Positions 1-64,000 of a stretch of 64,000 nt of DNA are shown one piece after another. The notes below the pieces were generated by a model, which did not search any database, was not told the origin of the DNA, and saw only the letters and a program-made list of their open reading frames with translations. The position numbers and the translations under genes were made by a program. Position 1 is the stretch's first letter; each line of letters starts with the position of its first letter. Source of the DNA: Streptomyces sp. V3I8 (GTDB lineage Bacteria > Actinomycetota > Actinomycetes > Streptomycetales > Streptomycetaceae); NCBI RefSeq assembly GCF_030817535.1, contig NZ_JAUSZL010000002.1, positions 8,246,001 to 8,310,000 of the forward strand, read 5' to 3'.

Positions 1-1465
1 GTGCATGGACGCCGTCTCCGGACGCGCTGTCTCACGGGGCCTGGCGCCCGGCGATCCTGGCGGCGCCAACGACGACCATCTGCGCGGCCACTCGATCATC
101 GCCTCGATCGTCGCCCTGGGACGCGCCGCGAGCCCCGAGCAGAACGCGCGCTGGCGCGCCCTGGCCAAGGGATGGATCCAGCGGGCGCACTTCAGCCCTC
201 CGCACACCAACCCCATGCTCGGCATCTACAAGCTCGCCCAGCTCCAGAGCGTCGTGGACGACACCTCGGTCAAGCCCTTGCCCGAGCCGGTCGCACACCG
301 GCTCTTCCCGGCCCAGGACCGGGCGGTACACCGCCGCCGGGGGTGGGCCGCCTGCCTGTCCATGGCCTCCGACCGAATCGCGCACTACGAGTGGGGCAAC
401 GGGGAGAACCTGCGCGGCTACCACACCGGGGCCGGCTGGCTGTCCTGGTGGGGGGACGACTTCGCCAACGAGCAGTACTCGCAGACCTTCTGGGCCACCG
501 TGGACCCCAATCGACTGCCCGGCATCACCGCTTCCAGGAAGAAGCTCGCCGACGGCCAGGGCGGCCAGTGGGGCGCCGAACGCCCGGCGGTGGCATGGGT
601 CGGAGGCACGACCGACGGCACGTACGCCGCGGTGGGCCAGCATCTCAAAGGGCTGGCCTCGACGCTGGAGGCACACAAATCCTGGTTCTTCCTGGACGAG
701 GGCATCGTCTGTCTGGGCGCGGGGGTCACCGCCACGGACGGCGAGGCGGTCGACACCGTCATCGACAACCGCCGCCTCGGCCCCACCGGCACCCACGCCC
801 TGACCGTGGACCGCCATCTCAAGCCCGGCACTCCGGGCTGGACCGAGACGCTGAGCGACCCGGGCTGGGCGCACATCACCGGCCATGGAGGCTACGTCTT
901 TCCAGCGGGCGGCCGCATCACGGCGCTGCGGGAGGAGCGTACCGGCCGGTGGAGCGACATCAGGACCGGTTCGTCCACGGCCCCCCTCACCGACCGCTAC
1001 CTCACCCTGTATGTCGACCACGGCATCGACCCGGTCGACGGCGCCTACGCCTACGTCCTGCTGCCCGGAGCCAGTGCGGCCCGCACCGCGGCCCACGCCG
1101 CGGGCGCGCGAGGACTGCTCAGAACACTCGTCAACACACCCCGGGCCCAGGGCGTCCACGTCCCCTCCCTCGGCGTCACCGCTGTCAACTTCTGGGCGGC
1201 GGGGACGGTGGGCGATCTCACCGTGAGCGGCCCCTGCGCGGTGCTGATCCGGCATCGGAACGACGGCACCGCGGTCGTCTGTGTCTCCGACCCGACCCGC
1301 ACCCTCACCACGCTCACCCTGACGTGGCGGCACCGGATCACCGCAGTCGTCTCCCATCCCGCCACGGTCGAACAGGCCGAACCTGGACGGAAGCTGACCC
1401 TCACGTTCGGAGATCTCACCGCCGAGGCAGGCGCCACCCAGAAGATCACGGTGAGGACAGCATGA
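1..1465 (+). CDS. Polysaccharide lyase family 8 enzyme, C-terminal part (5' end outside window)
   Basis: Open at the left edge in the frame that starts with base 2, so this is the 3' part of a longer gene. The visible protein begins near a CMD..SGRAVSR stretch, which matches the conserved arginine segment of PL8 hyaluronate/chondroitin/xanthan lyases. It continues through NGENLRGYHTGAGW and a beta-sandwich C-terminal region. In the family the catalytic Asn, His and Tyr lie in the alpha/alpha toroid upstream of this point and so outside the window. PL8 enzymes cleave uronic-acid polysaccharides by beta-elimination and are normally secreted. The stop codon overlaps the next start (ATGA, 1462-1465), so it is translationally coupled to a second lyase-like gene. 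Substrate cannot be read from this part; hyaluronate is a guess. Confidence 0.88.
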   Translation, partial: CMDAVSGRAVSRGLAPGDPGGANDDHLRGHSIIASIVALGRAASPEQNARWRALAKGWIQRAHFSPPHTNPMLGIYKLAQLQSVVDDTSVKPLPEPVAHRLFPAQDRAVHRRRGWAACLSMASDRIAHYEWGNGENLRGYHTGAGWLSWWGDDFANEQYSQTFWATVDPNRLPGITASRKKLADGQGGQWGAERPAVAWVGGTTDGTYAAVGQHLKGLASTLEAHKSWFFLDEGIVCLGAGVTATDGEAVDTVIDNRRLGPTGTHALTVDRHLKPGTPGWTETLSDPGWAHITGHGGYVFPAGGRITALREERTGRWSDIRTGSSTAPLTDRYLTLYVDHGIDPVDGAYAYVLLPGASAARTAAHAAGARGLLRTLVNTPRAQGVHVPSLGVTAVNFWAAGTVGDLTVSGPCAVLIRHRNDGTAVVCVSDPTRTLTTLTLTWRHRITAVVSHPATVEQAEPGRKLTLTFGDLTAEAGATQKITVRTA

Positions 1466-2184
1466 GGGCGACGGTACGACGTTCCACCGCCGTGGCGGCG
1501 GCGCTGGCCTGCCTCTTGGTCCCCGCCACCTCGGCGCGCGCGGAAACCGTCTGGGACGGTGACGCGGCAGGGGGCACCGGCGTTTTCGGCAGCGTGGAGT
1601 GCGCCGAGCCCGGCAGCCTGGTCACCGCCGCCAACCAGGACGGTCACGGGACCATCTTCCGGTTCACCAAGCCCGGCGGTCTCATCCGCTGCGAATCCCG
1701 GGGCCTCTCGGTGGGCGGCGCCCGGTACGCCTTCGCGCTCGGCTCCACCTACTGGCTGGGCTGGGAGTCCCAGCTGTCCACCGTCAGCGGGGACTTCGTG
1801 GTGTGGCAGTGGAAGTCGTATCCCAACGCGGCACAGAACTACCCCCTGATCATGACCGTCAAGGACGGTTCAGTGCGCCTCTTCCACGTCAGTACGGACG
1901 CCACGTGGCACCTGATCTGGTCGGCGCCCGTCTCAGCCGGGGCATGGAACCGGTTCGCTCTCGGTATCCACACCTCCGCCTCGGCCGAGTCGGGCTGGGT
2001 AGAGCTGTCCTTCAACGGGACCCGGCAGACCTTCACCAGCGGAGGCTCCCGCTACGCGGCACGCACCTGGGACAGCGCCAACGAACCCAAGTGGGGCGTC
2101 TACGACCGGGACACCCCGCAGAGCGACGTCGTGAACCGACTGGACCGGCTGCGCGTCGGCACCACCTACGCGGACGTCGGCTGA
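1462..2184 (+). CDS. Secreted heparin-lyase-like polysaccharide lyase
   Basis: About 240 aa. The start ATG overlaps the upstream PL8 stop. Residues 1-27 form a Sec signal peptide (MRATVRRSTAVAAALACLL..., cleavage after ARA). The mature domain is rich in aromatic beta-strands (LGWESQLS, VVWQWKSYP, WNRFALGI, GWVELSFNG, KWGVYDRD) and ends with a LDRLRVGTTYADV segment. This pattern is typical of the concanavalin-like jelly-roll of the heparin lyase I / PF14099 polysaccharide lyase family in actinobacteria. Family members cleave acidic glycans outside the cell. Position between a PL8 lyase and a GH35 enzyme supports a job in the same glycan pathway. Exact PL family and substrate are inferred, not shown. 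Confidence 0.75.
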   Translation: MRATVRRSTAVAAALACLLVPATSARAETVWDGDAAGGTGVFGSVECAEPGSLVTAANQDGHGTIFRFTKPGGLIRCESRGLSVGGARYAFALGSTYWLGWESQLSTVSGDFVVWQWKSYPNAAQNYPLIMTVKDGSVRLFHVSTDATWHLIWSAPVSAGAWNRFALGIHTSASAESGWVELSFNGTRQTFTSGGSRYAARTWDSANEPKWGVYDRDTPQSDVVNRLDRLRVGTTYADVG

Positions 2185-2222
2185 CCTGCCGTGCACAACG
2201 AGAGAGACAGAGGTGACCGTCG

Positions 2223-3965
2223 ATGACCGAACGACCGGCGGACGGCGTTTTCACCGTGACCGACAGCGGATTCTCCCTGGACGGTCGGCCGGTACGGCTG
2301 TTGTCGGGCGCCCTGCACTACTTCCGGGTGCACGAGGACCAGTGGGCGCACCGGCTGGAAATGTTGCGAGCGATGGGGCTCAACTGCGTCGAAACGTATG
2401 TGCCGTGGAACCTGCACGAGCCGTTTCCCGGACAGTACCGGGACGTGGACGCGCTGGGCAGGTTTCTGGACGCAGTACACGCGGCGGGCCTGTGGGCCGT
2501 CGTCCGGCCCGGTCCCTACATCTGCGCCGAATGGGAGAACGGCGGGCTGCCACAGTGGCTCACCGGCACCGTGGCAGGGCAGGTCCGCACCAGGAACCGG
2601 GCGTACATGGAGCCGGTGCGCCGCTGGTTCGGCCGCCTGCTGCCCCAGGTCGTGGAGCGCCAGGTCCACCACGGCGGGCCGGTGGTCATGGTGCAGGTCG
2701 AGAACGAGTACGGCAGTTACGGCTCCGACCAGGAGTACCTGCGAGAGCTGGCCACGGTCCTGCGGGACGGCGGGGTGACGGTGCCACTGTTCACCTCCGA
2801 CGGGTCCGAGGACCACATGCTCACCGGCGGTTCGCTGCCCGGTGTCCTGGCCACCGTGAACTTCGGCTCGGACGCAGCCGGGGCTTTCCGCACGCTGCGC
2901 CGGCACCGGCCCACCGGGCCGCTGATGTGCATGGAGTTCTGGTGCGGCTGGTTCGCCCACTGGGGCGCCGGTGAGCCCGAGCCGCGCGAAGCCCGGGACG
3001 CGGCGGCGGTACTGCGCGAGATCCTGGAGTGCGGGGCGTCGGTGAACATCTACATGGCACACGGCGGGACGAGCTTCGGCGGCTGGGCGGGCGCCAACCG
3101 CGCGGGCGACCTGCACGACGGCGCCTTGCAGCCGACGGTGACCTCCTACGACTACGGTGCCCCCGTCGATGAACGGGGCAGGCCCACGGAGCTGTTCCGG
3201 CGCTTCCGGGAGGTGCTGGCCGACTTCGCTGACACCCCTTTGCCTCCGGTGCCGGCCGCCTGGCCGATCCTCACGGCACCGGCCACAGCCGCGCTCGATG
3301 CGTGGACGCCGCTGGACGAGGTGATGGACACGCTCGGCGGAACGGAGGGTGTCTTTGGCATGGCGCCGACTTTCGAGGAGCTCGATGTCGACCGGGGCCT
3401 GGTGCGCTACCGGGTCCGCGTTCCCGGGCCGCGGCCGCCACTGCCGCTGTCCCTGCCCGGCGTGCGGGACCTGGTCCGGCTCTCCGTCGACGGCGTCGAC
3501 ACCCCGGTCGGCACGGCGGTCGCCGGCCCTGCCGAGTTGGAGCTATGGGTGGAGTCCCTGGGGCGCGTCAACTACGGGCCCCGCCTGGGCGAGCCCAAGG
3601 GACTGACTGGCGGGATCCTGCACGAGCGGCAGTACGCGCACGGTGTGAGCGCACGCGGCCTGCGGCTGGACGCGTTCGACGACGGGAAGGCGGTCGCCGG
3701 GCTGCCGTCCCGCCTGCCGGAGGGGGGTGAGCCGGGCCTCTACCGGGGCAGCGTCGACGTATCGGGCCCCGGGGACGCGATGCTGGAACTCCCAGACTGG
3801 GGGAGGGGCTTCGTCTGGATCAACGGCTTCTGCCTCGGGCGGTACTGGTCTGCGGGCCCTCAGTCTGCCCTGTACGTTCCCGGCCCCGTACTGCGTCCCG
3901 GGGATAACGAGGTGTGGGTGCTGGAGACGGAGCGAACCGGTGGCACCCGGGTGCGGCTGGAATGA
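2223..3965 (+). CDS. GH35 beta-galactosidase
   Basis: 580 aa, no signal peptide, so probably cytoplasmic. Strong GH35 signatures: LSGALHYFRV near residue 28, VETYVPWNLHEP at 56-66, GPYICAEWENGGLP at 97-109. The acid/base Glu is in VQVENEYGSYG (E162) and the nucleophile in MEFWCGWFAHWG (E238). C-terminal jelly-roll domains follow, ending with a conserved GFVWINGFCLGRYW motif. The length is that of single-domain bacterial members. The start is preceded by a GAGGTGA ribosome site, and it lies 38 bp after the lyase gene, so the three genes form one operon. It likely trims terminal beta-galactose from oligosaccharides released by the upstream lyases. Confidence 0.93.
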   Translation: MTERPADGVFTVTDSGFSLDGRPVRLLSGALHYFRVHEDQWAHRLEMLRAMGLNCVETYVPWNLHEPFPGQYRDVDALGRFLDAVHAAGLWAVVRPGPYICAEWENGGLPQWLTGTVAGQVRTRNRAYMEPVRRWFGRLLPQVVERQVHHGGPVVMVQVENEYGSYGSDQEYLRELATVLRDGGVTVPLFTSDGSEDHMLTGGSLPGVLATVNFGSDAAGAFRTLRRHRPTGPLMCMEFWCGWFAHWGAGEPEPREARDAAAVLREILECGASVNIYMAHGGTSFGGWAGANRAGDLHDGALQPTVTSYDYGAPVDERGRPTELFRRFREVLADFADTPLPPVPAAWPILTAPATAALDAWTPLDEVMDTLGGTEGVFGMAPTFEELDVDRGLVRYRVRVPGPRPPLPLSLPGVRDLVRLSVDGVDTPVGTAVAGPAELELWVESLGRVNYGPRLGEPKGLTGGILHERQYAHGVSARGLRLDAFDDGKAVAGLPSRLPEGGEPGLYRGSVDVSGPGDAMLELPDWGRGFVWINGFCLGRYWSAGPQSALYVPGPVLRPGDNEVWVLETERTGGTRVRLE

Positions 3966-3997
3966 GCCCGTTCCCTTCCTCGGCGGCCACCACGAAG

Positions 3998-4250
3998 CTG
4001 ACAGGATCCAATCGCTACCCGCCGCATTCGCACCGCGGCCAGAGCCTGCTCCAGCCACGCGGCATCGATCCGGCCCTGGCCGAGCTCGCTGCAGAGCCCA
4101 TGGTGGCCGCGGCGGTTTTCCATCGCGAGCGCCGGGTAGCTACCAGCCGTCATCCCGGGTTGGCGGATGGCACCGCCCCGGGGCCTAGGCGTACGAGAGT
4201 GGAGTTCCTGCGAATCCTCTGCGTCCCGGCGAGAGGTATCCCCATGATGT
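3998..4250 (-). mobile_element. Decayed transposase fragment (possible)
   Basis: Reading the minus strand, an uninterrupted stretch contains ENRRGHHGLC.ELGQGRIDAAWLEQALAAV. This resembles the N-terminal block RRGHGALYD.LN.GRID...L..AL found in a family of large actinobacterial DDE transposases. The preceding residues look like a frame-shifted version of the usual RFRREFY start. No intact ORF remains. It sits between the GH35 gene and two clearer IS remnants, which supports a mobile origin. The family assignment is from memory of the motif and is tentative. Confidence 0.4.
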
Positions 4251-4390
4251 AGCTCTGTCCGCGAGAACGGCTTCTGGTCCAACTTCTGTGGTCCGACTAC
4301 TCCTTGCGACCGTTGGCCTTGGTAGTGGGTCTCACGAGATCGTCCGGAAGCTGCCGACGCCAACCGCGTTCGGCCTGATGGTTCTGAGCT

Positions 4391-4690
4391 GTGCGCGAGG
4401 TGCTGATCCGGCTGGAAGAGCTGCTCTTCCAGCCGGATCCGGGAGTCAGGGTGGAGTCGGTGGAGGATGAGGGCGAGGTGATCCGAGTCGGTGTCAGATG
4501 TGGTAGGGCCGGGACTCGGTGCCCAGGCTGCGGAAGCTGGTCGGAGCGGGTGCACGGCACTTACCTGCGGTTTCCCGCTGACCTTCCCGTGGCGGGAAGG
4601 CGGGTGGTGCTGCGGCTTCGTATCCGGCGCTTCATATGCGAAGACATGTCCTGCGGACGGCGGACGTTCGTCGAGCAGGTTGAGGGCCTT
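4391..4690 (+). mobile_element. ISL3-family transposase, N-terminal remnant
   Basis: The GTG-initiated frame encodes a zinc-ribbon style N-terminus typical of ISL3 transposases: RCPGCGSWSERVHGTYLRF, then DLPVAGRRVVLRLRIRRFIC, then C.RRTFVEQVEGL. After the VEGL motif (about 4690) the similarity stops abruptly. The DNA becomes the end of another IS-like remnant on the opposite strand. The DDE catalytic core is therefore missing and the element cannot transpose itself. The junction looks like insertion of a second element into this one. Confidence 0.8.
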
Positions 4691-4691
4691 A

Positions 4692-5001
4692 ATACTGCAA
4701 CGGTGCTTGTTCTGAGTGCTGGGCAGTTTTCAGGGGCTGTGTCCGCGTCGTTTGTAGTGACTCAGGCGGGCCTGATACTGGCGTCGTCGGCGCCGTGTTG
4801 ACCAGTGCAGGATGTGCTCGACCGGTGCCGGCCGGCGCTCGGTGAGGCGGGTGATCGGGCGTCGGGTTTCGGCGAGGCTGAGGTGGATGAGCGGGGAGGA
4901 TCCGTTTCTGCTTTGTCCGCATCCAACTGTCGGGCTCTCAGGACGGTCAGGCAGGCGTGGGCGGCCATGGCCAGGGTCATGTGGCGGTGCCAGTCGGCCG
5001 G
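4692..5001 (-). mobile_element. IS701-like transposase, C-terminal remnant with frameshift
   Basis: On the minus strand, frame one gives DWHRHMTLAMAAHACLTVLRA. A second frame continues with PLIHLSLAETRRPITRL and VEHILHWSTRRRRRQYQARLSHYK, ending in a stop at 4730-4732. This is the usual C-terminal end of IS701/IS4-type transposases in Streptomyces. The shift between the two halves shows decay. The left end abuts the ISL3 remnant. The right end is fused in frame to a truncated glycosyltransferase near 5002, so the insertion or a later deletion removed the rest of that gene. Confidence 0.72.
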
Positions 5002-5295
5002 ATCGTCGTCGTAGGCGGCTCGCAGTTGGGGGAGCGCTTGGACGGCGTCGTCCAGGAAGAGGCTCGCCGCGGCGACGGGATCGGCAGGCCAGTCGTTGTC
5101 CGCGACGGGCAACGTGGAGGTGCAGGGCACCAGCTCCGCACCGGCGGACTCGATCTGGTCAGCCACGAACGGGTCGTTGGCGTAGGTGACCCGGTGCCCG
5201 TGGGTCACCAGCTCACGGATGAGCGCGAGACTGGGCAGGACATGGCTGACGATGGGGATGCCGACCATCGCGACATGGACGCGGCGACGGGGCAT
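5002..5295 (-). pseudogene. Truncated macrolide-type glycosyltransferase (MGT family)
   Basis: The first about 98 residues match the N-terminal domain of the OleD/Mgt family: HVAMVGIPIVSHVLPSL, a RELV.HGHRVTYA strand, and a DDAVQALPQL helix. These UDP-sugar glycosyltransferases inactivate macrolides by glycosylation and are normally about 400 aa. At about residue 98 the frame runs into an IS701-like transposase tail (DWHRHMTLAM). The C-terminal donor-binding domain is absent, so the gene is almost certainly dead. It lies 57 bp after the Vat-like acetyltransferase on the same strand, suggesting an original two-gene antibiotic-resistance operon. Confidence 0.8.
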
Positions 5296-5352
5296 GGGTG
5301 ATCACTCGTTTCTGGCGCGGGACGGTGCGGGCGGTGGAGCGAGGATGCGGTG

Positions 5353-6006
5353 TCAGGGCTGATCGATCTGCGCGGCGGCCCCCTCCAGGTCGGCGACGGT
5401 CCCCGACATGATCGTCCGTACGTGCCGGGTGATGTGCTGCACGGGCCAGTCCCACCACGCCACGGCGAGGAGCCGGGCGATGTCCGCGGCGTCGTAGCGG
5501 GTGCGGATGAGCCGGGCCGGGTTGCCGCCGACGATGCCGTAGTCGGGGACGTCGCCGGTGACCACGGCTCCGGCGGCGATGATCGCGCCGTGGCCGATGC
5601 GTACACCGGGCATGACCGTGGTGCCGTGGCCGAACCACACATCGTTGCCGACGACCGTGTCGCCCCGGCCGGGCAGGTCGGTGATCAGGTCGAAGTGCTC
5701 CGCCCAGGAACCCCCCATGGTGGGGAACGGGAAGGTGGAAGGACCGTCCATGCGGTGGTTGGCGCCGTTCATGATGAACCGGGTGCCCGTTGCCAGCGCG
5801 CAGTACTTGCCGATGACAAGCCGCTCGGGACCGTAGTGGTACAGGACGTTGCGCGTCTCGAACGCGGTCGGATCGTCAGGATCGTCGTAGTAGGTGAAGT
5901 CACCGATCTCGATCAGCGGCGACTTCACCAACGGCTTGAGCAGAACCACGCGCGGGTGCTCGGGCATCGGGTGGAGCACAGTGGGGTCAGCAGGAACGGG
6001 CGGCAT
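5353..6006 (-). CDS. Vat/CatB-like hexapeptide O-acetyltransferase
   Basis: 217 aa, the usual length for Vat(D)/xenobiotic acetyltransferases. It has left-handed beta-helix hexapeptides (VIGKYCALATGTRFIM, VGNDVWFGHGTTVMPGVRIGHGAIIAAGAVV). The catalytic His lies in MNGANHRMDG (H84, corresponding to the Vat catalytic histidine), with the family-typical PTMGGSWAEHFDLI loop. The family uses acetyl-CoA to acetylate streptogramin A or chloramphenicol in the cytoplasm, giving resistance. It is divergent from a TetR gene, with a perfect 14-bp inverted repeat in between, so induction by a drug-like ligand is likely. The true substrate is not determined by sequence alone. Confidence 0.85.
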   Translation of the reverse strand: MPPVPADPTVLHPMPEHPRVVLLKPLVKSPLIEIGDFTYYDDPDDPTAFETRNVLYHYGPERLVIGKYCALATGTRFIMNGANHRMDGPSTFPFPTMGGSWAEHFDLITDLPGRGDTVVGNDVWFGHGTTVMPGVRIGHGAIIAAGAVVTGDVPDYGIVGGNPARLIRTRYDAADIARLLAVAWWDWPVQHITRHVRTIMSGTVADLEGAAAQIDQP

Positions 6007-6038
6007 CGCGGAGACGGTTCCTCTCCAGTGAAATTAGA

Positions 6039-6052
6039 GCGACAAGTGTCGC
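6039..6052. promoter_or_regulatory. Candidate TetR operator between vat-like gene and tetR
   Basis: Perfect inverted repeat GCGACA-AG-TGTCGC (6-bp arms, 2-bp spacer) in the 99-bp divergent intergenic region. A possible TTAAGAT -10 element follows on the plus strand at 6054-6060. Location and symmetry fit autorepression and control of the acetyltransferase by the adjacent TetR protein. The function is inferred. Confidence 0.6.
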
Positions 6053-6105
6053 GTTAAGATGCTGGCACAGCCCTGCCGCCTTGATCAACCGGATACTGAT
6101 TGCCG

Positions 6106-6732
6106 ATGAGAGACTCACTGGACACGACGTCGGAGCGCCGTCCGGGCGGTCGCACCGCCCGGATCCGCGCCCAGGTTCTCGATGCGGTGCGCACCGAACT
6201 CGCTGAAGGCGGTCATGAAGGACTCACGATGGAGGGTGTCGCGGCGCGGGCCGGGGTGCACCGCGCCACGGTCTACCGGCGTTGGCGCGATGTCGGCGGC
6301 CTACTCGTCGACGTCATCGACGCCGCCGGCGAGATCAACTGGCAGCCGCCGAACACCGGCTCCCTGCACGGCGATCTGGCAGCCCTCAACCAGGAGATCC
6401 AGGAGTCTCTGGTCGTACAGCCGTCGTTCGCTATCGCCCTGATGGCCGCCTCGTTCCACTCCGACCAGGCCGCGCGGGCCCAGACGCAGCTGTGGACGGA
6501 CCGGTACGCCCAGTGCGAGATCCTCGTCGAGCGCGCCATCGAGCGCGGCGAACTCCCCGCACAGCACACGGATGCGCGGAGCCTGCTGATCGCTGCTACG
6601 GCGCCGCTCTACCACCAACTGGTGCTCCTGCGCGCCGATCCCGACCCGCAACTCCCGGAACGGGCCGCGGAGGCGGCAGTCCTGGCTGCTGCCGCGGGCG
6701 CCTTCTCCGCCCGCCAGGAAGAGAGCGTGTGA
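6106..6732 (+). CDS. TetR-family regulator
   Basis: About 208 aa. The N-terminal helix-turn-helix is clear: RIRAQVLDAVRTEL, TMEGVAARAGVHRATVYRRW around residues 22-65. It is followed by an all-helical ligand domain with a TetR_C-type ending. ATG at 6106 is preferred over an in-frame TTG at 6100. Divergent from the Vat-like acetyltransferase, with an inverted repeat between them, so it probably represses that operon and itself. The ligand is unknown. Confidence 0.88.
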   Translation: MRDSLDTTSERRPGGRTARIRAQVLDAVRTELAEGGHEGLTMEGVAARAGVHRATVYRRWRDVGGLLVDVIDAAGEINWQPPNTGSLHGDLAALNQEIQESLVVQPSFAIALMAASFHSDQAARAQTQLWTDRYAQCEILVERAIERGELPAQHTDARSLLIAATAPLYHQLVLLRADPDPQLPERAAEAAVLAAAAGAFSARQEESV

Positions 6733-6739
6733 TCGAGGA

Positions 6740-6931
6740 GACAGGAACGAACGCAAGCGCAATCAAGAGGGCGACAAGACCTGGATCACGGTCTCCCGTG
6801 CGGTGCGCGGCGGTGTGCGTCGAGGTGGCGGGATCCACTGCGGGGCCGGGGACCGCGGTGGCGGGCAGAGCGGTCGGGGCGGTCAGCAGGAGGGCCGGCA
6901 GAACTGGCCCGATCCAGCGGCGTCGGGACAT
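6740..6931 (-). pseudogene. 5' stub of a secreted protein
   Basis: An ATG at 6931 is preceded by a good GGAG site (5-nt spacing). It encodes a convincing signal peptide (MSRRRWIGPVLPALLLTAPTAL..., cleavage after ATA). After about 40 residues the sequence turns into unrecognisable arginine-rich readthrough over the end of the tetR gene. This looks like the surviving 5' end of an exported enzyme gene whose body was deleted. The regions on both sides also show gene decay. No family can be assigned. Confidence 0.35.
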
Positions 6932-7094
6932 GTCGGCTCCAGGGACGAGGCCGCTTGCGCTGTGGTGGTGCCGGTACGGCGCGGCGGATGCGCGACCGGG
7001 CCACGGCCGGCGCGACCGGTCCGTGGATCCGGGCGAGCGCCGTCCCGCCGGACGGTGTGCCGTGTCCGGCGGGACACCCCGCCGACCTGCCGGG

Positions 7095-7766
7095 TCAGCG
7101 GAAGTTCACGTCACTGCACAGGAAGTAGGTCTGGTCCATGTGCGACGCCTGCCAGATCGTGTAGACGACATGGCGGCCGCTGTAGCCGGACGTGCTCACG
7201 GGGATCGAGTAGTTCTGGCTGGGTCCGTACCGGCCGGTGCGTGCCACCAGCTGGAGGTCGTTCCAGGTCAGGGGCTGGGTGGTGGGGTCATGGCCCTGCC
7301 GGGTGACGTAGACCAGGAAGTAGTCGGCGCCATGGCTGGCCTGGTCGTACAGGTCGACGGTGAAGTCGGCGTCGATGTCCGTGGTCTTCCACGGGCCCAC
7401 GGCGTCCAGCGCGTTGTAGCGGCCGCCCTCGGTCCGGCCGCCGCTGCACAGCTGACCGTTCGGGACCACGGCCTGGAAGTTGCCGCCGGAGCCGTTGCGG
7501 TACAGGCCGTTCCAGTTCCACATGCCGTTGGGGTCGGCCTGCCAGGCCTGCCAGCACATGGGGTCCTGCTGGGCCATGGCCGGGTTCTGGAAGTCACTGC
7601 CCCAGCGCAGCCAGCAGCCGTAGTTGCGGGAGGCCGGGTCGATGACCGAGCCGTGGGCGACAGCCGTTCCGCTCCAGGGAATGACACCGAGCAGCGCGGC
7701 GACGAAGGCGGTCAGGACGAGCGTCAGTCGGCTCCGCATGCGTGGGACATGCGCATGACAATTCAT
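7095..7766 (-). CDS. AA10 lytic polysaccharide monooxygenase
   Basis: About 223 aa. The signal peptide ends at TAVA/HGSV, giving the N-terminal histidine (H38) required for the copper histidine brace. The second brace histidine is in ASHGADYF (H145). Other AA10 features are DPASRNYGCW, NGLYRNGSGGN, and the C-terminal YTIWQASHMDQTYFLCSDVNF strand. The NWNGLYR and cysteine pattern resembles cellulose-active Streptomyces LPMOs. Secreted, single domain with no binding module. The start at 7766 has AGGAG 9 nt upstream. A CebR-type operator lies 58 bp upstream, which fits control by cello-oligosaccharides. Confidence 0.92.
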   Translation of the reverse strand: MNCHAHVPRMRSRLTLVLTAFVAALLGVIPWSGTAVAHGSVIDPASRNYGCWLRWGSDFQNPAMAQQDPMCWQAWQADPNGMWNWNGLYRNGSGGNFQAVVPNGQLCSGGRTEGGRYNALDAVGPWKTTDIDADFTVDLYDQASHGADYFLVYVTRQGHDPTTQPLTWNDLQLVARTGRYGPSQNYSIPVSTSGYSGRHVVYTIWQASHMDQTYFLCSDVNFR

Positions 7767-8286
7767 GAGTCTTTTCTCCTTGGTGGGGGAATGTTTGCTT
7801 CCTGGTGCGGGTCTCGAAGGAAGTGGGAGCGCTCCCGCGCCTCCAGGCTGCGCGCCCTCATGCGGAACGGCAAAGTTTGTTTGCGCCACTTCGATGCCCA
7901 CGCGGCGCGATGGTGAGGCTCCGGGGAGGCTTGTCTGCGACGTCCCGGAGCGAACGGAGGATCGACTCCCGGAGGGGAACGGCCATGGCACGTTCCTCGG
8001 TGAAGGCGGTCGTGAGCGGACCGGGGGATCGGTTCGCCCCAGGCGCTGGGCTCGTGGGTCCGCCAGGAGCGGATAGCGGATCGACAGCGGTACTCGGCCA
8101 GGGGCGAGTGCCGTAGGAACCGGTGGGACGGCGCTGTCGCGTCCTTCTGCGGTGCGGACTTCGACGTCGAGGAGCAGGCGTACACGTCCTCGCCTTCGTC
8201 CGGCGTGATCGCCTCGGGCCGGCGCGACGCGTCGGCGGGCAGACCTGGCACCGCGAAGGACCCGTCATCCAGGACCGTCACACGGT
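7767..8286. other. Upstream region of the LPMO gene; possible sORF
   Basis: Apart from the CebR box, this stretch has no recognised gene. On the minus strand a 42-codon frame (start 7986, stop 7858) has a GAGGA site 7 nt before its ATG and encodes MAVPLRESILRSLRDVADK.... A longer coding-like frame starts at a GTG at 8281 (VTVLDDGSFAVPGLPADAS...). Neither resembles a known family, and the second loses coding character after about 45 codons. Either could be a relic. Confidence 0.25.
7824..7837. promoter_or_regulatory. CebR-type operator (CebR box)
   Basis: TGGGAGCGCTCCCG matches 13 of 14 bases of the Streptomyces CebR consensus TGGGAGCGCTCCCA and contains a perfect 12-bp palindrome (7825-7836). 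It lies 58 bp upstream of the AA10 start codon. CebR represses cellulose-utilisation genes and is released by cellobiose/cellotriose, so the LPMO is probably in that regulon. Confidence 0.8.
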
Positions 8287-8315
8287 CCGCCCGGAGCCCG
8301 CCGGGCTCCGGGCGG
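8287..8315. terminator. Strong hairpin, rho-independent-like terminator
   Basis: Perfect 13-bp GC stem with a 3-nt loop (arms 8287-8299 and 8303-8315, core GCCCGGAGCCC). It lies about 90 bp beyond the stop of the minus-strand small secreted protein gene. No U-tract, as is common in Streptomyces. Confidence 0.6.
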
Positions 8316-8407
8316 CGGGTGGCGCGGGGCGGTCGCTCCCGGCAGGCAGCAGGAGCCAGGCGGGCCAGACATCGCCGCGTGGCCCTTTGCCGCCTGCCGG
8401 GGAGGGG

Positions 8408-8728
8408 TCAGCCTTCTTCCCAGTCGACGCTGCCCACTCCGGTGCCTACGGGGGCGTTGCACGGGGCTCCGGACCAGCCGCTCTGGCCGGGGTTCAAGGT
8501 CACCCATGCGCCGGTGTTGTCGAAGGACTGGCCGCAGACCACGATGGCGCGGAAGGCGATGGCCCGGCTCGTGTCGTTCCTGCAGTCCGCCCGGCCGTAG
8601 TGCCCGTTGTCCGTGACCTGGGTGCGGCAGTTGAGTTCTTTGCCCTGTGCGGCGGCGGATGACGTGCCGGCGAAGGGCAGCATCAGTGCCGTGCCGGCCA
8701 GCGCGGCGACGGCGGCTCTACGGATCAT
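8408..8728 (-). CDS. Small secreted four-cysteine protein, unknown function
   Basis: 106 aa. A signal peptide of about 26 residues (MIRRAAVAALAGTALMLPFA..., cleavage after SSA) is followed by an 80-residue mature domain with exactly four cysteines (C34, C49, C65, C90), likely two disulfides. Several aromatic/glycine-rich turns (NPGQSGWSGAPC) suggest a compact extracellular beta fold. Start chosen from GAGGAG 6 nt before ATG. Not a recognised enzyme. Stand-alone gene followed by a hairpin terminator. Confidence 0.75.
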   Translation of the reverse strand: MIRRAAVAALAGTALMLPFAGTSSAAAQGKELNCRTQVTDNGHYGRADCRNDTSRAIAFRAIVVCGQSFDNTGAWVTLNPGQSGWSGAPCNAPVGTGVGSVDWEEG

Positions 8729-8920
8729 GGTGTTCTCCTCGGGTTGTGGACCGGAGGGCGAACCTATGCGGCGGGGCGTGGCTGCGGGAGGGCGCTCAGG
8801 GGTGACGGGTGGGGCGCGTGAGATCACTGGCGGCCGGTTCGTAGGACGATATGGCGGAGAACGCACGGCGACGGACCTGGGCGCCGTAGCGCAGACTGCC
8901 GAAGCGGTGGGTTCCACCGC

Positions 8921-9661
8921 TCACACGATGACTTGGCTGGTACGTGCGGCTGTCAGCCAGTGCGGGAATTCCTGCAGAAGCCGGTCGTACAGCAGTGCGT
9001 CATCGACCGTGCGGGGATCGCGGCCGGCGTGGAAGAAGCCTGCGTTGTCGACGATGCGGCAGGAGGGTACGGCCAGGGTGTCGAGTCGGTGCAGGAAGGC
9101 GAACTCGTTGTCGTCGGGGTCGCCGAACCCGACGAACTGCCAGAACAGGGGCAGACGGGCGGCCTTGCACAGGTAGCGCTCGGCGGCGGTCTTGCTGGTG
9201 GGCCCGCCGTCCGTCTGGAAGATGACCAGGGCGGGGTCGGTGCTGCCGGATTCGAGGTAGTGGTCGATGACCTCGTCCATGGCCCAGTGGTAGTTCGTAC
9301 GCCCCATGTGGCCGAGGTTCTCGTGCAGTTTGTCGATGCGGCCCGGGTAGTTGCCCAGGCGCAGGTCGGTGGATCCGTCGATGTCGGTGGAGAAGAACAC
9401 GACGGGTACGGTGCCGTCGTCGTCGAGGTGGGCGGACAGGGACAGGACCTGTTCGCCGAAGTACTGCATGGTGCCGTCCTTGTAGTAGGACCGCATGGAG
9501 CCGGACCGGTCCAGGACCAGGTACACAGCGGCGCGCACTCCCTCGAGGCCGTGGGTGCGCAGGCTGGCGCCGGCGGTTTTGTAGAGACTGACGAGGCCCG
9601 GGGCCTGGGCCTGCACCTTGCTCAGGCTGATCGCCGGAGCGGCGTCGCGTACTTCGGTCAT
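8921..9661 (-). CDS. vWA-domain protein (TerF-like)
   Basis: 246 aa. A complete MIDAS metal-binding motif is present: DRSGSM (D51, S53, S55), a downstream Thr (MGRTNYHWAMDEV), and FQTDGGPTSK. The fold runs across nearly the whole protein, as in the vWA domain of TerF-type tellurium-resistance proteins. Such proteins work inside the cell with TerD-family partners, but none is adjacent here. Start at 9661 has AGGA 9 nt upstream. The ligand and role are unknown; stress or envelope-damage response is the usual suggestion for the family. Confidence 0.8.
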   Translation of the reverse strand: MTEVRDAAPAISLSKVQAQAPGLVSLYKTAGASLRTHGLEGVRAAVYLVLDRSGSMRSYYKDGTMQYFGEQVLSLSAHLDDDGTVPVVFFSTDIDGSTDLRLGNYPGRIDKLHENLGHMGRTNYHWAMDEVIDHYLESGSTDPALVIFQTDGGPTSKTAAERYLCKAARLPLFWQFVGFGDPDDNEFAFLHRLDTLAVPSCRIVDNAGFFHAGRDPRTVDDALLYDRLLQEFPHWLTAARTSQVIV

Positions 9662-9952
9662 GGTCGCCGTTCCTGTAGCGGGTGCGGTCGCCGTAGCGGG
9701 TGCCCCGGTAGCGGTGCGAGGTCGCTGCTGCCCCTCCTGGACGGTCGGTGACAACCGGACAATCACGTTACAGAACGGCCGCTGTCCGCGAATAGCCCCA
9801 CGCTGCCCTGCATGTGCGGTCCTGTCCTGACTTTCCCGCACCATCATCAAGGGACAGGCGAGCAGCCCGTACGCCGGAAGTCGCCCGGGCCGCGTGGTTT
9901 TGCCGGGTGATCTTGGAGTAGCGGTTCCTCAGCGCCGGTCGCCGGTCGCCGG

Positions 9953-10240
9953 TCACCAGGCCACCAGGCGGGGGCCGGGCGTCCCGTCGCACGGCGCGAT
10001 CGCGTCGGTGGCGACGATGTCGTAGGTGGTGATCTGTCCGATGCTCCGCGCCGCCCGGGTGAGGTCGTCGGAGAAGTCGCCGGGTTCCACGAAGCTGTTC
10101 GCGTCCTCGGACGCGGTCACCGGTTCCGGGGCGCCGCAGCCCACCAGGGGGAGGGGCTGACCGAGGTACCAGCCGCCGACGAATACGGCATACAGAGCGG
10201 CGGTGGCGCCCGAGCGGCGCGAGGTTGTCCAGGAAGGCAC
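9953..10240 (-). CDS. Hypothetical small protein with one membrane segment
   Basis: From a GTG at 10240 the frame encodes about 95 aa with a single hydrophobic segment (ATAALYAVFVGGWYLGQPLPLVG) followed by an acidic soluble tail. A different frame just upstream encodes a plausible leader (HSARAFLDNLAPLG) that would join smoothly at ALYAVFVGG. The gene may therefore be a frameshifted remnant rather than intact. No family recognised. Confidence 0.35.
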   Translation of the reverse strand: MPSWTTSRRSGATAALYAVFVGGWYLGQPLPLVGCGAPEPVTASEDANSFVEPGDFSDDLTRAARSIGQITTYDIVATDAIAPCDGTPGPRLVAW

Positions 10241-10387
10241 GCGCCGAGTGTTCCACGACACGGGACTCGGCCCGTGGGCCGGATCGACTTCATACGCCCC
10301 CTGGAACCGTCCCGGCCTCCCGCCTTCCTCGCCGCGATCAAGGCCGCGCTCCTCAAGGCGACGCCGCATGTCTGGACGCGTGGCGCT
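10241..10387. other. Short spacer, possible gene remnant
   Basis: Between the Endo H stop and the small membrane protein. An open frame on the minus strand (LAPLG-type leader) suggests the former 5' end of the downstream gene in another frame. Nothing else seen. Confidence 0.25.
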
Positions 10388-11305
10388 TCACGGCGTGTAG
10401 GCGGCGGCACTGCCGTACAGCTCCCTGGTGAACGCGGAGATGTCCGCGCTGCGGTCGGCGCCGTCGAGGTTGTACGTCAGGAAGACTCCGTACCCCTCGC
10501 TCACGGTGCGGCGGGCGAGAGTGGTGACCGTGCTCTGCGATGTCCTGCCGATCTCGACGGCCGTCGGCGACAGTTTCGCCTTGGGCAGCCCGATGCCGGG
10601 GACCTGCCAGCTTCCGTAGTACGGGTTCCAGGCGTAGTCGAACTTGGACGAGATGTTGACACCGCCGTAGGACAGACGGGACGCGGACGGTCCGATGTTG
10701 TAGAGGCTGATGATCTTGTTCGGCATGTTCGCGCGGAGCGCGGTCACCAGCTGGACGAACGAACTGGCGTTGGGCTGTCCGGTGCCGTTGTTGCCGTACT
10801 CGGCGTATTCGTCGTCGAAGTCGATGCCGTCGAGGCCGTATCGGGTCACCGCGTCCGACAACTGCTTGGCGAACGCTGACGCTGTTTGCTGAGACGGGAA
10901 GTTGGCGAAGCCCGCCCCCTGGTGGTTGCCCAGCACCGACAGGACGACCTTGATGCCCTTTTGTTGCAACGGCCGTATCTGGGTGGCGGCGTTGTCGAGG
11001 ACGCGCTGCACGTTCTCGTTGAAATACAGCTGTGCCGTCTTCGTTCCCGTGTTGTAGTTGATGTTGGCCGCGAAGATCACGGCGACGTCGAAGACGGGGT
11101 CGCCGCTGTTGGCGAGCGTGTACTTGCCGACGTTCAGCATGCTGTTGTTGTTGACCTCGACATACGCCACCGAGGTCGGCCCCGCCTTCGCGAGCGCCGG
11201 GGCCGCCGTGGCGTGGGTCGTGACGGTCGCGCCGAGGGCGAGAGCCGCGACGGTCGAGAGGGCGACCACGGCCGCCTGCATCCTGCTCCGTACAAGCGTG
11301 AGCAT
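10388..11305 (-). CDS. Endo-beta-N-acetylglucosaminidase H-type (GH18)
   Basis: 305 aa with a signal peptide ending around residue 35 (ATAAPA). The mature sequence is extremely close to the S. plicatus Endo H prototype: GPTSVAYVEVNNNSMLNVGKY, FDVAVIFAANINY and the catalytic motif LDGIDFDDEYAEYG. In that motif D164 and E166 correspond to the Endo H catalytic pair. Secreted TIM barrel that cleaves between the two core GlcNAc residues of high-mannose N-glycans. Start at 11305 with AGGAG upstream. Monocistronic. The presence of a GH89 GlcNAc-releasing locus nearby suggests growth on glycoproteins. Confidence 0.95.
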   Translation of the reverse strand: MLTLVRSRMQAAVVALSTVAALALGATVTTHATAAPALAKAGPTSVAYVEVNNNSMLNVGKYTLANSGDPVFDVAVIFAANINYNTGTKTAQLYFNENVQRVLDNAATQIRPLQQKGIKVVLSVLGNHQGAGFANFPSQQTASAFAKQLSDAVTRYGLDGIDFDDEYAEYGNNGTGQPNASSFVQLVTALRANMPNKIISLYNIGPSASRLSYGGVNISSKFDYAWNPYYGSWQVPGIGLPKAKLSPTAVEIGRTSQSTVTTLARRTVSEGYGVFLTYNLDGADRSADISAFTRELYGSAAAYTP

Positions 11306-12001
11306 CGTTGATCGGTCTCCTGTCGCATGGTCGGCGCTCAACTTGTTCGAACGTGTCGAGCAAGCTCTCCGAGTCCCGACAGCCGTGTGCCATTTCTTCC
11401 CGCCTTCCACTCACGTCACACTGCAACTCCCCTGTTATGCAAGCCGGTTGGCGGATACGTCGTGATCCGCGTCCTGTTCGAGCGTGTCTGTGGGGAAATC
11501 CCTGGGTCCGCACGGCAGCGACGTGTGCAGGACCGAGTTCATCTGCCGTGGACCGGAGACGAAGGGGGACCGGCGGACCGCAGGACCGGATTCCGCCCGG
11601 CTGCTGAGCGGCGGACCGAACTCTGCTCGGCTCCGGCCCTCTCCACGCCGGGCCCGGGTCCGGCCCACGCCGGGTCCGGGTCCGGCACGGCAGGCGTTGT
11701 GGGCGATCCGGTACAGGACGACCGGTTGCGGACCGCGGTGCCGCAGCGTCCGGGCGCCTGCCCCGCCGCAGGGGCGACTTCGAACGTCCGGCTGGGCTGC
11801 CGGGGCGTGAGAGTGCCCGCGTCGTCGAAGGCTTCCTTTTCGTCCCGCAGGAGCCGGACAAGGGGATACGGTCTGTGCGGGCCGAAAAGCGGGGCAGACG
11901 TGCACGGAACGCGCCTGGCCGGTTACGTCGTCGCAGTCGGCCCATCGGCATCTCGTCCTGTCCGGTGGGATGAGTGCGGGCGATCAGACAGGGGACGCAT
12001 C
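11306..12001. other. 696-bp intergenic region, no gene seen
   Basis: Separates the divergent Endo H and PP2C genes. Contains GC-rich degenerate repeats of CGGGTCCGG/GGACCGG type around 11560-11700 and a TTGAGC element near the Endo H end. No reading frame in it has a credible start, domain or signal peptide. It may be the scar of a lost gene. Confidence 0.4.
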
Positions 12002-13303
12002 ATGGGCGCGCATCGACCGGACACGGACGGGGTGACCGGCTCCTGGTCCTCCCCGAGCGACGACGACCGGCTCCGGACGCCGGGGCTGGCCGGGGCCCTG
12101 GCCGCGGCGGAGGCCGCGCCACCGGTGGAATCGCTCGACGTGGTCGCCCACATGCTCAGGCAGCGCCTCGACGCGAGCGGGGTGTCCTTCCTCATCATGG
12201 ACTTCACCGGTACCTCGGTGGTGCGGCTGGGCGTCGCCGGGGAGGTGGAGACCGACGAACCGGCCCGGCGCATCCATCTGGCCGACACCTTGTACGACGA
12301 GGTGATCCGGACCCAGCAGCCGGCCGTGGAGACCACGGACGGATCAAGGACGGTGCGGGTCATCGCTCCGGTCACCAACCGGGGAGACGCGATCGGTCTG
12401 CTGGAACTCTTCCTGTCCACCGTGCCCGACGCGAGCGCGATGCGGGAGATCGGCGAGACCGCGCATGCGCTGGCCTACATCGTCATCGCGAACCGGTCGT
12501 ACACCGACGTGTACCAGTGGGGCCGGCGCACCAGACCGCTGAGTCTGGCCGCGGAGATCCAGCACCGGCTGCTGCCCGCGTCCCTCGCCTGCGAAGCCGC
12601 ACAGTTCACGGTCGCCGGAGCACTGGAGCCCGCCGACCATGTCGGGGGCGACACCTTTGACTACGTGATCGACCGCGACGCCGTACAACTGTCCGTCACC
12701 GACGCGATGGGCCACGACGTCGACGCCGCGCTGCTGGCCACCCTCGCCGTGGGCGCGCTGCGCGGAGCCAGGCGAGCAGGCGCCGATCTGGCCGAACAGG
12801 CCCGCCAGGCGCATCAGACGATGCTCGATCACGGCAGGCAGGGATACGTCACCGGACAGCTCCTGCGGATCAGTCTGCTCGACGGTGGTGCGGAGTTCAT
12901 CAACGCGGGCCACCCCTGGCCGCTGCGGTTGCGCGAGGGGAAGGTCCAGCAGCTCAGGATCAAGGTCGACATGCCGTTCGGCTTCCGCTTCCCGCACACC
13001 TACCGGGTCCAGCAACTGGACCTGAGGGCCGGTGACCGGTTGTTCATGTTCACCGACGGCATGCTTGAGCACAGCGCCGGCGACGTGGACCTGGAGGGCC
13101 TGATCATGCGCACCGGTAACCTGCATCCGCGTGAAGCCGCCCGCACCGTGATCGCGAAGGTCGTCGCCGCGCACGACGGTCACCTCCAGGACGACGCAAC
13201 CATCATGTGCCTGGACTGGCACGGGGTCAGGACCTCCCGACGGCATGCCGACACCGGGGCGGACCTCACCGACGCCTCGCCCTCACCGACACCGGCGCCC
13301 TGA
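12002..13303 (+). CDS. GAF-PP2C (SpoIIE-type) serine phosphatase
   Basis: 433 aa. A GAF-like sensory domain lies at roughly 44-165 (VVAHMLRQRLDASGVSFLIMD, RVIAPVTNRGDAIGLLEL). The PP2C/SpoIIE catalytic domain lies at about 190-410 with the metal-binding sites GGDTFDYV, VTDAMGHDVDAALL, FMFTDGMLEH and DDATIMCL. Such Streptomyces phosphatases dephosphorylate anti-anti-sigma factors in partner-switching systems. No cognate RsbW/RsbV pair is adjacent; a SigB-like sigma gene lies 28 kb away. Start ATG at 12002 follows AGGGGAC. Confidence 0.88.
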   Translation: MGAHRPDTDGVTGSWSSPSDDDRLRTPGLAGALAAAEAAPPVESLDVVAHMLRQRLDASGVSFLIMDFTGTSVVRLGVAGEVETDEPARRIHLADTLYDEVIRTQQPAVETTDGSRTVRVIAPVTNRGDAIGLLELFLSTVPDASAMREIGETAHALAYIVIANRSYTDVYQWGRRTRPLSLAAEIQHRLLPASLACEAAQFTVAGALEPADHVGGDTFDYVIDRDAVQLSVTDAMGHDVDAALLATLAVGALRGARRAGADLAEQARQAHQTMLDHGRQGYVTGQLLRISLLDGGAEFINAGHPWPLRLREGKVQQLRIKVDMPFGFRFPHTYRVQQLDLRAGDRLFMFTDGMLEHSAGDVDLEGLIMRTGNLHPREAARTVIAKVVAAHDGHLQDDATIMCLDWHGVRTSRRHADTGADLTDASPSPTPAP

Positions 13304-13370
13304 CGGCCGCGGATCCCGTACCGGGCCTGCCGACGACTTCTGTCGGGGTCTCCTACGCGTCAGCCCCTTC

Positions 13371-14198
13371 TCAGCCCTTCATCGCGCCCTGCAGCAGCCC
13401 CGCCAGGAAGCTGCGCTGGAAGACGACGAAGAGGATCAGGATCGGCAGCATCACGATGATCGTCCCCGCCGCCAGCGTCGGGATGTCCGTGCTGTTCTGA
13501 CCCACGAAGAAACCGAGGCCCGCGGGCGCGGTGTGCTTGGTGGTGTCCTGGATGAGGACCAGCACCAGCAGGAACTGGTTCCACGACCACATGAAGACGA
13601 GCAGGCCCAGCGTCATCAGGGACGGGCGCGCCAGCGGGAGCAGGATCCGCACCAGGATCGTGGCCGACGAGGCCCCGTCGATCCGGGCCGCCTCCACCAG
13701 TGACGCGGGCGTCGACCGGAAATGCGTACGCATCCAGAACACGCTGAACGGCATGAACAGCGCGATCTCCACCAGGATCACGCCCAGGTACGAGTTGGTC
13801 AGACCGACGTTGCGCAGGTCGAAGTAGAGGGGCACCACGATCAGCTCCACCGGGATGGTGAGGCCGGCGACGAAGAACGCCGCCACCGCGCCGCCGCCGG
13901 GAAGCCTCATGGTGCCCAGCGCGTACCCCGCGAGCGCGGCGAGGACCAGACAGGCGGGGACCACCCCCACCGCGATGACGAGGCTGTGCCGGATCAGGTC
14001 GGAGAAGCCCGCCACCGACCACGCCGTCTCGTAGTTGTCCCAACTCCACCGCTCCGGCCAGGTCAGCCCGACCACCGGGGTGCCCGCCGGCTGGAGCGAG
14101 GCGAGGAAGACACTGAGGAACGGGATGACGACGGCGATCGCCATGACGGTCAGCAGTGCGTAACCGGACCAGCGTTCCGAGCGCGCGACGGTGTTCAT
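13371..14198 (-). CDS. ABC sugar transporter permease (MalG/MsmG type)
   Basis: 275 aa with six predicted membrane segments. The EAA loop LVEAARIDGASSATILVRILLPLARPSL contacts the ATPase. Ends GAMKG, typical of CUT1 second permeases. Overlaps the upstream permease by ATGA. Together with the binding protein and the first permease it forms an importer, but no ATPase gene is present. In Streptomyces the shared ATPase MsiK usually serves such systems. Confidence 0.9.
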   Translation of the reverse strand: MNTVARSERWSGYALLTVMAIAVVIPFLSVFLASLQPAGTPVVGLTWPERWSWDNYETAWSVAGFSDLIRHSLVIAVGVVPACLVLAALAGYALGTMRLPGGGAVAAFFVAGLTIPVELIVVPLYFDLRNVGLTNSYLGVILVEIALFMPFSVFWMRTHFRSTPASLVEAARIDGASSATILVRILLPLARPSLMTLGLLVFMWSWNQFLLVLVLIQDTTKHTAPAGLGFFVGQNSTDIPTLAAGTIIVMLPILILFVVFQRSFLAGLLQGAMKG

Positions 14199-15115
14199 GA
14201 CTCCGACCTCGACAGACGGTTGATGAGATACACGATCGCGAGTATCAGGCAGCCCAGGACGACGGCCAGGGCCGCGGCGAGCCCCACCTTCCCCTCGGAG
14301 AACGCGAGCCGGTACACGAGCAGACCGGGGACCGTCGTCTGCTCGCCCGGGCCGCCGTTCGTCGTCACGTACACGATGTCGAAGCTGGCCAGCGCGGCGA
14401 CCGTCGTGACGGTCATGGCGACGGCGAGTTCCCCGCGCAGGTGCGGCAGCGTCACCGCGACGAACTCCCGGACGGGGCCCGCGCCGTCGATCCGCGCCGC
14501 CTCGTACAGACTCGGGTCCACCTTCTGCACGCCGCTGAGGAAGAGCATCATGCACAGGCCGCTCAGCACCCAGGTGCCGACGAGCCCCACGGCGACCAGC
14601 GCGGCGTCGAAGTCGCCCAGCCACGCACGGGTCGCACCGTCCAGCCCCACCAGGCGCAGCGCCTGGTTGACCACCCCGTCGTCCCCGTACAGCCAGCGCC
14701 AGGTCACACCGACCGCGACGAGCGGCACGACCTGCGGCAGCATGAACAGGAAGCGGTACGCGCCCATGCCGGGCCGCCGGTAACGGGCCAGCAGGCCGGT
14801 CGACAGCAGACCCAGCACGATCGGCACGAAGGAGAAGAACACCACCAGTACCAGGGCGTTGAACACCGAGCGGCGCAGCACCGGGTCCTGGAAGATCTCC
14901 GCGTAGTTGCCGAGCCCCACCCAGTCGCCCAGCGTGACCCCGTCCCACTCGAACAGCGAGAGGTACGCCGTGTGCAGGGCGGGCAGCACCGCGAACGTGA
15001 GGTACACGGCGAAGGCGGGCAGGACGTACACGTACCCGCGCCACCGGCTGCGCCCGCGGACCCGCCGGTCCCGGACCGGCGGCCTGTTCCCCATGACCGG
15101 CGGCCTACTCGCCAT
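14195..15115 (-). CDS. ABC sugar transporter permease (MalF/MsmF type)
   Basis: 306 aa with six membrane segments and the EAA motif LYEAARIDGAGPVREFVAVTLPHL. The N-terminus carries a basic cytoplasmic tail. Start ATG at 15115 has GGAGG 6 nt upstream and overlaps the end of the binding-protein gene by 11 bp. Middle gene of the SIS-binding protein-permease-permease operon, so imports whatever glycan fragment GH89 acts on or releases. Confidence 0.9.
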   Translation of the reverse strand: MASRPPVMGNRPPVRDRRVRGRSRWRGYVYVLPAFAVYLTFAVLPALHTAYLSLFEWDGVTLGDWVGLGNYAEIFQDPVLRRSVFNALVLVVFFSFVPIVLGLLSTGLLARYRRPGMGAYRFLFMLPQVVPLVAVGVTWRWLYGDDGVVNQALRLVGLDGATRAWLGDFDAALVAVGLVGTWVLSGLCMMLFLSGVQKVDPSLYEAARIDGAGPVREFVAVTLPHLRGELAVAMTVTTVAALASFDIVYVTTNGGPGEQTTVPGLLVYRLAFSEGKVGLAAALAVVLGCLILAIVYLINRLSRSES

Positions 15116-16448
15116 GATGGTCCTCCCACTCGTCCTGCAGTGAGTCGAGGTAGTCCGCGGGCGTGACACGGTCCGCGATGAGCTTCTGGACGCCGGAGCG
15201 CAGCCGGTCGAGCATCGCGGGCGCGGCGAAGTCGGGGAAGGTGGTGATCCCGTCGTCGGCGACGGCCCGCCGGTGGCCCTCCGCGATGTCCGCGAGCACG
15301 CCCGTCGGCTTCTTCACGGCGTCGGGATTGGGCGGCAGGAAACCGTTGTCACTGATGATCTGGCCCGCCTCGGGGGAGGTCAGGAAATCGAGGAACACGC
15401 CTGCCGCCGCCGCGTGTTCGGTCCGCGAGGACACGGCGTACGAGACACTGAACCCCGAGGCGACCGTGGGGGAGCCCGCCTCCTCACCGGGCATCGGGAA
15501 GAAGCCGACGTCGTCCCCCATGACGGTGGCCAGCTGCCCGGCCGCCCAGTTGCCGTTGACGAGGAAGACACTGTCGCCCTTGGCGAACCGGGCGGTCGAG
15601 TCGACCTGCGCGGTGCCGTTCGCGGACGCGTCGTAGTAGCCCTTGCGGCCCCACTCGATCATCAGTTCACTGGCCTTGAGCGCCGCCGGATTCTCCATCG
15701 TGGCGCCCTTCCTGCCGTTCACCCAGTCCCAGTACTCGTCCGTGGGCATCAGCTGGTTGAGCAGGGCCGCCCACAGGTGCAGGCCGCCGGAGTCGAGCGC
15801 GCCCACGCCCAGCGGGGTCAGCCCCGCGTCCTTCGCCGCGGCCAGCTGCTCCTCGAACTCCGCCAGCGTCTTCGGCGGGGCCTCGATGCCGGCCCGCCGG
15901 GCGAGGTCCTTGTTGTAGTAGAGGCCCGTCATCGACAGACCGGCCGGCACCCCGAACAGGGCCCGTCCACCGGTGGCCTCGCTGGTCCGGCCCGCGGTGA
16001 GCTGGTCGAGACTGACCGGGGGGACGGCCTCGTCCCAGCCGTACGCCTCCCGGTAGGGCGCCAGGTCGAGGATGTGCCCGTCCGCCGCGAGGTCGGTCAT
16101 GCCGACCGCGTACTGCGCGATGTCGGGGGCGGTGTCGGAGGTCATGGTCAGTCTGAGGTTCTGGACGTAGTCCGAGAACGACTTGTACTGCGGCTCGACG
16201 GCGATGTCGGGATGGTCCTCCTCGAACGCGGCGATCAGCGCGTCGACCATCAAGGGGGCGTCCGCGAACTGCAGCCGCAGGGTCACGTCCCCGTCCGGCA
16301 CGGCCGTCGAGGACGGCACACTGGTGGGGCCCGGCACCGCCGTCGCGCTGCCCGGGGTGAGCGCCTCGCACGCGGTGAGCGGGAGCACGAGGGCGACGGC
16401 GCAGACCGTCGCGGCGATGCGACGGCGTACCCGGCACGTGCTGTCCAT
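15105..16448 (-). CDS. Extracellular solute-binding lipoprotein (CUT1 sugar ABC)
   Basis: About 447 aa. Signal peptide with lipobox LPLTAC, so a lipoprotein anchored outside the membrane. Typical family 1 binding-protein features: LRLQFADAPLMVDALIAAFEEDHPDI, a GVPAGLSMTGLYYNKDL ligand-cleft strand, and WAALLNQL. The second of two adjacent ATGs (16448) is preferred because GGAGG lies 6 nt before it. Encoded 41 bp after the SIS gene and before two permeases. Likely ligand is a GlcNAc-containing oligosaccharide, inferred from the GH89 and SIS neighbours. Confidence 0.88.
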   Translation of the reverse strand: MDSTCRVRRRIAATVCAVALVLPLTACEALTPGSATAVPGPTSVPSSTAVPDGDVTLRLQFADAPLMVDALIAAFEEDHPDIAVEPQYKSFSDYVQNLRLTMTSDTAPDIAQYAVGMTDLAADGHILDLAPYREAYGWDEAVPPVSLDQLTAGRTSEATGGRALFGVPAGLSMTGLYYNKDLARRAGIEAPPKTLAEFEEQLAAAKDAGLTPLGVGALDSGGLHLWAALLNQLMPTDEYWDWVNGRKGATMENPAALKASELMIEWGRKGYYDASANGTAQVDSTARFAKGDSVFLVNGNWAAGQLATVMGDDVGFFPMPGEEAGSPTVASGFSVSYAVSSRTEHAAAAGVFLDFLTSPEAGQIISDNGFLPPNPDAVKKPTGVLADIAEGHRRAVADDGITTFPDFAAPAMLDRLRSGVQKLIADRVTPADYLDSLQDEWEDHHGE

Positions 16449-16489
16449 CATCGGCCTCCTTGCGTGGTCTCGTCGGTCGGATCGCTGCG

Positions 16490-17224
16490 TCAGCCCCTCG
16501 GACAACGATCCTGGAACCGTTCCAGCAACGTCCTGTTGCGGTCTTCGGCGTCCGCGTCGGTGTTCTGGCTGACGATCAGCGGCGGCGCCTGTCCGTGGTG
16601 CTCGGCCAGCAGCTGGGCCGCCCGGCAGGTCAGCGCGTTGACCAGGGCCGCCCCCAGCACCGTGGAGAGGGCTCCGACGGCCAGGCCGCCCAGCGGCACC
16701 ACCGTGTCGCCGGGGCTGCCGTGGGTGTCGATGACGATGTCGGCGACGTCGAGCAGGCGCTGCCCGCCGGTGTGCCGGGACACGGCGGCCAGCGAGTGGG
16801 CCCGGCTGGTGACGGCGACGACGGTCGCACCCGACTCCCGTGCCCCCAGGGCGAATTCGACGGGTACGGCGTTGATCCCGGAGTTGGAGATCACCACCAC
16901 CACCTCACCCGCCCTGATGTCCGCCGTGCGCAGGATCGCCGCGGCGTAGCCGCTGACGCGCTCGGCCGCGCCGGCGCGGCGCGGCGCGACGGGGGAGAGC
17001 GCCGGGTCGGCGATGACGTTCACCGGTGCGAGCCCTCCGGCGCGCTGCAGCGGTTCGACGGCGACGAGCTGGGAGTGGCCGCTGCCGAAGTAGTGGACGA
17101 CGCCCCCGGCGGTGACACTGTCCGCGACCGCCCGAGCGGCCCGCTCGATCGCGGGCCGCTCGGCGCCGGCCAGCGTGGTGAGGGTCTCCTGGAGTGCGGC
17201 GAAATAGGCGAGATCCGCGTTCAT
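16490..17224 (-). CDS. SIS-domain sugar isomerase/deaminase-like protein
   Basis: 244 aa. Single SIS domain: VHYFGSGHSQLVAVEPLQRAGGL, then VVVVISNSGINAVPVEFALGARESGATVVAVTS. These are the phosphosugar-binding serines and loops of the family. First gene of the minus-strand ABC operon and divergent from GH89. Proteins of this type act on amino-sugar phosphates. With GH89 next door, N-acetylglucosamine-6-phosphate or a related sugar is the likely substrate, but this is inference. The -E..RAG.. SIS subgroup is often uncharacterised. Confidence 0.8.
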   Translation of the reverse strand: MNADLAYFAALQETLTTLAGAERPAIERAARAVADSVTAGGVVHYFGSGHSQLVAVEPLQRAGGLAPVNVIADPALSPVAPRRAGAAERVSGYAAAILRTADIRAGEVVVVISNSGINAVPVEFALGARESGATVVAVTSRAHSLAAVSRHTGGQRLLDVADIVIDTHGSPGDTVVPLGGLAVGALSTVLGAALVNALTCRAAQLLAEHHGQAPPLIVSQNTDADAEDRNRTLLERFQDRCPRG

Positions 17225-17273
17225 CGTGTCGAGGCCACCCGGGTGTCGAACGGAGCCGCTGGATGGCTGTGGA

Positions 17274-17292
17274 CCGTACCAGTGGGGTACGG
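17274..17292. promoter_or_regulatory. Inverted repeat, candidate GntR operator (SIS side)
   Basis: CCGTACC-AGTGG-GGTACGG, perfect 7-bp arms with a 5-bp spacer, 50 bp upstream of the SIS start codon. Shares the GTACC/GGTAC half-site with the palindrome at 17379-17392 on the GH89 side. Two related half-site pairs in one divergent region, beside a GntR gene, argue for a common repressor. Confidence 0.65.
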
Positions 17293-17339
17293 GGATGCCC
17301 AGCCCCGCGGACAACAAAGCCTTGGTTCCGTCGACTTGC

Positions 17340-17368
17340 TTGACCGCTCCGCGTGGCGGGTCTAGCTT
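17340..17368 (+). promoter_or_regulatory. Candidate housekeeping promoter for the GH89 gene
   Basis: TTGACC (17340-17345), 17-bp spacer, TAGCTT (17363-17368): close to the Streptomyces HrdB consensus TTGACN-N17-TAGNNT. The predicted start of transcription (about 17375) lies just before the palindrome at 17379, so a bound repressor would block it. Confidence 0.55.
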
Positions 17369-17378
17369 CTTGGGTCCC

Positions 17379-17392
17379 GTGGTACGTACCAC
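17379..17392. promoter_or_regulatory. Perfect palindrome, candidate GntR operator (GH89 side)
   Basis: GTGGTACGTACCAC is a perfect 14-bp palindrome 24 bp upstream of the GH89 ATG and immediately downstream of a TTGACC/TAGCTT promoter. The GGTACGTACC core resembles HutC-subfamily GntR operators (GGT...ACC). Probably bound by the GntR protein encoded after GH89. Confidence 0.7.
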
Positions 17393-17415
17393 AGTCGACA
17401 GGGGTGGTCCGGACG

Positions 17416-19623
17416 ATGTCACCTTTCGGGGAACCGGACGCGCAGGGTGTGGCCGCGCGGCAGCTGCTCGGGCGCCTCCTGGGGGACCGGGCCGCGGAGT
17501 TCACCGTCGACGTGGTCCCCGCGGGCGGCGGACCCGACGGATACGAGCCTGGCAGGTACGAGCCCGGCAGGTACGAGCCCGACTGGTACGAGATCGACGC
17601 CGGACCGGGCGGTGTGACCCTACGCGGATCCAGCGGTGTCGCGGTCGCCTCGGCGCTGCGCCGGTACCTGCGGACCGCCTGCGGGACGCAGATCACCTGG
17701 GACGCCCCCGTCCCCCGGCTCCCGGACCGGCTGCCGCGCACCGGCACGGCTGCCCGGACGACCTCCCCGTACCGGCACCGCTACCACTTCAACGTCTGCA
17801 CCTTCGGCTACACCACGGCCTTCTGGGACTGGGCGCGCTGGCAGCGCCACATCGACTGGATGGCCCTGCACGGGGTGACCACACCGCTGGCCATGACCGG
17901 TCTGGAGGCGGCCTGGCAACGGGCCCTCCTGGCCGTCGGCCTCGACGACGGGACCGCCCGGCGCTTCCTCGGCGGGCCGGCCTACCTGCCGTGGAACTGG
18001 CTCGCCTCGCTCGACGGCTGGGCCGGCCCCCTGCCCCAGAGCTGGATCGACGCGCACACCGGCCTCGGCCGCCGCATCCTGGAACGGGAACGGGAACTGG
18101 GCATGCGACCCGTCCTCCAGGGCTTCTCCGGACACGTGCCGCGCGAGCTGATCGAGGCCCGGGGCGCCCGGTCGACGACCCTGCCCTGGTGGGACTTCGA
18201 GGTCGGGATGCTGGACCCGCGCGACCCGCTCTTCGAGGAGTTCGGCACCATCCTGCTGACCGAGCAGACCCGGCTGTTCGGCACCGACCACCTCTACGCC
18301 GCCGACCCGTTCATCGAGACGACGCCCCCGGTGACCGACCCCGCCGAACTCGCCCGGGTCGCGCGGGCCGTGCACGGGACCATGACCGCGGTGGACGACC
18401 GGGCCACCTGGGTGCTCCAGGCCTGGCCCTTCTCCTATCGCTCCCGCTACTGGACCCCGCCGCGCACCCAAGCCTTCCTCGACGCCGTCCCGGACGACGG
18501 CATGCTGGTCCTGGACCTGTGGGCCGAGCACCGGCCGGTCTGGCGGCGCACCGAGGGCTACCGGGGCAAGCCCTGGGTGTGGTGCATGCTGCACAGCCTC
18601 GGCGGACGGCCCGGTCTCTACGGAAAACTGGACGAGATCGCGACCGGCGCCGCCCGCGCGGGCGCCGACGCACACGGCGGATCGCTGGCCGGGACCGGCA
18701 CCGGCATGGAGGCCTTCGGCGGCGACCCCGTGCTGTACGAACTGCTCGCGGACGTCGCCTGGCAGGGGGCCGTCGACGACGTGCACGCCTGGCTGGAGAC
18801 CTGGACCCGCGCCCGGTACGGCCGTACGACCCCCGGGCTGCTGCGCGCCTGGGAACTGCTGCACGACAGCGTGTACGCCTCGGACGGACCCGGACCGCCC
18901 GGCTCGGTCGTCATCGGCCGCCCCACGCTGGAGGGCGACCTGCGGCACGAGCTGCCGGTGCACCTGGCCGACCCGCCGTCCCCCGACCCGCCGCCCGGTC
19001 TGGCCGAGGCGTGGGTGCTCCTCGCCGGCGAGGCGGCGAAGGAGGACAGCGCCGGCCCGCTCGGCCGCGACCTGTGCGACGTCACCGCCCAGGTGCTCAC
19101 CCACGCGGCGTGCGCACGGCAGTGGCGGGCGGCGGACGCGGCCCTGGCCCGGGACGCCGGCCGCTTCCACCGGGCCGCGGCCGAACTGCTCGACACCGTC
19201 GCTGACCTGGACGACCTCCTCGCCACCCGCCCCGAGTACCGGCTGGACACCTGGCTGGCCGACGCCCGCGCCTGGGCCACCACCGAGGCCGAGGCCGACC
19301 TGTACGAGGGCAACGCACGGCGCCTGCTCACCCTCTGGGGCCACACCCGCGGCAGACTGCACGACTACTCCGGCCGCCACTGGGCCGGTCTGGTCCGCAC
19401 GTTCCACCTGCCGCGCTGGCGGAGCTGGTACGAGCACATCGCCCGGGCGCTGGAGACCGGATCCCCTTACCGGCCCGAGGAGTTCGAGGCGTCGCTGCTC
19501 GCCCAGGAGGAACGGTGGGTCGCCGCCCGGAGCGCGACGACGGCACCGGGACCGGACACCGCCGCGTCGACCCTTGACGTGGTGCGTACTCTGATGCCCC
19601 GCTACCGCGTTCTACGGCGGTAG
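17416..19623 (+). CDS. GH89 alpha-N-acetylglucosaminidase (NAGLU-like)
   Basis: About 735 aa. The family signatures are unmistakable: YHFNVCTFGYTTAFWDWARW, HIDWMALHGVTTPLAMTG, GFSGHVPREL, WWDFEVGMLDP. A GMEAFGGDPVLYELLADVAW stretch probably contains one of the two catalytic glutamates. Lacks a signal peptide, so probably cytoplasmic, acting on imported oligosaccharides. A three-copy 15-bp repeat encodes YEPGR units near the N-terminus. ATG 17416 chosen because it lies after the promoter/operator. Divergent from the SIS-ABC operon, and followed 27 bp later by its GntR regulator. Releases terminal alpha-GlcNAc, as found in heparan sulfate or mucin-type glycans. Confidence 0.92.
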   Translation: MSPFGEPDAQGVAARQLLGRLLGDRAAEFTVDVVPAGGGPDGYEPGRYEPGRYEPDWYEIDAGPGGVTLRGSSGVAVASALRRYLRTACGTQITWDAPVPRLPDRLPRTGTAARTTSPYRHRYHFNVCTFGYTTAFWDWARWQRHIDWMALHGVTTPLAMTGLEAAWQRALLAVGLDDGTARRFLGGPAYLPWNWLASLDGWAGPLPQSWIDAHTGLGRRILERERELGMRPVLQGFSGHVPRELIEARGARSTTLPWWDFEVGMLDPRDPLFEEFGTILLTEQTRLFGTDHLYAADPFIETTPPVTDPAELARVARAVHGTMTAVDDRATWVLQAWPFSYRSRYWTPPRTQAFLDAVPDDGMLVLDLWAEHRPVWRRTEGYRGKPWVWCMLHSLGGRPGLYGKLDEIATGAARAGADAHGGSLAGTGTGMEAFGGDPVLYELLADVAWQGAVDDVHAWLETWTRARYGRTTPGLLRAWELLHDSVYASDGPGPPGSVVIGRPTLEGDLRHELPVHLADPPSPDPPPGLAEAWVLLAGEAAKEDSAGPLGRDLCDVTAQVLTHAACARQWRAADAALARDAGRFHRAAAELLDTVADLDDLLATRPEYRLDTWLADARAWATTEAEADLYEGNARRLLTLWGHTRGRLHDYSGRHWAGLVRTFHLPRWRSWYEHIARALETGSPYRPEEFEASLLAQEERWVAARSATTAPGPDTAASTLDVVRTLMPRYRVLRR
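17542..17586 (+). repeat. Three 15-bp in-frame tandem repeats in GH89
   Basis: Units TACGAGCCTGGCAGG, TACGAGCCCGGCAGG, TACGAGCCCGACTGG encode (YEPGR)n near the N-terminus. The spacing keeps the reading frame. Probably a surface linker or insertion tolerated by the N-terminal domain. Confidence 0.7.
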
Positions 19624-19650
19624 CGGACAGGCGCGAACCGCGGAGTGAAT

Positions 19651-20388
19651 GTGACGGTCGAGGACAGGCGCTCGGACGACGGCCCGACGACGGACTCCTA
19701 CAAGCACGAGGCGCTGCGGCGACGGCTCCAGGCCGACATCGCCGGGATGCGCCCCGACGAGGCGCTGCCCACCGAGCGGCAGCTCGCCGAGCGGTACGAC
19801 GTCAGCAGGGCGACCGCCCGGCGCGCGCTCCAGGCGCTCCGCGAGGACGGTCTCGTCCGCAGCGTGCGGGGCGTCGGTACGTTCGTCTCGCACCCCAGGA
19901 TCACCAAGACGTCGACCCTCACCTCGTTCTCCGAGGACCTGCGCTCGCGCGGCTACCGGCCCAGCGCCGAACTCCTGTCCACGGAACTCGTCGAGGCGGA
20001 CCTGCACCACTCCACGGCGCTGGGCGTCGACCCCGGCACCACCCTGCACCGCATCGAACGGCTGCGCCTCGGCGACGGCTTCCCCATCTGCGTCGAGACG
20101 GTCTACCTCTCCGCCGAGCGGTTCCCGGACCTGGACGAATCCCTCCTGAAGGGCTCGCTCTCCGAAGCCCTGCAGCTCACCCAGGGCGTCCGGGTGGTGC
20201 GCGCCACCCAGCAGATCCGCGCGGTGAACGTGACCGGCCGCCAGGCGCACCTGCTCGGCGTCAAGGAGGGCTCCGCCGCCCTGCTGGTCCGCCGCACCGC
20301 GTACGACGGGACGGGCCACGTCGTGGAGTACGGGGAGTCGCTGTGCCGGGGCGACCTGTACGAGTTCTCGCTGGTGGTGACGGTCTAG
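19651..20388 (+). CDS. GntR/HutC-family regulator with UTRA domain
   Basis: About 245 aa. The winged HTH lies at roughly residues 13-82 (YKHEALRRRLQADI, LPTERQLAERYDVSRATARRALQAL, VRSVRGVGTFV). A UTRA effector domain follows (TSFSEDLRSRGYRPSAEL, GTTLHRIERLRLGDGFPICVETVY). GTG at 19651 is favoured by GGAG five bases upstream; an in-frame GTG at 19645 is too close to it. UTRA domains typically bind phosphosugars. With GH89 and SIS neighbours, GlcNAc-6-P or a related amino-sugar phosphate is a likely effector. Confidence 0.9.
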   Translation: MTVEDRRSDDGPTTDSYKHEALRRRLQADIAGMRPDEALPTERQLAERYDVSRATARRALQALREDGLVRSVRGVGTFVSHPRITKTSTLTSFSEDLRSRGYRPSAELLSTELVEADLHHSTALGVDPGTTLHRIERLRLGDGFPICVETVYLSAERFPDLDESLLKGSLSEALQLTQGVRVVRATQQIRAVNVTGRQAHLLGVKEGSAALLVRRTAYDGTGHVVEYGESLCRGDLYEFSLVVTV

Positions 20389-20528
20389 GGCGTTTCTTCC
20401 GGATCAGCCCGGGCCCGCTCTGCTGTCGGCGAATCTGCTGCGGGCCGAGATTCCTTCCGCGCCGCCGCCGGCGGGCCGAGGGTGGGGACACCGCGGCGCA
20501 CCCGGCCGCGTCACCACCAGGAGGACCG

Positions 20529-21206
20529 ATGGCACTCATCAGCACCCGGCTCGACTCCGGACCCGGCTCCGGCCGGGCCCCGGCCCACGCGCCACGGGCC
20601 GAGGAGGGGGACACCCCGCCCTCCCGCTTCGACGACCACCTCGCCGCCCAGCTCCTCAACCAGCGCATCGTCTTCCTCGGCACCCAGGTCGACGAGGTCT
20701 CCGCGAACCGGATCTGCGCGCAGCTGCTCCTGCTCTCGGCGGAGGACCCGCGCACCGACATCGGCCTCTACATCAACAGCCCCGGCGGATCCGTCCACGC
20801 GGGCCTCGCCATCTACGACACCATGCGGCTCATCCCCAACGACGTGGCGACCCTGGCCATGGGGTTCGCCGCCAGCATGGGGCAGTTCCTGCTCACCGTC
20901 GGCACCCCGGGCAAGCGTTACTCGCTGCCGAACGCGCGCATCATGATGCACCAGCCGTCGGCCGGCATCGGCGGGACGACCGCCGACATCGCCATCCAGG
21001 CCGAGAACCTGCAGTTCACCAAGGAGACCATCGAGCGCATCACCGCCGAGCACACCGGCCGGAGCGCGGAGACGATCTCCCGCGACGGCGACCGCGACCG
21101 CTGGTTCACGGCCGAACAGGCACGGGAGTACGGCATGGTCGACCGGGTCGTCGAAGCCCTCGACGACGTACGCCCGGCGGCCTCGAAGCGACGGATGGGA
21201 CTCTGA
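20529..21206 (+). CDS. clpP3: ATP-dependent Clp protease proteolytic subunit 3
   Basis: 225 aa. Full catalytic triad: S116 in GFAASMGQ, H141 in [10 protein letters not shown]190 in GDRDRW, plus YINSPGGSV. The N-terminal extension of about 30 residues is longer than housekeeping ClpP. AGGAGG before the ATG. Followed by clpP4 at a 1-bp gap and by a convergent popR-like gene. This is the arrangement of the second Streptomyces clpP operon, which is induced by PopR when ClpP1P2 is missing. Forms a mixed tetradecamer with ClpP4 and partners with ClpX/ClpC. Confidence 0.92.
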
Positions 21207-21207
21207 C

Positions 21208-21813
21208 ATGGGCCAGTACACGATCCCGAACGTCGTCGAGCGCACCCCGCAGGGCGAGCGCACCTACGACGTCTACAGCCGGCTGCTGTCCGAGCGGATC
21301 ATCTTTCTCGGCACCGAGATCGACGACGGGGTGGCCAACGTCGTCATCGCCCAGCTGCTCCATCTCGAGTCGGCGGCCCCCGAGCAGGAGATCGCGATCT
21401 ACCTCAACTCGCCCGGCGGCTCGTTCACCTCGCTCATGGCGATCTACGACACGATGAGCTACGTCGGCGCGCCCATCTCGACGTTCTGCGTCGGACAGGC
21501 CTCCTCCACCGCGGCGGTGCTCCTGGCGGGGGGAGACCCGGGACGGCGCTTCATCCTGGAACACGCGCGGGTGCTGCTCGGCCAGCCCGCGAGCGGCGGG
21601 GCGCAGGGCACCGTCTCCGACCTGAGCCTGCAGGCCAAGGAGATGCTGCGGATCCGCTCGCAGGTCGAGGAGGTGCTGTCCCTGCACACCCACCACCCCG
21701 TCGAGACCCTGCGCGCCGACATGGACCGCGACAAGGTCTTCACCGCACAGGAGGCGGTGGCGTACGGACTCGCCGACGAGGTGCTGGGCCGGCGCCTGGC
21801 GGCCGCCGCCTGA
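21208..21813 (+). CDS. clpP4: ClpP-family subunit 4, catalytic His replaced
   Basis: 201 aa. ClpP fold is obvious ([37 protein letters not shown]). Ser is kept (GQASSTA, S100), but the histidine of the MHQP motif is replaced by Gly in LLGQPASGG (G125). It is probably a catalytically dead partner that assembles with ClpP3. Starts one base after the clpP3 stop, so transcribed together. A 10-bp perfect hairpin overlaps its stop codon and separates it from popR. Confidence 0.9.
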
Positions 21814-21833
21814 GGGCATCTCTCTCAGGCGGC
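21805..21833. terminator. Hairpin terminator between clpP4 and popR
   Basis: GCCGCCTGAG, 9-nt loop, CTCAGGCGGC: perfect 10-bp stem overlapping the clpP4 stop codon. Located between two convergent genes, so likely works in both directions. Confidence 0.6.
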
Positions 21834-21850
21834 GCGGTCGCCGGCGCGGG

Positions 21851-22276
21851 TCAGGCGGCGAGCAGGACGGAGCCCGACCGGAGGCTCGCCTCCGTGCGGT
21901 GCGGCGCGGTACGGGACCGCAGCGGGCGCGGCTGCGCCGGGCGCACGAGGCGGCGGTGCGTCAGGGCCAGCAGGTCGGCGAGGCCGAGACCGAGCGCGTG
22001 GGCGGCGGCCGCGAGGACCTCGGACGAGGCCTCCTTGCGGCCGCGCTCCAGCTCGGAAAGGTACGGCATCGAGATGCGCGCCGCGTCGGCCACGTCCTTC
22101 AGCGTCCGTTCCTGAGCCAGCCGCTCACGCCGCAGGACGTCCCCCACGACGTCCCGCCACAGCGGTTCCCGAGGCGCCGCCGGCGGCTCCTCGACCGCTT
22201 TCGGCGGCTCGGCCGGTCGCGCCGGAACGGGTCGCAGGGGAATGACGCGGGCTCGGTCGGACGCGTGGCTGCTCAC
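21851..22276 (-). CDS. popR: PopR-like HTH activator of the clpP3-clpP4 operon
   Basis: 141 aa. A Cro/cI-type HTH lies at roughly residues 46-105: [40 protein letters not shown]. The C-terminus ends SVLLAA; a terminal AA is the ClpP1P2 degradation signal in ClgR and PopR of Streptomyces. That tail and the location next to clpP3-clpP4 identify PopR. The GTG start has an awkwardly close ribosome site (GGAGGG), and an in-frame stop lies just upstream. A palindromic PopR box was not found before clpP3, so binding here remains to be shown. Confidence 0.85.
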
Positions 22277-22342
22277 CCCTCCACCCTAGGAAGCGCGACC
22301 GGTTTCAGGGAGCCCACCGCGTTCAGCCCTCGGCGAATCCCC

Positions 22343-23350
22343 CTAGTGCAGGTGCGGTTCGTCCCGGTGCACCGGACCGTGTGCCGCCTCGCAGTGGGCG
22401 TCGTCGCCGCGGCCGGCGCCGGTGCGGACCTCCAGGACGGCCGCCGGGGCGTGGTCGACCTGGAGGGTGGTGTGGCCGATCTCGTAGTCGCACTGCAGGA
22501 TCTTCTCCAGGTCCCGGCGGACCGTGTGGCAGTCCGCCACGGGCTCGACCAGGACGTGCGCGGACAGCGCGGGCTGTCCCGACGTGATCGTCCACACGTG
22601 CAGGTCGTGCACCTCGGAGACGGAGGTGTGCGCGGCCAGCCGGTCCCCGATCGTGTCCGGGTCCAGATGCGCGGGCGCCGCCTCGAGGAAGATCCGCCCC
22701 GACTCCCGTACGAGCCCGTAGCCGGCCTTGACCATGAGGGCCACCACGACCAGCGTGGCGATCGCGTCGGCCCGTGCGAAGCCGGTCAGCAGCACCACGA
22801 GACCCGCGACCGCGGTGCCCACGAACGCGAACAGGTCGTTGAGGATGTGCTGGTAGGCCCCTTCGACGTTGAGGGAGGTGCGGTTGGCCTTCGAGATGCA
22901 CCAGGCCGCCGCCACGTTCACCGCGATGCCCGCCAGGGCCGTGCAGAACATCAGCCCGCCCGCCACCTCGGGCGGCTCGAACAGCCGCCGCACCGCCTCG
23001 TACGCCAGCCAGGCGCCGAGCAGCAGCAGGGTCAGGCCGTTCGCCTGGGCGGAGAGGATCTCGGCCCGCTTCAGGCCGTACGTGAAACCGCCGCGGGCCG
23101 GCCGCTCGGCCAGCCGCATCGCGATCAGCGCCAGCACGATGGACACCGCGTCGGTGAGCATGTGGGCGGCGTCGGAGATCAGGGCGAGCGACCGGGCGAC
23201 GACGCCGATGACGACCTCGACCGCCATGAACGAGGCGATCAGTGTCAGCGCGATCGCGAGCCAGCGGCGGTCCGCGTCCGCGGTGACACCGTGCGAGTGC
23301 CCCGTGTGCCCGCCCGCCCCGTGCTCGTGGCCGTGGTGTGCGCTGGTCAT
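22343..23350 (-). CDS. CDF-family metal cation exporter
   Basis: 335 aa. The N-terminus is histidine-rich (HHGHEHGAGGHTGHSHG). Six membrane segments carry the CDF metal sites (SDAAHMLTDAV and HILNDLFAF). A cytoplasmic dimerisation domain follows, ending in several His residues. This pattern fits Zn/Co/Cd efflux driven by protons. AGGGGG precedes the ATG by 6 nt. Stand-alone; no metalloregulator adjacent. Confidence 0.92.
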   Translation of the reverse strand: MTSAHHGHEHGAGGHTGHSHGVTADADRRWLAIALTLIASFMAVEVVIGVVARSLALISDAAHMLTDAVSIVLALIAMRLAERPARGGFTYGLKRAEILSAQANGLTLLLLGAWLAYEAVRRLFEPPEVAGGLMFCTALAGIAVNVAAAWCISKANRTSLNVEGAYQHILNDLFAFVGTAVAGLVVLLTGFARADAIATLVVVALMVKAGYGLVRESGRIFLEAAPAHLDPDTIGDRLAAHTSVSEVHDLHVWTITSGQPALSAHVLVEPVADCHTVRRDLEKILQCDYEIGHTTLQVDHAPAAVLEVRTGAGRGDDAHCEAAHGPVHRDEPHLH

Positions 23351-23504
23351 GAGTGTCCCCCTCGCTCCGGTGTCCGACGGGTGCCCGACATCCGCAGTGA
23401 AGCGCACCTGGCGGAGATCGGCAAAGGCTGCACCGGTGACCGTTGTCATCATCGTTAATCCGCGCCTGACCTGCGGCGACGGCGGACGGGGGAGAGGTTC
23501 GGGG

Positions 23505-24803
23505 TCAGGCTCCGAAGAGCTGTGTCCAGTACGTGCCCGCCGAACCGCCGCCCGCGAAGCCGACGCCCAGGTGGGTGAAGGCGGGTTTGAGGATGTTGGC
23601 GCGGTGGCCGGGGCTGTCCATCCAGCCGCGCACGACCTCGGCGGGGGAGCGCTGGCCGCAGGCGATGTTCTCGCCGACGGTGCGGCGGGTGCTGCCCGCG
23701 GCGGCGGCCCGGTGCCAGGGCTCGCTGCCGTCGGGGGAGGTGTGGGAGTAGAAGGCACGGGCCACCATGTCCGTGCTGTGCGCCTGCGCCGCCCCGGCCA
23801 GCAGGGGGTCGCCGGCCAGGGGCGGCAGTCCGGCCGCGGCCCGCTCGGCGTTGGTGAGCGCGAGGACCTCGGCGGCGGTCCGCGCCAGCCCGGCGGGGGT
23901 CAGGGGCCCGGCCCACACGGCCGTCCAGTACGGCGTCCCGGACCGGCCGTCGGTCACACACGCCACACCGGCCTCGGTGAACGCCGGGTCCCGGACCGTA
24001 CGCCGGGACCGGTCGCCCGAGAGGCAGTACTCCACGAACTCCGCCGCGTCGCGCGGCCCCGAGACGAGGTGCTCGCCGATCGGGAGATAGGCGTAGCCCC
24101 CGGCGGTGACGCGCTGGTACAGGGAGATCCCGTCCGCGCCTTCGGAGCCGAGGCGTCCGCGCTCCGCCATCCCCCCGCAGTGCGCCCGCGCGGCGGCGGT
24201 CAGCCGCGCGTCGAGGACGACGGGCGGGGACCCGGCGCCGGCGCGGGCGGAGTTCACGAGCCGCAGAAACCCGCCGGCGACGGGATCGGCGCCGTCCGCT
24301 CCCGCGGCTGCGGAACCGGCGGTGTCCTCGGCCACCTCGACGCCGAAGTCCCGGGCGATCCCCGCCAGCCCGTCGGCGTAGCCCTGGCCCAGCGCGCGCA
24401 GCTTCCAGACGGGGCCGCGGCGGTAGATCTCCGCGAGCAGCAGCACGGTCTCGTGCTGCGGGCGCGGCGGCGTGAAGCGGGCCAGGGGGCGGCCGTCCGG
24501 GCCGGTGACCAGCAGGGCCGGCGCGGGGAGCCGGCCCAGCGGAATGCCGGGCTCGGCCGGGCTGACGACGACGGTGACGCGGCTCGCCCCGGCCCGCAGC
24601 GCGGCCGGATCGACCGTGAGGGCCTCCCCGCCCAGGCGCGCACCGGGCGCGGCCGGCTGGTTGTAGAACACGAAGTCGCCGTCGTCGCGCACCCGGCCGC
24701 CGTCGTCCGTCACGAGCGCCGACACGTCGAACGGGCCGGGCACCCGGAGGGTCAGGACACCACCGGGCAGCGCCAGGTTGCCACCGGGAACCAACTCGCT
24801 CAT
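23505..24803 (-). CDS. TerD domain fused to two CAP/SCP domains
   Basis: 432 aa. Residues 1-165 are a TerD-family domain (LVPGGNLALPGG, ALVTDDGGRVRDDGDFVFYNQP, VTVVVSPAEPG). Residues about 177-297 form a degenerate CAP-like unit (LVNSARAGAGSPPVVLDARLTAAARAHC, GEHLVSGP). Residues 311-432 form a canonical CAP domain (LTNAERAAAGLPPL, HSTDMVARAFYSHTSPDG, GENIACG, WMDSPGHRANIL). No signal peptide, although CAP domains are usually extracellular. A calcium-binding TerD module on an intracellular CAP protein is unusual. Function unknown. Confidence 0.85.
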   Translation of the reverse strand: MSELVPGGNLALPGGVLTLRVPGPFDVSALVTDDGGRVRDDGDFVFYNQPAAPGARLGGEALTVDPAALRAGASRVTVVVSPAEPGIPLGRLPAPALLVTGPDGRPLARFTPPRPQHETVLLLAEIYRRGPVWKLRALGQGYADGLAGIARDFGVEVAEDTAGSAAAGADGADPVAGGFLRLVNSARAGAGSPPVVLDARLTAAARAHCGGMAERGRLGSEGADGISLYQRVTAGGYAYLPIGEHLVSGPRDAAEFVEYCLSGDRSRRTVRDPAFTEAGVACVTDGRSGTPYWTAVWAGPLTPAGLARTAAEVLALTNAERAAAGLPPLAGDPLLAGAAQAHSTDMVARAFYSHTSPDGSEPWHRAAAAGSTRRTVGENIACGQRSPAEVVRGWMDSPGHRANILKPAFTHLGVGFAGGGSAGTYWTQLFGA

Positions 24804-24903
24804 CGTGCCGCCCGTCGCCGTGCCGGATCACCCTGCGCCCCCCGGGGATGCCGACCGGACAACGCCCCAGGGGTGTGCGCGGGTTCCGGGCGCCCGGCGC
24901 CGG

Positions 24904-27410
<2,507 letters not shown>

Positions 27411-27417
27411 CCGCCCC

Positions 27418-27433
27418 CGCCCCGGCAGGGGCG
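27418..27433. terminator. Short GC hairpin after the aldo/keto reductase gene
   Basis: CGCCCC-GGCA-GGGGCG, 6-bp stem and 4-nt loop 8 bp after the stop codon, between convergent genes. Likely terminator, modest strength. Confidence 0.4.
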
Positions 27434-27525
27434 CGGGGAACCGCGCGGCCGGCCCCGGGCGGACCGCAGCCGGGTAACCGACCCCGGCACCCGGCGCCGA
27501 CGGCCGGAGCCGGGACCGGGACCGG

Positions 27526-28272
27526 TCAGACCGCCCGGTCCCGCGCCCGCCGCGCGGCCTCCCGCACCGAACCCCGGTGCACGGGCCCGTGTCCGGGCAG
27601 CAGGACGTCGCCCGCCAGCGCCTCGAACGCGTCCAGCGAGGCCAGTGTCCGGCTCCGGTCGCGGTGGAACATGCCGGGCAGCAGCTGCGGCCCCGTCACG
27701 CGCGAGGTCGGGTGCCCGCTGACCAGCCCGTCGCCCGAGATGACCACCCCCGCCTCGGGCAGGTGGAAGGCGCAGTGTCCGTCCGTGTGCCCGGGGGTGT
27801 GCACGGGGACGGGACGGCCGGGCAGGTCGAGCGGCCCCTCGCCGGGGAACGCGCGCGGCCCGGACACCGGGACGTGGGCCGTGCCGCCGGACCGCAGCGC
27901 GTGCACGGACCACGGCACCACACCGGGCCGCCAGGCGTTCTTCAGGACCGTTCCCACGGACACCTGGTGGAGGAAGTCCCTCCGCGCGTGCGGGACTTCG
28001 GCCTCGTGCGTGTAGACCGGCGTGCCGTAGGTGCTGCTGAAGTACTCGGCCGATCCGAGATGGTCGTTGTGGGCGTGCGTCACCAGGACGGCCGTGACCG
28101 CTTCGGGTGAACCGCCCACGGCGGCGAGCGACGCGAGGACCTGCTCGCGGTCGCCGGGGTAGCCGGTGTCCACGAGGGTGAGGGCGTCCCCCTCGGTGAG
28201 TATCACCCAGTTGGTGTTGCTGCCGTGCACGAGATGGATGCCGTCGGTGACCCGACGGATGTCTGTCTGCAT
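27526..28272 (-). CDS. Metallo-beta-lactamase-fold hydrolase
   Basis: 248 aa. Zinc-binding motif HAHNDH (with VLVTHAHNDHLGSAEYF), then HTPGHTDGHC, SGDGLVSG and LPGHGPVHRG: a complete two-metal glyoxalase II/RNase Z type site. Cytoplasmic. Close to hydroxyacylglutathione-hydrolase-like or lactonase-like members of the superfamily; the substrate cannot be read. The neighbouring DUF1232 gene lies 13 bp upstream on the same strand. Confidence 0.88.
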   Translation of the reverse strand: MQTDIRRVTDGIHLVHGSNTNWVILTEGDALTLVDTGYPGDREQVLASLAAVGGSPEAVTAVLVTHAHNDHLGSAEYFSSTYGTPVYTHEAEVPHARRDFLHQVSVGTVLKNAWRPGVVPWSVHALRSGGTAHVPVSGPRAFPGEGPLDLPGRPVPVHTPGHTDGHCAFHLPEAGVVISGDGLVSGHPTSRVTGPQLLPGMFHRDRSRTLASLDAFEALAGDVLLPGHGPVHRGSVREAARRARDRAV

Positions 28273-28285
28273 GAGTGTTCCGAAC

Positions 28286-28609
28286 CTAGAGGTCCTTGTC
28301 CGACCGGTCCAGCCAAGCAGACTCGTGGCCGCCCCGGCGCAGGGGGTCCGACGACGCCCGCATCGACCGCAACGCCAGGAGCAGCACGGCGATGTCGTCG
28401 AAGTAGGCCGGGTCGGGCATCAGATCGGTCGGCAGCACGACATAGGCGATCGCGCCCCAGAAGACCCACTTGGGGCCGGTCGGCAACCCGGCCCTGCGCA
28501 GGTTCCTGCGGGTGCGGACCAGCCGGACGGTGAGGACGACCGCGGTGGCGAGCGCCGCCGCCAGCACCGCCGCGACGACGAGAACCACAATCCACGTGTT
28601 GGTGTCCAT
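28286..28609 (-). CDS. DUF1232 (YkvA-like) membrane protein
   Basis: 107 aa. N-terminal membrane helix (WIVVLVVAAVLAAALATAVVL), basic linker, then the DUF1232 core AYVVLPTDLMPDPAYFDDIAVLLLALR. Small inner-membrane protein of unknown function. Start ATG 28609 with AAGGG upstream. Probably co-transcribed with the MBL hydrolase. Confidence 0.85.
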   Translation of the reverse strand: MDTNTWIVVLVVAAVLAAALATAVVLTVRLVRTRRNLRRAGLPTGPKWVFWGAIAYVVLPTDLMPDPAYFDDIAVLLLALRSMRASSDPLRRGGHESAWLDRSDKDL

Positions 28610-28815
28610 GAGCCCTTCCCTGGCGCGACCGGTACTTCCGTACTCACGTACTCCTGTACGCATGCCCAGGTTCGCCCCGTCGTCACAGCCGGGCCGCCCC
28701 GACACGCGGCACGGTACGCCGGAACACCGTCCACCGCCCCCTTACCCTGTGCTTCTGACCGGCCACCCGGTGTGAACGACCGGGTGGGCGCCCGAGCGAA
28801 CCGTGGGATGTGCGC

Positions 28816-30033
28816 GTGAAGATCGCCTGTGTCGGCGGCGGCCCCGCCGGCCTGTACCTCTCGATCCTGATGAAGTGTCAGGACCCGGACCACGAGATCA
28901 CGGTCCACGAACGCAACCCGGCCGGTTCGACGTACGGCTGGGGGGTGACGTACTGGGGGAGCCTGCTGGAGGAACTGGAGGCCGGGGATCCCGAGTCGGC
29001 GTGTGCCGTACGGGAGAACTCGGTCCGCTGGAGCGACGGTGTCGCGCACGTCGGCGACCGTACGACCACGCACCACGGCGACGAGGGCTTCGGCATCGGC
29101 CGCGGCCGGCTGCTGGACATTCTCGCCGGCCGGGCCCGCTCCCTCGGCGTGCGCGTCGAGTTCGAGGACGAGATCGCCGCCGGGGCCGCACTGCCCGACG
29201 CCGACCTCGTCGTCGCCTGCGACGGTGTCCGCAGCGGGGTCCGCGAACGCTACGCGGAGCACTTCGGCACCGACGTCGCACTCGGCCGGAACACCTACAT
29301 CTGGCTGGGCACCACGAAGGTCTTCGACGCCTTCACCTTCGCCTTCGTGGAGACACCGCACGGCTGGATCTGGTGCTACGCCTACGGGTTCAGCGAGGAC
29401 CGCAGCACCTGCGTCGTCGAGTGCTCGCCCGAGACATGGAGGGGCCTCGGCCTCGACCGGGCCGACGAGGCCGAAGGACTGGTCCTCCTCGAACAGCTCT
29501 TCGTCAAGCTGCTGGATGGCCACCGGCTGATCGGCCGGGCGACCGCGGGCGGCAGCGCGCAGTGGCTGCACTTCCGCACCCTGACCAACCGGAGCTGGTC
29601 CCACGGCAACGTCGTCCTGCTCGGCGACGCCGCCCACACCACCCACTACTCCATCGGGGCGGGCACCACCCTCGCGCTGGAGGACGCCATCGCCCTGGCC
29701 GGCGCCCTGCGTACGCGATCGGGGGACGGGCCGGCCGGACTCGCCCCGGCGCTCGCCGCGTACGAGAGCGAACGCAGGTCGGCGCTGCTGTCCGTGCAGA
29801 GCGCGGCCCGCCACAGCGCCCAGTGGTACGAGAACCTGCCGCGCTACATCACCCTGCCCCCGGCGCAGATGTTCGCGCTCCTGGGCCAGCGGCACTCACC
29901 GCTGCTGCCGTATGTGCCGCCGCAGCTCTACTACCGGATCGACCGCGCGGCGGGACGGCTCGAGTCCCTGCGCAGGCTCAAGCGCTGGCTGGGCCCCAGG
30001 GTGGCACGGACCCTGCACGGAACGAAGAACTGA
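28816..30033 (+). CDS. FAD-dependent aromatic monooxygenase
   Basis: About 405 aa. N-terminal FAD motif VKIACVGGGPAGLYLSILMK, then HERNPAGSTYGWGVTYW, a DG-type motif (VVACDGVRSGVRE) and the FAD/ribityl-contacting GDAAHTTHYSIGAGTTLALEDAIALA. The overall pattern is that of salicyloyl-CoA/anthraniloyl-CoA 5-hydroxylase-like and related tryptophan-derivative hydroxylases rather than UbiH. Uses NAD(P)H and O2 to hydroxylate an aromatic ring in the cytoplasm. GTG 28816 is favoured by GGGA 7 nt upstream; GTG 28810 is possible. No CoA ligase or pathway genes adjacent, so the substrate is open. Confidence 0.85.
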   Translation: MKIACVGGGPAGLYLSILMKCQDPDHEITVHERNPAGSTYGWGVTYWGSLLEELEAGDPESACAVRENSVRWSDGVAHVGDRTTTHHGDEGFGIGRGRLLDILAGRARSLGVRVEFEDEIAAGAALPDADLVVACDGVRSGVRERYAEHFGTDVALGRNTYIWLGTTKVFDAFTFAFVETPHGWIWCYAYGFSEDRSTCVVECSPETWRGLGLDRADEAEGLVLLEQLFVKLLDGHRLIGRATAGGSAQWLHFRTLTNRSWSHGNVVLLGDAAHTTHYSIGAGTTLALEDAIALAGALRTRSGDGPAGLAPALAAYESERRSALLSVQSAARHSAQWYENLPRYITLPPAQMFALLGQRHSPLLPYVPPQLYYRIDRAAGRLESLRRLKRWLGPRVARTLHGTKN

Positions 30034-30112
30034 TGATTCGTCAACAAACGGTGCGAACGGCGGGAAAGGCGGTGTTGCCGACGGGCCGGGAGATGCGCGA
30101 GCGTGCTGCGTC

Positions 30113-33100
30113 ATGGACCGAGACCGGGGCGACGCCGCCCCTTCCCCCTCCCGCCGCCGGCTCCTCGCGGCCGCGGGCGCCGCGGGCGCCGTCACCGCCC
30201 TCGGCGTCGCACCCGCGTCCGCCCGGCCGTCCGCCGGCCTCACCCTGTCCTTCACCGCGGCCACCAACGGTTCGGCGACCCTCGCGCCGGGCGGGGACCG
30301 GCTGGTCGCCGAGATCCAGAACGTCCTGTGGTCGATCCCGCGCACCGGGGGCCGGGCCGTCCCCCTCACCCCGGCCGGTCTCGAACCCAACCGGCCGGTG
30401 TACGCGCCGGACGGCGGCCTCATCGCCTTCTGCGCCTACCGGGGCGGCGGCTTCCACCTCTGGACGGCGCGGCCCGACGGATCGGACGTACGCCGGCGCA
30501 CCGACGGGCCCTTCGACGACCGCGGCCCGGCCTGGTCGCCCGACGGCACCCGTATCGCCTTCGCCTCCGAGCGCGGCGGCGACCCGGTGGCCGGCAGCCC
30601 GTACCGCATCCACGTACTGGACCTGCGCACCGGCGGCATCGCCCGGCTGACCGGACTGCCCGGTCAGGCGGGCCCCCTGCAGGACGGTCCCTGGGAGGAC
30701 TTCGACCCCGCCTGGTCGCCCGACGGGAAGCGGATCCTCTTCGTACGCGCGAAGGGCGTCACCACCGCCACCGGGACCGGTGTCGAGGCCCGTACCGTCG
30801 CCGCCGTCCCCGCCGGGGGAACCGGCCCCGTCGTCGTGGAGCACACCGACACCACGTCCGCACAGATCATGACGCCCGCCCCCGCGCCGGACGGCCGCCT
30901 GGCGTATCTGCGGACCACCGCGCCGCCGCACGGCACCTGCACGCTCGTCGTCGACGGTGAGCCCGTCGCCGTCGCCGGGGACGTCGCGCCGGTGCCGCCC
31001 CGCTGGACGGCGGCCGGGGAGCTCCTGCTGACCGTCGACGGCCACTTCACCCTCGTACGGCCGCAGGAGCCGGCGCGGAGCGAGGTCGTCCCCTTCGAGG
31101 GCGTGCTGCCCGTGGACCGGCCGCACTACACGGTCAAGGAGTACGACCTGGGTCAGGGGCGCGCCCGCCCGGTCCGCGGCATCCACCTGCCCGCGCTGTC
31201 GCCCGACGGCCGGCACATCGCCTTCGCCGCCCTCAACTCGCTCTGGCTGGCCGGTACTTCGGGTGGCACGGCACCGCGGCCGCTGCGCCGGGCCGCGCCC
31301 ACGCAGTACCTCATGGGGCCGTCGTGGTCGCGCGACGGACGCACCCTGCTGTACGCGGACGACCGGGACGGCCTGCTCGGGGTGTACCGGCTGGATCCGG
31401 TCACCGGCGAGGAGAGCGCACTCGCCACCGGCGGACGGGTCCATCCCGCGCTCTCACCCGACGGGACCGCGCCTCGCCTGTCTGGACCTGACCGGGCGGC
31501 TCGTCGTCCGCGACCTCGCGAGCGGCGCGGAGGAGGTGCTCGCGACCCCGATGGGCGGGGGCGGGCTGCCCGGGCGGCCCAGCTGGTCGCCCGACGGCCG
31601 CCACCTCGCGCTGTGCGACCGCAACCGGCTCAACCTCCGCTTCCGGGAGGGCTACAACCTCGTCCGGGTCGTCGACACCACGACCGGGCGGGACCGGCTG
31701 CACGCGGTGGCGCCGCACGTCCCGATCGCCGACCGCTACGACTCGGGACCCGTCTGGTCGCCCGACGGCCGCTGGCTGGCGGTGATCGTCGAGTCCGCGC
31801 TCTGCCTGCTGCCCGTCGCGCCCGACGGCACCCCGCGGGGTGCCCTGCGCACCCTCACCACCGAACCGGCCGACCACCCCTCCTGGTCCGGCGACTCCCG
31901 GACCCTGCTGTACCTCTCCGGAGCCTGCCTGCGGCTGATCGGCGTGGACGGCGGCAGGGCGCGTACCGTGCGCGTGCCGCTCGACCGGCGCAGTCCCGTG
32001 CCCGCCGACACCGTGGTGCACGCCGGCCGCCTCTGGGACGGCACCGGCGAGTCCGTGCGGGACGACGTCGACATCGTCGTGCGCGGGGGGCGGGTGACCG
32101 CCGTCGAGCCGCACCGGCGCCGCGCGGCACTGACCCGGATCGACGCCTCCGGGCAGACCGTCGTGCCCGGGCTGTGGGACGCCCACACCCACCCGTGGCA
32201 GGTGACCTACGGCGGCCGTCAGACGGTCGGCCAGCTCACCTACGGCATCACGACCGCCGTGTCCCTGGGGGGATTCGCCTACGAACAGGCCCGTATCCGC
32301 GAGGCGGTCGCCGCCGGGCGGCTCGCCGGACCGCGGCTGCTGACCACCGGCGAACTCCTCGACGGCTCCCGGGTCGCGTACAGCATGGGCCGTGCCCACC
32401 GGACCAGGGCCGGGCTGCGGCGTTCGCTGGAGCGGGGCGCCGCACTGGACTGGGACTTCGTGAAGACCTATGTGAGGGCGCCGGGCTGGGTGATGGAGGA
32501 GGCCGCGCGCTTCGCGCACGAGCGGCTCGGCGTGCGCTCGGGCAGCCACCTGCTGTCCCCCGGCGTACAACTGGGACAGGACCTGACGACCCATCTGCAG
32601 GCCACCCAGCGGGGCGAGTTCGGGCACGCGACCACCGCTTCGGGGCGCGCCCACCAGGACGTGCTGGAGATCTACACCGCGCGGGGCGTCGGCTTCGGCC
32701 TCATCGCCACCCCGTTCACCTCGGCGCCCCTCCTGGGCGCCGATCCCTCACTCGCCGACGATCCCCGGGTGACCACCGTGATGCCGCCCTGGGACGCCGC
32801 CCTCGTCCGCCAGGGGGCGGGCGTGCCGCCGAGCCCGGCCCAACTGGCGGCCCTGGACACGGAGACCGGTGTCTACCGGCGGATCCTGGCCGAAGGAGGC
32901 TGTGTCGCCCTCGGTACCGACCAGCCGCTCGTCCCCGTCGGCCTCTCCCTGCACCTCGGTCTGCGCGCGCTGCACCGGGGCGGGCTGTCCCCGGCCGAGG
33001 CCCTGCGTACGGTGACCGTGCTGCCGGCCCGGCTCTTCGACCTGGACGACGACCTGGGCACGGTCCGGCCGGGCAGGCTCGCCGACCTGACCGTGGTGGA

Positions 33101-33317
33101 CGGCGACCCCTTCACGGACTTCGACACACTCGTGCGTACGGCCGCCGTGCTGCGGGGCGGGGTCCCGTACACGACCGACGATCTCGTGGCGGCGTACCAG
33201 CCCGTGTCCCCGGGCCGCACGCGCCGGGCGGCGGACGAGAGCGACTGGCTCGCGGTGGGACGGCTGATGCGGCAGGAGGGGTGCTGCGACACGGGCGCCT
33301 GGGACGCGGACGGCTGA
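30113..33317 (+). pseudogene. Exported TolB-like propeller/amidohydrolase, frameshifted
   Basis: About 1068 codons in two frames. The first part has a twin-arginine signal (SRRRLLAAAGAAGAV) and repeated WD40-like/TolB blades (WSPDGTRIAFAS, WSPDGKRILFVR, LSPDGRHIAFAA, WSRDGRTLLYAD). At 31467-31468 one extra C (GGGACCGCG instead of GGGACGCG) shifts the frame. The second frame continues perfectly in blade style (RLACLDLTGRLVVRD) and then carries an amidohydrolase domain (VVPGLWDAHTHPW, KTYVRAPGW, GTDQPLVPVG, LDDDLGTVRPGRLADLTV). A sequencing error, phase variation or a real pseudogene are all possible. The family is likely an extracytoplasmic peptidase/hydrolase of unknown substrate. Confidence 0.85.
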
Positions 33318-33924
33318 GGCACCGTACGCTCGGGGCGCCCGCTCGACGGACCAACCGGTCGGTAAGGCAAGCGGGTTGGAACCGGATCGTCCGCAAAACG
33401 CCAGGAGCGTCGCCCGGCTCGACAACACCGATCGTGCGCCGGCGCAACTAATGTGACGAAACAAGGCCACAGGGGCACCGCCCCGGGATACGCTGCCCCG
33501 CGCACCCCGCGTTCGAGTCCGTGCACGTGGGGGGCCGGTCATCCCGGCCTGCTCGTGTGCGGGTCCGACAACGCCCCGACGCGAGAGACATACCGTCCGG
33601 TCTGACGCTCCACCCCCTCGCCGTGACCCGGTGAACCCCAGTCCATCCCCGGAAGGCTCCACGCGACCGGGTACCGATCAATCCAGGCGTCCGCCTCCGG
33701 CCCGTACGCGCAGTGCGGTCTGCGGGACGCGTCGCCCCGAACCCCCGTCAGGGCAGCCTCGGCTCGAACTCGGCACCGAACACGACGCACCACGGGCCCC
33801 GCCAGGACCCGTGCGCCGCGGACGGCTCCATCCCGGCCCGCCGGTCCGGCCGGGGCCGGACGTCCCGCGGGTGCCCGCCCGGCCGCCGAGTTCCACCGAA
33901 CTGCCTTTCATCCAGTGAGGAACC
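33318..33924. other. 607-bp region upstream of the sugar-binding lipoprotein
   Basis: No open frame with a believable start, domain or signal peptide is present on either strand. It is less strongly coding-like than its neighbours. It should contain the promoter of the lipoprotein gene, but no consensus -10/-35 pair stands out. Confidence 0.4.
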
Positions 33925-35022
33925 ATGAGCATGCGCGCCCGCACCACCGTAGCTGCGGCCATTTCGACGGTCCTGTCCCTCTCCCTCACCGCGTGCGGTG
34001 GAGACTCCGGCACAGGCAGCGACGGAAAGGCCGCGTCCGTGGGTATCGCCATGCCCACCAAAACGTCCCAGCGGTGGCTCAACGACGGCCAGAACATGGT
34101 CGACGAGCTCAAGGGGTTCGGCTACACCACCACCCTCAAGTACGCCGACAACGACCCGAAGAACCAGGTCGCACAGGTGGAAGCCATGATCGACAGTGGC
34201 GTCGACGCCCTGGTGATCGCCTCGGTGGACGGCAAGGCGTTCACCGACGTCCTGGCGAAGGCGGAATCGGCCGACATACCGGTGATCTCCTACGACCGGC
34301 TGATCCTCGGCACCCCGAACGTCGCCTACTACGCGAGCTTCGACAACGTGAAGGTCGGCACCCTGCAGGCCGACTTCATCACGGAGGGCCTCGGGCTCGT
34401 CAACGGCAGCGGGAAGGGCCCGTTCACCGTCGAACTCTTCGCGGGCTCCCCCGACGACAACAACACGCGCTACTTCTACAACGCCGCCATGGAGGTCCTG
34501 GAGCCGTACATCCAGAGCGGTGACCTGATCGTCAGATCCGGCGAGACCGAGATGAACGAGGTCACCACCCCGCGCTGGGACGGCCCCACGGCGGAGAAGC
34601 GCATGAACAAGCTGCTCGACTCCGAGTACGCAGACCAGGACATCGACGCGGTCCTGTCCCCGTACGACGGTATGTCGATCAGCATCATCAAGGCGTTGAA
34701 GGAGCACGGCTACGGCACCGCGGGCAAGCCGCTGCCCATCGTGACCGGGCAGGACGCCGAGGTGCCCTCGGTAAAGTCGATCATGGACAACCAGCAGTCG
34801 CAGACCGTCTACAAGGACACCCGCGAACTGGCCCTGGTCACCGCGTACATGGTCAACTCCGTGGTGCACGGCAAGAAGCCGGCGCTGAACGACCTCAGGA
34901 CGTACAACAACGGGAAGAAGGTCGTTCCCGCCTACCTCCTGGAGCCCGTGAGCGTCGACAAGGCCAACTACGAGCAGGTGCTGGTCGATTCGGGCTACAT
35001 CAAGAAGAGCGACCTGAAGTAG
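33925..35022 (+). CDS. ChvE/XylF-like sugar-binding lipoprotein (ABC, orphan)
   Basis: 365 aa. Lipobox LSLTACGG shows a membrane-anchored exported lipoprotein. Periplasmic-binding type 1 domain: VGIAMPTKTSQRWLNDGQNM, DSGVDALVIASVDGKAF, PVISYDRLILGTPNV, ELFAGSPDDNN, VTGQDAEVPSVKSIM. This is the ChvE multiple-monosaccharide-binding group (galactose, xylose, arabinose). No ATPase or permease gene is next to it, unlike the usual operon. It may serve a transporter elsewhere or act as a sensor. GAGGA before ATG. Followed by a strong terminator. Confidence 0.88.
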   Translation: MSMRARTTVAAAISTVLSLSLTACGGDSGTGSDGKAASVGIAMPTKTSQRWLNDGQNMVDELKGFGYTTTLKYADNDPKNQVAQVEAMIDSGVDALVIASVDGKAFTDVLAKAESADIPVISYDRLILGTPNVAYYASFDNVKVGTLQADFITEGLGLVNGSGKGPFTVELFAGSPDDNNTRYFYNAAMEVLEPYIQSGDLIVRSGETEMNEVTTPRWDGPTAEKRMNKLLDSEYADQDIDAVLSPYDGMSISIIKALKEHGYGTAGKPLPIVTGQDAEVPSVKSIMDNQQSQTVYKDTRELALVTAYMVNSVVHGKKPALNDLRTYNNGKKVVPAYLLEPVSVDKANYEQVLVDSGYIKKSDLK

Positions 35023-35032
35023 GGCGTGCGAA

Positions 35033-35070
35033 GGGGCGGGGCGGGGAGGTCGCTCTCCCCGCCCCGCCCT
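35033..35070. terminator. Perfect GC-rich terminator hairpin
   Basis: Arms GGGCGGGGCGGGGA and TCCCCGCCCCGCCC (14 bp, loop 8 nt), 11 bp after the lipoprotein stop. Lies between convergent genes, so likely bidirectional. Confidence 0.8.
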
Positions 35071-35096
35071 CGTTCATGCGGGGGTCGCGGGCGGTG

Positions 35097-36532
<1,436 letters not shown>

Positions 36533-37225
36533 ATGGTCTCTTCCTCAGGAATCGGCCCGTCCGCCGGCTCCACCCCCGAGCCTTCCGGAGTACCGGAGAG
36601 CGGTTCCGCCGCGGCGCCTTCCGCGAGCCCCGCAGGACGGGGGCGGGTCCGCCTGCGCCGTGCCGCGGTGATGGCGGTTCCTGCCACCGTGATCGCCGCG
36701 GGCCTCATGATCCTCACCGCCCAGGGGGCCCTGGGTGTGCAGTTCGCGATATCCGGTATGCCGTTCACGGTCACCGCGACCAACCTCGACGGTGAGGGCT
36801 TCGCGCAGTTCGGCGGCCTCGACCAGATGGCCGAGGGCAGCCCCAACGAGGGCGACACCGGGGGGCAGGTCCTGGTGGTGGTCTCCGCGATCAAGAAGGC
36901 GACCCTGGAGAAGCTCTGCCAGAGTGTCGACCTCGGTGGCACGAACCTGCTCATCAGGGCCGGGGAGGGGAAGGAGAAGGTCTCCGCGACCAACCTCACC
37001 ACCGACTCCACCGAACTGTCGGGCAACGCGGCCTTCAACAACATCGAGATCGGCAACGACGCCAGCACGCTCGACAAGTCCCACGCGCGGGGCCCGAAGG
37101 GCGTCTTCAGTCAGCAGGCCGACACCGTCCACATCGGCAACCTGCGGCAGACCAACTACGCCACCACGGCGGCGGTGTTCAAGCTCCCCGGCCTGAAGCT
37201 GAGCTTCAGCGACCAGGGCTGCTGA
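36533..37225 (+). CDS. DUF6230 family membrane-anchored protein
   Basis: 230 aa. A disordered Pro/Ser/Gly N-terminus and a basic segment (RGRVRLRRAAV) are followed by one membrane helix (VIAAGLMILTAQGALG) and an extracytoplasmic beta domain with VQFAISGMPFTVTATNLDG, AIKKATLEKLCQSVDLG and FKLPGLKLSFSDQGC. This is a Streptomyces-specific family of unknown function, normally paired with DUF6114. Start at 36533 has GGGAG 7 nt upstream. Stop and the next start overlap as TGATG. Confidence 0.85.
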   Translation: MVSSSGIGPSAGSTPEPSGVPESGSAAAPSASPAGRGRVRLRRAAVMAVPATVIAAGLMILTAQGALGVQFAISGMPFTVTATNLDGEGFAQFGGLDQMAEGSPNEGDTGGQVLVVVSAIKKATLEKLCQSVDLGGTNLLIRAGEGKEKVSATNLTTDSTELSGNAAFNNIEIGNDASTLDKSHARGPKGVFSQQADTVHIGNLRQTNYATTAAVFKLPGLKLSFSDQGC

Positions 37226-37632
37226 TGGACGCCTTCCGGCGCTGGCGTGCGGCCCGTCCGTTCTGGGGCGGGCTGCTGCTCACCCTGGGCGGGGCGGAGA
37301 TCCTGCTGACGGAGAAGGCGTCGCTGAAGGTCGTCATGCACATCGGCGTGCAGGGCGTGGCGGGCTACCTCCTGCCGCTCATGATGGTGATCTGCGGGCT
37401 GCTGGTCCTCTTCAACCCCGCACAGCGCCTCTTCTACTCGATCCTCGGGGTCCTGGTCTCCCTGGGCACCTGGCTCACCTCGAACCTGGGCGGTTTCCTC
37501 ATCGGTCTCCTCCTCGGTGTCGTCGGCAGCTGCCTCACCTTCGGCTGGCTGCCGGACCAGGAGCCGCGGGCCGCCCGTTCATGGCGCCGCCGCAGCCGGC
37601 GCGAGCACCGGGAGCCGGTGGCCCGACCGTGA
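37225..37632 (+). CDS. DUF6114 family membrane protein
   Basis: 135 aa. Four hydrophobic stretches (FWGGLLLTLGGAEIL, GYLLPLMMVICGLLVLF, LFYSILGVLVSLGTWLTS, GGFLIGLLLGVVGSCLTFGWL) and an arginine-rich cytoplasmic tail. Translationally coupled to the DUF6230 gene (TGATG). The two conserved partners probably form a membrane complex; function unknown. Confidence 0.85.
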   Translation: MDAFRRWRAARPFWGGLLLTLGGAEILLTEKASLKVVMHIGVQGVAGYLLPLMMVICGLLVLFNPAQRLFYSILGVLVSLGTWLTSNLGGFLIGLLLGVVGSCLTFGWLPDQEPRAARSWRRRSRREHREPVARP

Positions 37633-37637
37633 CACGC

Positions 37638-37665
37638 CGGGGGCGTCACCGAGGTGGCGCCCCCG
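37638..37665. terminator. Terminator hairpin after DUF6114
   Basis: CGGGGGCGTCACC / GGTGGCGCCCCCG: 13-bp stem with one U-G pair and a tight loop, a few bases after the DUF6114 stop codon. Precedes the 8-bp tandem repeat array. Confidence 0.6.
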
Positions 37666-37703
37666 CGGTCACCGCACGCGGCCCGGCCCGGTGATCCGAT
37701 CGC

Positions 37704-37767
37704 CACGTCGTCACGTCGTCACGTCGCCAGGTCGTCAGGTCGTCAGGTCGTCAGGTCGTCAGGTCAT
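37704..37767. repeat. Eight-copy 8-bp tandem repeat
   Basis: Units CACGTCGT (x2), CACGTCGC, CAGGTCGT (x4), CAGGTCAT run head to tail between two convergent genes. The last unit overlaps the EamA stop codon. Not CRISPR: no unique spacers. Likely replication slippage; copy number may vary among strains. Confidence 0.85.
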
Positions 37768-38639
37768 CCGAGTGTCAGCAGGACCACCGCGCCCGCGGCG
37801 GCCAGCAGTCCCGCCGTCTGCCGCCGGTTCACCTTCTCGTTCAGCAGGGTGAGTCCCAGCACCGTCGGGATCGCCGGGTACAGCGAGGCCAGGACGACGG
37901 CGAGGGCGAGCATCTGCCGGTGGGCCGCCGCCAGGTAGAGCGCGAGCGCGAGGGCGGCGCCCGCACCGACGGCCATCGCCCGAACGCACAGGCCCTTCGG
38001 CCGAACGCACAGGCCCCTCGGCCGAGCGAGCGGACCCGCCGGCTGCCGGACCCCGGACAGCCACCGCCAGGCGCTCGGCAGCAGCAGGACGACGGCGGCC
38101 ACCCGTCCCGCGGCTACGGGCCACATCCCGCTCCCGGCGCCGGCCTGCGCCAGGCCGATGTACTGCACGGCCACGCCCAGACTCGCCGGCAGCCCGTCCG
38201 CGGCGGCCCGGCCCGTGTCCGTCCCGCGCCCGCCGCCCCGGGACACGCACCACAGCGCGGGCACGGTGACGCAGATGCCCAGCCAGGCCGGGACGCTGGG
38301 CCGGTCGCCCAGGAACCAGACGCCGCACAGCACGGACAGGACCACCCCGGTGACGGCGCTCACCGGGACCACCACGCTCATGGCCCCGCGGCTCAGACCC
38401 CGGTTGAGGAAGAGCATGGCGGCACCGCTGCCCACTCCGGACAGCGCGCCCCACAGCACATCGGCGGACCGCACCGCGTCCGCGGGCACCACCGCCGCGA
38501 CGACGAGTGCCAGCAGCAGACCGCCCACCTGCCCCAGGAAGGAGACGACGGCGTAGTGCGTCCGGCGGGAGAGCAGTCCGCCGGCGAAGTCGACGACGCC
38601 GTAGCAGACCGCCGAGGCCAGTGCGAGGAGAGCGCCCAT
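37764..38639 (-). CDS. EamA/DMT-family transporter
   Basis: 291 aa, about ten membrane helices in two EamA halves (GALLALASAVCYGVVDFAGG... and LASLYPAIPTVLGLTLLNEKVNRRQ with the conserved NE motif). An odd cytoplasmic loop contains a 21-bp duplication giving two RP(R/K)GLCV units. Substrate unknown: amino acids, metabolites or drugs are typical. Confidence 0.88.
   Translation of the reverse strand: MGALLALASAVCYGVVDFAGGLLSRRTHYAVVSFLGQVGGLLLALVVAAVVPADAVRSADVLWGALSGVGSGAAMLFLNRGLSRGAMSVVVPVSAVTGVVLSVLCGVWFLGDRPSVPAWLGICVTVPALWCVSRGGGRGTDTGRAAADGLPASLGVAVQYIGLAQAGAGSGMWPVAAGRVAAVVLLLPSAWRWLSGVRQPAGPLARPRGLCVRPKGLCVRAMAVGAGAALALALYLAAAHRQMLALAVVLASLYPAIPTVLGLTLLNEKVNRRQTAGLLAAAGAVVLLTLG
37981..38022 (-). 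repeat. 21-bp in-frame duplication within the EamA gene
   Basis: CGAACGCACAGGCCCTTCGGC and a near-identical second copy (one change), in frame, adding seven residues to a loop between the two halves. A recent duplication that keeps the reading frame. Confidence 0.75.
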
Positions 38640-38693
38640 CCGGCCCGGGTTCCCACGCGAGGGCGCGTCGACGCCTCCTGGGGCGGCCGGGCG

Positions 38694-38918
38694 TCAGTGG
38701 TCGGAACCGGGGCGCGCGGTGGGGGTGTGCTTGCGGTGGCTGGTGTCGCACCAGGGATAGATGCGGCTGCGCCTGCACGTGCACAGGGCCACGCAGAAAC
38801 GGTCGGAGGTCACGGTCGTGCCGTCCTCCAGCGTGATCTCGACCGGCCCCTCGACGAGCATCGGCCCCTCACGCCGGGCGACGATCCGGCGCGGACGTTC
38901 GGCAGAGGTGTCCGGCAC
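38694..38918 (-). CDS. CDGSH-type iron-sulfur protein (CDTSH variant)
   Basis: 74 aa. CTC-x(8)-CDTSH motif (CTCRRSRIYPWCDTSH) supplies the three Cys and one His ligands of a 2Fe-2S cluster; the usual Gly is replaced by Thr. N-terminal beta-strands (EGPMLVEGPVEITLEDGTTVTSDRFCVALC) are typical. GTG start. Lies 50 bp after an iron-containing redox enzyme, so likely a partner electron carrier. Confidence 0.85.
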   Translation of the reverse strand: MPDTSAERPRRIVARREGPMLVEGPVEITLEDGTTVTSDRFCVALCTCRRSRIYPWCDTSHRKHTPTARPGSDH

Positions 38919-38968
38919 GGCCGGTCACCGCCTTTCTCTCGACTGGCGGAAGGTGGTGCCCGGCGGGG

Positions 38969-39970
38969 TCATACGGCGGTGCGCAGCGATGTGCGCCCCG
39001 ATCGCCATGCCTCCAGCAACCGGTCCGCGAGCCGGTCCTCGAGCCAGCCGGTGGCATCGACACCGAACGCGATGTCACCGTCGAGGTGGGGCTCCACCTC
39101 CAGCAGGCCGGCGACGACCTCCCGGCGCACCACCTGCTCGTGCACCGCGTCGGCCTCGACGTGCTCGGCGTAGAAGTGCTCGGCCGCCGGACCCGCCCCG
39201 ACGCGCCGCATCGCCTTCGCGAGCCGCCTGGAACCGGGGGAGGAGGTGGTCTCGACCGCGGCGAAATGCCCCACCAGGGCGCCGCGCAGCGCGCGGTGCA
39301 GACCGAAGAGGGACATCAGGTTGACGACGGCCAGGGCCTCGGCGCCGCTCGCGTCGAGATAGCGCCCGTACGTCGGATCCAGTTCGAGGTCGGTCATGAG
39401 GTCCGCGAACAGCCGGGCGTGCACGCGCTCGGCACGCCCTCCTCCCCATTCGTCGAACTCCACCGCCGCCATGCCGGCCTTCGCGCGTCCCCACAGGCGC
39501 GGCAGGACCCAGGCGTGCGGGTCGGCTTCCTTCAGGTGGTAGACGGAGCGCTGCGCGGCGTACTCGCGCAGCTGCCACAACTCGCCCTTGTCCCGCAGGA
39601 AATGGGAGACGCCCTCGCCGTCGACGGGTTCCACGAGCAGTTCGTCCAGCGCGTCGTCGGCATGCTCGTGCCGGGTGGCCCCGGCGCGCAGGGCCGCCAG
39701 GAACGGCTCCTCCAACGCGGCGCGCACCCGCAGCAGTTCCGGGTCCCACTCACGGGCGTCGGCGACACCCGCGAAGCCCCGGTAGTGCAGCTCGTAACAG
39801 AGGTAGAGCGCGAGCTGCAGGTCGTCGCCGAGCGGCTCGGCGCCGGCGAGGGCCGCGTCGTCGGGCAGGGGGCCTGCGCCGCGCAGATACTCGATGACCG
39901 CCGCGGAGATCTCTCCCCGACTCGGCGGAAGCTCCGGTTCCGGGACCGGGTGCGTAGCTACGGATTCCAT
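38969..39970 (-). CDS. Iron-containing redox enzyme (heme-oxygenase-like fold)
   Basis: 333 aa from ATG 39970. All-helical, with characteristic segments LQLALYLCYELHYRGF, EYAAQRSVYHLKEADPHAW, VEFDEWGGG..RVHARLF and a late HFYAEHVEADAVHEQVV that supplies His/Glu metal ligands. This matches the diiron-type family often paired with CDGSH proteins in actinobacteria. A GGGTAC element lies 9-15 bp upstream of the ATG, so transcription would start nearly at the start codon. The reaction is unknown; oxygen-dependent modification of a small molecule is likely. Confidence 0.82.
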   Translation of the reverse strand: MESVATHPVPEPELPPSRGEISAAVIEYLRGAGPLPDDAALAGAEPLGDDLQLALYLCYELHYRGFAGVADAREWDPELLRVRAALEEPFLAALRAGATRHEHADDALDELLVEPVDGEGVSHFLRDKGELWQLREYAAQRSVYHLKEADPHAWVLPRLWGRAKAGMAAVEFDEWGGGRAERVHARLFADLMTDLELDPTYGRYLDASGAEALAVVNLMSLFGLHRALRGALVGHFAAVETTSSPGSRRLAKAMRRVGAGPAAEHFYAEHVEADAVHEQVVRREVVAGLLEVEPHLDGDIAFGVDATGWLEDRLADRLLEAWRSGRTSLRTAV

Positions 39971-39979
39971 GCGCACCGA

Positions 39980-40004
39980 GTACCCGTGATCGATCTCCCC
40001 TCAC
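39980..40004 (-). promoter_or_regulatory. SigB-like promoter candidate (GTGA-N15-GGGTAC)
   Basis: On the minus strand, GTGA at 40001-40004 (as read on plus TCAC), a 15-bp spacer, then GGGTAC at 39980-39985. The -10 matches the SigB consensus GGGTAY; the -35 is weak. About 9 bp before the start codon of the redox enzyme, giving an almost leaderless transcript. Confidence 0.5.
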
Positions 40005-40110
40005 CTGGGCTGCCGCGCCGCCGAGGCGGGGAAGGGACCGGGGCACGCCTTCGCACCGGCGTCCCGGGGAGGCCGAGGGCGGCCTGGGACGCCGGTGCGG
40101 CGGACATGCG

Positions 40111-40461
40111 TCAGGTCCTGCCGGGACCGCCGCTGCCGAAGCTGCTGCCGTTGTCGTCCCAGGTCTGGGGTTCCTGGTCGGCCGCGCGGTGTGACGAGCC
40201 GCTCAGGTCGTGCGGCGTGAGCCCGTCGTTCTCGGGCACCTCGGTGGGCTCCCGCCGCTCCCGCACCTCACGCACGGGACCCGACTCCGGAAGGGTCGGC
40301 TGCTCCTCGGGGCGCGGGGGCGCGGGTTCCTGGGCGCGCTGTCGACGTCCCCAGTAGACGGCGAAGATCAGGCCACCGACAACGATGACGCCGATGAGGA
40401 ACGGCACGATTCCGCCCACTGCGGAACCCGAGGCAGCCAGTGGTGTCGCGTTGTAGTCCAT
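40111..40461 (-). CDS. DUF6479 membrane protein
   Basis: 116 aa. One membrane helix (GIVPFLIGVIVVGGLIFAVYWG) and a long hydrophilic, Pro/Glu/Arg-rich cytoplasmic tail. Streptomyces-specific family of unknown function. A perfect SigB-type promoter ends about 10 bp before its ATG, indicating a leaderless, stress-induced gene. Confidence 0.82.
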   Translation of the reverse strand: MDYNATPLAASGSAVGGIVPFLIGVIVVGGLIFAVYWGRRQRAQEPAPPRPEEQPTLPESGPVREVRERREPTEVPENDGLTPHDLSGSSHRAADQEPQTWDDNGSSFGSGGPGRT

Positions 40462-40775
40462 TGCTTCCGGGTACCCCGCGCCACCAGCCGAAACAAACTG
40501 GCCGGAGCCCTTCCTCGCGGTGCGCGCCGGCGCGGTCCACCGGGCTGGGGAGCTGTCACCCCGCATGACCAATCGGTTCCGTTATGTCATGGTATGAAGT
40601 GAATGGATTACCAATCTCCCCTTCGGGGGAATTTACACATAGTGCTTCGGACCGGAGGCACGTCCGTGGGAGCTGGCTCACCGGCCCCGCCCCGGTCGTC
40701 TTCCGGCCGGGCCGTCCGCGCGCCCTCCCACGGTGACTGTTCCGGAAGCACCCTCCGAGGGAGATGCGACGCGCC
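40462..40775. other. Region upstream of the sigma factor gene
   Basis: The minus-strand side carries the SigB promoter of DUF6479. The rest is unusually AT-rich around 40570-40640 (GTTATGTCATGGTATG..., ATTTACACATAG) and should hold the promoter of the sigma gene; no GGGTAY match is seen on the plus strand. No gene. Confidence 0.45.
40471..40494 (-). promoter_or_regulatory. SigB-type promoter (GTTT-N14-GGGTAC)
   Basis: On the minus strand GTTT (40491-40494), 14-bp spacer, GGGTAC (40471-40476): exact match to the Streptomyces SigB consensus GNNTN14-16GGGTAY. Sits just before the DUF6479 start codon at 40461. Confidence 0.75.
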
Positions 40776-41636
40776 ATGCCAATCACCGTGAGGACGAAGC
40801 AGCATCCCCATGACGACGCCCCCGACACGGCGGCGGCCTTCGAGCGGCTCGCCGCCCTGCCCGACGGGGACGAGCGGCAGGCTCTGCGCGACGAACTGGT
40901 GCGGGACTGGCTGCCCATGGCGAACCGCATCGCCCTGCGGTACCGCGGCAGGGGGGAATCCGTCGAGGACCTCACCCAGGTGGCGGCCCTCGGCCTCGTC
41001 AAAGCGGTCGACCGCTACGACCCCGAGCGGGGCAACGCCTTCGAGAGCTACGCGATCCCGACCATCACCGGCGAGATCAAGCGTCACTTCCGCGACCACA
41101 TGTGGGTCCTCCACGTGCCACGCCGCGTCCAGGACCTGCGCAACCGGGTCCGCGCCGCCGCGAAGGAACTGTCGCAGACCATCCCCGGCCGCCGGCCCAC
41201 GGTCGCCGAGATCGCCGCGCACGCGGGGATGACCGAGGACGACGTCCGGGCCGGCTTCGAGGCCCTGGACAGCTTCACCGCCCTCTCCCTCGACGCCGAA
41301 CTGCCCGGCAGTGACGACGGTTACGCGCTCGGGGACGCCCTCGGCGAGTCCGACACCGGCTTCGACCTGGTCGTCGACCGCGAGGCCGTGAAGCCCTGCA
41401 TCGCCGCGCTGCCCGAGCGCGAGCGGACCATCCTCTATCTGCGCTTCTTCAGGGGGATGACGCAGGGGCGCATCGCCGAGCACCTGGGGATCTCGCAGAT
41501 GCACGTCTCACGGCTGCTGAGCGGATGCTGTGCCAAGGTGCGCGACGAGGCGCTCGCCGACCTCGAGCCGGAGTCCGGCGCGGCTCCCGAGTCCGACCCC
41601 GGTCCCGGCCCCGGTTCCGCTCCGGGTTCCCGCTGA
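40776..41636 (+). CDS. SigB/SigF/SigG-family RNA polymerase sigma factor
   Basis: About 286 aa. Region 2 (DWLPMANRIALRYRGRGESVEDLTQVAALGLVKAVDRYDPERGNAFESYAIPTI in parts), region 3 (VPRRVQDLRNRVRAAAKELS) and region 4 with HTH (ERERTILYLRFFRGMTQGRIAEHLGISQMHVSRLL). Stress/differentiation class sigma factor. ATG 40776 is used (GGGAG 12 nt upstream); the earlier in-frame ATG 40764 would sit right on the ribosome site. No anti-sigma gene adjacent. Promoters of SigB type surround it on neighbouring genes. Confidence 0.9.
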   Translation: MPITVRTKQHPHDDAPDTAAAFERLAALPDGDERQALRDELVRDWLPMANRIALRYRGRGESVEDLTQVAALGLVKAVDRYDPERGNAFESYAIPTITGEIKRHFRDHMWVLHVPRRVQDLRNRVRAAAKELSQTIPGRRPTVAEIAAHAGMTEDDVRAGFEALDSFTALSLDAELPGSDDGYALGDALGESDTGFDLVVDREAVKPCIAALPERERTILYLRFFRGMTQGRIAEHLGISQMHVSRLLSGCCAKVRDEALADLEPESGAAPESDPGPGPGSAPGSR

Positions 41637-41806
41637 ACCGGTCCTCGGGCCCCGCCGGACGAACCCAACCGCCCGCCCCGGATGTTCCCGGGTCGGGCGG
41701 CTGCGCGGCGAGCTCACTGCCGAACCCTCCCGGGAGCGGTTTGCCAGCGGCCTGCCACTGTCCGAGGTATCCGGCGATGCCCGGGTGAAACACCCGAACG
41801 TCCTCG

Positions 41807-42184
41807 TCACGGCGGTGGTCCGGGCTCCGGACGGCAGGTGGGCCCGTACCGGCCGAGCGCGTCCTCCAGGGCGGCCCGGACGTCGGGCGGCAGATCGCCG
41901 TCGTGGCCCCACGCGATGATCAGCTCCGCGACGCTCCGCAGTTTGATGTTCGTGTGCTGGGACACCTCCCGCAGCACGCACCATCCCTGACGCGGTGTCA
42001 CCCGGCCGAGGGCCACCATCATGCCGATCGCCTGGTCCACGACCGCGTGGGAGGTCACGGCCTCCCTGAGCCGGCCGATCTCCTCCTGCAGCTCGACGAT
42101 CCGGGGCGCGTCCTCCTCGGAGGAGGTGCGGCCGTGCGGGCCGCCGCCGGGCTCGTCGGTACCCGAACCCACGTCTGGCGTCAT
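41807..42184 (-). CDS. ANTAR-domain protein
   Basis: 125 aa. Short coiled-coil (ELQEEIGRLREAV) then an ANTAR RNA-binding helix bundle (VVDQAIGMMVALGRVTPRQGWCVLREVSQHTNIKLRSVAELII). ANTAR proteins bind paired-hexaloop RNA to prevent termination. Without a GAF or receiver domain here, the input signal is unknown. GGAGGGG close to the ATG. A stand-alone, possibly stress-linked regulator. Confidence 0.85.
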   Translation of the reverse strand: MTPDVGSGTDEPGGGPHGRTSSEEDAPRIVELQEEIGRLREAVTSHAVVDQAIGMMVALGRVTPRQGWCVLREVSQHTNIKLRSVAELIIAWGHDGDLPPDVRAALEDALGRYGPTCRPEPGPPP

Positions 42185-42406
42185 TCGTCCCCTCCGGGGT
42201 CGCGGCACACGGTTCGTGGCGCCGTCCCCCGGGCGGGCTCCACGGTCGCAGTCCATCGTCCCCACTCCGGCGCGCGCGTGCCAGTGCGCGGACGACCCGC
42301 CGGGCACGTGTGTCACCCGGGGTGACGAACCGCTACGGATTGCGAACGGCCCGGGGTGGGCGCAGGGTGGAGACGCAGTCCAACCCCCTTCGAAGAACGG
42401 AACACC

Positions 42407-42580
42407 ATGAGCAAGGCGAAGAGCAAGGCCCGGCAGATGAAGGGCAAGATGAAGGAGAGCGTCGGCCGGGCCACGGACGACACGTCCATGGCGGGCGAAG
42501 GCCGTGGCGAGCAGATGAGGGGCAAGGCCGAGGAGCTCGCGGCCAAGGGCTCCCAGCACATGAAGAAGTCCGGCCGCTAG
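42407..42580 (+). CDS. CsbD-like stress protein
   Basis: 57 aa, lysine/glutamate-rich, with a CsbD pattern (KARQMKGKMKESVGRATDD, GKAEELAAKGSQ). In Bacillus this family is under SigB; here it lies 800 bp from a SigB-class sigma gene. Predicted small cytoplasmic helical protein. Followed by a perfect hairpin terminator. Confidence 0.88.
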   Translation: MSKAKSKARQMKGKMKESVGRATDDTSMAGEGRGEQMRGKAEELAAKGSQHMKKSGR

Positions 42581-42617
42581 GCCGACGGGGTCCGGCGCAC
42601 TCCGGCCCCCCGCACGG

Positions 42618-42665
42618 ACGCCCCCGAACGGTCACCGGGCCCCTCCCACGGCCGTTCGGGGGCGT
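42618..42665. terminator. Terminator after csbD-like gene
   Basis: ACGCCCCCGAACGG ... CCGTTCGGGGGCGT, perfect 14-bp stem with a 20-nt loop, 38 bp beyond the stop. Confidence 0.75.
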
Positions 42666-42833
42666 TCCCGTGCCCGGCGTCCGGGAGGGGGCGTGGCGGC
42701 CGTGACGTATGAGGTGTGGAGCAGTGATCGAGGGGCACTCGATGTCTGTCAAAACGCGCCCGACCTGGCGTTCCGTGGCCGAGTCGCTTGACTTCCCGTA
42801 CCCCTGAGGGCGCCCGGACAGAGGACTACCTCC

Positions 42834-43520
42834 ATGGCTTTTCTCGTCGACCCGACACGCCGGCCCGGACCCGTGCTGGCGCCGCCGGGTGTCTACGCGC
42901 CGCAGGCCGACACCTACCTTCTGGCGCGGGCCCTGCACCGTGAGGAACCCGCCCCCGGCACGGACGTCCTCGACCTCGGCACCGGCACCGGGACACTGGC
43001 GATCTGCGCGGCCCGCAGGGGTGCCCGCGTCACGGCGGTCGACATCGCCTGGCGGGCCGTGCTCACCGCCCGGCTGAACGCCCTGCGGGCCCGTCAGCGC
43101 CTCACGGTGCACCGCGGTGACCTCCTCCAGCCGGTCCGGGGGCGCTCCTTCGACCTGGTCATCAGCAATCCGCCGTACGTGCCCACACCGCCCTCGGAGC
43201 CGGCGACCGGCCGCGGCCGCGAGCGGGCCTGGAACGCCGGGCACGACGGGCGCGTGGTCCTGGACCGCATCTGCGCCGAGGCGCCGCAGGTCCTGCGGCC
43301 CGGCGGCGTCCTGCTCATCGCCCAGTCGGGGCTCAGCGGCACCGAGGAGACGCTGGAGCGCCTGGCCGACTCGGGTCTGCGGGCCACGGTGAGCGACCGG
43401 GCGTACATCCCGTTCGGGCCCGTACTGCGCTCCCGGCTGCCGTGGCTCAGGGAGTCCGGCCGGATCGCGCCGCGTGAGGAGAACGAGGAACTGGTGATCG
43501 TCCGGGCGCAGCGCGACTGA
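42834..43520 (+). CDS. HemK2/MTQ2-like protein methyltransferase
   Basis: 228 aa. SAM-binding motif VLDLGTGTGTLAICAARRGA and the substrate motif NPPYVPTP (N-P-P-Y), as in glutamine methyltransferases of release factors and their HemK2-type relatives. Class I Rossmann fold, cytoplasmic. Separate from the housekeeping prmC, so its target may be different. Confidence 0.85.
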   Translation: MAFLVDPTRRPGPVLAPPGVYAPQADTYLLARALHREEPAPGTDVLDLGTGTGTLAICAARRGARVTAVDIAWRAVLTARLNALRARQRLTVHRGDLLQPVRGRSFDLVISNPPYVPTPPSEPATGRGRERAWNAGHDGRVVLDRICAEAPQVLRPGGVLLIAQSGLSGTEETLERLADSGLRATVSDRAYIPFGPVLRSRLPWLRESGRIAPREENEELVIVRAQRD

Positions 43521-43543
43521 CTGCACCCCGGGGCGGCGGGTAC
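43519..43543 (+). promoter_or_regulatory. SigB-like promoter candidate (GACT-N15-GGGTAC)
   Basis: GACT (43519-43522), 15-bp spacer, GGGTAC (43538-43543): matches GNNTN14-16GGGTAY. Lies 10 bp before the ATG of the small hydrophilic protein, so the transcript would be nearly leaderless. Confidence 0.65.
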
Positions 43544-43553
43544 TCGGGGGCGC

Positions 43554-43784
43554 ATGGGAAACGAACCGGAACGCACCGTGCGGCGCGCAGACGACCGCGA
43601 GACCGACCACGACCACGAAAATGCCCCCCGGACCGCCACCGAAGAGGCCCTGAAGGAGATCGAGGACCAGGGCCACGAGGAGGACTCGGGCACCCGCCGG
43701 GGCCGGGGCGGGGGCTCGGGCGACCCCATCAGCCCCAGCCCCGGCGCCAACAAGGACGCGGTGCGGGGCGACGGCTCGAGGTAG
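43554..43784 (+). CDS. Small hydrophilic protein of unknown function
   Basis: 76 aa, very charged and probably disordered: MGNEPERTVRRADDRETDHDH, EEALKEIEDQGHEED, GGSGDPISPSPGANKDAV. Similar conserved Streptomyces stress-related small proteins exist, but I cannot name a family. Placed directly after a SigB-type promoter. Confidence 0.65.
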   Translation: MGNEPERTVRRADDRETDHDHENAPRTATEEALKEIEDQGHEEDSGTRRGRGGGSGDPISPSPGANKDAVRGDGSR

Positions 43785-43923
43785 ACCGTTCGGCGCGTCG
43801 GGCACCGCCCCGACGCGCCCGCCGACGCTCCCTTCGTTCGGTCCGGGACCACGCCGTCGACGCGCATGATCGCAAGGTGAAGGCGCCCCTCAGGCACTCT
43901 TCGAACGATCTTTGCTTCTTTCA

Positions 43924-43952
43924 TTGACGACGGAAAAGAATCGCCCTAGGTT
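43924..43952 (+). promoter_or_regulatory. Housekeeping promoter for the ROK gene
   Basis: TTGACG (43924-43929), 17-bp spacer, TAGGTT (43947-43952): very close to HrdB consensus. ATG of the ROK gene lies 7 nt after the -10, so transcription likely begins at or next to the start codon (leaderless). Confidence 0.75.
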
Positions 43953-43958
43953 CCGGAC

Positions 43959-45143
43959 ATGCGCTCGACTCCTCGCACCGAGGCGTTCCCGGCCCACACG
44001 CCGGCCGCTGCCCAGATCTTCACGACCGTGCTCTCCCACGGCCCGCTCACCCGGTCCGACATGGCCGGCCGGGCCGGGCTGTCGGCGGCCGCCGTCACCA
44101 AGGCGGTCCGGCCGCTGATCGAGGCCGGCTACCTGGTGGAGGAGGCCGGGGACGAGGCCCGTCCCTCGCTGGGGCGGCCCGCCAACCCGGTGCGGGTCGA
44201 CGGCGGACGAGCCCTGTTCATCGGCGTCAAGGTGACCGGCGACGAGATCATCGCCGTGCTGACGGACCTGTGCTGCCGGATCCGGGTCGCCCGGCATGTG
44301 CCCCTGCGGGCCCGAGCGCCGCAGCCCGTGCTGACCGCCCTGGCCGACCTCGTGCAGGAACTGCTCGCGGAGGCCGACGGGTTCGGTGTCCAGGTCCAGG
44401 GGATCGGCGTCGCCGTCTCCGGTGACGTGGACCGGGCGGCGGGGGAGGTCCGCCTCTCGCCCTTCCTGGAGTGGCGCGACCTGCCTCTCGCGGAGCTCGT
44501 GGGGATGACGACCGGGCTGCCGGTCACCGTGGACAACGACGTCCGGGCCCTGACCGTCGCCGAGCAGTGGTTCGGCGCGGGTGTCGGCCTCTCCGACTTC
44601 GCCGTCGTCACGGTCGGCGCGGGCATCGGCTGCGGCCTGGTCGTGCACGGCAAGGTCGTCTCGGGAGCGCACGGCGTGGCCGGCGAGATCGGGCACGTGG
44701 TCATCGACCCCGCGGGCCCGCCCTGCCACTGCGGGAACCGCGGCTGCGCCGAGGCCATCGCCGCCGACCCCGCGATCGTCACCGCCGTGCGTGAGGCGAC
44801 GGGCCTCCCGGTGGCCGACGCGGCACAGGCCGTGGACCTGGCCCGCCACGGCGACCCCGGCGCGCGGGCGGTCTACGCGCGGGCCGGCGACGCGATCGGC
44901 CGGGCCATCGCGACCGTGGCCAACCTCATGGGCCCCGAACGCGTGATCATCTCCGGCGAGGGTCTGGCGGCGTACGACCTGTTCGCCGAGCAGATCCGCG
45001 ACGCCTTCGCCGCCTCCGCCTTCGGCACCGCCGCCCGCTGCGATCTGCTGACGCGGCCGCTGCCCTTCGACGAGTGGGCCCGCGGCGCCGCGGCGACCGC
45101 GATCCAGTCCTTCATCGGCGGCCCGGTACGCGGCACGGGATGA
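43959..45143 (+). CDS. ROK-family transcriptional regulator
   Basis: 394 aa. N-terminal winged helix (TVLSHGPLTRSDMAGRAGLSAAAVTKAVRPL) followed by an intact sugar-kinase-like ROK domain: VDNDVRALTVAEQWFGAG and the zinc/sugar motif GEIGHVVIDPAGPPCHCGNRGCAEA. Likely a repressor of the GH27-GH95-SGNH operon directly downstream, with a monosaccharide as inducer (galactose or fucose type). Apparently leaderless. Confidence 0.9.
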   Translation: MRSTPRTEAFPAHTPAAAQIFTTVLSHGPLTRSDMAGRAGLSAAAVTKAVRPLIEAGYLVEEAGDEARPSLGRPANPVRVDGGRALFIGVKVTGDEIIAVLTDLCCRIRVARHVPLRARAPQPVLTALADLVQELLAEADGFGVQVQGIGVAVSGDVDRAAGEVRLSPFLEWRDLPLAELVGMTTGLPVTVDNDVRALTVAEQWFGAGVGLSDFAVVTVGAGIGCGLVVHGKVVSGAHGVAGEIGHVVIDPAGPPCHCGNRGCAEAIAADPAIVTAVREATGLPVADAAQAVDLARHGDPGARAVYARAGDAIGRAIATVANLMGPERVIISGEGLAAYDLFAEQIRDAFAASAFGTAARCDLLTRPLPFDEWARGAAATAIQSFIGGPVRGTG

Positions 45144-45157
45144 GCCGCAGGAAGTTG

Positions 45158-45170
45158 TGACGGTACGTCA
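45158..45170. promoter_or_regulatory. Inverted repeat, candidate ROK operator
   Basis: TGACG-GTA-CGTCA, perfect 5-bp arms, 3-bp spacer, within GTTGTGACGGTACGTCAAC. It is located 15 bp after the ROK stop and 140 bp before the GH27 start, where the glycosidase promoter should lie. Confidence 0.45.
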
Positions 45171-45309
45171 ACTGCTCTGTTGCATAAGGAAGTCGACGAA
45201 CCGTAACGGGTGCTGGTTTCGGCACCCGCACACCCTGCCCCCGCACGGCGTCCCACCCCCTCACGGCACCCCCCCCGCACAGCCGAACCCATCACAGGAG
45301 GTCCGACCC

Positions 45310-47133
45310 ATGCGGTCATCCTCGTACGCGTCCATGTCCCCCGCACGCCGTTCCCTGAGAGCCGTCCTCGTCCTGGCGCTGACCGCCGCGACGGCCGCGG
45401 CGCTCCCGTCCGCGCGGGCCGCCACCCCCTCTCCCACCCCGGTCGCGCGTACGTCGGCCCTCGCGGCCGAGCCGTACATGGGCTGGTCGAGCTGGAGCAT
45501 GCAGTCCTCGAAGTACCCCGGGCTCAACCCCGACGGCGACTACAGCTACCTCACCGAGAAGAACGTCCTCAAGCAGGCGGACGCGCTGGCGGCCAGGCTC
45601 AAGCCGTTCGGCTACGAGTACGTCAACCTCGACGCCGGATGGTGGCGCGACCAGGACTGGAAGCCGGGCTTCGACGCGTACGCCCGTCAGAAGGCCGACC
45701 CGCAGCGGTTCCCGCGCGGTATGAAGGCCGTCGCCGACCACGTCCACGGCAAGGGCCTCAAGGCGGGCATCTACCTGCCCGTCGGCCTGGAGAAGGAGGC
45801 GTACGGTGAGGGCGGGGTGCCGATCTGGAACGCCGGCGACTGCACGACCGCCGACATCGTCCACGACGACCTGCGCACCACCAACGGCTGGGACAGCGCC
45901 TACAAACTCGACTTCTCCGACCCCTGCACGCAGAAGTACGTCGACTCGCAGGCCCGGCTCTTCGCCGACTGGGGCTACGACTTCCTCAAGCTCGACGGCG
46001 TCGGACCGGGATCCGGCAAGAACGGCGACCAGTACGACAACGTCGCCGACGTCGCCGCCTGGCAGAAGGCCATCGCCGCCACCGGCCGGCCCATCCACCT
46101 GGAGGTCTCCTGGTCGCTGGACATCGGCCGGGCCGCCGACTGGAAGAAGTACTCCCACGGCTGGCGCATCGACACCGACGTCGAGTGCTACTGCAACACC
46201 CTCGTCAGCTGGGAGAACTCGGTCGACGACCGCTGGGACGACGCCCCCGGCTGGACCCGTCACGCGGGCCCCGGCGGCTGGAACGACCTGGACTCCCTGG
46301 ACGTCGGCAACGGCGACATGGACGGTCTCACCAAGGCGGAACGCCAGAGCTACGCGACCCTCTGGGCCATCGCCAAGTCCCCGCTCTACACCGGTGACGA
46401 CCTGACGAAGCTCGACCCCTACGGCCTGTCGCTGCTGACCAACCGCGAGGTCATCGCCCTCAACCAGGGCAGTACACCCCCGGCCCGCCCGGTCACCCCC
46501 TCCGACCCCCAGCAGGTGTGGGCCGCGAAGAACGCCGACGGCAGCTACACCGTCGCCCTGTTCAACCTCGCCGACGCACCCGCCGCCGTCACCGCCGACT
46601 GGGCCGCCCTCGGCTTCACCGGCAAGGCCGCCGTACGCGACCTGTGGAACCGCGAGAACCTCGGCGCCCACAAGGACAAGGTCACCCAGGCACTGCCCGC
46701 CCACGGCTCGCGGCTCTTCACCGTGACCCCGCGCGGCGCCGCGCTCACCACCACCGGTCATGAGGCCGAGGCCGCCGGCAACACGCTCGGCGGCAACGCC
46801 TCCGTCGCCGACTGCTCCGCCTGCTCGGGCGGCCACAAGGTCGGCAACCTCTACGCCGGCGGCTCGCTCCGCTTCGACGACGTCCACGTCGACAAGGCCG
46901 GCACCTACCAGGTGAAGGTCGCCTACGTCAGCGGTGACCCGCGCTCGGTCGAGGTCTCCGCGAACGGAAAGGGCCCGACGAGTCACAGGTTCCCCTCCAC
47001 CGGGGACTGGGGGACCGCCGAGACCGTCAGTGTGCCCGTGACGCTCAGGGCCGGCGCCAACACGATCACCTTCGACAGCGGATCCGGCTACGCCCCGGAC
47101 ATCGACCGCATCGACGTACCCAAGTCGTCCTGA
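45310..47133 (+). CDS. Secreted GH27 alpha-galactosidase with C-terminal binding module
   Basis: 607 aa. Signal peptide ends near SARA. Catalytic barrel: YMGWSSWSMQSS, GYEYVNLDAGWW, GYDFLKLDG with the nucleophile D229, WRIDTD with the probable acid/base D290, and GGWNDLDSLDVGNG. Residues about 400-470 form the beta-sandwich. Residues about 480-605 form a CBM35-like module (HEAEAAGNTLGG, GSLRFDDVHVDKAGTYQVKVAYVSG, GYAPDIDRIDV). Removes terminal alpha-galactose outside the cell. AGGAGGT before the ATG. First structural gene after the ROK regulator. Confidence 0.92.
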   Translation: MRSSSYASMSPARRSLRAVLVLALTAATAAALPSARAATPSPTPVARTSALAAEPYMGWSSWSMQSSKYPGLNPDGDYSYLTEKNVLKQADALAARLKPFGYEYVNLDAGWWRDQDWKPGFDAYARQKADPQRFPRGMKAVADHVHGKGLKAGIYLPVGLEKEAYGEGGVPIWNAGDCTTADIVHDDLRTTNGWDSAYKLDFSDPCTQKYVDSQARLFADWGYDFLKLDGVGPGSGKNGDQYDNVADVAAWQKAIAATGRPIHLEVSWSLDIGRAADWKKYSHGWRIDTDVECYCNTLVSWENSVDDRWDDAPGWTRHAGPGGWNDLDSLDVGNGDMDGLTKAERQSYATLWAIAKSPLYTGDDLTKLDPYGLSLLTNREVIALNQGSTPPARPVTPSDPQQVWAAKNADGSYTVALFNLADAPAAVTADWAALGFTGKAAVRDLWNRENLGAHKDKVTQALPAHGSRLFTVTPRGAALTTTGHEAEAAGNTLGGNASVADCSACSGGHKVGNLYAGGSLRFDDVHVDKAGTYQVKVAYVSGDPRSVEVSANGKGPTSHRFPSTGDWGTAETVSVPVTLRAGANTITFDSGSGYAPDIDRIDVPKSS

Positions 47134-47161
47134 CCGCCGTTCTCTTCCCCAGGAGCGCACC

Positions 47162-49597
47162 ATGGACAGCACCCCGACCGGACCCGGCGCGACCGGACCT
47201 GACACGACCGGACCTGACACGACCGGACCCGGTACGACCGGACCCAGCAGACGAAGACTCCTCTCCCTCGCCGCGGCGGCCGGTGCCGCCACGGCCCTCG
47301 GCGGCCTGCCCGCCTTCACCGCGACGGCGGCACCACGACGGCCCACCGGAACGCCGCCCCTGAAGGGGAGTTCGCGCGACCGGCTGTGGTGGCGGGCGCC
47401 CGCCGACGAGCACTCGATGATCGAACAGGGCCTGCCCGTCGGCAACGGCCGGCTCGGCGCCCTCGCGAGCAACGACCCCGGCCGCGAACTCCTCCTGATC
47501 ACCGACGCCACGATGTGGACCGGCGGCCTCAACGACACCCTCGACGCCGACGGCCAGTTCCCCTACGACCGTGAGCGGTTCGGCTCGTTCACCCTGCTCG
47601 CCCGCCTCACCGTCGACCTCCCGGACCACGACCTGTCGGCCGTCTCCGGCTACCGCCGCACGCTGGACCTCGCCCAGGGCGTGGTCACCACGTCGTACGT
47701 GCGCTCCGGGATCACGTACGGGCGACAGGTCTTCGCGAGCCGTCCCGACGACGCGGTCGTCCTGCACTTCACACAGAGCGGCGGCGGTCACCACACCGGC
47801 AGCGTCACACTCGAAGGCACCCACGGCGAGACGACGAAGGGCACGCAGTCCTTCGGCGCCGCCTTCCCGAACGGCCTGCGCTACGGGGCGGCCGTGAAGG
47901 CCTACGGCAGCGGCGGCAGCGTCCGGGTGAACGGTGCGCGGATCGACTTCTCGGGCTGCCGGGACCTCACCGTGGTGGTGAGCGGCGGTACGAACTACGC
48001 GCCCGACGCCTCGGCCCACTACCGCGACCCGTCCCTCGACCCCGAGCGGCTGGCCCGTACGAAGGTCGCCGCCGCGTCGGCCCACTCGGCGGACACGCTC
48101 CTGCGCACCCATGCCGCCGACCACCGGGCCCTGTTCGAGCAGCTGGAGATATCCCTCGGTACGTCGTCCGACGAACAGCGCTCCCTGGACACCTGGGAGC
48201 GGATCCGGGCACGTGCCCGCGACGACGTGCCCGATCCCGAACTGGAGGCGGCCTACCTGCAGTTCGGCCGCTACCTGATGATCTCCGGATCCCGTGGCAG
48301 TCTCCCGCTGAACCTCCAGGGCCTGTGGCTGGACGGCAACGACCCGGACTGGATGGGCGACTACCACACGGACATCAACCTCCAGATGAACTACTGGATG
48401 GCCGACCGGGCGGGCCTGTCCCCGTGCTTCGACGCGCTCACCGACTACTGCCTCGCCCAGCTCCCGTCCTGGACGAAGCTCACCCATGATCTCTTCGACG
48501 ACCCGCGCAACCGCTACCGCAACTCCACCGGGAGGACCGCCGGCTGGACGGTCGCCGTCTCCACCAACATCCACGGCGGCAACGGCTGGTGGTGGCACCC
48601 GGCGGGCAACGCCTGGCTGTGCACCACCCTGTGGGAACACTACGAGTTCACCGGTTCGCGCGCGCACCTGGCGAGGATCTACCCGCTCCTGAAGGGCGCC
48701 TGCGAGTTCTGGGAGGCACGCCTCGTCACCACGACCCTCCCCGGCACCTCGAAAGAGGTGCTCGTCGCCGACAGCGACTGGTCGCCCGAGCACGGCCCGC
48801 TCGACGCCAAGGGCATCACCTACGCGCAGGAACTGGTGTGGGCCCTGTTCGCCAACTACCGCACCGCCGCGGCCGAGCTGAAGAAGGACACCGCCTACGC
48901 GAAGACGGTCGCCGGCCTCCAGGAGCGGCTGTACCTGCCCGGGGTGAGCCCGAAGACGGGCTGGCTGGAGGAGTGGATGTCGCCCGACAACCTCGGCGAG
49001 ACCACCCACCGGCACCTGTCCCCACTCGTCGGACTCTTCCCCGGTGACCGCATCCGGCCTGACGACTCCACCCCACCCGAGATCGTCGAGGGCGCGACGG
49101 CCCTGCTCACCGCACGCGGCATGGAGAGCTTCGGCTGGGCGAACGCCTGGCGCAGCCTGTGCTGGGCCCGCCTCAAGAACGCGGAGAAGGCCTATCAGCT
49201 GGTCGTCAACAACCTCCGCCCCTCGACCGGCGGCGGCAACGGCACGGCGCCGAACCTCTTCGACATCTACGAGGTCGAGAAGGGCCGCGGCATCTTCCAG
49301 ATCGACGCCAACTTCGGCACCCCGGCGGCGATGATCGAGATGCTCCTGTACTCCCGCCCCGGCCACCTCGAACTGCTGCCCGCCCTGCCCGAGGCGTGGG
49401 CCGCGTCCGGGTCCGTCACGGGGGTCGGCGCCCGGGGAGGCTTCGTCGTCGACCTGCGCTGGCGCGACGGCAGACCGGAACAGGCACGGATCCGCAGCGT
49501 CGGCGGCCGGACGACCACGGTCACGTACGGGGACACCTCCCGCACGGTGACCCTGAAGCCCGGCGCGTCCGTCACCCTGCGGGACTTCGCCCGATGA
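47162..49597 (+). CDS. GH95 alpha-L-fucosidase/alpha-L-galactosidase, Tat-exported
   Basis: 811 aa. Twin-arginine signal SRRRLLSLAAAAG after a TTGP repeat. GH95 landmarks: WWRAPADEHSMIEQGLPVGNGRLGA, ATMWTGGLNDT, LQFGRYLMISGSRGSLPLNLQGLW, GDYHTDINLQMNYWMAD, WWWHPAGNAWLC, RGIFQIDANFGTPAAMIEML. An alpha/alpha barrel family that cleaves alpha-1,2-fucose or alpha-L-galactose. Starts 28 bp after the GH27 stop and overlaps the next gene by ATGA. Probably strips capping sugars outside the cell. Confidence 0.92.
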   Translation: MDSTPTGPGATGPDTTGPDTTGPGTTGPSRRRLLSLAAAAGAATALGGLPAFTATAAPRRPTGTPPLKGSSRDRLWWRAPADEHSMIEQGLPVGNGRLGALASNDPGRELLLITDATMWTGGLNDTLDADGQFPYDRERFGSFTLLARLTVDLPDHDLSAVSGYRRTLDLAQGVVTTSYVRSGITYGRQVFASRPDDAVVLHFTQSGGGHHTGSVTLEGTHGETTKGTQSFGAAFPNGLRYGAAVKAYGSGGSVRVNGARIDFSGCRDLTVVVSGGTNYAPDASAHYRDPSLDPERLARTKVAAASAHSADTLLRTHAADHRALFEQLEISLGTSSDEQRSLDTWERIRARARDDVPDPELEAAYLQFGRYLMISGSRGSLPLNLQGLWLDGNDPDWMGDYHTDINLQMNYWMADRAGLSPCFDALTDYCLAQLPSWTKLTHDLFDDPRNRYRNSTGRTAGWTVAVSTNIHGGNGWWWHPAGNAWLCTTLWEHYEFTGSRAHLARIYPLLKGACEFWEARLVTTTLPGTSKEVLVADSDWSPEHGPLDAKGITYAQELVWALFANYRTAAAELKKDTAYAKTVAGLQERLYLPGVSPKTGWLEEWMSPDNLGETTHRHLSPLVGLFPGDRIRPDDSTPPEIVEGATALLTARGMESFGWANAWRSLCWARLKNAEKAYQLVVNNLRPSTGGGNGTAPNLFDIYEVEKGRGIFQIDANFGTPAAMIEMLLYSRPGHLELLPALPEAWAASGSVTGVGARGGFVVDLRWRDGRPEQARIRSVGGRTTTVTYGDTSRTVTLKPGASVTLRDFAR
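47176..47245 (+). repeat. 15-bp tandem repeats in the GH95 N-terminus
   Basis: Four-plus copies of a GACCGGACCTGACAC-type unit encode (TGPDT/TGPGT)n immediately before the Tat motif. In-frame expansion of a flexible N-terminus. Confidence 0.75.
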
Positions 49598-50811
49598 CGG
49601 CCCGGCTCGCCCGTGCGGGCGCTCTCGTGACGCTGCTGGTGTGCGCCGCCGCCGTCCGGGCCCCCGCGGCGACCGCCCAGGGGCCCGCCGCCCGCCACGA
49701 CGTGGTCACCTGGGGCGCGAGCGCGGACCGGACGGGGGACGCCGTGCCCGACCGCAGCTACCGACTGGTCGTGCGCACCAGCGTGGCGGGGGACGACCTG
49801 CGCGTCAGACTCTCCAACGCCTTCGGGGACCGGCCGGTGACCTTCGACAGCGTCTACGCGGGCCTGCGGCGGTCGGGCGCGGAGCTGGTCCCCGGAAGCA
49901 ACCGGCGGCTGACCTTCGGCGGTGCCCGGTCCGTCACGGTCCCGGCCGGCGCCACCGCGTACAGCGACCCGCTGCCGGGTCGGCTGCCCGCCGCGGCCGA
50001 CCTGGTCGTCAGCGTGCACACACGGGCGGCGGGCGGTCCGGCGACCGGCCACGGCATGGCCATGCAGACGTCGTACGCCGCCACCGGCGACCACACCGGG
50101 GAGGAGGGGGCGGCGAACTGGACCGAGCGCACCGGCTCCTGGTTCTACCTCGACGCGGTCACCGTACGGACACCGGCCGACGTCGGAGCGGTCGTCGCGC
50201 TCGGGGACTCCGTCACCGACGGCTGGCAGTCCACCGGCGACCTGAACCGCCGCTGGCCCGACTACCTCGCCCGCCGGCTCCGGGCGGCCGGCGGCCCGGT
50301 CGCGGGAGTCGCCAACGAGGGGATCTCCGGGAACAAGGTCCTTGCGGACGGCGCCGGGCAGAGCGCCCTCAACCGGCTGGACCGTGACGTGCTGTCCCAC
50401 CCGGGCGTCCGTACGGTCGTCCTCTTCGAGGGCGTCAACGACATCAAGGCGCACACGGGCGTCACGGCCGCGGACCTGGTCGCGGGCTACCGCGAGGTCG
50501 TCGCCCGCGCGCACGAGGCGGGCATGTGCGTCGTCGGCGCCACCGTCGCACCCTTCAAGGGCTGGTCCGAATGGGACACCGCCGCCGAGTCCGTACGACA
50601 GGAGGTCAACGAGTTCATCAGGGACAGCGGTGAGTTCGACGCCGTCACCGACTTCGACCGCGTCCTGCGCAGTCCCTACGACCACGAACGGATCCTCCCC
50701 GTCTTCGACGGGGGCGACCACCTGCACCCCAACGACAAGGGAATGCAGGCGATGGCCGACTCCGTCGACCTCGACGGCCTGCGCTGCGACCGCGGCGCCA
50801 CGGCCGGCTGA
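49594..50811 (+). CDS. Secreted SGNH/GDSL-type hydrolase (esterase)
   Basis: 405 aa. Signal peptide ends near ATAQG. An N-terminal jelly-roll about 35-190 (VVTWGASADRTGDAV, LRVRLSNAFGDRPVTF) precedes the SGNH domain: VVALGDSVTDG (Ser), a Gly/Asn block (LFEGVNDIKAH), and FDGGDHLHPNDKG (Asp/His). Such enzymes deacetylate polysaccharides or esters. ATGA overlap with GH95 shows one operon with the two glycosidases. Confidence 0.88.
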   Translation: MTARLARAGALVTLLVCAAAVRAPAATAQGPAARHDVVTWGASADRTGDAVPDRSYRLVVRTSVAGDDLRVRLSNAFGDRPVTFDSVYAGLRRSGAELVPGSNRRLTFGGARSVTVPAGATAYSDPLPGRLPAAADLVVSVHTRAAGGPATGHGMAMQTSYAATGDHTGEEGAANWTERTGSWFYLDAVTVRTPADVGAVVALGDSVTDGWQSTGDLNRRWPDYLARRLRAAGGPVAGVANEGISGNKVLADGAGQSALNRLDRDVLSHPGVRTVVLFEGVNDIKAHTGVTAADLVAGYREVVARAHEAGMCVVGATVAPFKGWSEWDTAAESVRQEVNEFIRDSGEFDAVTDFDRVLRSPYDHERILPVFDGGDHLHPNDKGMQAMADSVDLDGLRCDRGATAG

Positions 50812-50883
50812 CGGCACCGCCGTGCGTGCGTGCGGGACCGCTCGGTAGCGTGGGCACCTCGACCACGCTACGGAGGCCACCAC

Positions 50884-51732
50884 ATGACCCGCCCGATCAC
50901 CGTGGGAGCAGACGGCTCCGCCGAATCCCTGGCCGCCGTGCACTGGGCGGCCAGGGAAGCGGTACGCCGCTCGCTCCCGCTGCGCATCGTGCACGCCCGG
51001 GAGAAGTCCGACGCCGAGGACCGGACGGCGGACGTCCGGGAGGCGCTGGTGCGGACCGCGGGCGACGTCGCCGGACACCATCGCGGCCTGACGGTGACCA
51101 CCGACCTCCTCGACGGCGACCCGGTCGAGGCGCTGATCGCCGCCGCCGCGGACGCCGGGACGCTGGTGCTCGGCTCGCGCGGCCACGGCGCGATCGTCGG
51201 CTTCCTGCTCGGCTCCGTCGGCCAGCAGGTCATCGCCGGCTCGACGCGGCCCGTCGTGCTCGTACGCGCCGGTGACCGGGCCGAGTCGGAGGCGGCGGGC
51301 CGCGAGATCGTCGTCGGACAGCAGGGCGGCCCCGGCGACAGCGCGGCCGCGCTGGAATTCGCCTTCGGGGCGGCGCTGGCACGCGGCGCCGCCCTGCGTG
51401 TCGTACGGGCCTGGGCCCTGCCCACCGTCTTCACCTACAGCCCCGGCTCGCTGGCGCTCGCCGACGAGGCCGGTGGCCTGGAACAGTACGAGAGGAAGGC
51501 GCTCGCCGAAGCGCTGCGGCCGTGGCTGGAGCGGTTCCCCGAGGTCAAGGTGACGGAGCACGTCGAGATGGGCAGCGCGGGCGAGGTGCTGCTGTCGGTG
51601 GCGGCGCGGGCCCAGCTGATGGTGGTCGGCCGGCGCGCGCACCGCTCGGCCGTGGGCTCACGGATCGGCTCGGTCGCCCACGCGGTCGTCCATCACGCGC
51701 CCTCCCCGGTCGCGGTCGTCCCGCCGGCCTGA
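50884..51732 (+). CDS. Universal stress protein, tandem UspA
   Basis: 282 aa, two UspA domains: TVGADGSAESLAAVHWAAREA with nucleotide motif VLGSRGHGAIVGFLLGSVGQQVI, and a second degenerate unit with VVGRRAHRSAVGSRIGSVAHAVVHHAP. The first copy has the G2xG9xG(S/T) ATP-binding pattern. Convergent with the DUF4032 gene; the two 3' ends overlap by 40 bp. Confidence 0.88.
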   Translation: MTRPITVGADGSAESLAAVHWAAREAVRRSLPLRIVHAREKSDAEDRTADVREALVRTAGDVAGHHRGLTVTTDLLDGDPVEALIAAAADAGTLVLGSRGHGAIVGFLLGSVGQQVIAGSTRPVVLVRAGDRAESEAAGREIVVGQQGGPGDSAAALEFAFGAALARGAALRVVRAWALPTVFTYSPGSLALADEAGGLEQYERKALAEALRPWLERFPEVKVTEHVEMGSAGEVLLSVAARAQLMVVGRRAHRSAVGSRIGSVAHAVVHHAPSPVAVVPPA

Positions 51733-52985
51733 GCGGTCCCCGCGTCCTCCTCGGCGTCCGCCGGGGGCGACAGCGTGTCCCGCACCTTCGGCAGGATGGT
51801 GGTGACGTAGTCCTCGACGACGGCGTCCAGGTCGAGGTCGTGCTGCGACCGCTCGGACAGGTACCAGCGGTGTTCGAGGAGTTCGTGGTAGAGCTCGGCC
51901 GGATCCATGGACCCGCGCAGGTCCGGGGGTATCGCCCGCACGGTGGGCCGGAAGACGTCCCGGACCCACCGGTGGGCCAGCACCTCCGGCCGGGCGGCCA
52001 GGGGGTCGCCCGGGGCGTGGTCGTCCTGGGTGGCCATCCAGCTCTCCAGGTCGTTCAGCAGGCGCCGCGCCTGGTTCTCCTCGGTGTCGAGCCCCGTCAG
52101 GCGCAGCAGTTGACGCTGGTGGTGCCCGGCGTCGACGACCTTCGGCACGAACGTGACGGTGTCGCCGTCCGGGGAGTGCCCGATCTGCATCTCGGCGACG
52201 TCGAAGCCGAGCTCGTTGAGGCGCCGGATCCGGCGGTCGATGTAGTGGTGCTTGCCCGCCGGGTACACCGACGTCCGGGTGAGCTCCTGCCACAGCCCTT
52301 CGTAGCGCCGGCAGATCTCCCTGCCGAACTCGATCGGGTCCACCGACGGGTGCAGCGCGCCGGAGGCCTCCAGGTCCAGCAGCTCCCCGCTGATGTTGAC
52401 CCGTGCCAGATCGAGGTCGTACTCCCGCTGCCCGGGGCTCAGTTGCGGGTGCACCTCGCCGGTCTCGGCGTCGACGAGGTACGCGGCGTACGCCCCGGCG
52501 TCCCGGCGGAACAGCGTGTTCGACAGCGAGCAGTCGCCCCAGGCGAACCCCGCCAGGTGCAGCCGGACCAGCAGCACGGCCAGCGCGTCCATGAGCCGGT
52601 GCATGGTGGCGGGCCGCATGGTCGTCTCGAACATCGACCGGTAGGGCATCGAGCCGCCCAGGTGCCGGGTGATGAGGACGGACTCCAGCGGCTCGCCCGC
52701 CCCGTCGGTGCGGCCGGTGACCACGGCGAGCGGGTCGACCGCCGGGATGTTCAGCCGGTCGAGACCGCGCAGCAGTTCGTACTCGCGCAGCGCGGGCCGC
52801 TCCGCGAGCTCCTTGACCGCCACGACCTCCGCGCCGGCGCGCGCGTACCGCACCACGTGCCGTGAGATGCCCCGCGGCAGCGGGACCAGAAGGTGCTCGG
52901 GCCACTCCTCCAGGGGTACGTCCCAGGGCAGGTCGAGCAGGAGCGCGGGGTGCTCCGGGTTGGTGGCGCTGATCTGCAATGCCAT
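51693..52985 (-). CDS. DUF4032 kinase-like protein
   Basis: 430 aa. Kinase-like lobe: VAVKELAERPALREYELLR (Lys), MDALAVLLVRLHLAGFAWGDCSLSNTLF (catalytic-loop analogue GDCSLSN), YLVDAETGE (DFG-like Asp). The DUF4032 C-terminal domain follows (YHHH-like IDRRIRRLNELGFDV). Cytoplasmic. Likely phosphotransfer to an unknown target. Start ATG 52985 with AGGG 10 nt upstream. Overlaps the convergent USP gene by 40 bp. Confidence 0.8.
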   Translation of the reverse strand: MALQISATNPEHPALLLDLPWDVPLEEWPEHLLVPLPRGISRHVVRYARAGAEVVAVKELAERPALREYELLRGLDRLNIPAVDPLAVVTGRTDGAGEPLESVLITRHLGGSMPYRSMFETTMRPATMHRLMDALAVLLVRLHLAGFAWGDCSLSNTLFRRDAGAYAAYLVDAETGEVHPQLSPGQREYDLDLARVNISGELLDLEASGALHPSVDPIEFGREICRRYEGLWQELTRTSVYPAGKHHYIDRRIRRLNELGFDVAEMQIGHSPDGDTVTFVPKVVDAGHHQRQLLRLTGLDTEENQARRLLNDLESWMATQDDHAPGDPLAARPEVLAHRWVRDVFRPTVRAIPPDLRGSMDPAELYHELLEHRWYLSERSQHDLDLDAVVEDYVTTILPKVRDTLSPPADAEEDAGTAQAGGTTATGEGA

Positions 52986-53190
52986 CGCTCGCGTGCCCTG
53001 CCTCACGGTCGTCCGTCATGTCGCGTCGTGCGTCTCGCAGGAGCATCTCCGCACCTGGACGGCCCTTTCGTCAACACGACGGTCCGGCCTGTCCGCGGAG
53101 GGCGGTCGCGCCGGGAGATCCGGAATCGGCTTCGCACACCTGAAAAAAGGATTCCGAATTGGTCGACGCCGAAATTCGGAGCGGAAGTGC

Positions 53191-53231
53191 GGGAGGGAGG
53201 AAAAGGCGGGAGGGGGGAGGAAGAGGGAGGG
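53191..53231 (+). repeat. Polypurine tract (G-quadruplex prone)
   Basis: GGGAGGGAGGAAAAGG, then CGGGAGGGGGG and AGGAAGAGGGAGGG: 41 nt with a single pyrimidine and at least four G-runs of three or more. Unusual in this genome's intergenic DNA; may form a quadruplex or triplex. Confidence 0.6.
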
Positions 53232-53448
53232 TTTCCCGGCCCGCGACCTTGGCGTACCGATTCGAACACACCGCCCGGCGCGCGCCGTCCGGACCGCCCG
53301 GGACGGCCTCGCCGGCGCCGGTCGTAGGACGTGATGTGCAGCACCCCGGGGCGGCGGCCGTGGCGCCTGGGGTGCAGGTTCTGGCTGCGCACGGCTTGAT
53401 CGTCGATCAACTGGGGCGAAATCCCTGGCCAGTGCCCATTCCGCGCAT

Positions 53449-53478
53449 TTGACACCTCGTCGCCCGCAGAGATAGGAA
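53449..53478 (+). promoter_or_regulatory. Housekeeping-type promoter
   Basis: TTGACA (53449-53454), 18-bp spacer, TAGGAA (53473-53478), 29 bp before the GTG of the hypothetical gene. Confidence 0.55.
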
Positions 53479-53506
53479 GCAGCCCTCTGAGGTCGAGAGG
53501 TGGACC

Positions 53507-54040
53507 GTGTACGAACCGAATGTGGTCGGGGACTGGCAGGAGTACGACGACGGGCATGCCGGCCTGCGCGTCCGCGTCCACGGCCTGGAAAAGGCCGAGC
53601 CGTCACGCGGGCGGGACGACGCCGCCGAAGGGCTGGTCTACTTCCGGTTCCGGGTGACCGTCGAGAACCGTGCGACGGAACACTTCGGTATTCACCTCGA
53701 AGACGGCCAACTCGACATCCGTACCGGAAGCGACGGCGAAAGCGCCTTCCTGGACTGGCGCAACTCCCAGTTCATCGAGGGCTTCGACGTCTACCCGCTG
53801 CGCCGGGTCACCTCCGTCCTGTACGCCGCCGCGCCGGAGGGCTGCCTCTCCCTGGTGGACGTCCAGGTCCAGTTGAAGGTCGACGACGAGTGGACCGAGC
53901 GCTACCTCTGGTCGGGCGGCATCGGTGTGCACGACTCGTCCGTCGGCGTCGGCGCCCGTACCGACTCGGCCGTGGACAGTCTCGCCGACCAGGTGATCAG
54001 TTTCCTGGAGCGGGAGGCGGGGCCGGGCCCGGCCTCGTGA
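53507..54040 (+). CDS. Hypothetical protein, conserved in Streptomyces
   Basis: 177 aa, no signal or membrane segment. Alternating beta-strands (LRVRVHGLEKAE, GLVYFRFRVTVENRATEHFGI, SLVDVQVQLKVDDEWTERYLW) suggest an immunoglobulin-like/DUF4352-type sandwich. GTG start with GAGAGG upstream and a promoter at 53449. Function unknown. Confidence 0.75.
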   Translation: MYEPNVVGDWQEYDDGHAGLRVRVHGLEKAEPSRGRDDAAEGLVYFRFRVTVENRATEHFGIHLEDGQLDIRTGSDGESAFLDWRNSQFIEGFDVYPLRRVTSVLYAAAPEGCLSLVDVQVQLKVDDEWTERYLWSGGIGVHDSSVGVGARTDSAVDSLADQVISFLEREAGPGPAS

Positions 54041-54106
54041 CGCGCTCCACGCGGTCCGGCCTGCCGGGACGTCCGGGACCCCGGGAGGTCGCTGGGAGGC
54101 CCGTGC

Positions 54107-55060
54107 TCAGCCGGTCCGGGCGTCGTGGTCCAGTGCCTCCGCCGCTTCCGCCGTCACGGCCCGCGCGACGGCCGCCAGGGCCGGGAAGTCGAGCTTCCAC
54201 TGCTGCCAGAACAGCGGAACGTCGATGTGCCGGTCCGGCGCGAGCCGCACGAACCGTCCCGCCCGCAGCAGCGGGTCCGCCTGCACCTCGGGGACCATGC
54301 CCCAGCCCATTCCGGCGGCGACGGCCCCGACGAACCCCTCCGACGTCGGCACCAGGTGCCGCACCGCACTCGCGCCGCGACGGCCGTGCGGCGTGCCCCG
54401 GGCCGCTTCGCCGCCGTGGAGCAGCGTGCGGACGAACGCGTCCTGCAGATCGTCCCGCCGGTCGAAGGCGACCACCGGCACGTCGCCCAGGACCTCCCGC
54501 AACGGTGTGCCGGGCCGTCCGCCGAGCCACCGCCCCACGAAGGACGGGCTCGCCACCGGCACGTACCGCATGCGCCCGAGGCCGTGGACGGAGCAGCCCG
54601 CCACCGCCTCCGGCGACGAGGTGACGGCCGCCATCACCAGCCCCTCCCGCAGCAGCGCGGCCGTGTGGTCCTGGTCCTCGCGGCGCAGCTCGTAGCAGAG
54701 CGGCAGATCCCCGGGCACGCGCGTGAGCGCGGGCAGGAACCAGGTCGCCAGCGAGTCGGCGTTCACCGCGATCGACAGCCGGGTCGGTTCCCCGGCGCCG
54801 GACATGCCCAGCTCGGCCCGTGTGTCGCGCTCGAGACCGGCGAGCCGGCGCGCGAAACGCACGACCGCCTCACCGGACTCGGTCGGCCGGACCGGCTTCG
54901 TACGCAGCAACAGCACGCGCCCGGTGCGCTGTTCGAGGGCCTTGACCCGCTGGCTCACCGCGGACGGCGTCACGTGCAGCACGGCGGCCGCGGCGTCGAA
55001 GGTGCCCTCGTCCACGACGGCCAGCAGGGTCCGCACCTGGTCGAGCGGCAGGTCGGTCAT
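54107..55060 (-). CDS. ArgP/LysG-type LysR regulator
   Basis: 317 aa. N-terminal LysR HTH (VRTLLAVVDEGTFDAAAAVLHVTPSAVSQRVKALEQRTGRVLL) and effector domain. Divergent from a LysE exporter, the classic lysG/argP arrangement that activates export of lysine/arginine when they accumulate. An imperfect inverted repeat lies between the two genes. Confidence 0.9.
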   Translation of the reverse strand: MTDLPLDQVRTLLAVVDEGTFDAAAAVLHVTPSAVSQRVKALEQRTGRVLLLRTKPVRPTESGEAVVRFARRLAGLERDTRAELGMSGAGEPTRLSIAVNADSLATWFLPALTRVPGDLPLCYELRREDQDHTAALLREGLVMAAVTSSPEAVAGCSVHGLGRMRYVPVASPSFVGRWLGGRPGTPLREVLGDVPVVAFDRRDDLQDAFVRTLLHGGEAARGTPHGRRGASAVRHLVPTSEGFVGAVAAGMGWGMVPEVQADPLLRAGRFVRLAPDRHIDVPLFWQQWKLDFPALAAVARAVTAEAAEALDHDARTG

Positions 55061-55068
55061 CACGAACG

Positions 55069-55092
55069 CTAAGGATACGTAAGAATCTTTAG
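55069..55092. promoter_or_regulatory. LysR-type binding site between argP-like gene and lysE
   Basis: CTAAGGAT, 8-bp spacer, ATCTTTAG: 8-bp arms with one mismatch in an unusually AT-rich stretch. Suits the ArgP/LysG activator of the exporter. Inferred. Confidence 0.6.
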
Positions 55093-55121
55093 CTGTACTT
55101 CTCCCTGGCCCGCTTCCTAAC

Positions 55122-55787
55122 GTGGACGCCGTGAACAGCGCTCTGACCGCCACGGCCGCCGGGTTCGGCACCGGCCTCTCCCTGATCGTCGCCATCGGCG
55201 CCCAGAACGCCTTCGTCCTGCGCCAGGGCGTCCGCCGTGACGCGGTGCTCGCGGTGGTGGGCATCTGCGCCCTGTCCGACGCGGTGCTCATCGCGCTGGG
55301 CGTCGGCGGGGTCGGCGCGGTCGTGGTGGCCTGGCCGTCGGTGCTGACCGCGGTCGCGCTGATCGGCGGCGTCTTCCTGATCGGGTACGGGTGCCTCGCC
55401 GCGCGGCGGGTCCTGCGGCCCGCGGAGCTGGGCATGGAGGCCGAAGGCGCCGGGGCCGCGGGGGCCGCCGGACCGGCGGGGACGGCCGGGGCGCCCGGCT
55501 CGCGGCGGCGGGCCGTACTCACCTGCCTGGCGATGACCTGGCTGAACCCGCACGTCTATCTGGACACCGTGTTCCTGCTCGGCTCCATCGCCGCCGACCG
55601 CGGGCCCTGGCGCTGGACCTTCGGCCTCGGCGCGGTGACCGCCAGCCTGGTCTGGTTCGCCGCGCTCGGCTTCGGCGCCCGGCTGCTCGGCCCGCTGCTG
55701 GCCCGGCCGTCGGCGTGGCGGGTGCTGGACGCCCTGATCGCCGCGACGATGATCGTGCTCGGGGTCACGCTGATCGCCGGGGCGTGA
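55122..55787 (+). CDS. LysE-family amino-acid exporter
   Basis: 221 aa with five to six membrane segments: GFGTGLSLIVAIGAQNAFVLRQG, VGICALSDAVLIALGVGG, AVLTCLAMTWLNPHVYLDTVFLLGSI. These are LysE hallmarks. A cytoplasmic loop of Gly/Ala/Pro repeats lies between segments. GTG at 55122 is probably leaderless (TAACGT -10 just upstream); GTG 55131 is an alternative. Exports basic amino acids, presumably controlled by the divergent LysR gene. Confidence 0.9.
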   Translation: MDAVNSALTATAAGFGTGLSLIVAIGAQNAFVLRQGVRRDAVLAVVGICALSDAVLIALGVGGVGAVVVAWPSVLTAVALIGGVFLIGYGCLAARRVLRPAELGMEAEGAGAAGAAGPAGTAGAPGSRRRAVLTCLAMTWLNPHVYLDTVFLLGSIAADRGPWRWTFGLGAVTASLVWFAALGFGARLLGPLLARPSAWRVLDALIAATMIVLGVTLIAGA

Positions 55788-56784
55788 GCGCCTCCGCCGG
55801 CGCGGGGTGCCGGTGCCGACCGTCACCCCGATCCCGATCCCGATCCCGATCCCGATCCCGATCCTGGTCCTGGTCCTGGTCCTGATTCCTGTCCGGATCC
55901 CGGTCCTGGTCCCGGTCCCGGCGGCCCCCGTGGTGCACGACGGCGACGGCCAGCAGTCCGAGCGCGAGCCCCGCCACTGTCTGCGTACCGAAGTGCTCGC
56001 CGAACATCAGCGCGCCCCACACGGCCGTGACCGGGGCCATCAGGAACATCAGCGTGTTGACCTCGGTCACCCCGGAGCGCCGCAGGATCAGCCAGTACAG
56101 CCCGTACCCGCCGAACGTGGAAAGCACCACGAGCCACACCACCGCGGTCCAGAAGGAACCGTCCGCCGGTGGCGTCAGGCCTCCGGTGACGGCCGCCAGC
56201 ACGGTGAACACGACGGCGCTGGTCACGGCGTGGACCGTCATCGACACCATCGGGCGGACGTCCGTGCGGGACCGGCGGTCCAGGAACGTCGCCGCGACCA
56301 GGCTCAGCATGCCGAGGAACGGTACGAGGTACGCCCACCACGCGACGCCCGTCGCGGCACCCGCGTCGGCCGCGGTGACGACGACCACCCCCGCCACGCC
56401 CAGGCCCAGCCCGAGCCACTGGGTGCGCGACACCGCCACACCCAGCAGCGGCCCGGCCAGCGCGCCGGCCACCAGCGGCTGCGTGCCGTCGATGAGGGCC
56501 GTCGTCCCGCTGGAGACGCCCAGCTCGATCGCGTAGTACACGGTCAGGAGGTAGCCGCTCTGCGACAGCAGTCCGACGACGGCCTGCCGCAGCAGCTCAC
56601 GGGGTCCGAGCCCGCGCCAGGAGGAACGGGCGGCGGTCAGGGCGACGACGCCGAGGGCGAGGGCCAGCGGGAGGAAGCGCCACATGAGGAGCGTGACCGC
56701 CGAGGCACTGCCCGACCCGAGTTTGGCTCCGATGAAACCGGAGCTCCAGGCCCCCACGAATGCGACCGACAGAAGAATGTTCAC
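55765..56784 (-). CDS. EamA transporter with charged repeat tail
   Basis: About 339 aa. Ten membrane helices in two EamA halves (VAFVGAWSSGFIGAKLG; LMFLMAPVTAVWGALMFGEHFG). The C-terminal about 45 residues are low-complexity Arg/Asp/Gln (RDRDQDRDPDR...), encoded by hexamer tandem repeats. GTG 56784 is chosen because GTG 56796 overlaps the ribosome site. Its 3' end overlaps the convergent lysE gene by 23 bp. Divergent from a TetR gene with shared operators, so a regulated efflux pump is likely. Confidence 0.85.
   Translation of the reverse strand: MNILLSVAFVGAWSSGFIGAKLGSGSASAVTLLMWRFLPLALALGVVALTAARSSWRGLGPRELLRQAVVGLLSQSGYLLTVYYAIELGVSSGTTALIDGTQPLVAGALAGPLLGVAVSRTQWLGLGLGVAGVVVVTAADAGAATGVAWWAYLVPFLGMLSLVAATFLDRRSRTDVRPMVSMTVHAVTSAVVFTVLAAVTGGLTPPADGSFWTAVVWLVVLSTFGGYGLYWLILRRSGVTEVNTLMFLMAPVTAVWGALMFGEHFGTQTVAGLALGLLAVAVVHHGGRRDRDQDRDPDRNQDQDQDQDRDRDRDRDRDRGDGRHRHPAPAEALTPRRSA
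55827..55880 (-). repeat. Hexamer tandem repeats in the EamA tail
   Basis: Six perfect CCCGAT units (55827-55862), followed by CCTGGT units, within the 3' end of the gene; encode alternating Asp/Arg/Gln. Confidence 0.85.
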
Positions 56785-56823
56785 GGCTCCGCACACCTCC
56801 CGAGGTGGCTGGCGGACTCAGAA

Positions 56824-56872
56824 GTATACCGATCTGTATACCCATAGGAACCGAGTATACAGATCGGTCTAC
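56824..56872. promoter_or_regulatory. Two TetR operators in inverted orientation
   Basis: GTATACCGATCTGTATAC (56824-56841) and its near-perfect inverse GTATACAGATCGGTCTAC (56855-56872), 13 bp apart. Each is itself semi-palindromic. They overlap the region where both the EamA and TetR promoters must lie; TACAAT at 56870 is a likely -10 for tetR. Confidence 0.8.
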
Positions 56873-56881
56873 AATGGGCGG

Positions 56882-57487
56882 ATGAGCGCCACGGACGCAC
56901 CCCGCCGAGTACCGATGACCCCTGCCGCACGCCGTGCCCTGGCCGCGGCGGGGCGGCTGTTCTACGAGCGCGGGATCCACGCGGTCGGCGTCGATCTGAT
57001 CGCGGCGGAGGCGGGCGTCACCAAGAAGACGCTCTACGACCGCTTCGGCTCCAAGGACCAGATCGTCGTCGAGTACCTCGCCGACCGCGACGAACGCTGG
57101 CGTGCCCGCCTCGCCGAACGCCTCGACGCCTGCCCGTCGCCGCGCGGCCGTGTCCTGACCGTCTTCGACGTGTCGCACGAGTGGATGGACGAGAACAGCC
57201 CCAGGGGCTGCGGCATGGTCAACGCCCACGCGGAGATCGACGATCCCTCCCACCCGGCGTACGCGATCATCACCGGCCAGAAGCGGTGGATGCTCACCCT
57301 GTTCACCGACCTCGTGCGCCCGCTCGCACCCGCCTCGGCCGACACGCTGGGCCGCGCCCTGATGCTGCTCCACGAGGGCGCGCTCGTCGCCTTCGGCCTG
57401 CGCATCTTCCCCGGAGCGCTGGAGCAGGCCCGCGAGCAGGCGGCGGTCCTGCTCGACGGCGCCGTCGGCCGGGCGCCCGCGAACTGA
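56882..57487 (+). CDS. TetR-family regulator
   Basis: 201 aa. HTH: AAGRLFYERGIHAVGVDLIAAEAGVTKKTLYDRFGSKDQIV. C-terminal ligand domain with a GCGMVNAHAEI stretch, a TetR subgroup common with transporters. Apparently leaderless: -10 TACAAT ends 6 nt before ATG. Probably represses the divergent EamA gene and itself. Confidence 0.9.
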   Translation: MSATDAPRRVPMTPAARRALAAAGRLFYERGIHAVGVDLIAAEAGVTKKTLYDRFGSKDQIVVEYLADRDERWRARLAERLDACPSPRGRVLTVFDVSHEWMDENSPRGCGMVNAHAEIDDPSHPAYAIITGQKRWMLTLFTDLVRPLAPASADTLGRALMLLHEGALVAFGLRIFPGALEQAREQAAVLLDGAVGRAPAN

Positions 57488-57572
57488 CCGGCCGGGCGCC
57501 CCTCCGGTCCACGTACCGACCCACCGCACGAAGACCGCTCCGCATCGGCGATAGTGAACCCCTGATCGAAAG

Positions 57573-59033
57573 ATGTATCGAGCAATCAAAGTGGTCGGGA
57601 CGGGCGTGGACACCAGCAAGGGCAGTGCGGACGACATCGCGGAGCGGCACACCGAGGACGCCGGACCGGCGGGACCGGTGCCGGCGGCCACGGCCGACCC
57701 CGCGGATCCCCGGGAAGCCGCGGATCCCGGGGAAGCCGCGGACCCCGGGGAAGCCGCGGACCCCGGGGTCCCGGCGGACCGGGGGAGGAGCGGATGGCGC
57801 CGCTGGGCCATGGACGCCCGGCCGCTGCGCAGGCCCGCGTACCGCCGCCTCTGGTCCTCGACCATCGTGACCGCCGTGGGCAGCCAGCTCACCGCCGTCG
57901 CCGTGCCGAAGCAGATCTACGACATCACCGGGTCCTCGGCCTGGGTCGGTTACGCGAGCTTCGCGGGACTGCTGCCCCTCGTCGTCTTCGCGCTCTGGGG
58001 CGGTGCGATCGCGGACACCGTGGACCGGCGCAAGCTCCTCCTCGTCACCAACACCGGTATCGCCGTCACCTCCCTGCTCTTCTGGGTCCAGGCCGTCACC
58101 GGACTCGCCTCGGTCGCCGTCCTGATGCTGCTGCTCGCCCTCCAGCAGGCCTTCTTCGGCCTCAACTCCCCGGCCCGCCAGGCCTCCATCGCCCGGCTCG
58201 TACCCAAGGAGGAACTGGCCGCGGCGAACGCGCTCGGCTCGACGGTCATGCAGACCGGCCTGGTCGCCGGCCCGCTGCTCGCCGGAGCGCTCATCCCCGT
58301 GGTGGGCCTGGCCGAGCTCTATCTGATCGACGCCGTGGCCCTGTGCGTCACCGTGTGGGCCGTCTACCGCCTGCCCGCGCTGCCGCCCCTGGCCACCGCC
58401 GCGGCGCGGGCCGGCCGGGCCGGGCTGCGGGGGATCGCGGAGGGGTTCCGCTACATCTCGCTCAACCAGGTACTGCTGCTGTCCTTCCTCGCCGACATCA
58501 TCGCCATGGTGTTCGGCATGCCCCGCGCCCTCTTCCCCCAGCTCGCCGCGCAGACGTACACGTCGTACGACGAAGGCGTGGCGCTCGGCCTGCTGTTCGC
58601 GGCGGTGCCCATCGGCGCGGTGCTCGGCGGACTGGTGTCGGGCACCTTCTCCGGGGCCCGCCGGCACGGCCTCATGGTCATCGTCGCCGTGATCGCCTGG
58701 GGCGTGGCCATCACCGGGTTCGGGCTGAGCGCCAACCTCTGGGTGGCCGTGGCGTTCCTCGCCGCCGCGGGAGTCGCCGACATGGTCTCCATGGTCTTCC
58801 GCGGAGCCATCCTCCTCTCCGCCGTCACCGACGAGCTGCGGGGCCGCATGCAGGGCGTCTTCACGGTCGTCGTGGCGGGCGGTCCGCGGCTGGCCGACGT
58901 ACTGCACGGCACGGCCGGATCGGCACTGGGCGCCCGTACGGCGGTCGCGGGCGGCGGTCTGCTCGTCGTCGTGTCCATGCTGGTGCTGGCCGCGACGATG
59001 CCGGCGCTGCGCCGCTACGGCGCGAGCGCCTGA
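57573..59033 (+). CDS. MFS transporter (EntS/Tet_3 type)
   Basis: 486 aa. About 80 N-terminal residues are disordered and repetitive (EAADPG). Then twelve membrane segments with MFS motifs (LWSSTIVTAVGSQLTAVAVPKQIYDITGS, GGAIADTVDRRKLLLVTN, SPARQASIARLVP). Similar to enterobactin/macrolide exporters. The long N-terminus makes the start uncertain (57573 or GTG 57609). Substrate unknown. Confidence 0.85.
   Translation: MYRAIKVVGTGVDTSKGSADDIAERHTEDAGPAGPVPAATADPADPREAADPGEAADPGEAADPGVPADRGRSGWRRWAMDARPLRRPAYRRLWSSTIVTAVGSQLTAVAVPKQIYDITGSSAWVGYASFAGLLPLVVFALWGGAIADTVDRRKLLLVTNTGIAVTSLLFWVQAVTGLASVAVLMLLLALQQAFFGLNSPARQASIARLVPKEELAAANALGSTVMQTGLVAGPLLAGALIPVVGLAELYLIDAVALCVTVWAVYRLPALPPLATAAARAGRAGLRGIAEGFRYISLNQVLLLSFLADIIAMVFGMPRALFPQLAAQTYTSYDEGVALGLLFAAVPIGAVLGGLVSGTFSGARRHGLMVIVAVIAWGVAITGFGLSANLWVAVAFLAAAGVADMVSMVFRGAILLSAVTDELRGRMQGVFTVVVAGGPRLADVLHGTAGSALGARTAVAGGGLLVVVSMLVLAATMPALRRYGASA
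57717..57770 (+). repeat. 18-bp tandem repeats in the MFS N-terminus
   Basis: Three copies of GCCGCGGAYCCCGGGGAA/TC in frame, encoding (AADPGE)n; flexible cytoplasmic tail. Confidence 0.8.
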
Positions 59034-59039
59034 CCGACG

Positions 59040-59111
59040 GGAAGCGCCTGACCGGTCGGAAGCGTCCGGCCGGTCGGAAGCGTCCGGCCGACCGGAAGAC
59101 TCCGACCGGCC
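59040..59111 (+). repeat. 18-bp tandem repeats between MFS and DUF4180 genes
   Basis: Four units of GGAAGCGYCYGRCCGGTC type, immediately after the MFS stop codon. Each contains a GACCGGTC-like palindrome, so the transcript could fold as a chain of hairpins and act as terminator. Confidence 0.7.
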
Positions 59112-59186
59112 GGGAGTGCCCGGAGAGCCCACGTCTCCCGGGAATCCCGTCGCTCTCGGCCGCGTACGGAACTAGCCTCGTCCTTC

Positions 59187-59549
59187 ATGAACATCTTGCG
59201 GACGATCCATGACGTGCCCGTCTTCCTGTGCGCCGCCGAGGGCGAGCCCATCGGCGGCGAACGCGACGCCCTGGACGTCATCGGCGAGGCCTCCTACCAG
59301 GGCGCGCGGTGGGCCGTCGTGCCCGCCGCGCGGCTGGACGGGACGTTCTTCCGGCTGAGCACGCGCGTCGCCGGCGACATCGTCCAGAAGTTCGCGAACT
59401 ACCGCCTCGGGCTCGTGGTCCTCGGGGACATCTCCCACCACACGGCCGGCAGTTCCGCGCTGCGCGACTTCGTCCGCGAGTGCAACCGCGGACAGCAGAC
59501 CTGGTTCGTCGCCGACACCGACGAGCTGGCGCGGCGGCTGGGCGGCTGA
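59187..59549 (+). CDS. DUF4180 protein
   Basis: 120 aa. DUF4180 signature: FFRLSTRVAGDIVQKFANYRLGLVVLGDIS, SSALRDFVRECNRGQQTWFVADTDEL. Small cytoplasmic alpha/beta protein of unknown function. Probably leaderless (TAGCCT -10 just before ATG). Confidence 0.85.
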   Translation: MNILRTIHDVPVFLCAAEGEPIGGERDALDVIGEASYQGARWAVVPAARLDGTFFRLSTRVAGDIVQKFANYRLGLVVLGDISHHTAGSSALRDFVRECNRGQQTWFVADTDELARRLGG

Positions 59550-59560
59550 GGACGAAGGGC

Positions 59561-60466
59561 TCAGCCGTCGATGTCCGCCGCGGCCCGCGCGATCAGCTCC
59601 TGCAGGTAGAGGCCGCGCCGGGAGTCCAGCTCGCCGGGGACTCCCGTCCGCACGGCGGTGGCGAAGTCCCGGCGCAGCACCGGCCAGCACTCGTCGTGGT
59701 CGAGGCCGGCGGCGTCGTACACGAGCCCGGACCGCGGCCCGAACAGCTCGATCCGCATGATCCCGGGCTCCACGACGACCGACCCGGACAGCGAGGCCTG
59801 ACTGACCGCACCGCTCTCGTGCTCGCAGATCAACTCCACCCACCGGCGCGGGTCGCCACTGGCGCGGACCCGTACGACGGGCCCCACGGCGGCGTCCAGC
59901 AGGTCCAGGACGTGGGGTCCGAGATCCAGCAGCGCGCCGTGCTCCAGGCGCCAGGGGGTCGCGAAGTCGCCGCCGAGGAAGGCCCCGCCCAGACAGGCCG
60001 ACCGGGCGCCCGCCACCTCGATGCCCCGCGCGGCCCGCAGGAACTCCCGCGCCACGGGGTGGTACCGGTTGGTGAGGACGACCTGCGAGACGACCCCGGC
60101 CTCGTCGATCGCGTCGACCAGCCGTCGCGCGGACGGCACGTCCAGCCCGATCGGCTTCTCCAGCAGCAGGGCCTTGCCGGCCTTCGCCGCGCGGCCCGCG
60201 AGGTCCGCCTGGACGTCCGGCGGCACCGCGAAGGCCACCGCCTCGCACCGGTCGAGCAACTCCTCGAAACGCGCCACGGCGAGCGCCCCGTACGGCTCGG
60301 CGGTCTCCCGCGCCGCCTCCGGACGCCGTGCCCACACCGCCGTCAGCTCGGTCTCGGGCCCGGCGGCGAGCACGGGCGCGTGCACCCCGCGCGCCCAGGG
60401 ACCGGCGCCGACCAGGCCGACCTTGACGGGGGAGTGGGGCCAGGAGGAAGGGATGATGTCGGCCAC
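59561..60466 (-). CDS. Gfo/Idh/MocA-family oxidoreductase
   Basis: 301 aa. Rossmann start VKVGLVGAGPWARGVHAPVL; catalytic-type motif LLLEKPIGLDVPSARRLVDA (EKP); C-terminal beta domain. NAD(P)-dependent dehydrogenase of sugars or inositols. GTG start. Substrate unknown; overall glycan theme suggests sugar metabolism. Confidence 0.88.
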   Translation of the reverse strand: MADIIPSSWPHSPVKVGLVGAGPWARGVHAPVLAAGPETELTAVWARRPEAARETAEPYGALAVARFEELLDRCEAVAFAVPPDVQADLAGRAAKAGKALLLEKPIGLDVPSARRLVDAIDEAGVVSQVVLTNRYHPVAREFLRAARGIEVAGARSACLGGAFLGGDFATPWRLEHGALLDLGPHVLDLLDAAVGPVVRVRASGDPRRWVELICEHESGAVSQASLSGSVVVEPGIMRIELFGPRSGLVYDAAGLDHDECWPVLRRDFATAVRTGVPGELDSRRGLYLQELIARAAADIDG

Positions 60467-60719
60467 GGAAGTCCAATCTGCGCTACGGGATCACGGTCGG
60501 GGAGCGGCGACCGTGCAACGAACGACCGCGACCGGACGTGCCCGTGGTGACACGGAACAGCCCCTGCGCGCGCCCGGCCTCGCGGGTACCCACAGGGGCC
60601 GGATCCCGAACCGGCGCACGGCGGGTCCCTACTACGTTCTCAGTAGCTGTAACTGCCAGCAGGCGTACGACGACAGGGAGGCCCGCATCCGGAGAAACTG
60701 GGCGGTCCGACCAGCTTCC

Positions 60720-61118
60720 ATGAGGAGACCGCCTGCCGTGGCCGTATTTCTTCACCGAGCAAGCCGTCCGGCCTTTCGGCGACGTCGGTACGTTGCTCCG
60801 ATCCGGGCGGCGGTCCTGGCCCTGACCGGACTCGGCGCTCTCAAGGCTCCGGAGGCGTCCGGCAAGGGGTTCGCCACGCCGGGCATCGAGTCCCGGAAGG
60901 CGTTCGGCCTGCTGGCACAACGTTTCCCCGCAACCGCTGCCGACGGTGCGCCCGCCCGGACCGTTTTCGTCGCGCCGAGCGGAGAGCGGATCACCGCCCC
61001 TGCGAACACCGCAGCCGGCGCGGTCACCGCCGCCGTACCGATCGCCCTGACACCGGCCCCGGCAGCGGTCCGCGGGGACAGCGACGTGTTCCGGAGCACC
61101 GACCGGAGAATGGTATGA
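60720..61118 (+). pseudogene. MMPL transporter N-terminal stub
   Basis: 132 codons. The first 95 residues match the N-terminus of MMPL/RND lipid exporters: VFLHRASRPAFRRRRYV, one membrane helix, then FATPGIESRKAFGLLAQRFP and TVFVAPSGERITAPANTA. A full protein would be about 700 aa; here similarity stops and a short unrelated tail leads to TGA. The stop overlaps the start of the histidine kinase gene (ATGA), so the deletion fused the stub to this operon. May still be translated as a membrane peptide. Confidence 0.78.
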
Positions 61119-62380
61119 GTACCGGTCCTGAGCGTTACACCGACCGTTTCGAGCGGTACGCCGACCGCCATCCTCGTGTCGTCGACGCGGTCGTGGTCCT
61201 GGTACTGATGGCCTGCGCGGTCGTGGGCAGTGGTCTCACCAGGCCCGGCGCCGCCCCGCCCCGGCGTGACACCACCGTCCTGGTCGTGATGGGGGCCTCG
61301 TGTCTCGCTCTGTTCAGACACCGGAGCCATCCGCGGACCGTCACCGTCGTCAACGCGGTATGCATCGTGGCCGTCACCGCGCTGGAGTACGTGCTGACCC
61401 CCCTGCTGCTGGCTCCCGTCATGGGGGCGCTGTACTGGCTGACCACGCACACCGGGCTCAGGACCGCACGCTTTTACGGTGTCACCACGGCAGTGGCTCT
61501 GATGGCCACGTCAGCGGTCTTCGACCCGACATACGCCTCTTCCCCCGTGCCACGGTCCATCGGCTACTGTTTCTGGCTGTCGCTGCCGCTCGCCGCCGGC
61601 AGCATGACGAGACTGCGGCGCGCCTACGTGGCGTCGATGCGGGCCCGCGCTGAACACGCCGAGCGGACCCGGGACGAGGAGGCACGGCTGCGTGCCACCG
61701 AAGAACGCATGCGCATCGCCCGCGAACTGCACGACGTCGTGGCGCATCATCTGGCCCTCGCCAACGCCCAGGCAGGCACGGCCGCCCACTTCGCGCTCAC
61801 CGACCCGCAACGGACGAAGGAGATCCTCACCGGCCTGACCGGCACCACGTCCTCCGCGCTGCGCGAACTGAAGGCCACGCTGGGACTGCTGCGCCACGAC
61901 GGCGCCCCGGTCCCCGGACCGCTGGAACCCTCTCCTGGCCTCGCCCGCCTGCCCGAGCTGGTGTCGACGTGTGCGTCCGCGGGGTTCACCGTCACGGTCA
62001 CCACGACGGGCGAGCCTCGTCCGCTCACCTCCGGGGTGGACCTGACCGCGTTCCGGATCGTGCAGGAGGCGCTCACCAACGCCACCAAGCACGCCGCCGC
62101 GGACTCGGCACACGTACATCTCGCCTACAAGGACCGCCGCTTGCTGATCACGGTCACCAACGACGCACCGTACGGCGCCCCCGATGCGGCCGCAGCCGAG
62201 CCGAGCCAGGGCTTCGGCATCATGGGCATGCGCGAACGAGCCCACACCGTCGGCGGTGAATTCCGCGCGGGACCCCGCCCGGGAGGCGGCTTCGAAGTCG
62301 CGGCCGGCCTGCCGCTCCCGTCCGCCGCACCCGAAGCGTCCCCGAAGGCCGCAGATGATCCAACAGGAGAACAGGCATGA
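61115..62380 (+). CDS. NarL-type sensor histidine kinase
   Basis: 421 aa. Five to six membrane segments in the first 170 residues. HisKA_3 motif RIARELHDVVAHHLALANAQ, then N-box (FRIVQEALTNATKHA) and G-box (GFGIMGMRERA). Autophosphorylates on His in response to a membrane signal. ATGA-coupled both to the MMPL stub and to the response regulator. In related loci such pairs control adjacent exporters, which fits the MMPL origin. Confidence 0.9.
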   Translation: MSTGPERYTDRFERYADRHPRVVDAVVVLVLMACAVVGSGLTRPGAAPPRRDTTVLVVMGASCLALFRHRSHPRTVTVVNAVCIVAVTALEYVLTPLLLAPVMGALYWLTTHTGLRTARFYGVTTAVALMATSAVFDPTYASSPVPRSIGYCFWLSLPLAAGSMTRLRRAYVASMRARAEHAERTRDEEARLRATEERMRIARELHDVVAHHLALANAQAGTAAHFALTDPQRTKEILTGLTGTTSSALRELKATLGLLRHDGAPVPGPLEPSPGLARLPELVSTCASAGFTVTVTTTGEPRPLTSGVDLTAFRIVQEALTNATKHAAADSAHVHLAYKDRRLLITVTNDAPYGAPDAAAAEPSQGFGIMGMRERAHTVGGEFRAGPRPGGGFEVAAGLPLPSAAPEASPKAADDPTGEQA

Positions 62381-63057
62381 CCATCAGGGTGCTGCTCGCC
62401 GACGACCAGACCTTGCTGCGGGCGACCTTCCGGATGCTGATCGACTCCTGTGAGGACATGACCGTGGTCGGGGAAGCCTCCGACGGCGCGGAGGCGGTGG
62501 ACCTGGCCCGCGCCCACCACCCCGACATCGTCCTCATGGACATCCGCATGCCGGGCACGGACGGTCTGGCCGCCACGTCGGCCATCTGCGCGGACCCGGA
62601 CCTGGCCGCGACCCGCGTCCTCATCCTGACCACGTTCGAGACCGAGGAGTACGTCGCCCAGGCGCTGCACGCCGGTGCCAGCGGGTTCCTGGGCAAGGAC
62701 GTCACCACCGACACCCTGCTGGCCGGCCTGCGCACGGTGGCGTCCGGCGAGGCCCTTCTGTCCCCCACCGCCACCCGTACCCTGATCGTCAACTTCCTCA
62801 TGACACCGGCCCCCGGGGTTTTGCCCGTATCAGCACAGCACCTGTCGGGGCTCACCGCCCGCGAACGCGAGACGATGGCCATGGCCGCCGAGGGGAAGTC
62901 CAACACCGAGATCGCCGAGACACTCACGATCAGCCCGCTGACCGTACGCACCCACGTCTACCGCGCGATGGCGAAACTGGGCGCCCGCGACCGCGCTCAA
63001 CTGGTCGTCATCGCCTACCGGACCGGCCTGGTGCAGGTGACTCGGTCAACGCCCTGA
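62377..63057 (+). CDS. NarL/LuxR-type response regulator
   Basis: 226 aa. Receiver domain with LLADDQTLLR and phospho-acceptor LMDIRMPG (D55); C-terminal LuxR HTH (LTARERETMAMAAEGKSNTEIAETLTISPLTVRTHVYRAMAKLG). Overlaps the kinase gene by ATGA. Probably controls drug or lipid efflux, lost nearby. Confidence 0.92.
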   Translation: MTIRVLLADDQTLLRATFRMLIDSCEDMTVVGEASDGAEAVDLARAHHPDIVLMDIRMPGTDGLAATSAICADPDLAATRVLILTTFETEEYVAQALHAGASGFLGKDVTTDTLLAGLRTVASGEALLSPTATRTLIVNFLMTPAPGVLPVSAQHLSGLTARERETMAMAAEGKSNTEIAETLTISPLTVRTHVYRAMAKLGARDRAQLVVIAYRTGLVQVTRSTP

Positions 63058-63158
63058 CCGTGCACCGGCAATCGGCCTCGGGACGACGTCGACGAGGGGC
63101 GGACGTCCGTGCGATGCCGTCCCGTACCGGCGGTGCGGACCGGGCGGCGCCGTGGAAC

Positions 63159-63186
63159 CCCCGCCCGGGCGAAGCCCGGAGCGGGG
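63159..63186. terminator. Hairpin between response regulator and glgB
   Basis: CCCCGCCCGGGC-GAA-GCCCGGAGCGGGG: 12-bp stem with one bulged A. Between convergent genes, likely bidirectional terminator. Confidence 0.65.
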
Positions 63187-63244
63187 TGCGTGCTTCGGGG
63201 GTCCCGCGGGCCGGAGGCCGGGGGCGGGAGGGCGACGGCAGGGC

Positions 63245-64000
63245 CTAGACCGGCCGCAGCCACACCGTCGCCAGCGGCGGCAGGGTGAGCCGCACGCAGG
63301 CCGCCCATCCCTGCCACCCCTCCGTGTCCGCCTTGACCGGCGCGGTGCGGGTGACCCCGCTGCCGCCGAAGCACGACGCGTCGGTGTTCAGGACCTCCCG
63401 CCAGGCGGGCACGTGGTCGGGAACACCCAGCCGGTAGTCGTGCCGCACCACGGGCGAGAAGTTGGACACGGCCAGCAGCGGCGACCCGTCGGCGGCGTAC
63501 CGCAGGAAGGCGAACACGTTGTCCTCCGCCGCGTCCCCGGCGACCCAGGCGAACCCGGCGGGAGAGGTGTCCCGCTCCCAGAGCGCGCGCGTGGCCCGGT
63601 ACTGCGTGTTGAGCTCGCGCACGAGGTTGCGGACGCCCCGGTGGTCGGCCTCGGCCCCGTACGCCGGATCCAGCAGTCCCCAGTCGGGGCCGTGCGCCTC
63701 CGACCACTCGGCGCCCTGTGCGAACTCCTGCCCCATGAAGAGGAGCTGCTTGCCGGGGTGGGCCCACATGAAGCCCAGGTAGGCACGGTGGGTGGCGCGC
63801 CGCTGCCACCAGTCGCCGGGCATCTTCGACACCAGCGCCTGCTTGCCGTGCACGACCTCGTCGTGCGAGATGGGCAGCACGTAGTTCTCGCTGTACGCGT
63901 ACACCATCGAGAACGTCATCTCGTGGTGGTGGTACTTGCGGTGCACCGGCTCGTGGCGGATGTACTCCAGCGAGTCGTGCATCCAGCCCATGTTCCACTT
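63245..64000 (-). CDS. glgB: 1,4-alpha-glucan branching enzyme, C-terminal part (5' end outside window)
   Basis: 252 codons to the window edge, no start seen. Highly typical GlgB C-terminal half: YHHHEMTFSMVYAYSENYVLPISHDEVVHGK, GDWWQRRATHRAYLGFMWAHPGKQLLFMGQEFAQGAEW, then the C-terminal beta domain ending TVWLRPV. Forms alpha-1,6 branches in glycogen, cytoplasmic. The nucleophile Asp and acid Glu are upstream, outside the window. Confidence 0.92.
   Translation of the reverse strand, partial: KWNMGWMHDSLEYIRHEPVHRKYHHHEMTFSMVYAYSENYVLPISHDEVVHGKQALVSKMPGDWWQRRATHRAYLGFMWAHPGKQLLFMGQEFAQGAEWSEAHGPDWGLLDPAYGAEADHRGVRNLVRELNTQYRATRALWERDTSPAGFAWVAGDAAEDNVFAFLRYAADGSPLLAVSNFSPVVRHDYRLGVPDHVPAWREVLNTDASCFGGSGVTRTAPVKADTEGWQGWAACVRLTLPPLATVWLRPV

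Follow-up and report, generated by a model that had tools for sequence, protein, structure and literature searches.

The locus considered here raises two questions: which sugar is handled by a Streptomyces gene unit that combines an importer with a GH89 alpha-N-acetylglucosaminidase, and which signal controls it. Within the window, i.e. the whole 64-kb stretch of Streptomyces sp. V3I8 DNA that was analysed (64,000 nucleotides), Pfam and NCBIfam assign a SIS-domain protein, a sugar-binding lipoprotein and two permeases to a leftward arm, and GH89 and a HutC-type GntR regulator to a rightward arm. Judging from sequence, we consider it reasonably probable that the locus is a catabolic unit, induced by its substrate, for the use of small glycosides that carry an alpha-linked GlcNAc cap.

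The unit was found again in 16 Streptomyces rows of our comparison, representing 15 distinct loci, with L006 and L036 possessing an identical gap sequence. According to gene calls from our own simple caller, the six-gene set is complete in 12 of the 13 rows of sufficient length to cover the permeases; rows L006 to L008 stop inside the lipoprotein (SBP) gene. Locus L041 retains the unit and lacks an intact SIS gene, so SIS is dispensable at least in L041. The sequence-only reading had proposed a single unit of two divergent arms, controlled by a local GntR regulator at two related operators, which is supported by an anatomy conserved in the 16 rows. The kinds of component are known; their combination, the control sites and the altered sugar pocket of the regulator look new. 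No described system of such make-up was found among the top-ranked papers of the openly licensed PMC literature, which is a weak negative. GH89 was detected in 5 of 396 Actinomycetota genomes at E 1e-40, too few for context statistics; in the protein search the 8000 best candidates were scored, and the best 120 of 1368 hits were considered.

The importer is encoded on the minus strand by permG (13371..14198; PF00528, 55.6 bits), permF (14195..15115; PF00528, 55.5 bits), which overlaps permG by 4 bp, and the lipoprotein gene (15105..16448; SBP_bac_1, PF01547, 114.8 bits), which overlaps permF by 11 bp. Both permeases belong to BPD_transp_1, and the identity of permG is 89-97% across the 13 rows reaching it. 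The lipoprotein carries a lipobox-like LTAC, spotted by eye, and its best PDB match is NagB2, which binds chitin oligosaccharides (73 bits, over partial length). No ABC ATPase gene is present within the unit beside the lipoprotein and permease genes, in support of the proposal that an outside ATPase is needed; the V3I8 genome has two OB_MalK matches elsewhere, one of them barely at the cut-off. The S. coelicolor systems for GlcNAc and chitobiose uptake, dasABC-MsiK and NgcEFG under the related HutC regulator DasR (compare PMC4918961), similarly comprise a binding protein and a permease pair but no ATPase gene, and have GlcNAc as product. Unlike these, the V3I8 unit includes GH89 and SIS and possesses a regulator of its own, in which Tyr177 and Tyr238 are substituted; its sites lack the dre centre, and it apparently has a single target locus.

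The GH89 gene (17416..19623, plus strand) encodes a predicted cytosolic alpha-N-acetylglucosaminidase with all three NAGLU domains (N, TIM-barrel and C; PF12971, PF05089 with 413.9 bits, and PF12972) above cut-off. Its best PDB match is 4xwh, the human enzyme (466 bits). Both catalytic Glu, matched via structure alignments, occur in all 16 rows. An enzyme without signal peptide had been proposed, and the start is indeed not signal-like: from ATG 17416, the top 12-residue Kyte-Doolittle mean within the first 45 residues is 0.92, versus 2.81 for the SBP positive control. The automatic start choice is doubtful in L038, L040 and L043 (hydropathy 0.17, 1.44 and 1.24), and the secreted-paralogue control, which ranged from 0.92 to 2.11, is no clean test because open frames were used. 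With a cytosolic GH89, import would precede trimming. Human NAGLU, CpGH89 and Bt3590 share the three domains and both catalytic Glu; unlike them, the V3I8 enzyme has no signal sequence and is encoded together with an ABC importer. Heparosan oligosaccharides are a substrate of Bt3590 (excerpts of PMC8225759). In Murinocardiopsis (L047) a GH89 gene comes after those of a binding protein and permeases, and in L052 one occurs together with nagA and nagB.

Two putative operators lie in the 191-bp gap between the arms. Operator 1, GTGGACCGTACCAG (17269..17282), is identical in all 16 rows. Operator 2, GTGGTACGTACCAC (17379..17392), the second palindrome of the sequence-only reading, stands: its 12-bp core is exact in 13 of 16 rows and has a single mismatch in the other 3. 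Both motifs of that reading are present at the positions given there with zero mismatches; CCGTACC-N5-GGTACGG (17274), however, was seen in the window only among the orthologous gaps and was rejected as an operator, the conserved site being GTGGACCGTACCAG. The likely promoter of the SIS operon (minus strand) consists of a -35 TGGGCA (17296..17301; TGGGCA or TGTGCA in 14 of 16 rows) 17 bp ahead of a -10 TACGGT (17273..17278) within operator 1, so the conservation of these -10 letters is not independent evidence. For GH89-gntR (plus strand) the likely -35 is TTGACC (17340..17345; TTGAC in 16 of 16 aligned rows) and the likely -10 is TAGCTT (17363..17368), 10 bp ahead of operator 2. A strict sigma-70 scan found no promoter for the SIS operon or the GH89-gntR -35. 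The placement of the sites, one covering the SIS -10 and the other just past the GH89 -10, is as expected for a single repressor that would shut both promoters. The operators are 110 bp apart in 11 of 16 rows and 122 bp in L042; DNA looping between them is not argued, since by our own arithmetic 110 bp is close to half-integral turns.

Among 5000 dinucleotide shuffles of the gap, 105 contain a perfect 14-bp palindrome and 203 contain at least two 7-bp inverted repeats with gaps of up to 8, so the repeats alone are just moderately unlikely. Across the whole window, 6 matches to the 14-mer (3 or fewer mismatches) compare with 2.76 expected (at least 6 in 5 of 100 shuffles), and 9 to the spaced repeat with 7.38 expected (at least 9 in 30 of 100). 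Two copies of TGGN2CGTACCA occurred in none of 5000 shuffles, the pattern having been picked after the sites were known. What convinces us of these putative operators is their conservation over 16 orthologous gaps. Both sites match the HutC operator form GT-N4-AC (excerpts of PMC4494728), although one half of operator 1 deviates from it, a feature also of natural NagR sites (excerpts of PMC4333415). In L134, a related GntR gene has TGGTCCGAACCA immediately upstream. Two papers contain the operator string TGGTACGGTCCA; judging by title and abstract, they are unrelated.

The core TGGTACGTACCA occurs once in the 9.3 Mb of the V3I8 genome. TGGWMCGKWCCA is in excess, fitting 14 places whereas its reversed control fits 3. 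Beside the 12 that lie away from the locus, and beside a further one-mismatch place, no amino-sugar gene was recognised by eye on our own gene calls. With one mismatch, GTGGWMCGKACCAS gave 49 matches versus 20-25 for the control in this genome, and 32 versus 24, 44 versus 27-34 and 45-48 versus 33-40 in three relatives. The description of the regulon as self-contained fits so far: because the perfect core is unique and inspection by eye recognised no amino-sugar gene at the other places, the regulator apparently has one target locus.

The regulator gene (19645..20388, plus strand) encodes winged-helix GntR and UTRA domains, both detected (PF00392, 59 bits; PF07702, 137.5 bits), and the nearest solved relatives of the protein are DasR and NagR/YvoA. 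The phosphate-holding pair Arg139 and Arg141 is retained in 16 of 16 rows. DasR Tyr177 and Tyr238 correspond to Ser173 and Cys234 in all 16 orthologues, versus Tyr in 9 of 9 other regulators checked, L131 and L133 among these being near copies. GlcNAc-6-P had been suggested as effector; with both sugar-contacting tyrosines replaced this is weakened, and GlcNAc-6-P as effector appears doubtful. NagR (YvoA) of Bacillus subtilis has the same domain make-up, base-reading residues (Arg38, Arg48 and Gly69) and phosphate arginines; it differs in keeping the sugar-contacting tyrosines and in operator centre and targets.

Control by DasR or another genomic HutC regulator, with the local GntR as co-regulator or acting elsewhere, has to be weighed and seems unlikely. 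Five or more further regulators of HutC type are encoded in the genome; one of them is DasR-like, 39% identical and equipped with the same base-reading residues. The dre consensus of DasR is TGGTCTAGACCA, and DasR sites have TGGT....ACCA in common. Nevertheless, the cores of the two sites, TGGACCGTACCA and TGGTACGTACCA, are not TGGTCTAGACCA-like, and both lack the centre TA of the HutC consensus given in excerpts of PMC4494728. Moreover, every one of the 16 rows has gntR beside GH89, with the operators conserved along with it, which argues for the local regulator.

The function of the SIS protein (16490..17224, minus strand; SIS_2, NF002805/UPF0309 group, NF002805 243.5 bits, cut-off 135) bears on two further rivals. 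That it is a second NagS, i.e. a GlcNAc-6-P dehydratase, is suggested by its nearest solved structure, NagS (SCO4393; 9eol, 131 bits), with which it shares the SIS fold and most active-site residues (His53, Ser54, Arg64, Glu94, Ser119, Ser121, Asp179 and Asn228). These eight are, however, near-universal in the family and do not discriminate, and in the clade of the window's protein Ser91 is changed to Gly or Ala and Gly227 to Gln; loss of Ser91 lowers kcat/Km of NagS 40-fold. The V3I8 genome encodes a separate NagS, to which the SIS protein is 36-40% identical, below the 58.7% NagS threshold and at the level at which tested homologues failed; homologues with 26-36% identity were inactive or almost so on GlcNAc-6-P (excerpts of PMC12680351). 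The gene of NagS (SCO4393) adjoins dmdR1, whereas this SIS gene lies inside an ABC/GH89 unit. In the tree the two form separate clades, each with support of 100/100. By these comparisons the SIS protein stands apart from NagS, and that it is a second NagS is quite improbable. A cell-wall type substrate, with an etherase-like SIS acting on a MurNAc-6-P-like sugar instead of GlcNAc-6-P, has a similarly slim chance. It would agree with Parapedobacter (L048), in which a gene for genuine MurQ (364 bits against a cut-off of 168) directly precedes GH89, this being one case of six non-Streptomyces loci, and with L131, where SIS relatives lie alongside PTS genes and genes for a GH3 enzyme and a protein of beta-lactamase fold. 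But L131 also carries a complete MurQ (407 bits), leaving a different role to SIS at that locus. MurQ shares the SIS superfamily and the phosphosugar pocket, and the window's protein is far under the MurQ models (22.4 bits versus 168). Release of MurNAc is not known for GH89 enzymes.

For the preferred reading, a catabolic unit for alpha-GlcNAc glycosides, the neighbours of SIS relatives are informative. Nine relatives (44-53% identity) adjoin PTS genes (six) or a BadF-type kinase (three); key genes were scanned in six loci and the remainder inspected by eye, and as L102, L103 and L104 are near copies these are not nine independent cases. In the tree, the window's clade is joined by L105 and L106 from kinase-SIS-ABC clusters (support 97/98), which are long branches meeting. 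Given these neighbours, the substrate is probably an amino-sugar 6-phosphate. The GH89 family releases GlcNAc without phosphate, so a kinase would be required ahead of SIS. Thus, of the earlier proposal that SIS handles the released phosphosugar, the kind of substrate is probable and the direct use of the GH89 product falls. Kinase, nagA and nagB genes are absent from the unit. In Streptomyces sp. SBT349 (L044), as the sole such relative, a BadF-type kinase gene lies between the promoter and SIS. The V3I8 genome has three BadF relatives (42, 31 and 36%); the best (42%) stands alone without an operator-like site, two BadF neighbourhoods having been inspected.

In the proposed mechanism, the lipoprotein and two permeases would import the glycoside, powered by a shared MsiK-type ATPase, and cytosolic GH89 would remove the terminal alpha-GlcNAc. 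A kinase encoded elsewhere (in-operon in strain SBT349) would form the 6-phosphate. The SIS enzyme, a NagS/MurQ relative, would use this 6-phosphate, or that of a closely related amino sugar, feeding NagA/NagB. Without substrate, a GntR dimer may occupy operator 1 (SIS -10) and operator 2 (roughly positions +1 to +14 of the GH89-gntR transcript), repressing both arms, its own gene included, until freed by an effector that carries a phosphate or another negative charge, probably not GlcNAc-6-P itself because the sugar half of the pocket is altered. More tentatively, the rebuilt pocket, with the phosphate clamp kept and both ring tyrosines lost, might sense a larger or different phosphorylated alpha-GlcNAc glycoside product, such as a disaccharide phosphate or the compound formed by SIS, SIS then representing further NagS/MurQ-group chemistry tied to dedicated alpha-GlcNAc uptake.

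If the proposed mechanism is true, some Streptomyces would possess, in addition to the chitin/DasR pathway, a route dedicated to alpha-GlcNAc glycosides in which import comes first, with a compact pair of repressor and operator, and a branch of the NagS/MurQ enzyme group would be placed in a defined pathway. Ser173 and Cys234 would be two named pocket residues that are candidates for effector choice.

The genome of Streptomyces sp. V3I8 encodes a six-gene unit around a shared divergent gap, laid out as in the sequence-only reading, with each identity backed by Pfam and NCBIfam. The SIS gene (16490-17224), the lipoprotein (SBP) gene (15105-16448) and two permease genes (14195-15115 and 13371-14198) run leftward, and the GH89 gene (17416-19623) and the GntR/UTRA regulator gene (19645-20388) run rightward. 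Genes within each arm overlap by 4-11 bp or are separated by 21-41 bp. Past the permease genes comes a SpoIIE-domain gene (11327-13303). At the other end, the regulator gene is followed by a pair of ClpP genes (20529-21206 and 21208-21813), also present at this place in the relatives' loci L035-L040, L043 and L046. After this pair, an XRE-type regulator gene was identified by eye on the minus strand (21851-22276); the three genes (20529-22276) resemble the clpP3-clpP4-popR arrangement of Streptomyces. On its two sides the region is bordered by genes for a TerF-type vWA protein and a TerD+CAP-domain protein (8921-9850 and 23505-24803).

A search of 199 Streptomyces genomes with GH89 gave some match in 87, of which only four, including strain V3I8 itself, reached at least 81% identity; the remaining matches were at 28-39%. 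Scanning GTDB contigs with GH89 retrieved 18 loci, twelve from Streptomyces (73-89%) and six from other organisms (32-50%). Gene order was retained across 16 Streptomyces rows (the window, L006-L008 and L035-L046; 15 distinct, since L006 and L036 have a common gap), and all six genes were present in 12 of the 13 rows long enough to include the permeases. L041 retains only remnants of the SIS gene, which can therefore be lost. The unit is rare within the genus, yet stable wherever present.

Alignment of the divergent gaps revealed two candidate operators. Operator 1 (17269-17282), GTGGACCGTACCAG, showed no variation in the 16 rows, and the 12-bp core of operator 2 (17379-17392), GTGGTACGTACCAC, was exact in 13 rows and had one mismatch in three. 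The distance between them was 110 bp in 11 of the 16 rows, 107-111 bp in four and 122 bp in one. The CCGTACC-N5-GGTACGG repeat proposed earlier did not hold up, occurring among the aligned gaps in the window only. Shuffled gaps contained a perfect 14-bp palindrome in 105 of 5000 cases, and at least two 7-bp inverted repeats (gap no longer than 8) in 203 of 5000. A plausible minus-strand promoter consists of TGGGCA or TGTGCA (14/16 rows), 17 bp and TACGGT, the candidate -10, which lies within operator 1; since this hexamer shares its letters with the operator, its conservation carries no independent weight. A putative plus-strand promoter consists of TTGACC, 17 bp and TAGCTT and ends 10 bp ahead of operator 2. 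A strict sigma-70 scan detected neither candidate. In L008 (genome G128), the first in-frame GH89 ATG sits within operator 2; the transcript of this locus may therefore lack a leader.

The perfect 12-bp core of operator 2 occurs once in the V3I8 genome. Looser patterns exceeded controls (14 vs 3 in one search, 49 vs 20-25 in another), and no amino-sugar genes were seen by eye near the 12 sites outside the locus in the former. One of these 12 sites (L065 4009-4020; genome C2:3749508) reproduces the operator 1 core exactly, about 100 bp ahead of an aldo/keto-reductase-like gene, and is either chance or an additional target.

The closest solved structures to the regulator are DasR (141 bits) and NagR/YvoA (139 bits). 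NagR reads bases through Arg38, Arg48 and Gly69; in DasR/NagR the phosphate is bound by a pair of arginines together with the N-terminal ends of two helices, and the sugar contacts are Glu154, Tyr177, Arg221 and Tyr238 in DasR numbering (PMC4333415, PMC4918961). The 16 regulator rows keep the base readers, both arginines of the pair, Glu154, Ser175 and Arg221; at the Thr99 position, 15 have Ser and one has Thr. Tyr177 is replaced by Ser and Tyr238 by Cys in all 16, and both tyrosines are intact in nine of nine other HutC regulators (five from the V3I8 genome, four from SIS clusters). Loss of the Tyr177 contact has a precedent, since SauR is the sole regulator in the published alignment without an aromatic residue there (PMC4918961). 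Because the phosphate-binding Arg pair is kept and both tyrosines are replaced, the effector is likely phosphorylated or otherwise charged, and plain GlcNAc-6-P, suggested as effector in the sequence-only reading, appears less likely. The pocket is the most unusual part of the unit.

GH89 retains both catalytic Glu residues, and its best structure match is 4xwh, human NAGLU. It lacks a signal sequence, as had been stated before. In Murinocardiopsis (L047), GH89 is downstream of SBP and permease genes only distantly related to those of the unit, and in the further locus L052, a GH89 gene without an obvious signal sequence shares its strand with nagA and nagB. These contexts and the missing signal sequence support import of an alpha-GlcNAc glycoside before cytosolic trimming by GH89. 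A Bacteroides GH89 cuts heparosan oligosaccharides (PMC8225759). In Parapedobacter (L048 6011-9124), a true MurQ gene is 24 bp upstream of a GH89 gene on the same strand; the genes that follow are a pair judged by eye as SusC/SusD-like and one for a NagP-like transporter.

The best solved-structure match of SIS is NagS (9eol), which converts GlcNAc-6-P to 6P-chromogen I; three NagS homologues at 26-36% identity are described with no or almost no activity (PMC12680351). SIS orthologues share 36-40% identity with the NagS of V3I8, encoded by a separate gene adjoining one taken by eye for dmdR1. SIS retains the residues essential in NagS, but so does nearly the whole family, and Ser91 and Gly227 are changed. 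In the tree, 14 SIS rows form one clade (100/100), with NagS set apart (100/100); closest are L105 and L106 (97/98), both long branches, with BadF kinase and ABC genes nearby, and L134 has GntR and nagA as well. Among nine relatives (44-53% identity), six adjoin PTS genes (four mannose-type; two GlcNAc-type, with nagB nearby) and three adjoin a BadF kinase gene; key genes were scanned in L131, L134, L135, L137, L138 and L139, and other neighbourhoods were assigned by eye. In Streptomyces sp. SBT349 (L044 5747-6790), a BadF-type kinase gene lies between the divergent promoter and SIS. These PTS and kinase neighbours, including the SBT349 insertion, suggest that the SIS substrate is probably an amino-sugar 6-phosphate. 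A further site-like TGGTACGGACCG was seen near the 5' end of the SBT349 kinase gene. SIS genes of the same group stand within mannose-type PTS genes in L131-L133 and L136. By scan, L131 additionally carries a full MurQ, a GH3 enzyme and a beta-lactamase-fold protein; given the MurQ and GH3 enzyme, its SIS would probably serve another phosphosugar. A Streptomyces SIS gene of a different branch (L142 4816-16452) has three neighbours assigned by eye: an SBP gene, an RpiR-type regulator gene and one large gene for a secreted glycosidase-like protein.

The combination of these parts was not found in the literature searched, among the matches listed. Judged from sequence, the unit is a real, conserved and probably self-contained regulon for uptake and trimming; its parts are already known, and the novelty would lie in their combination.
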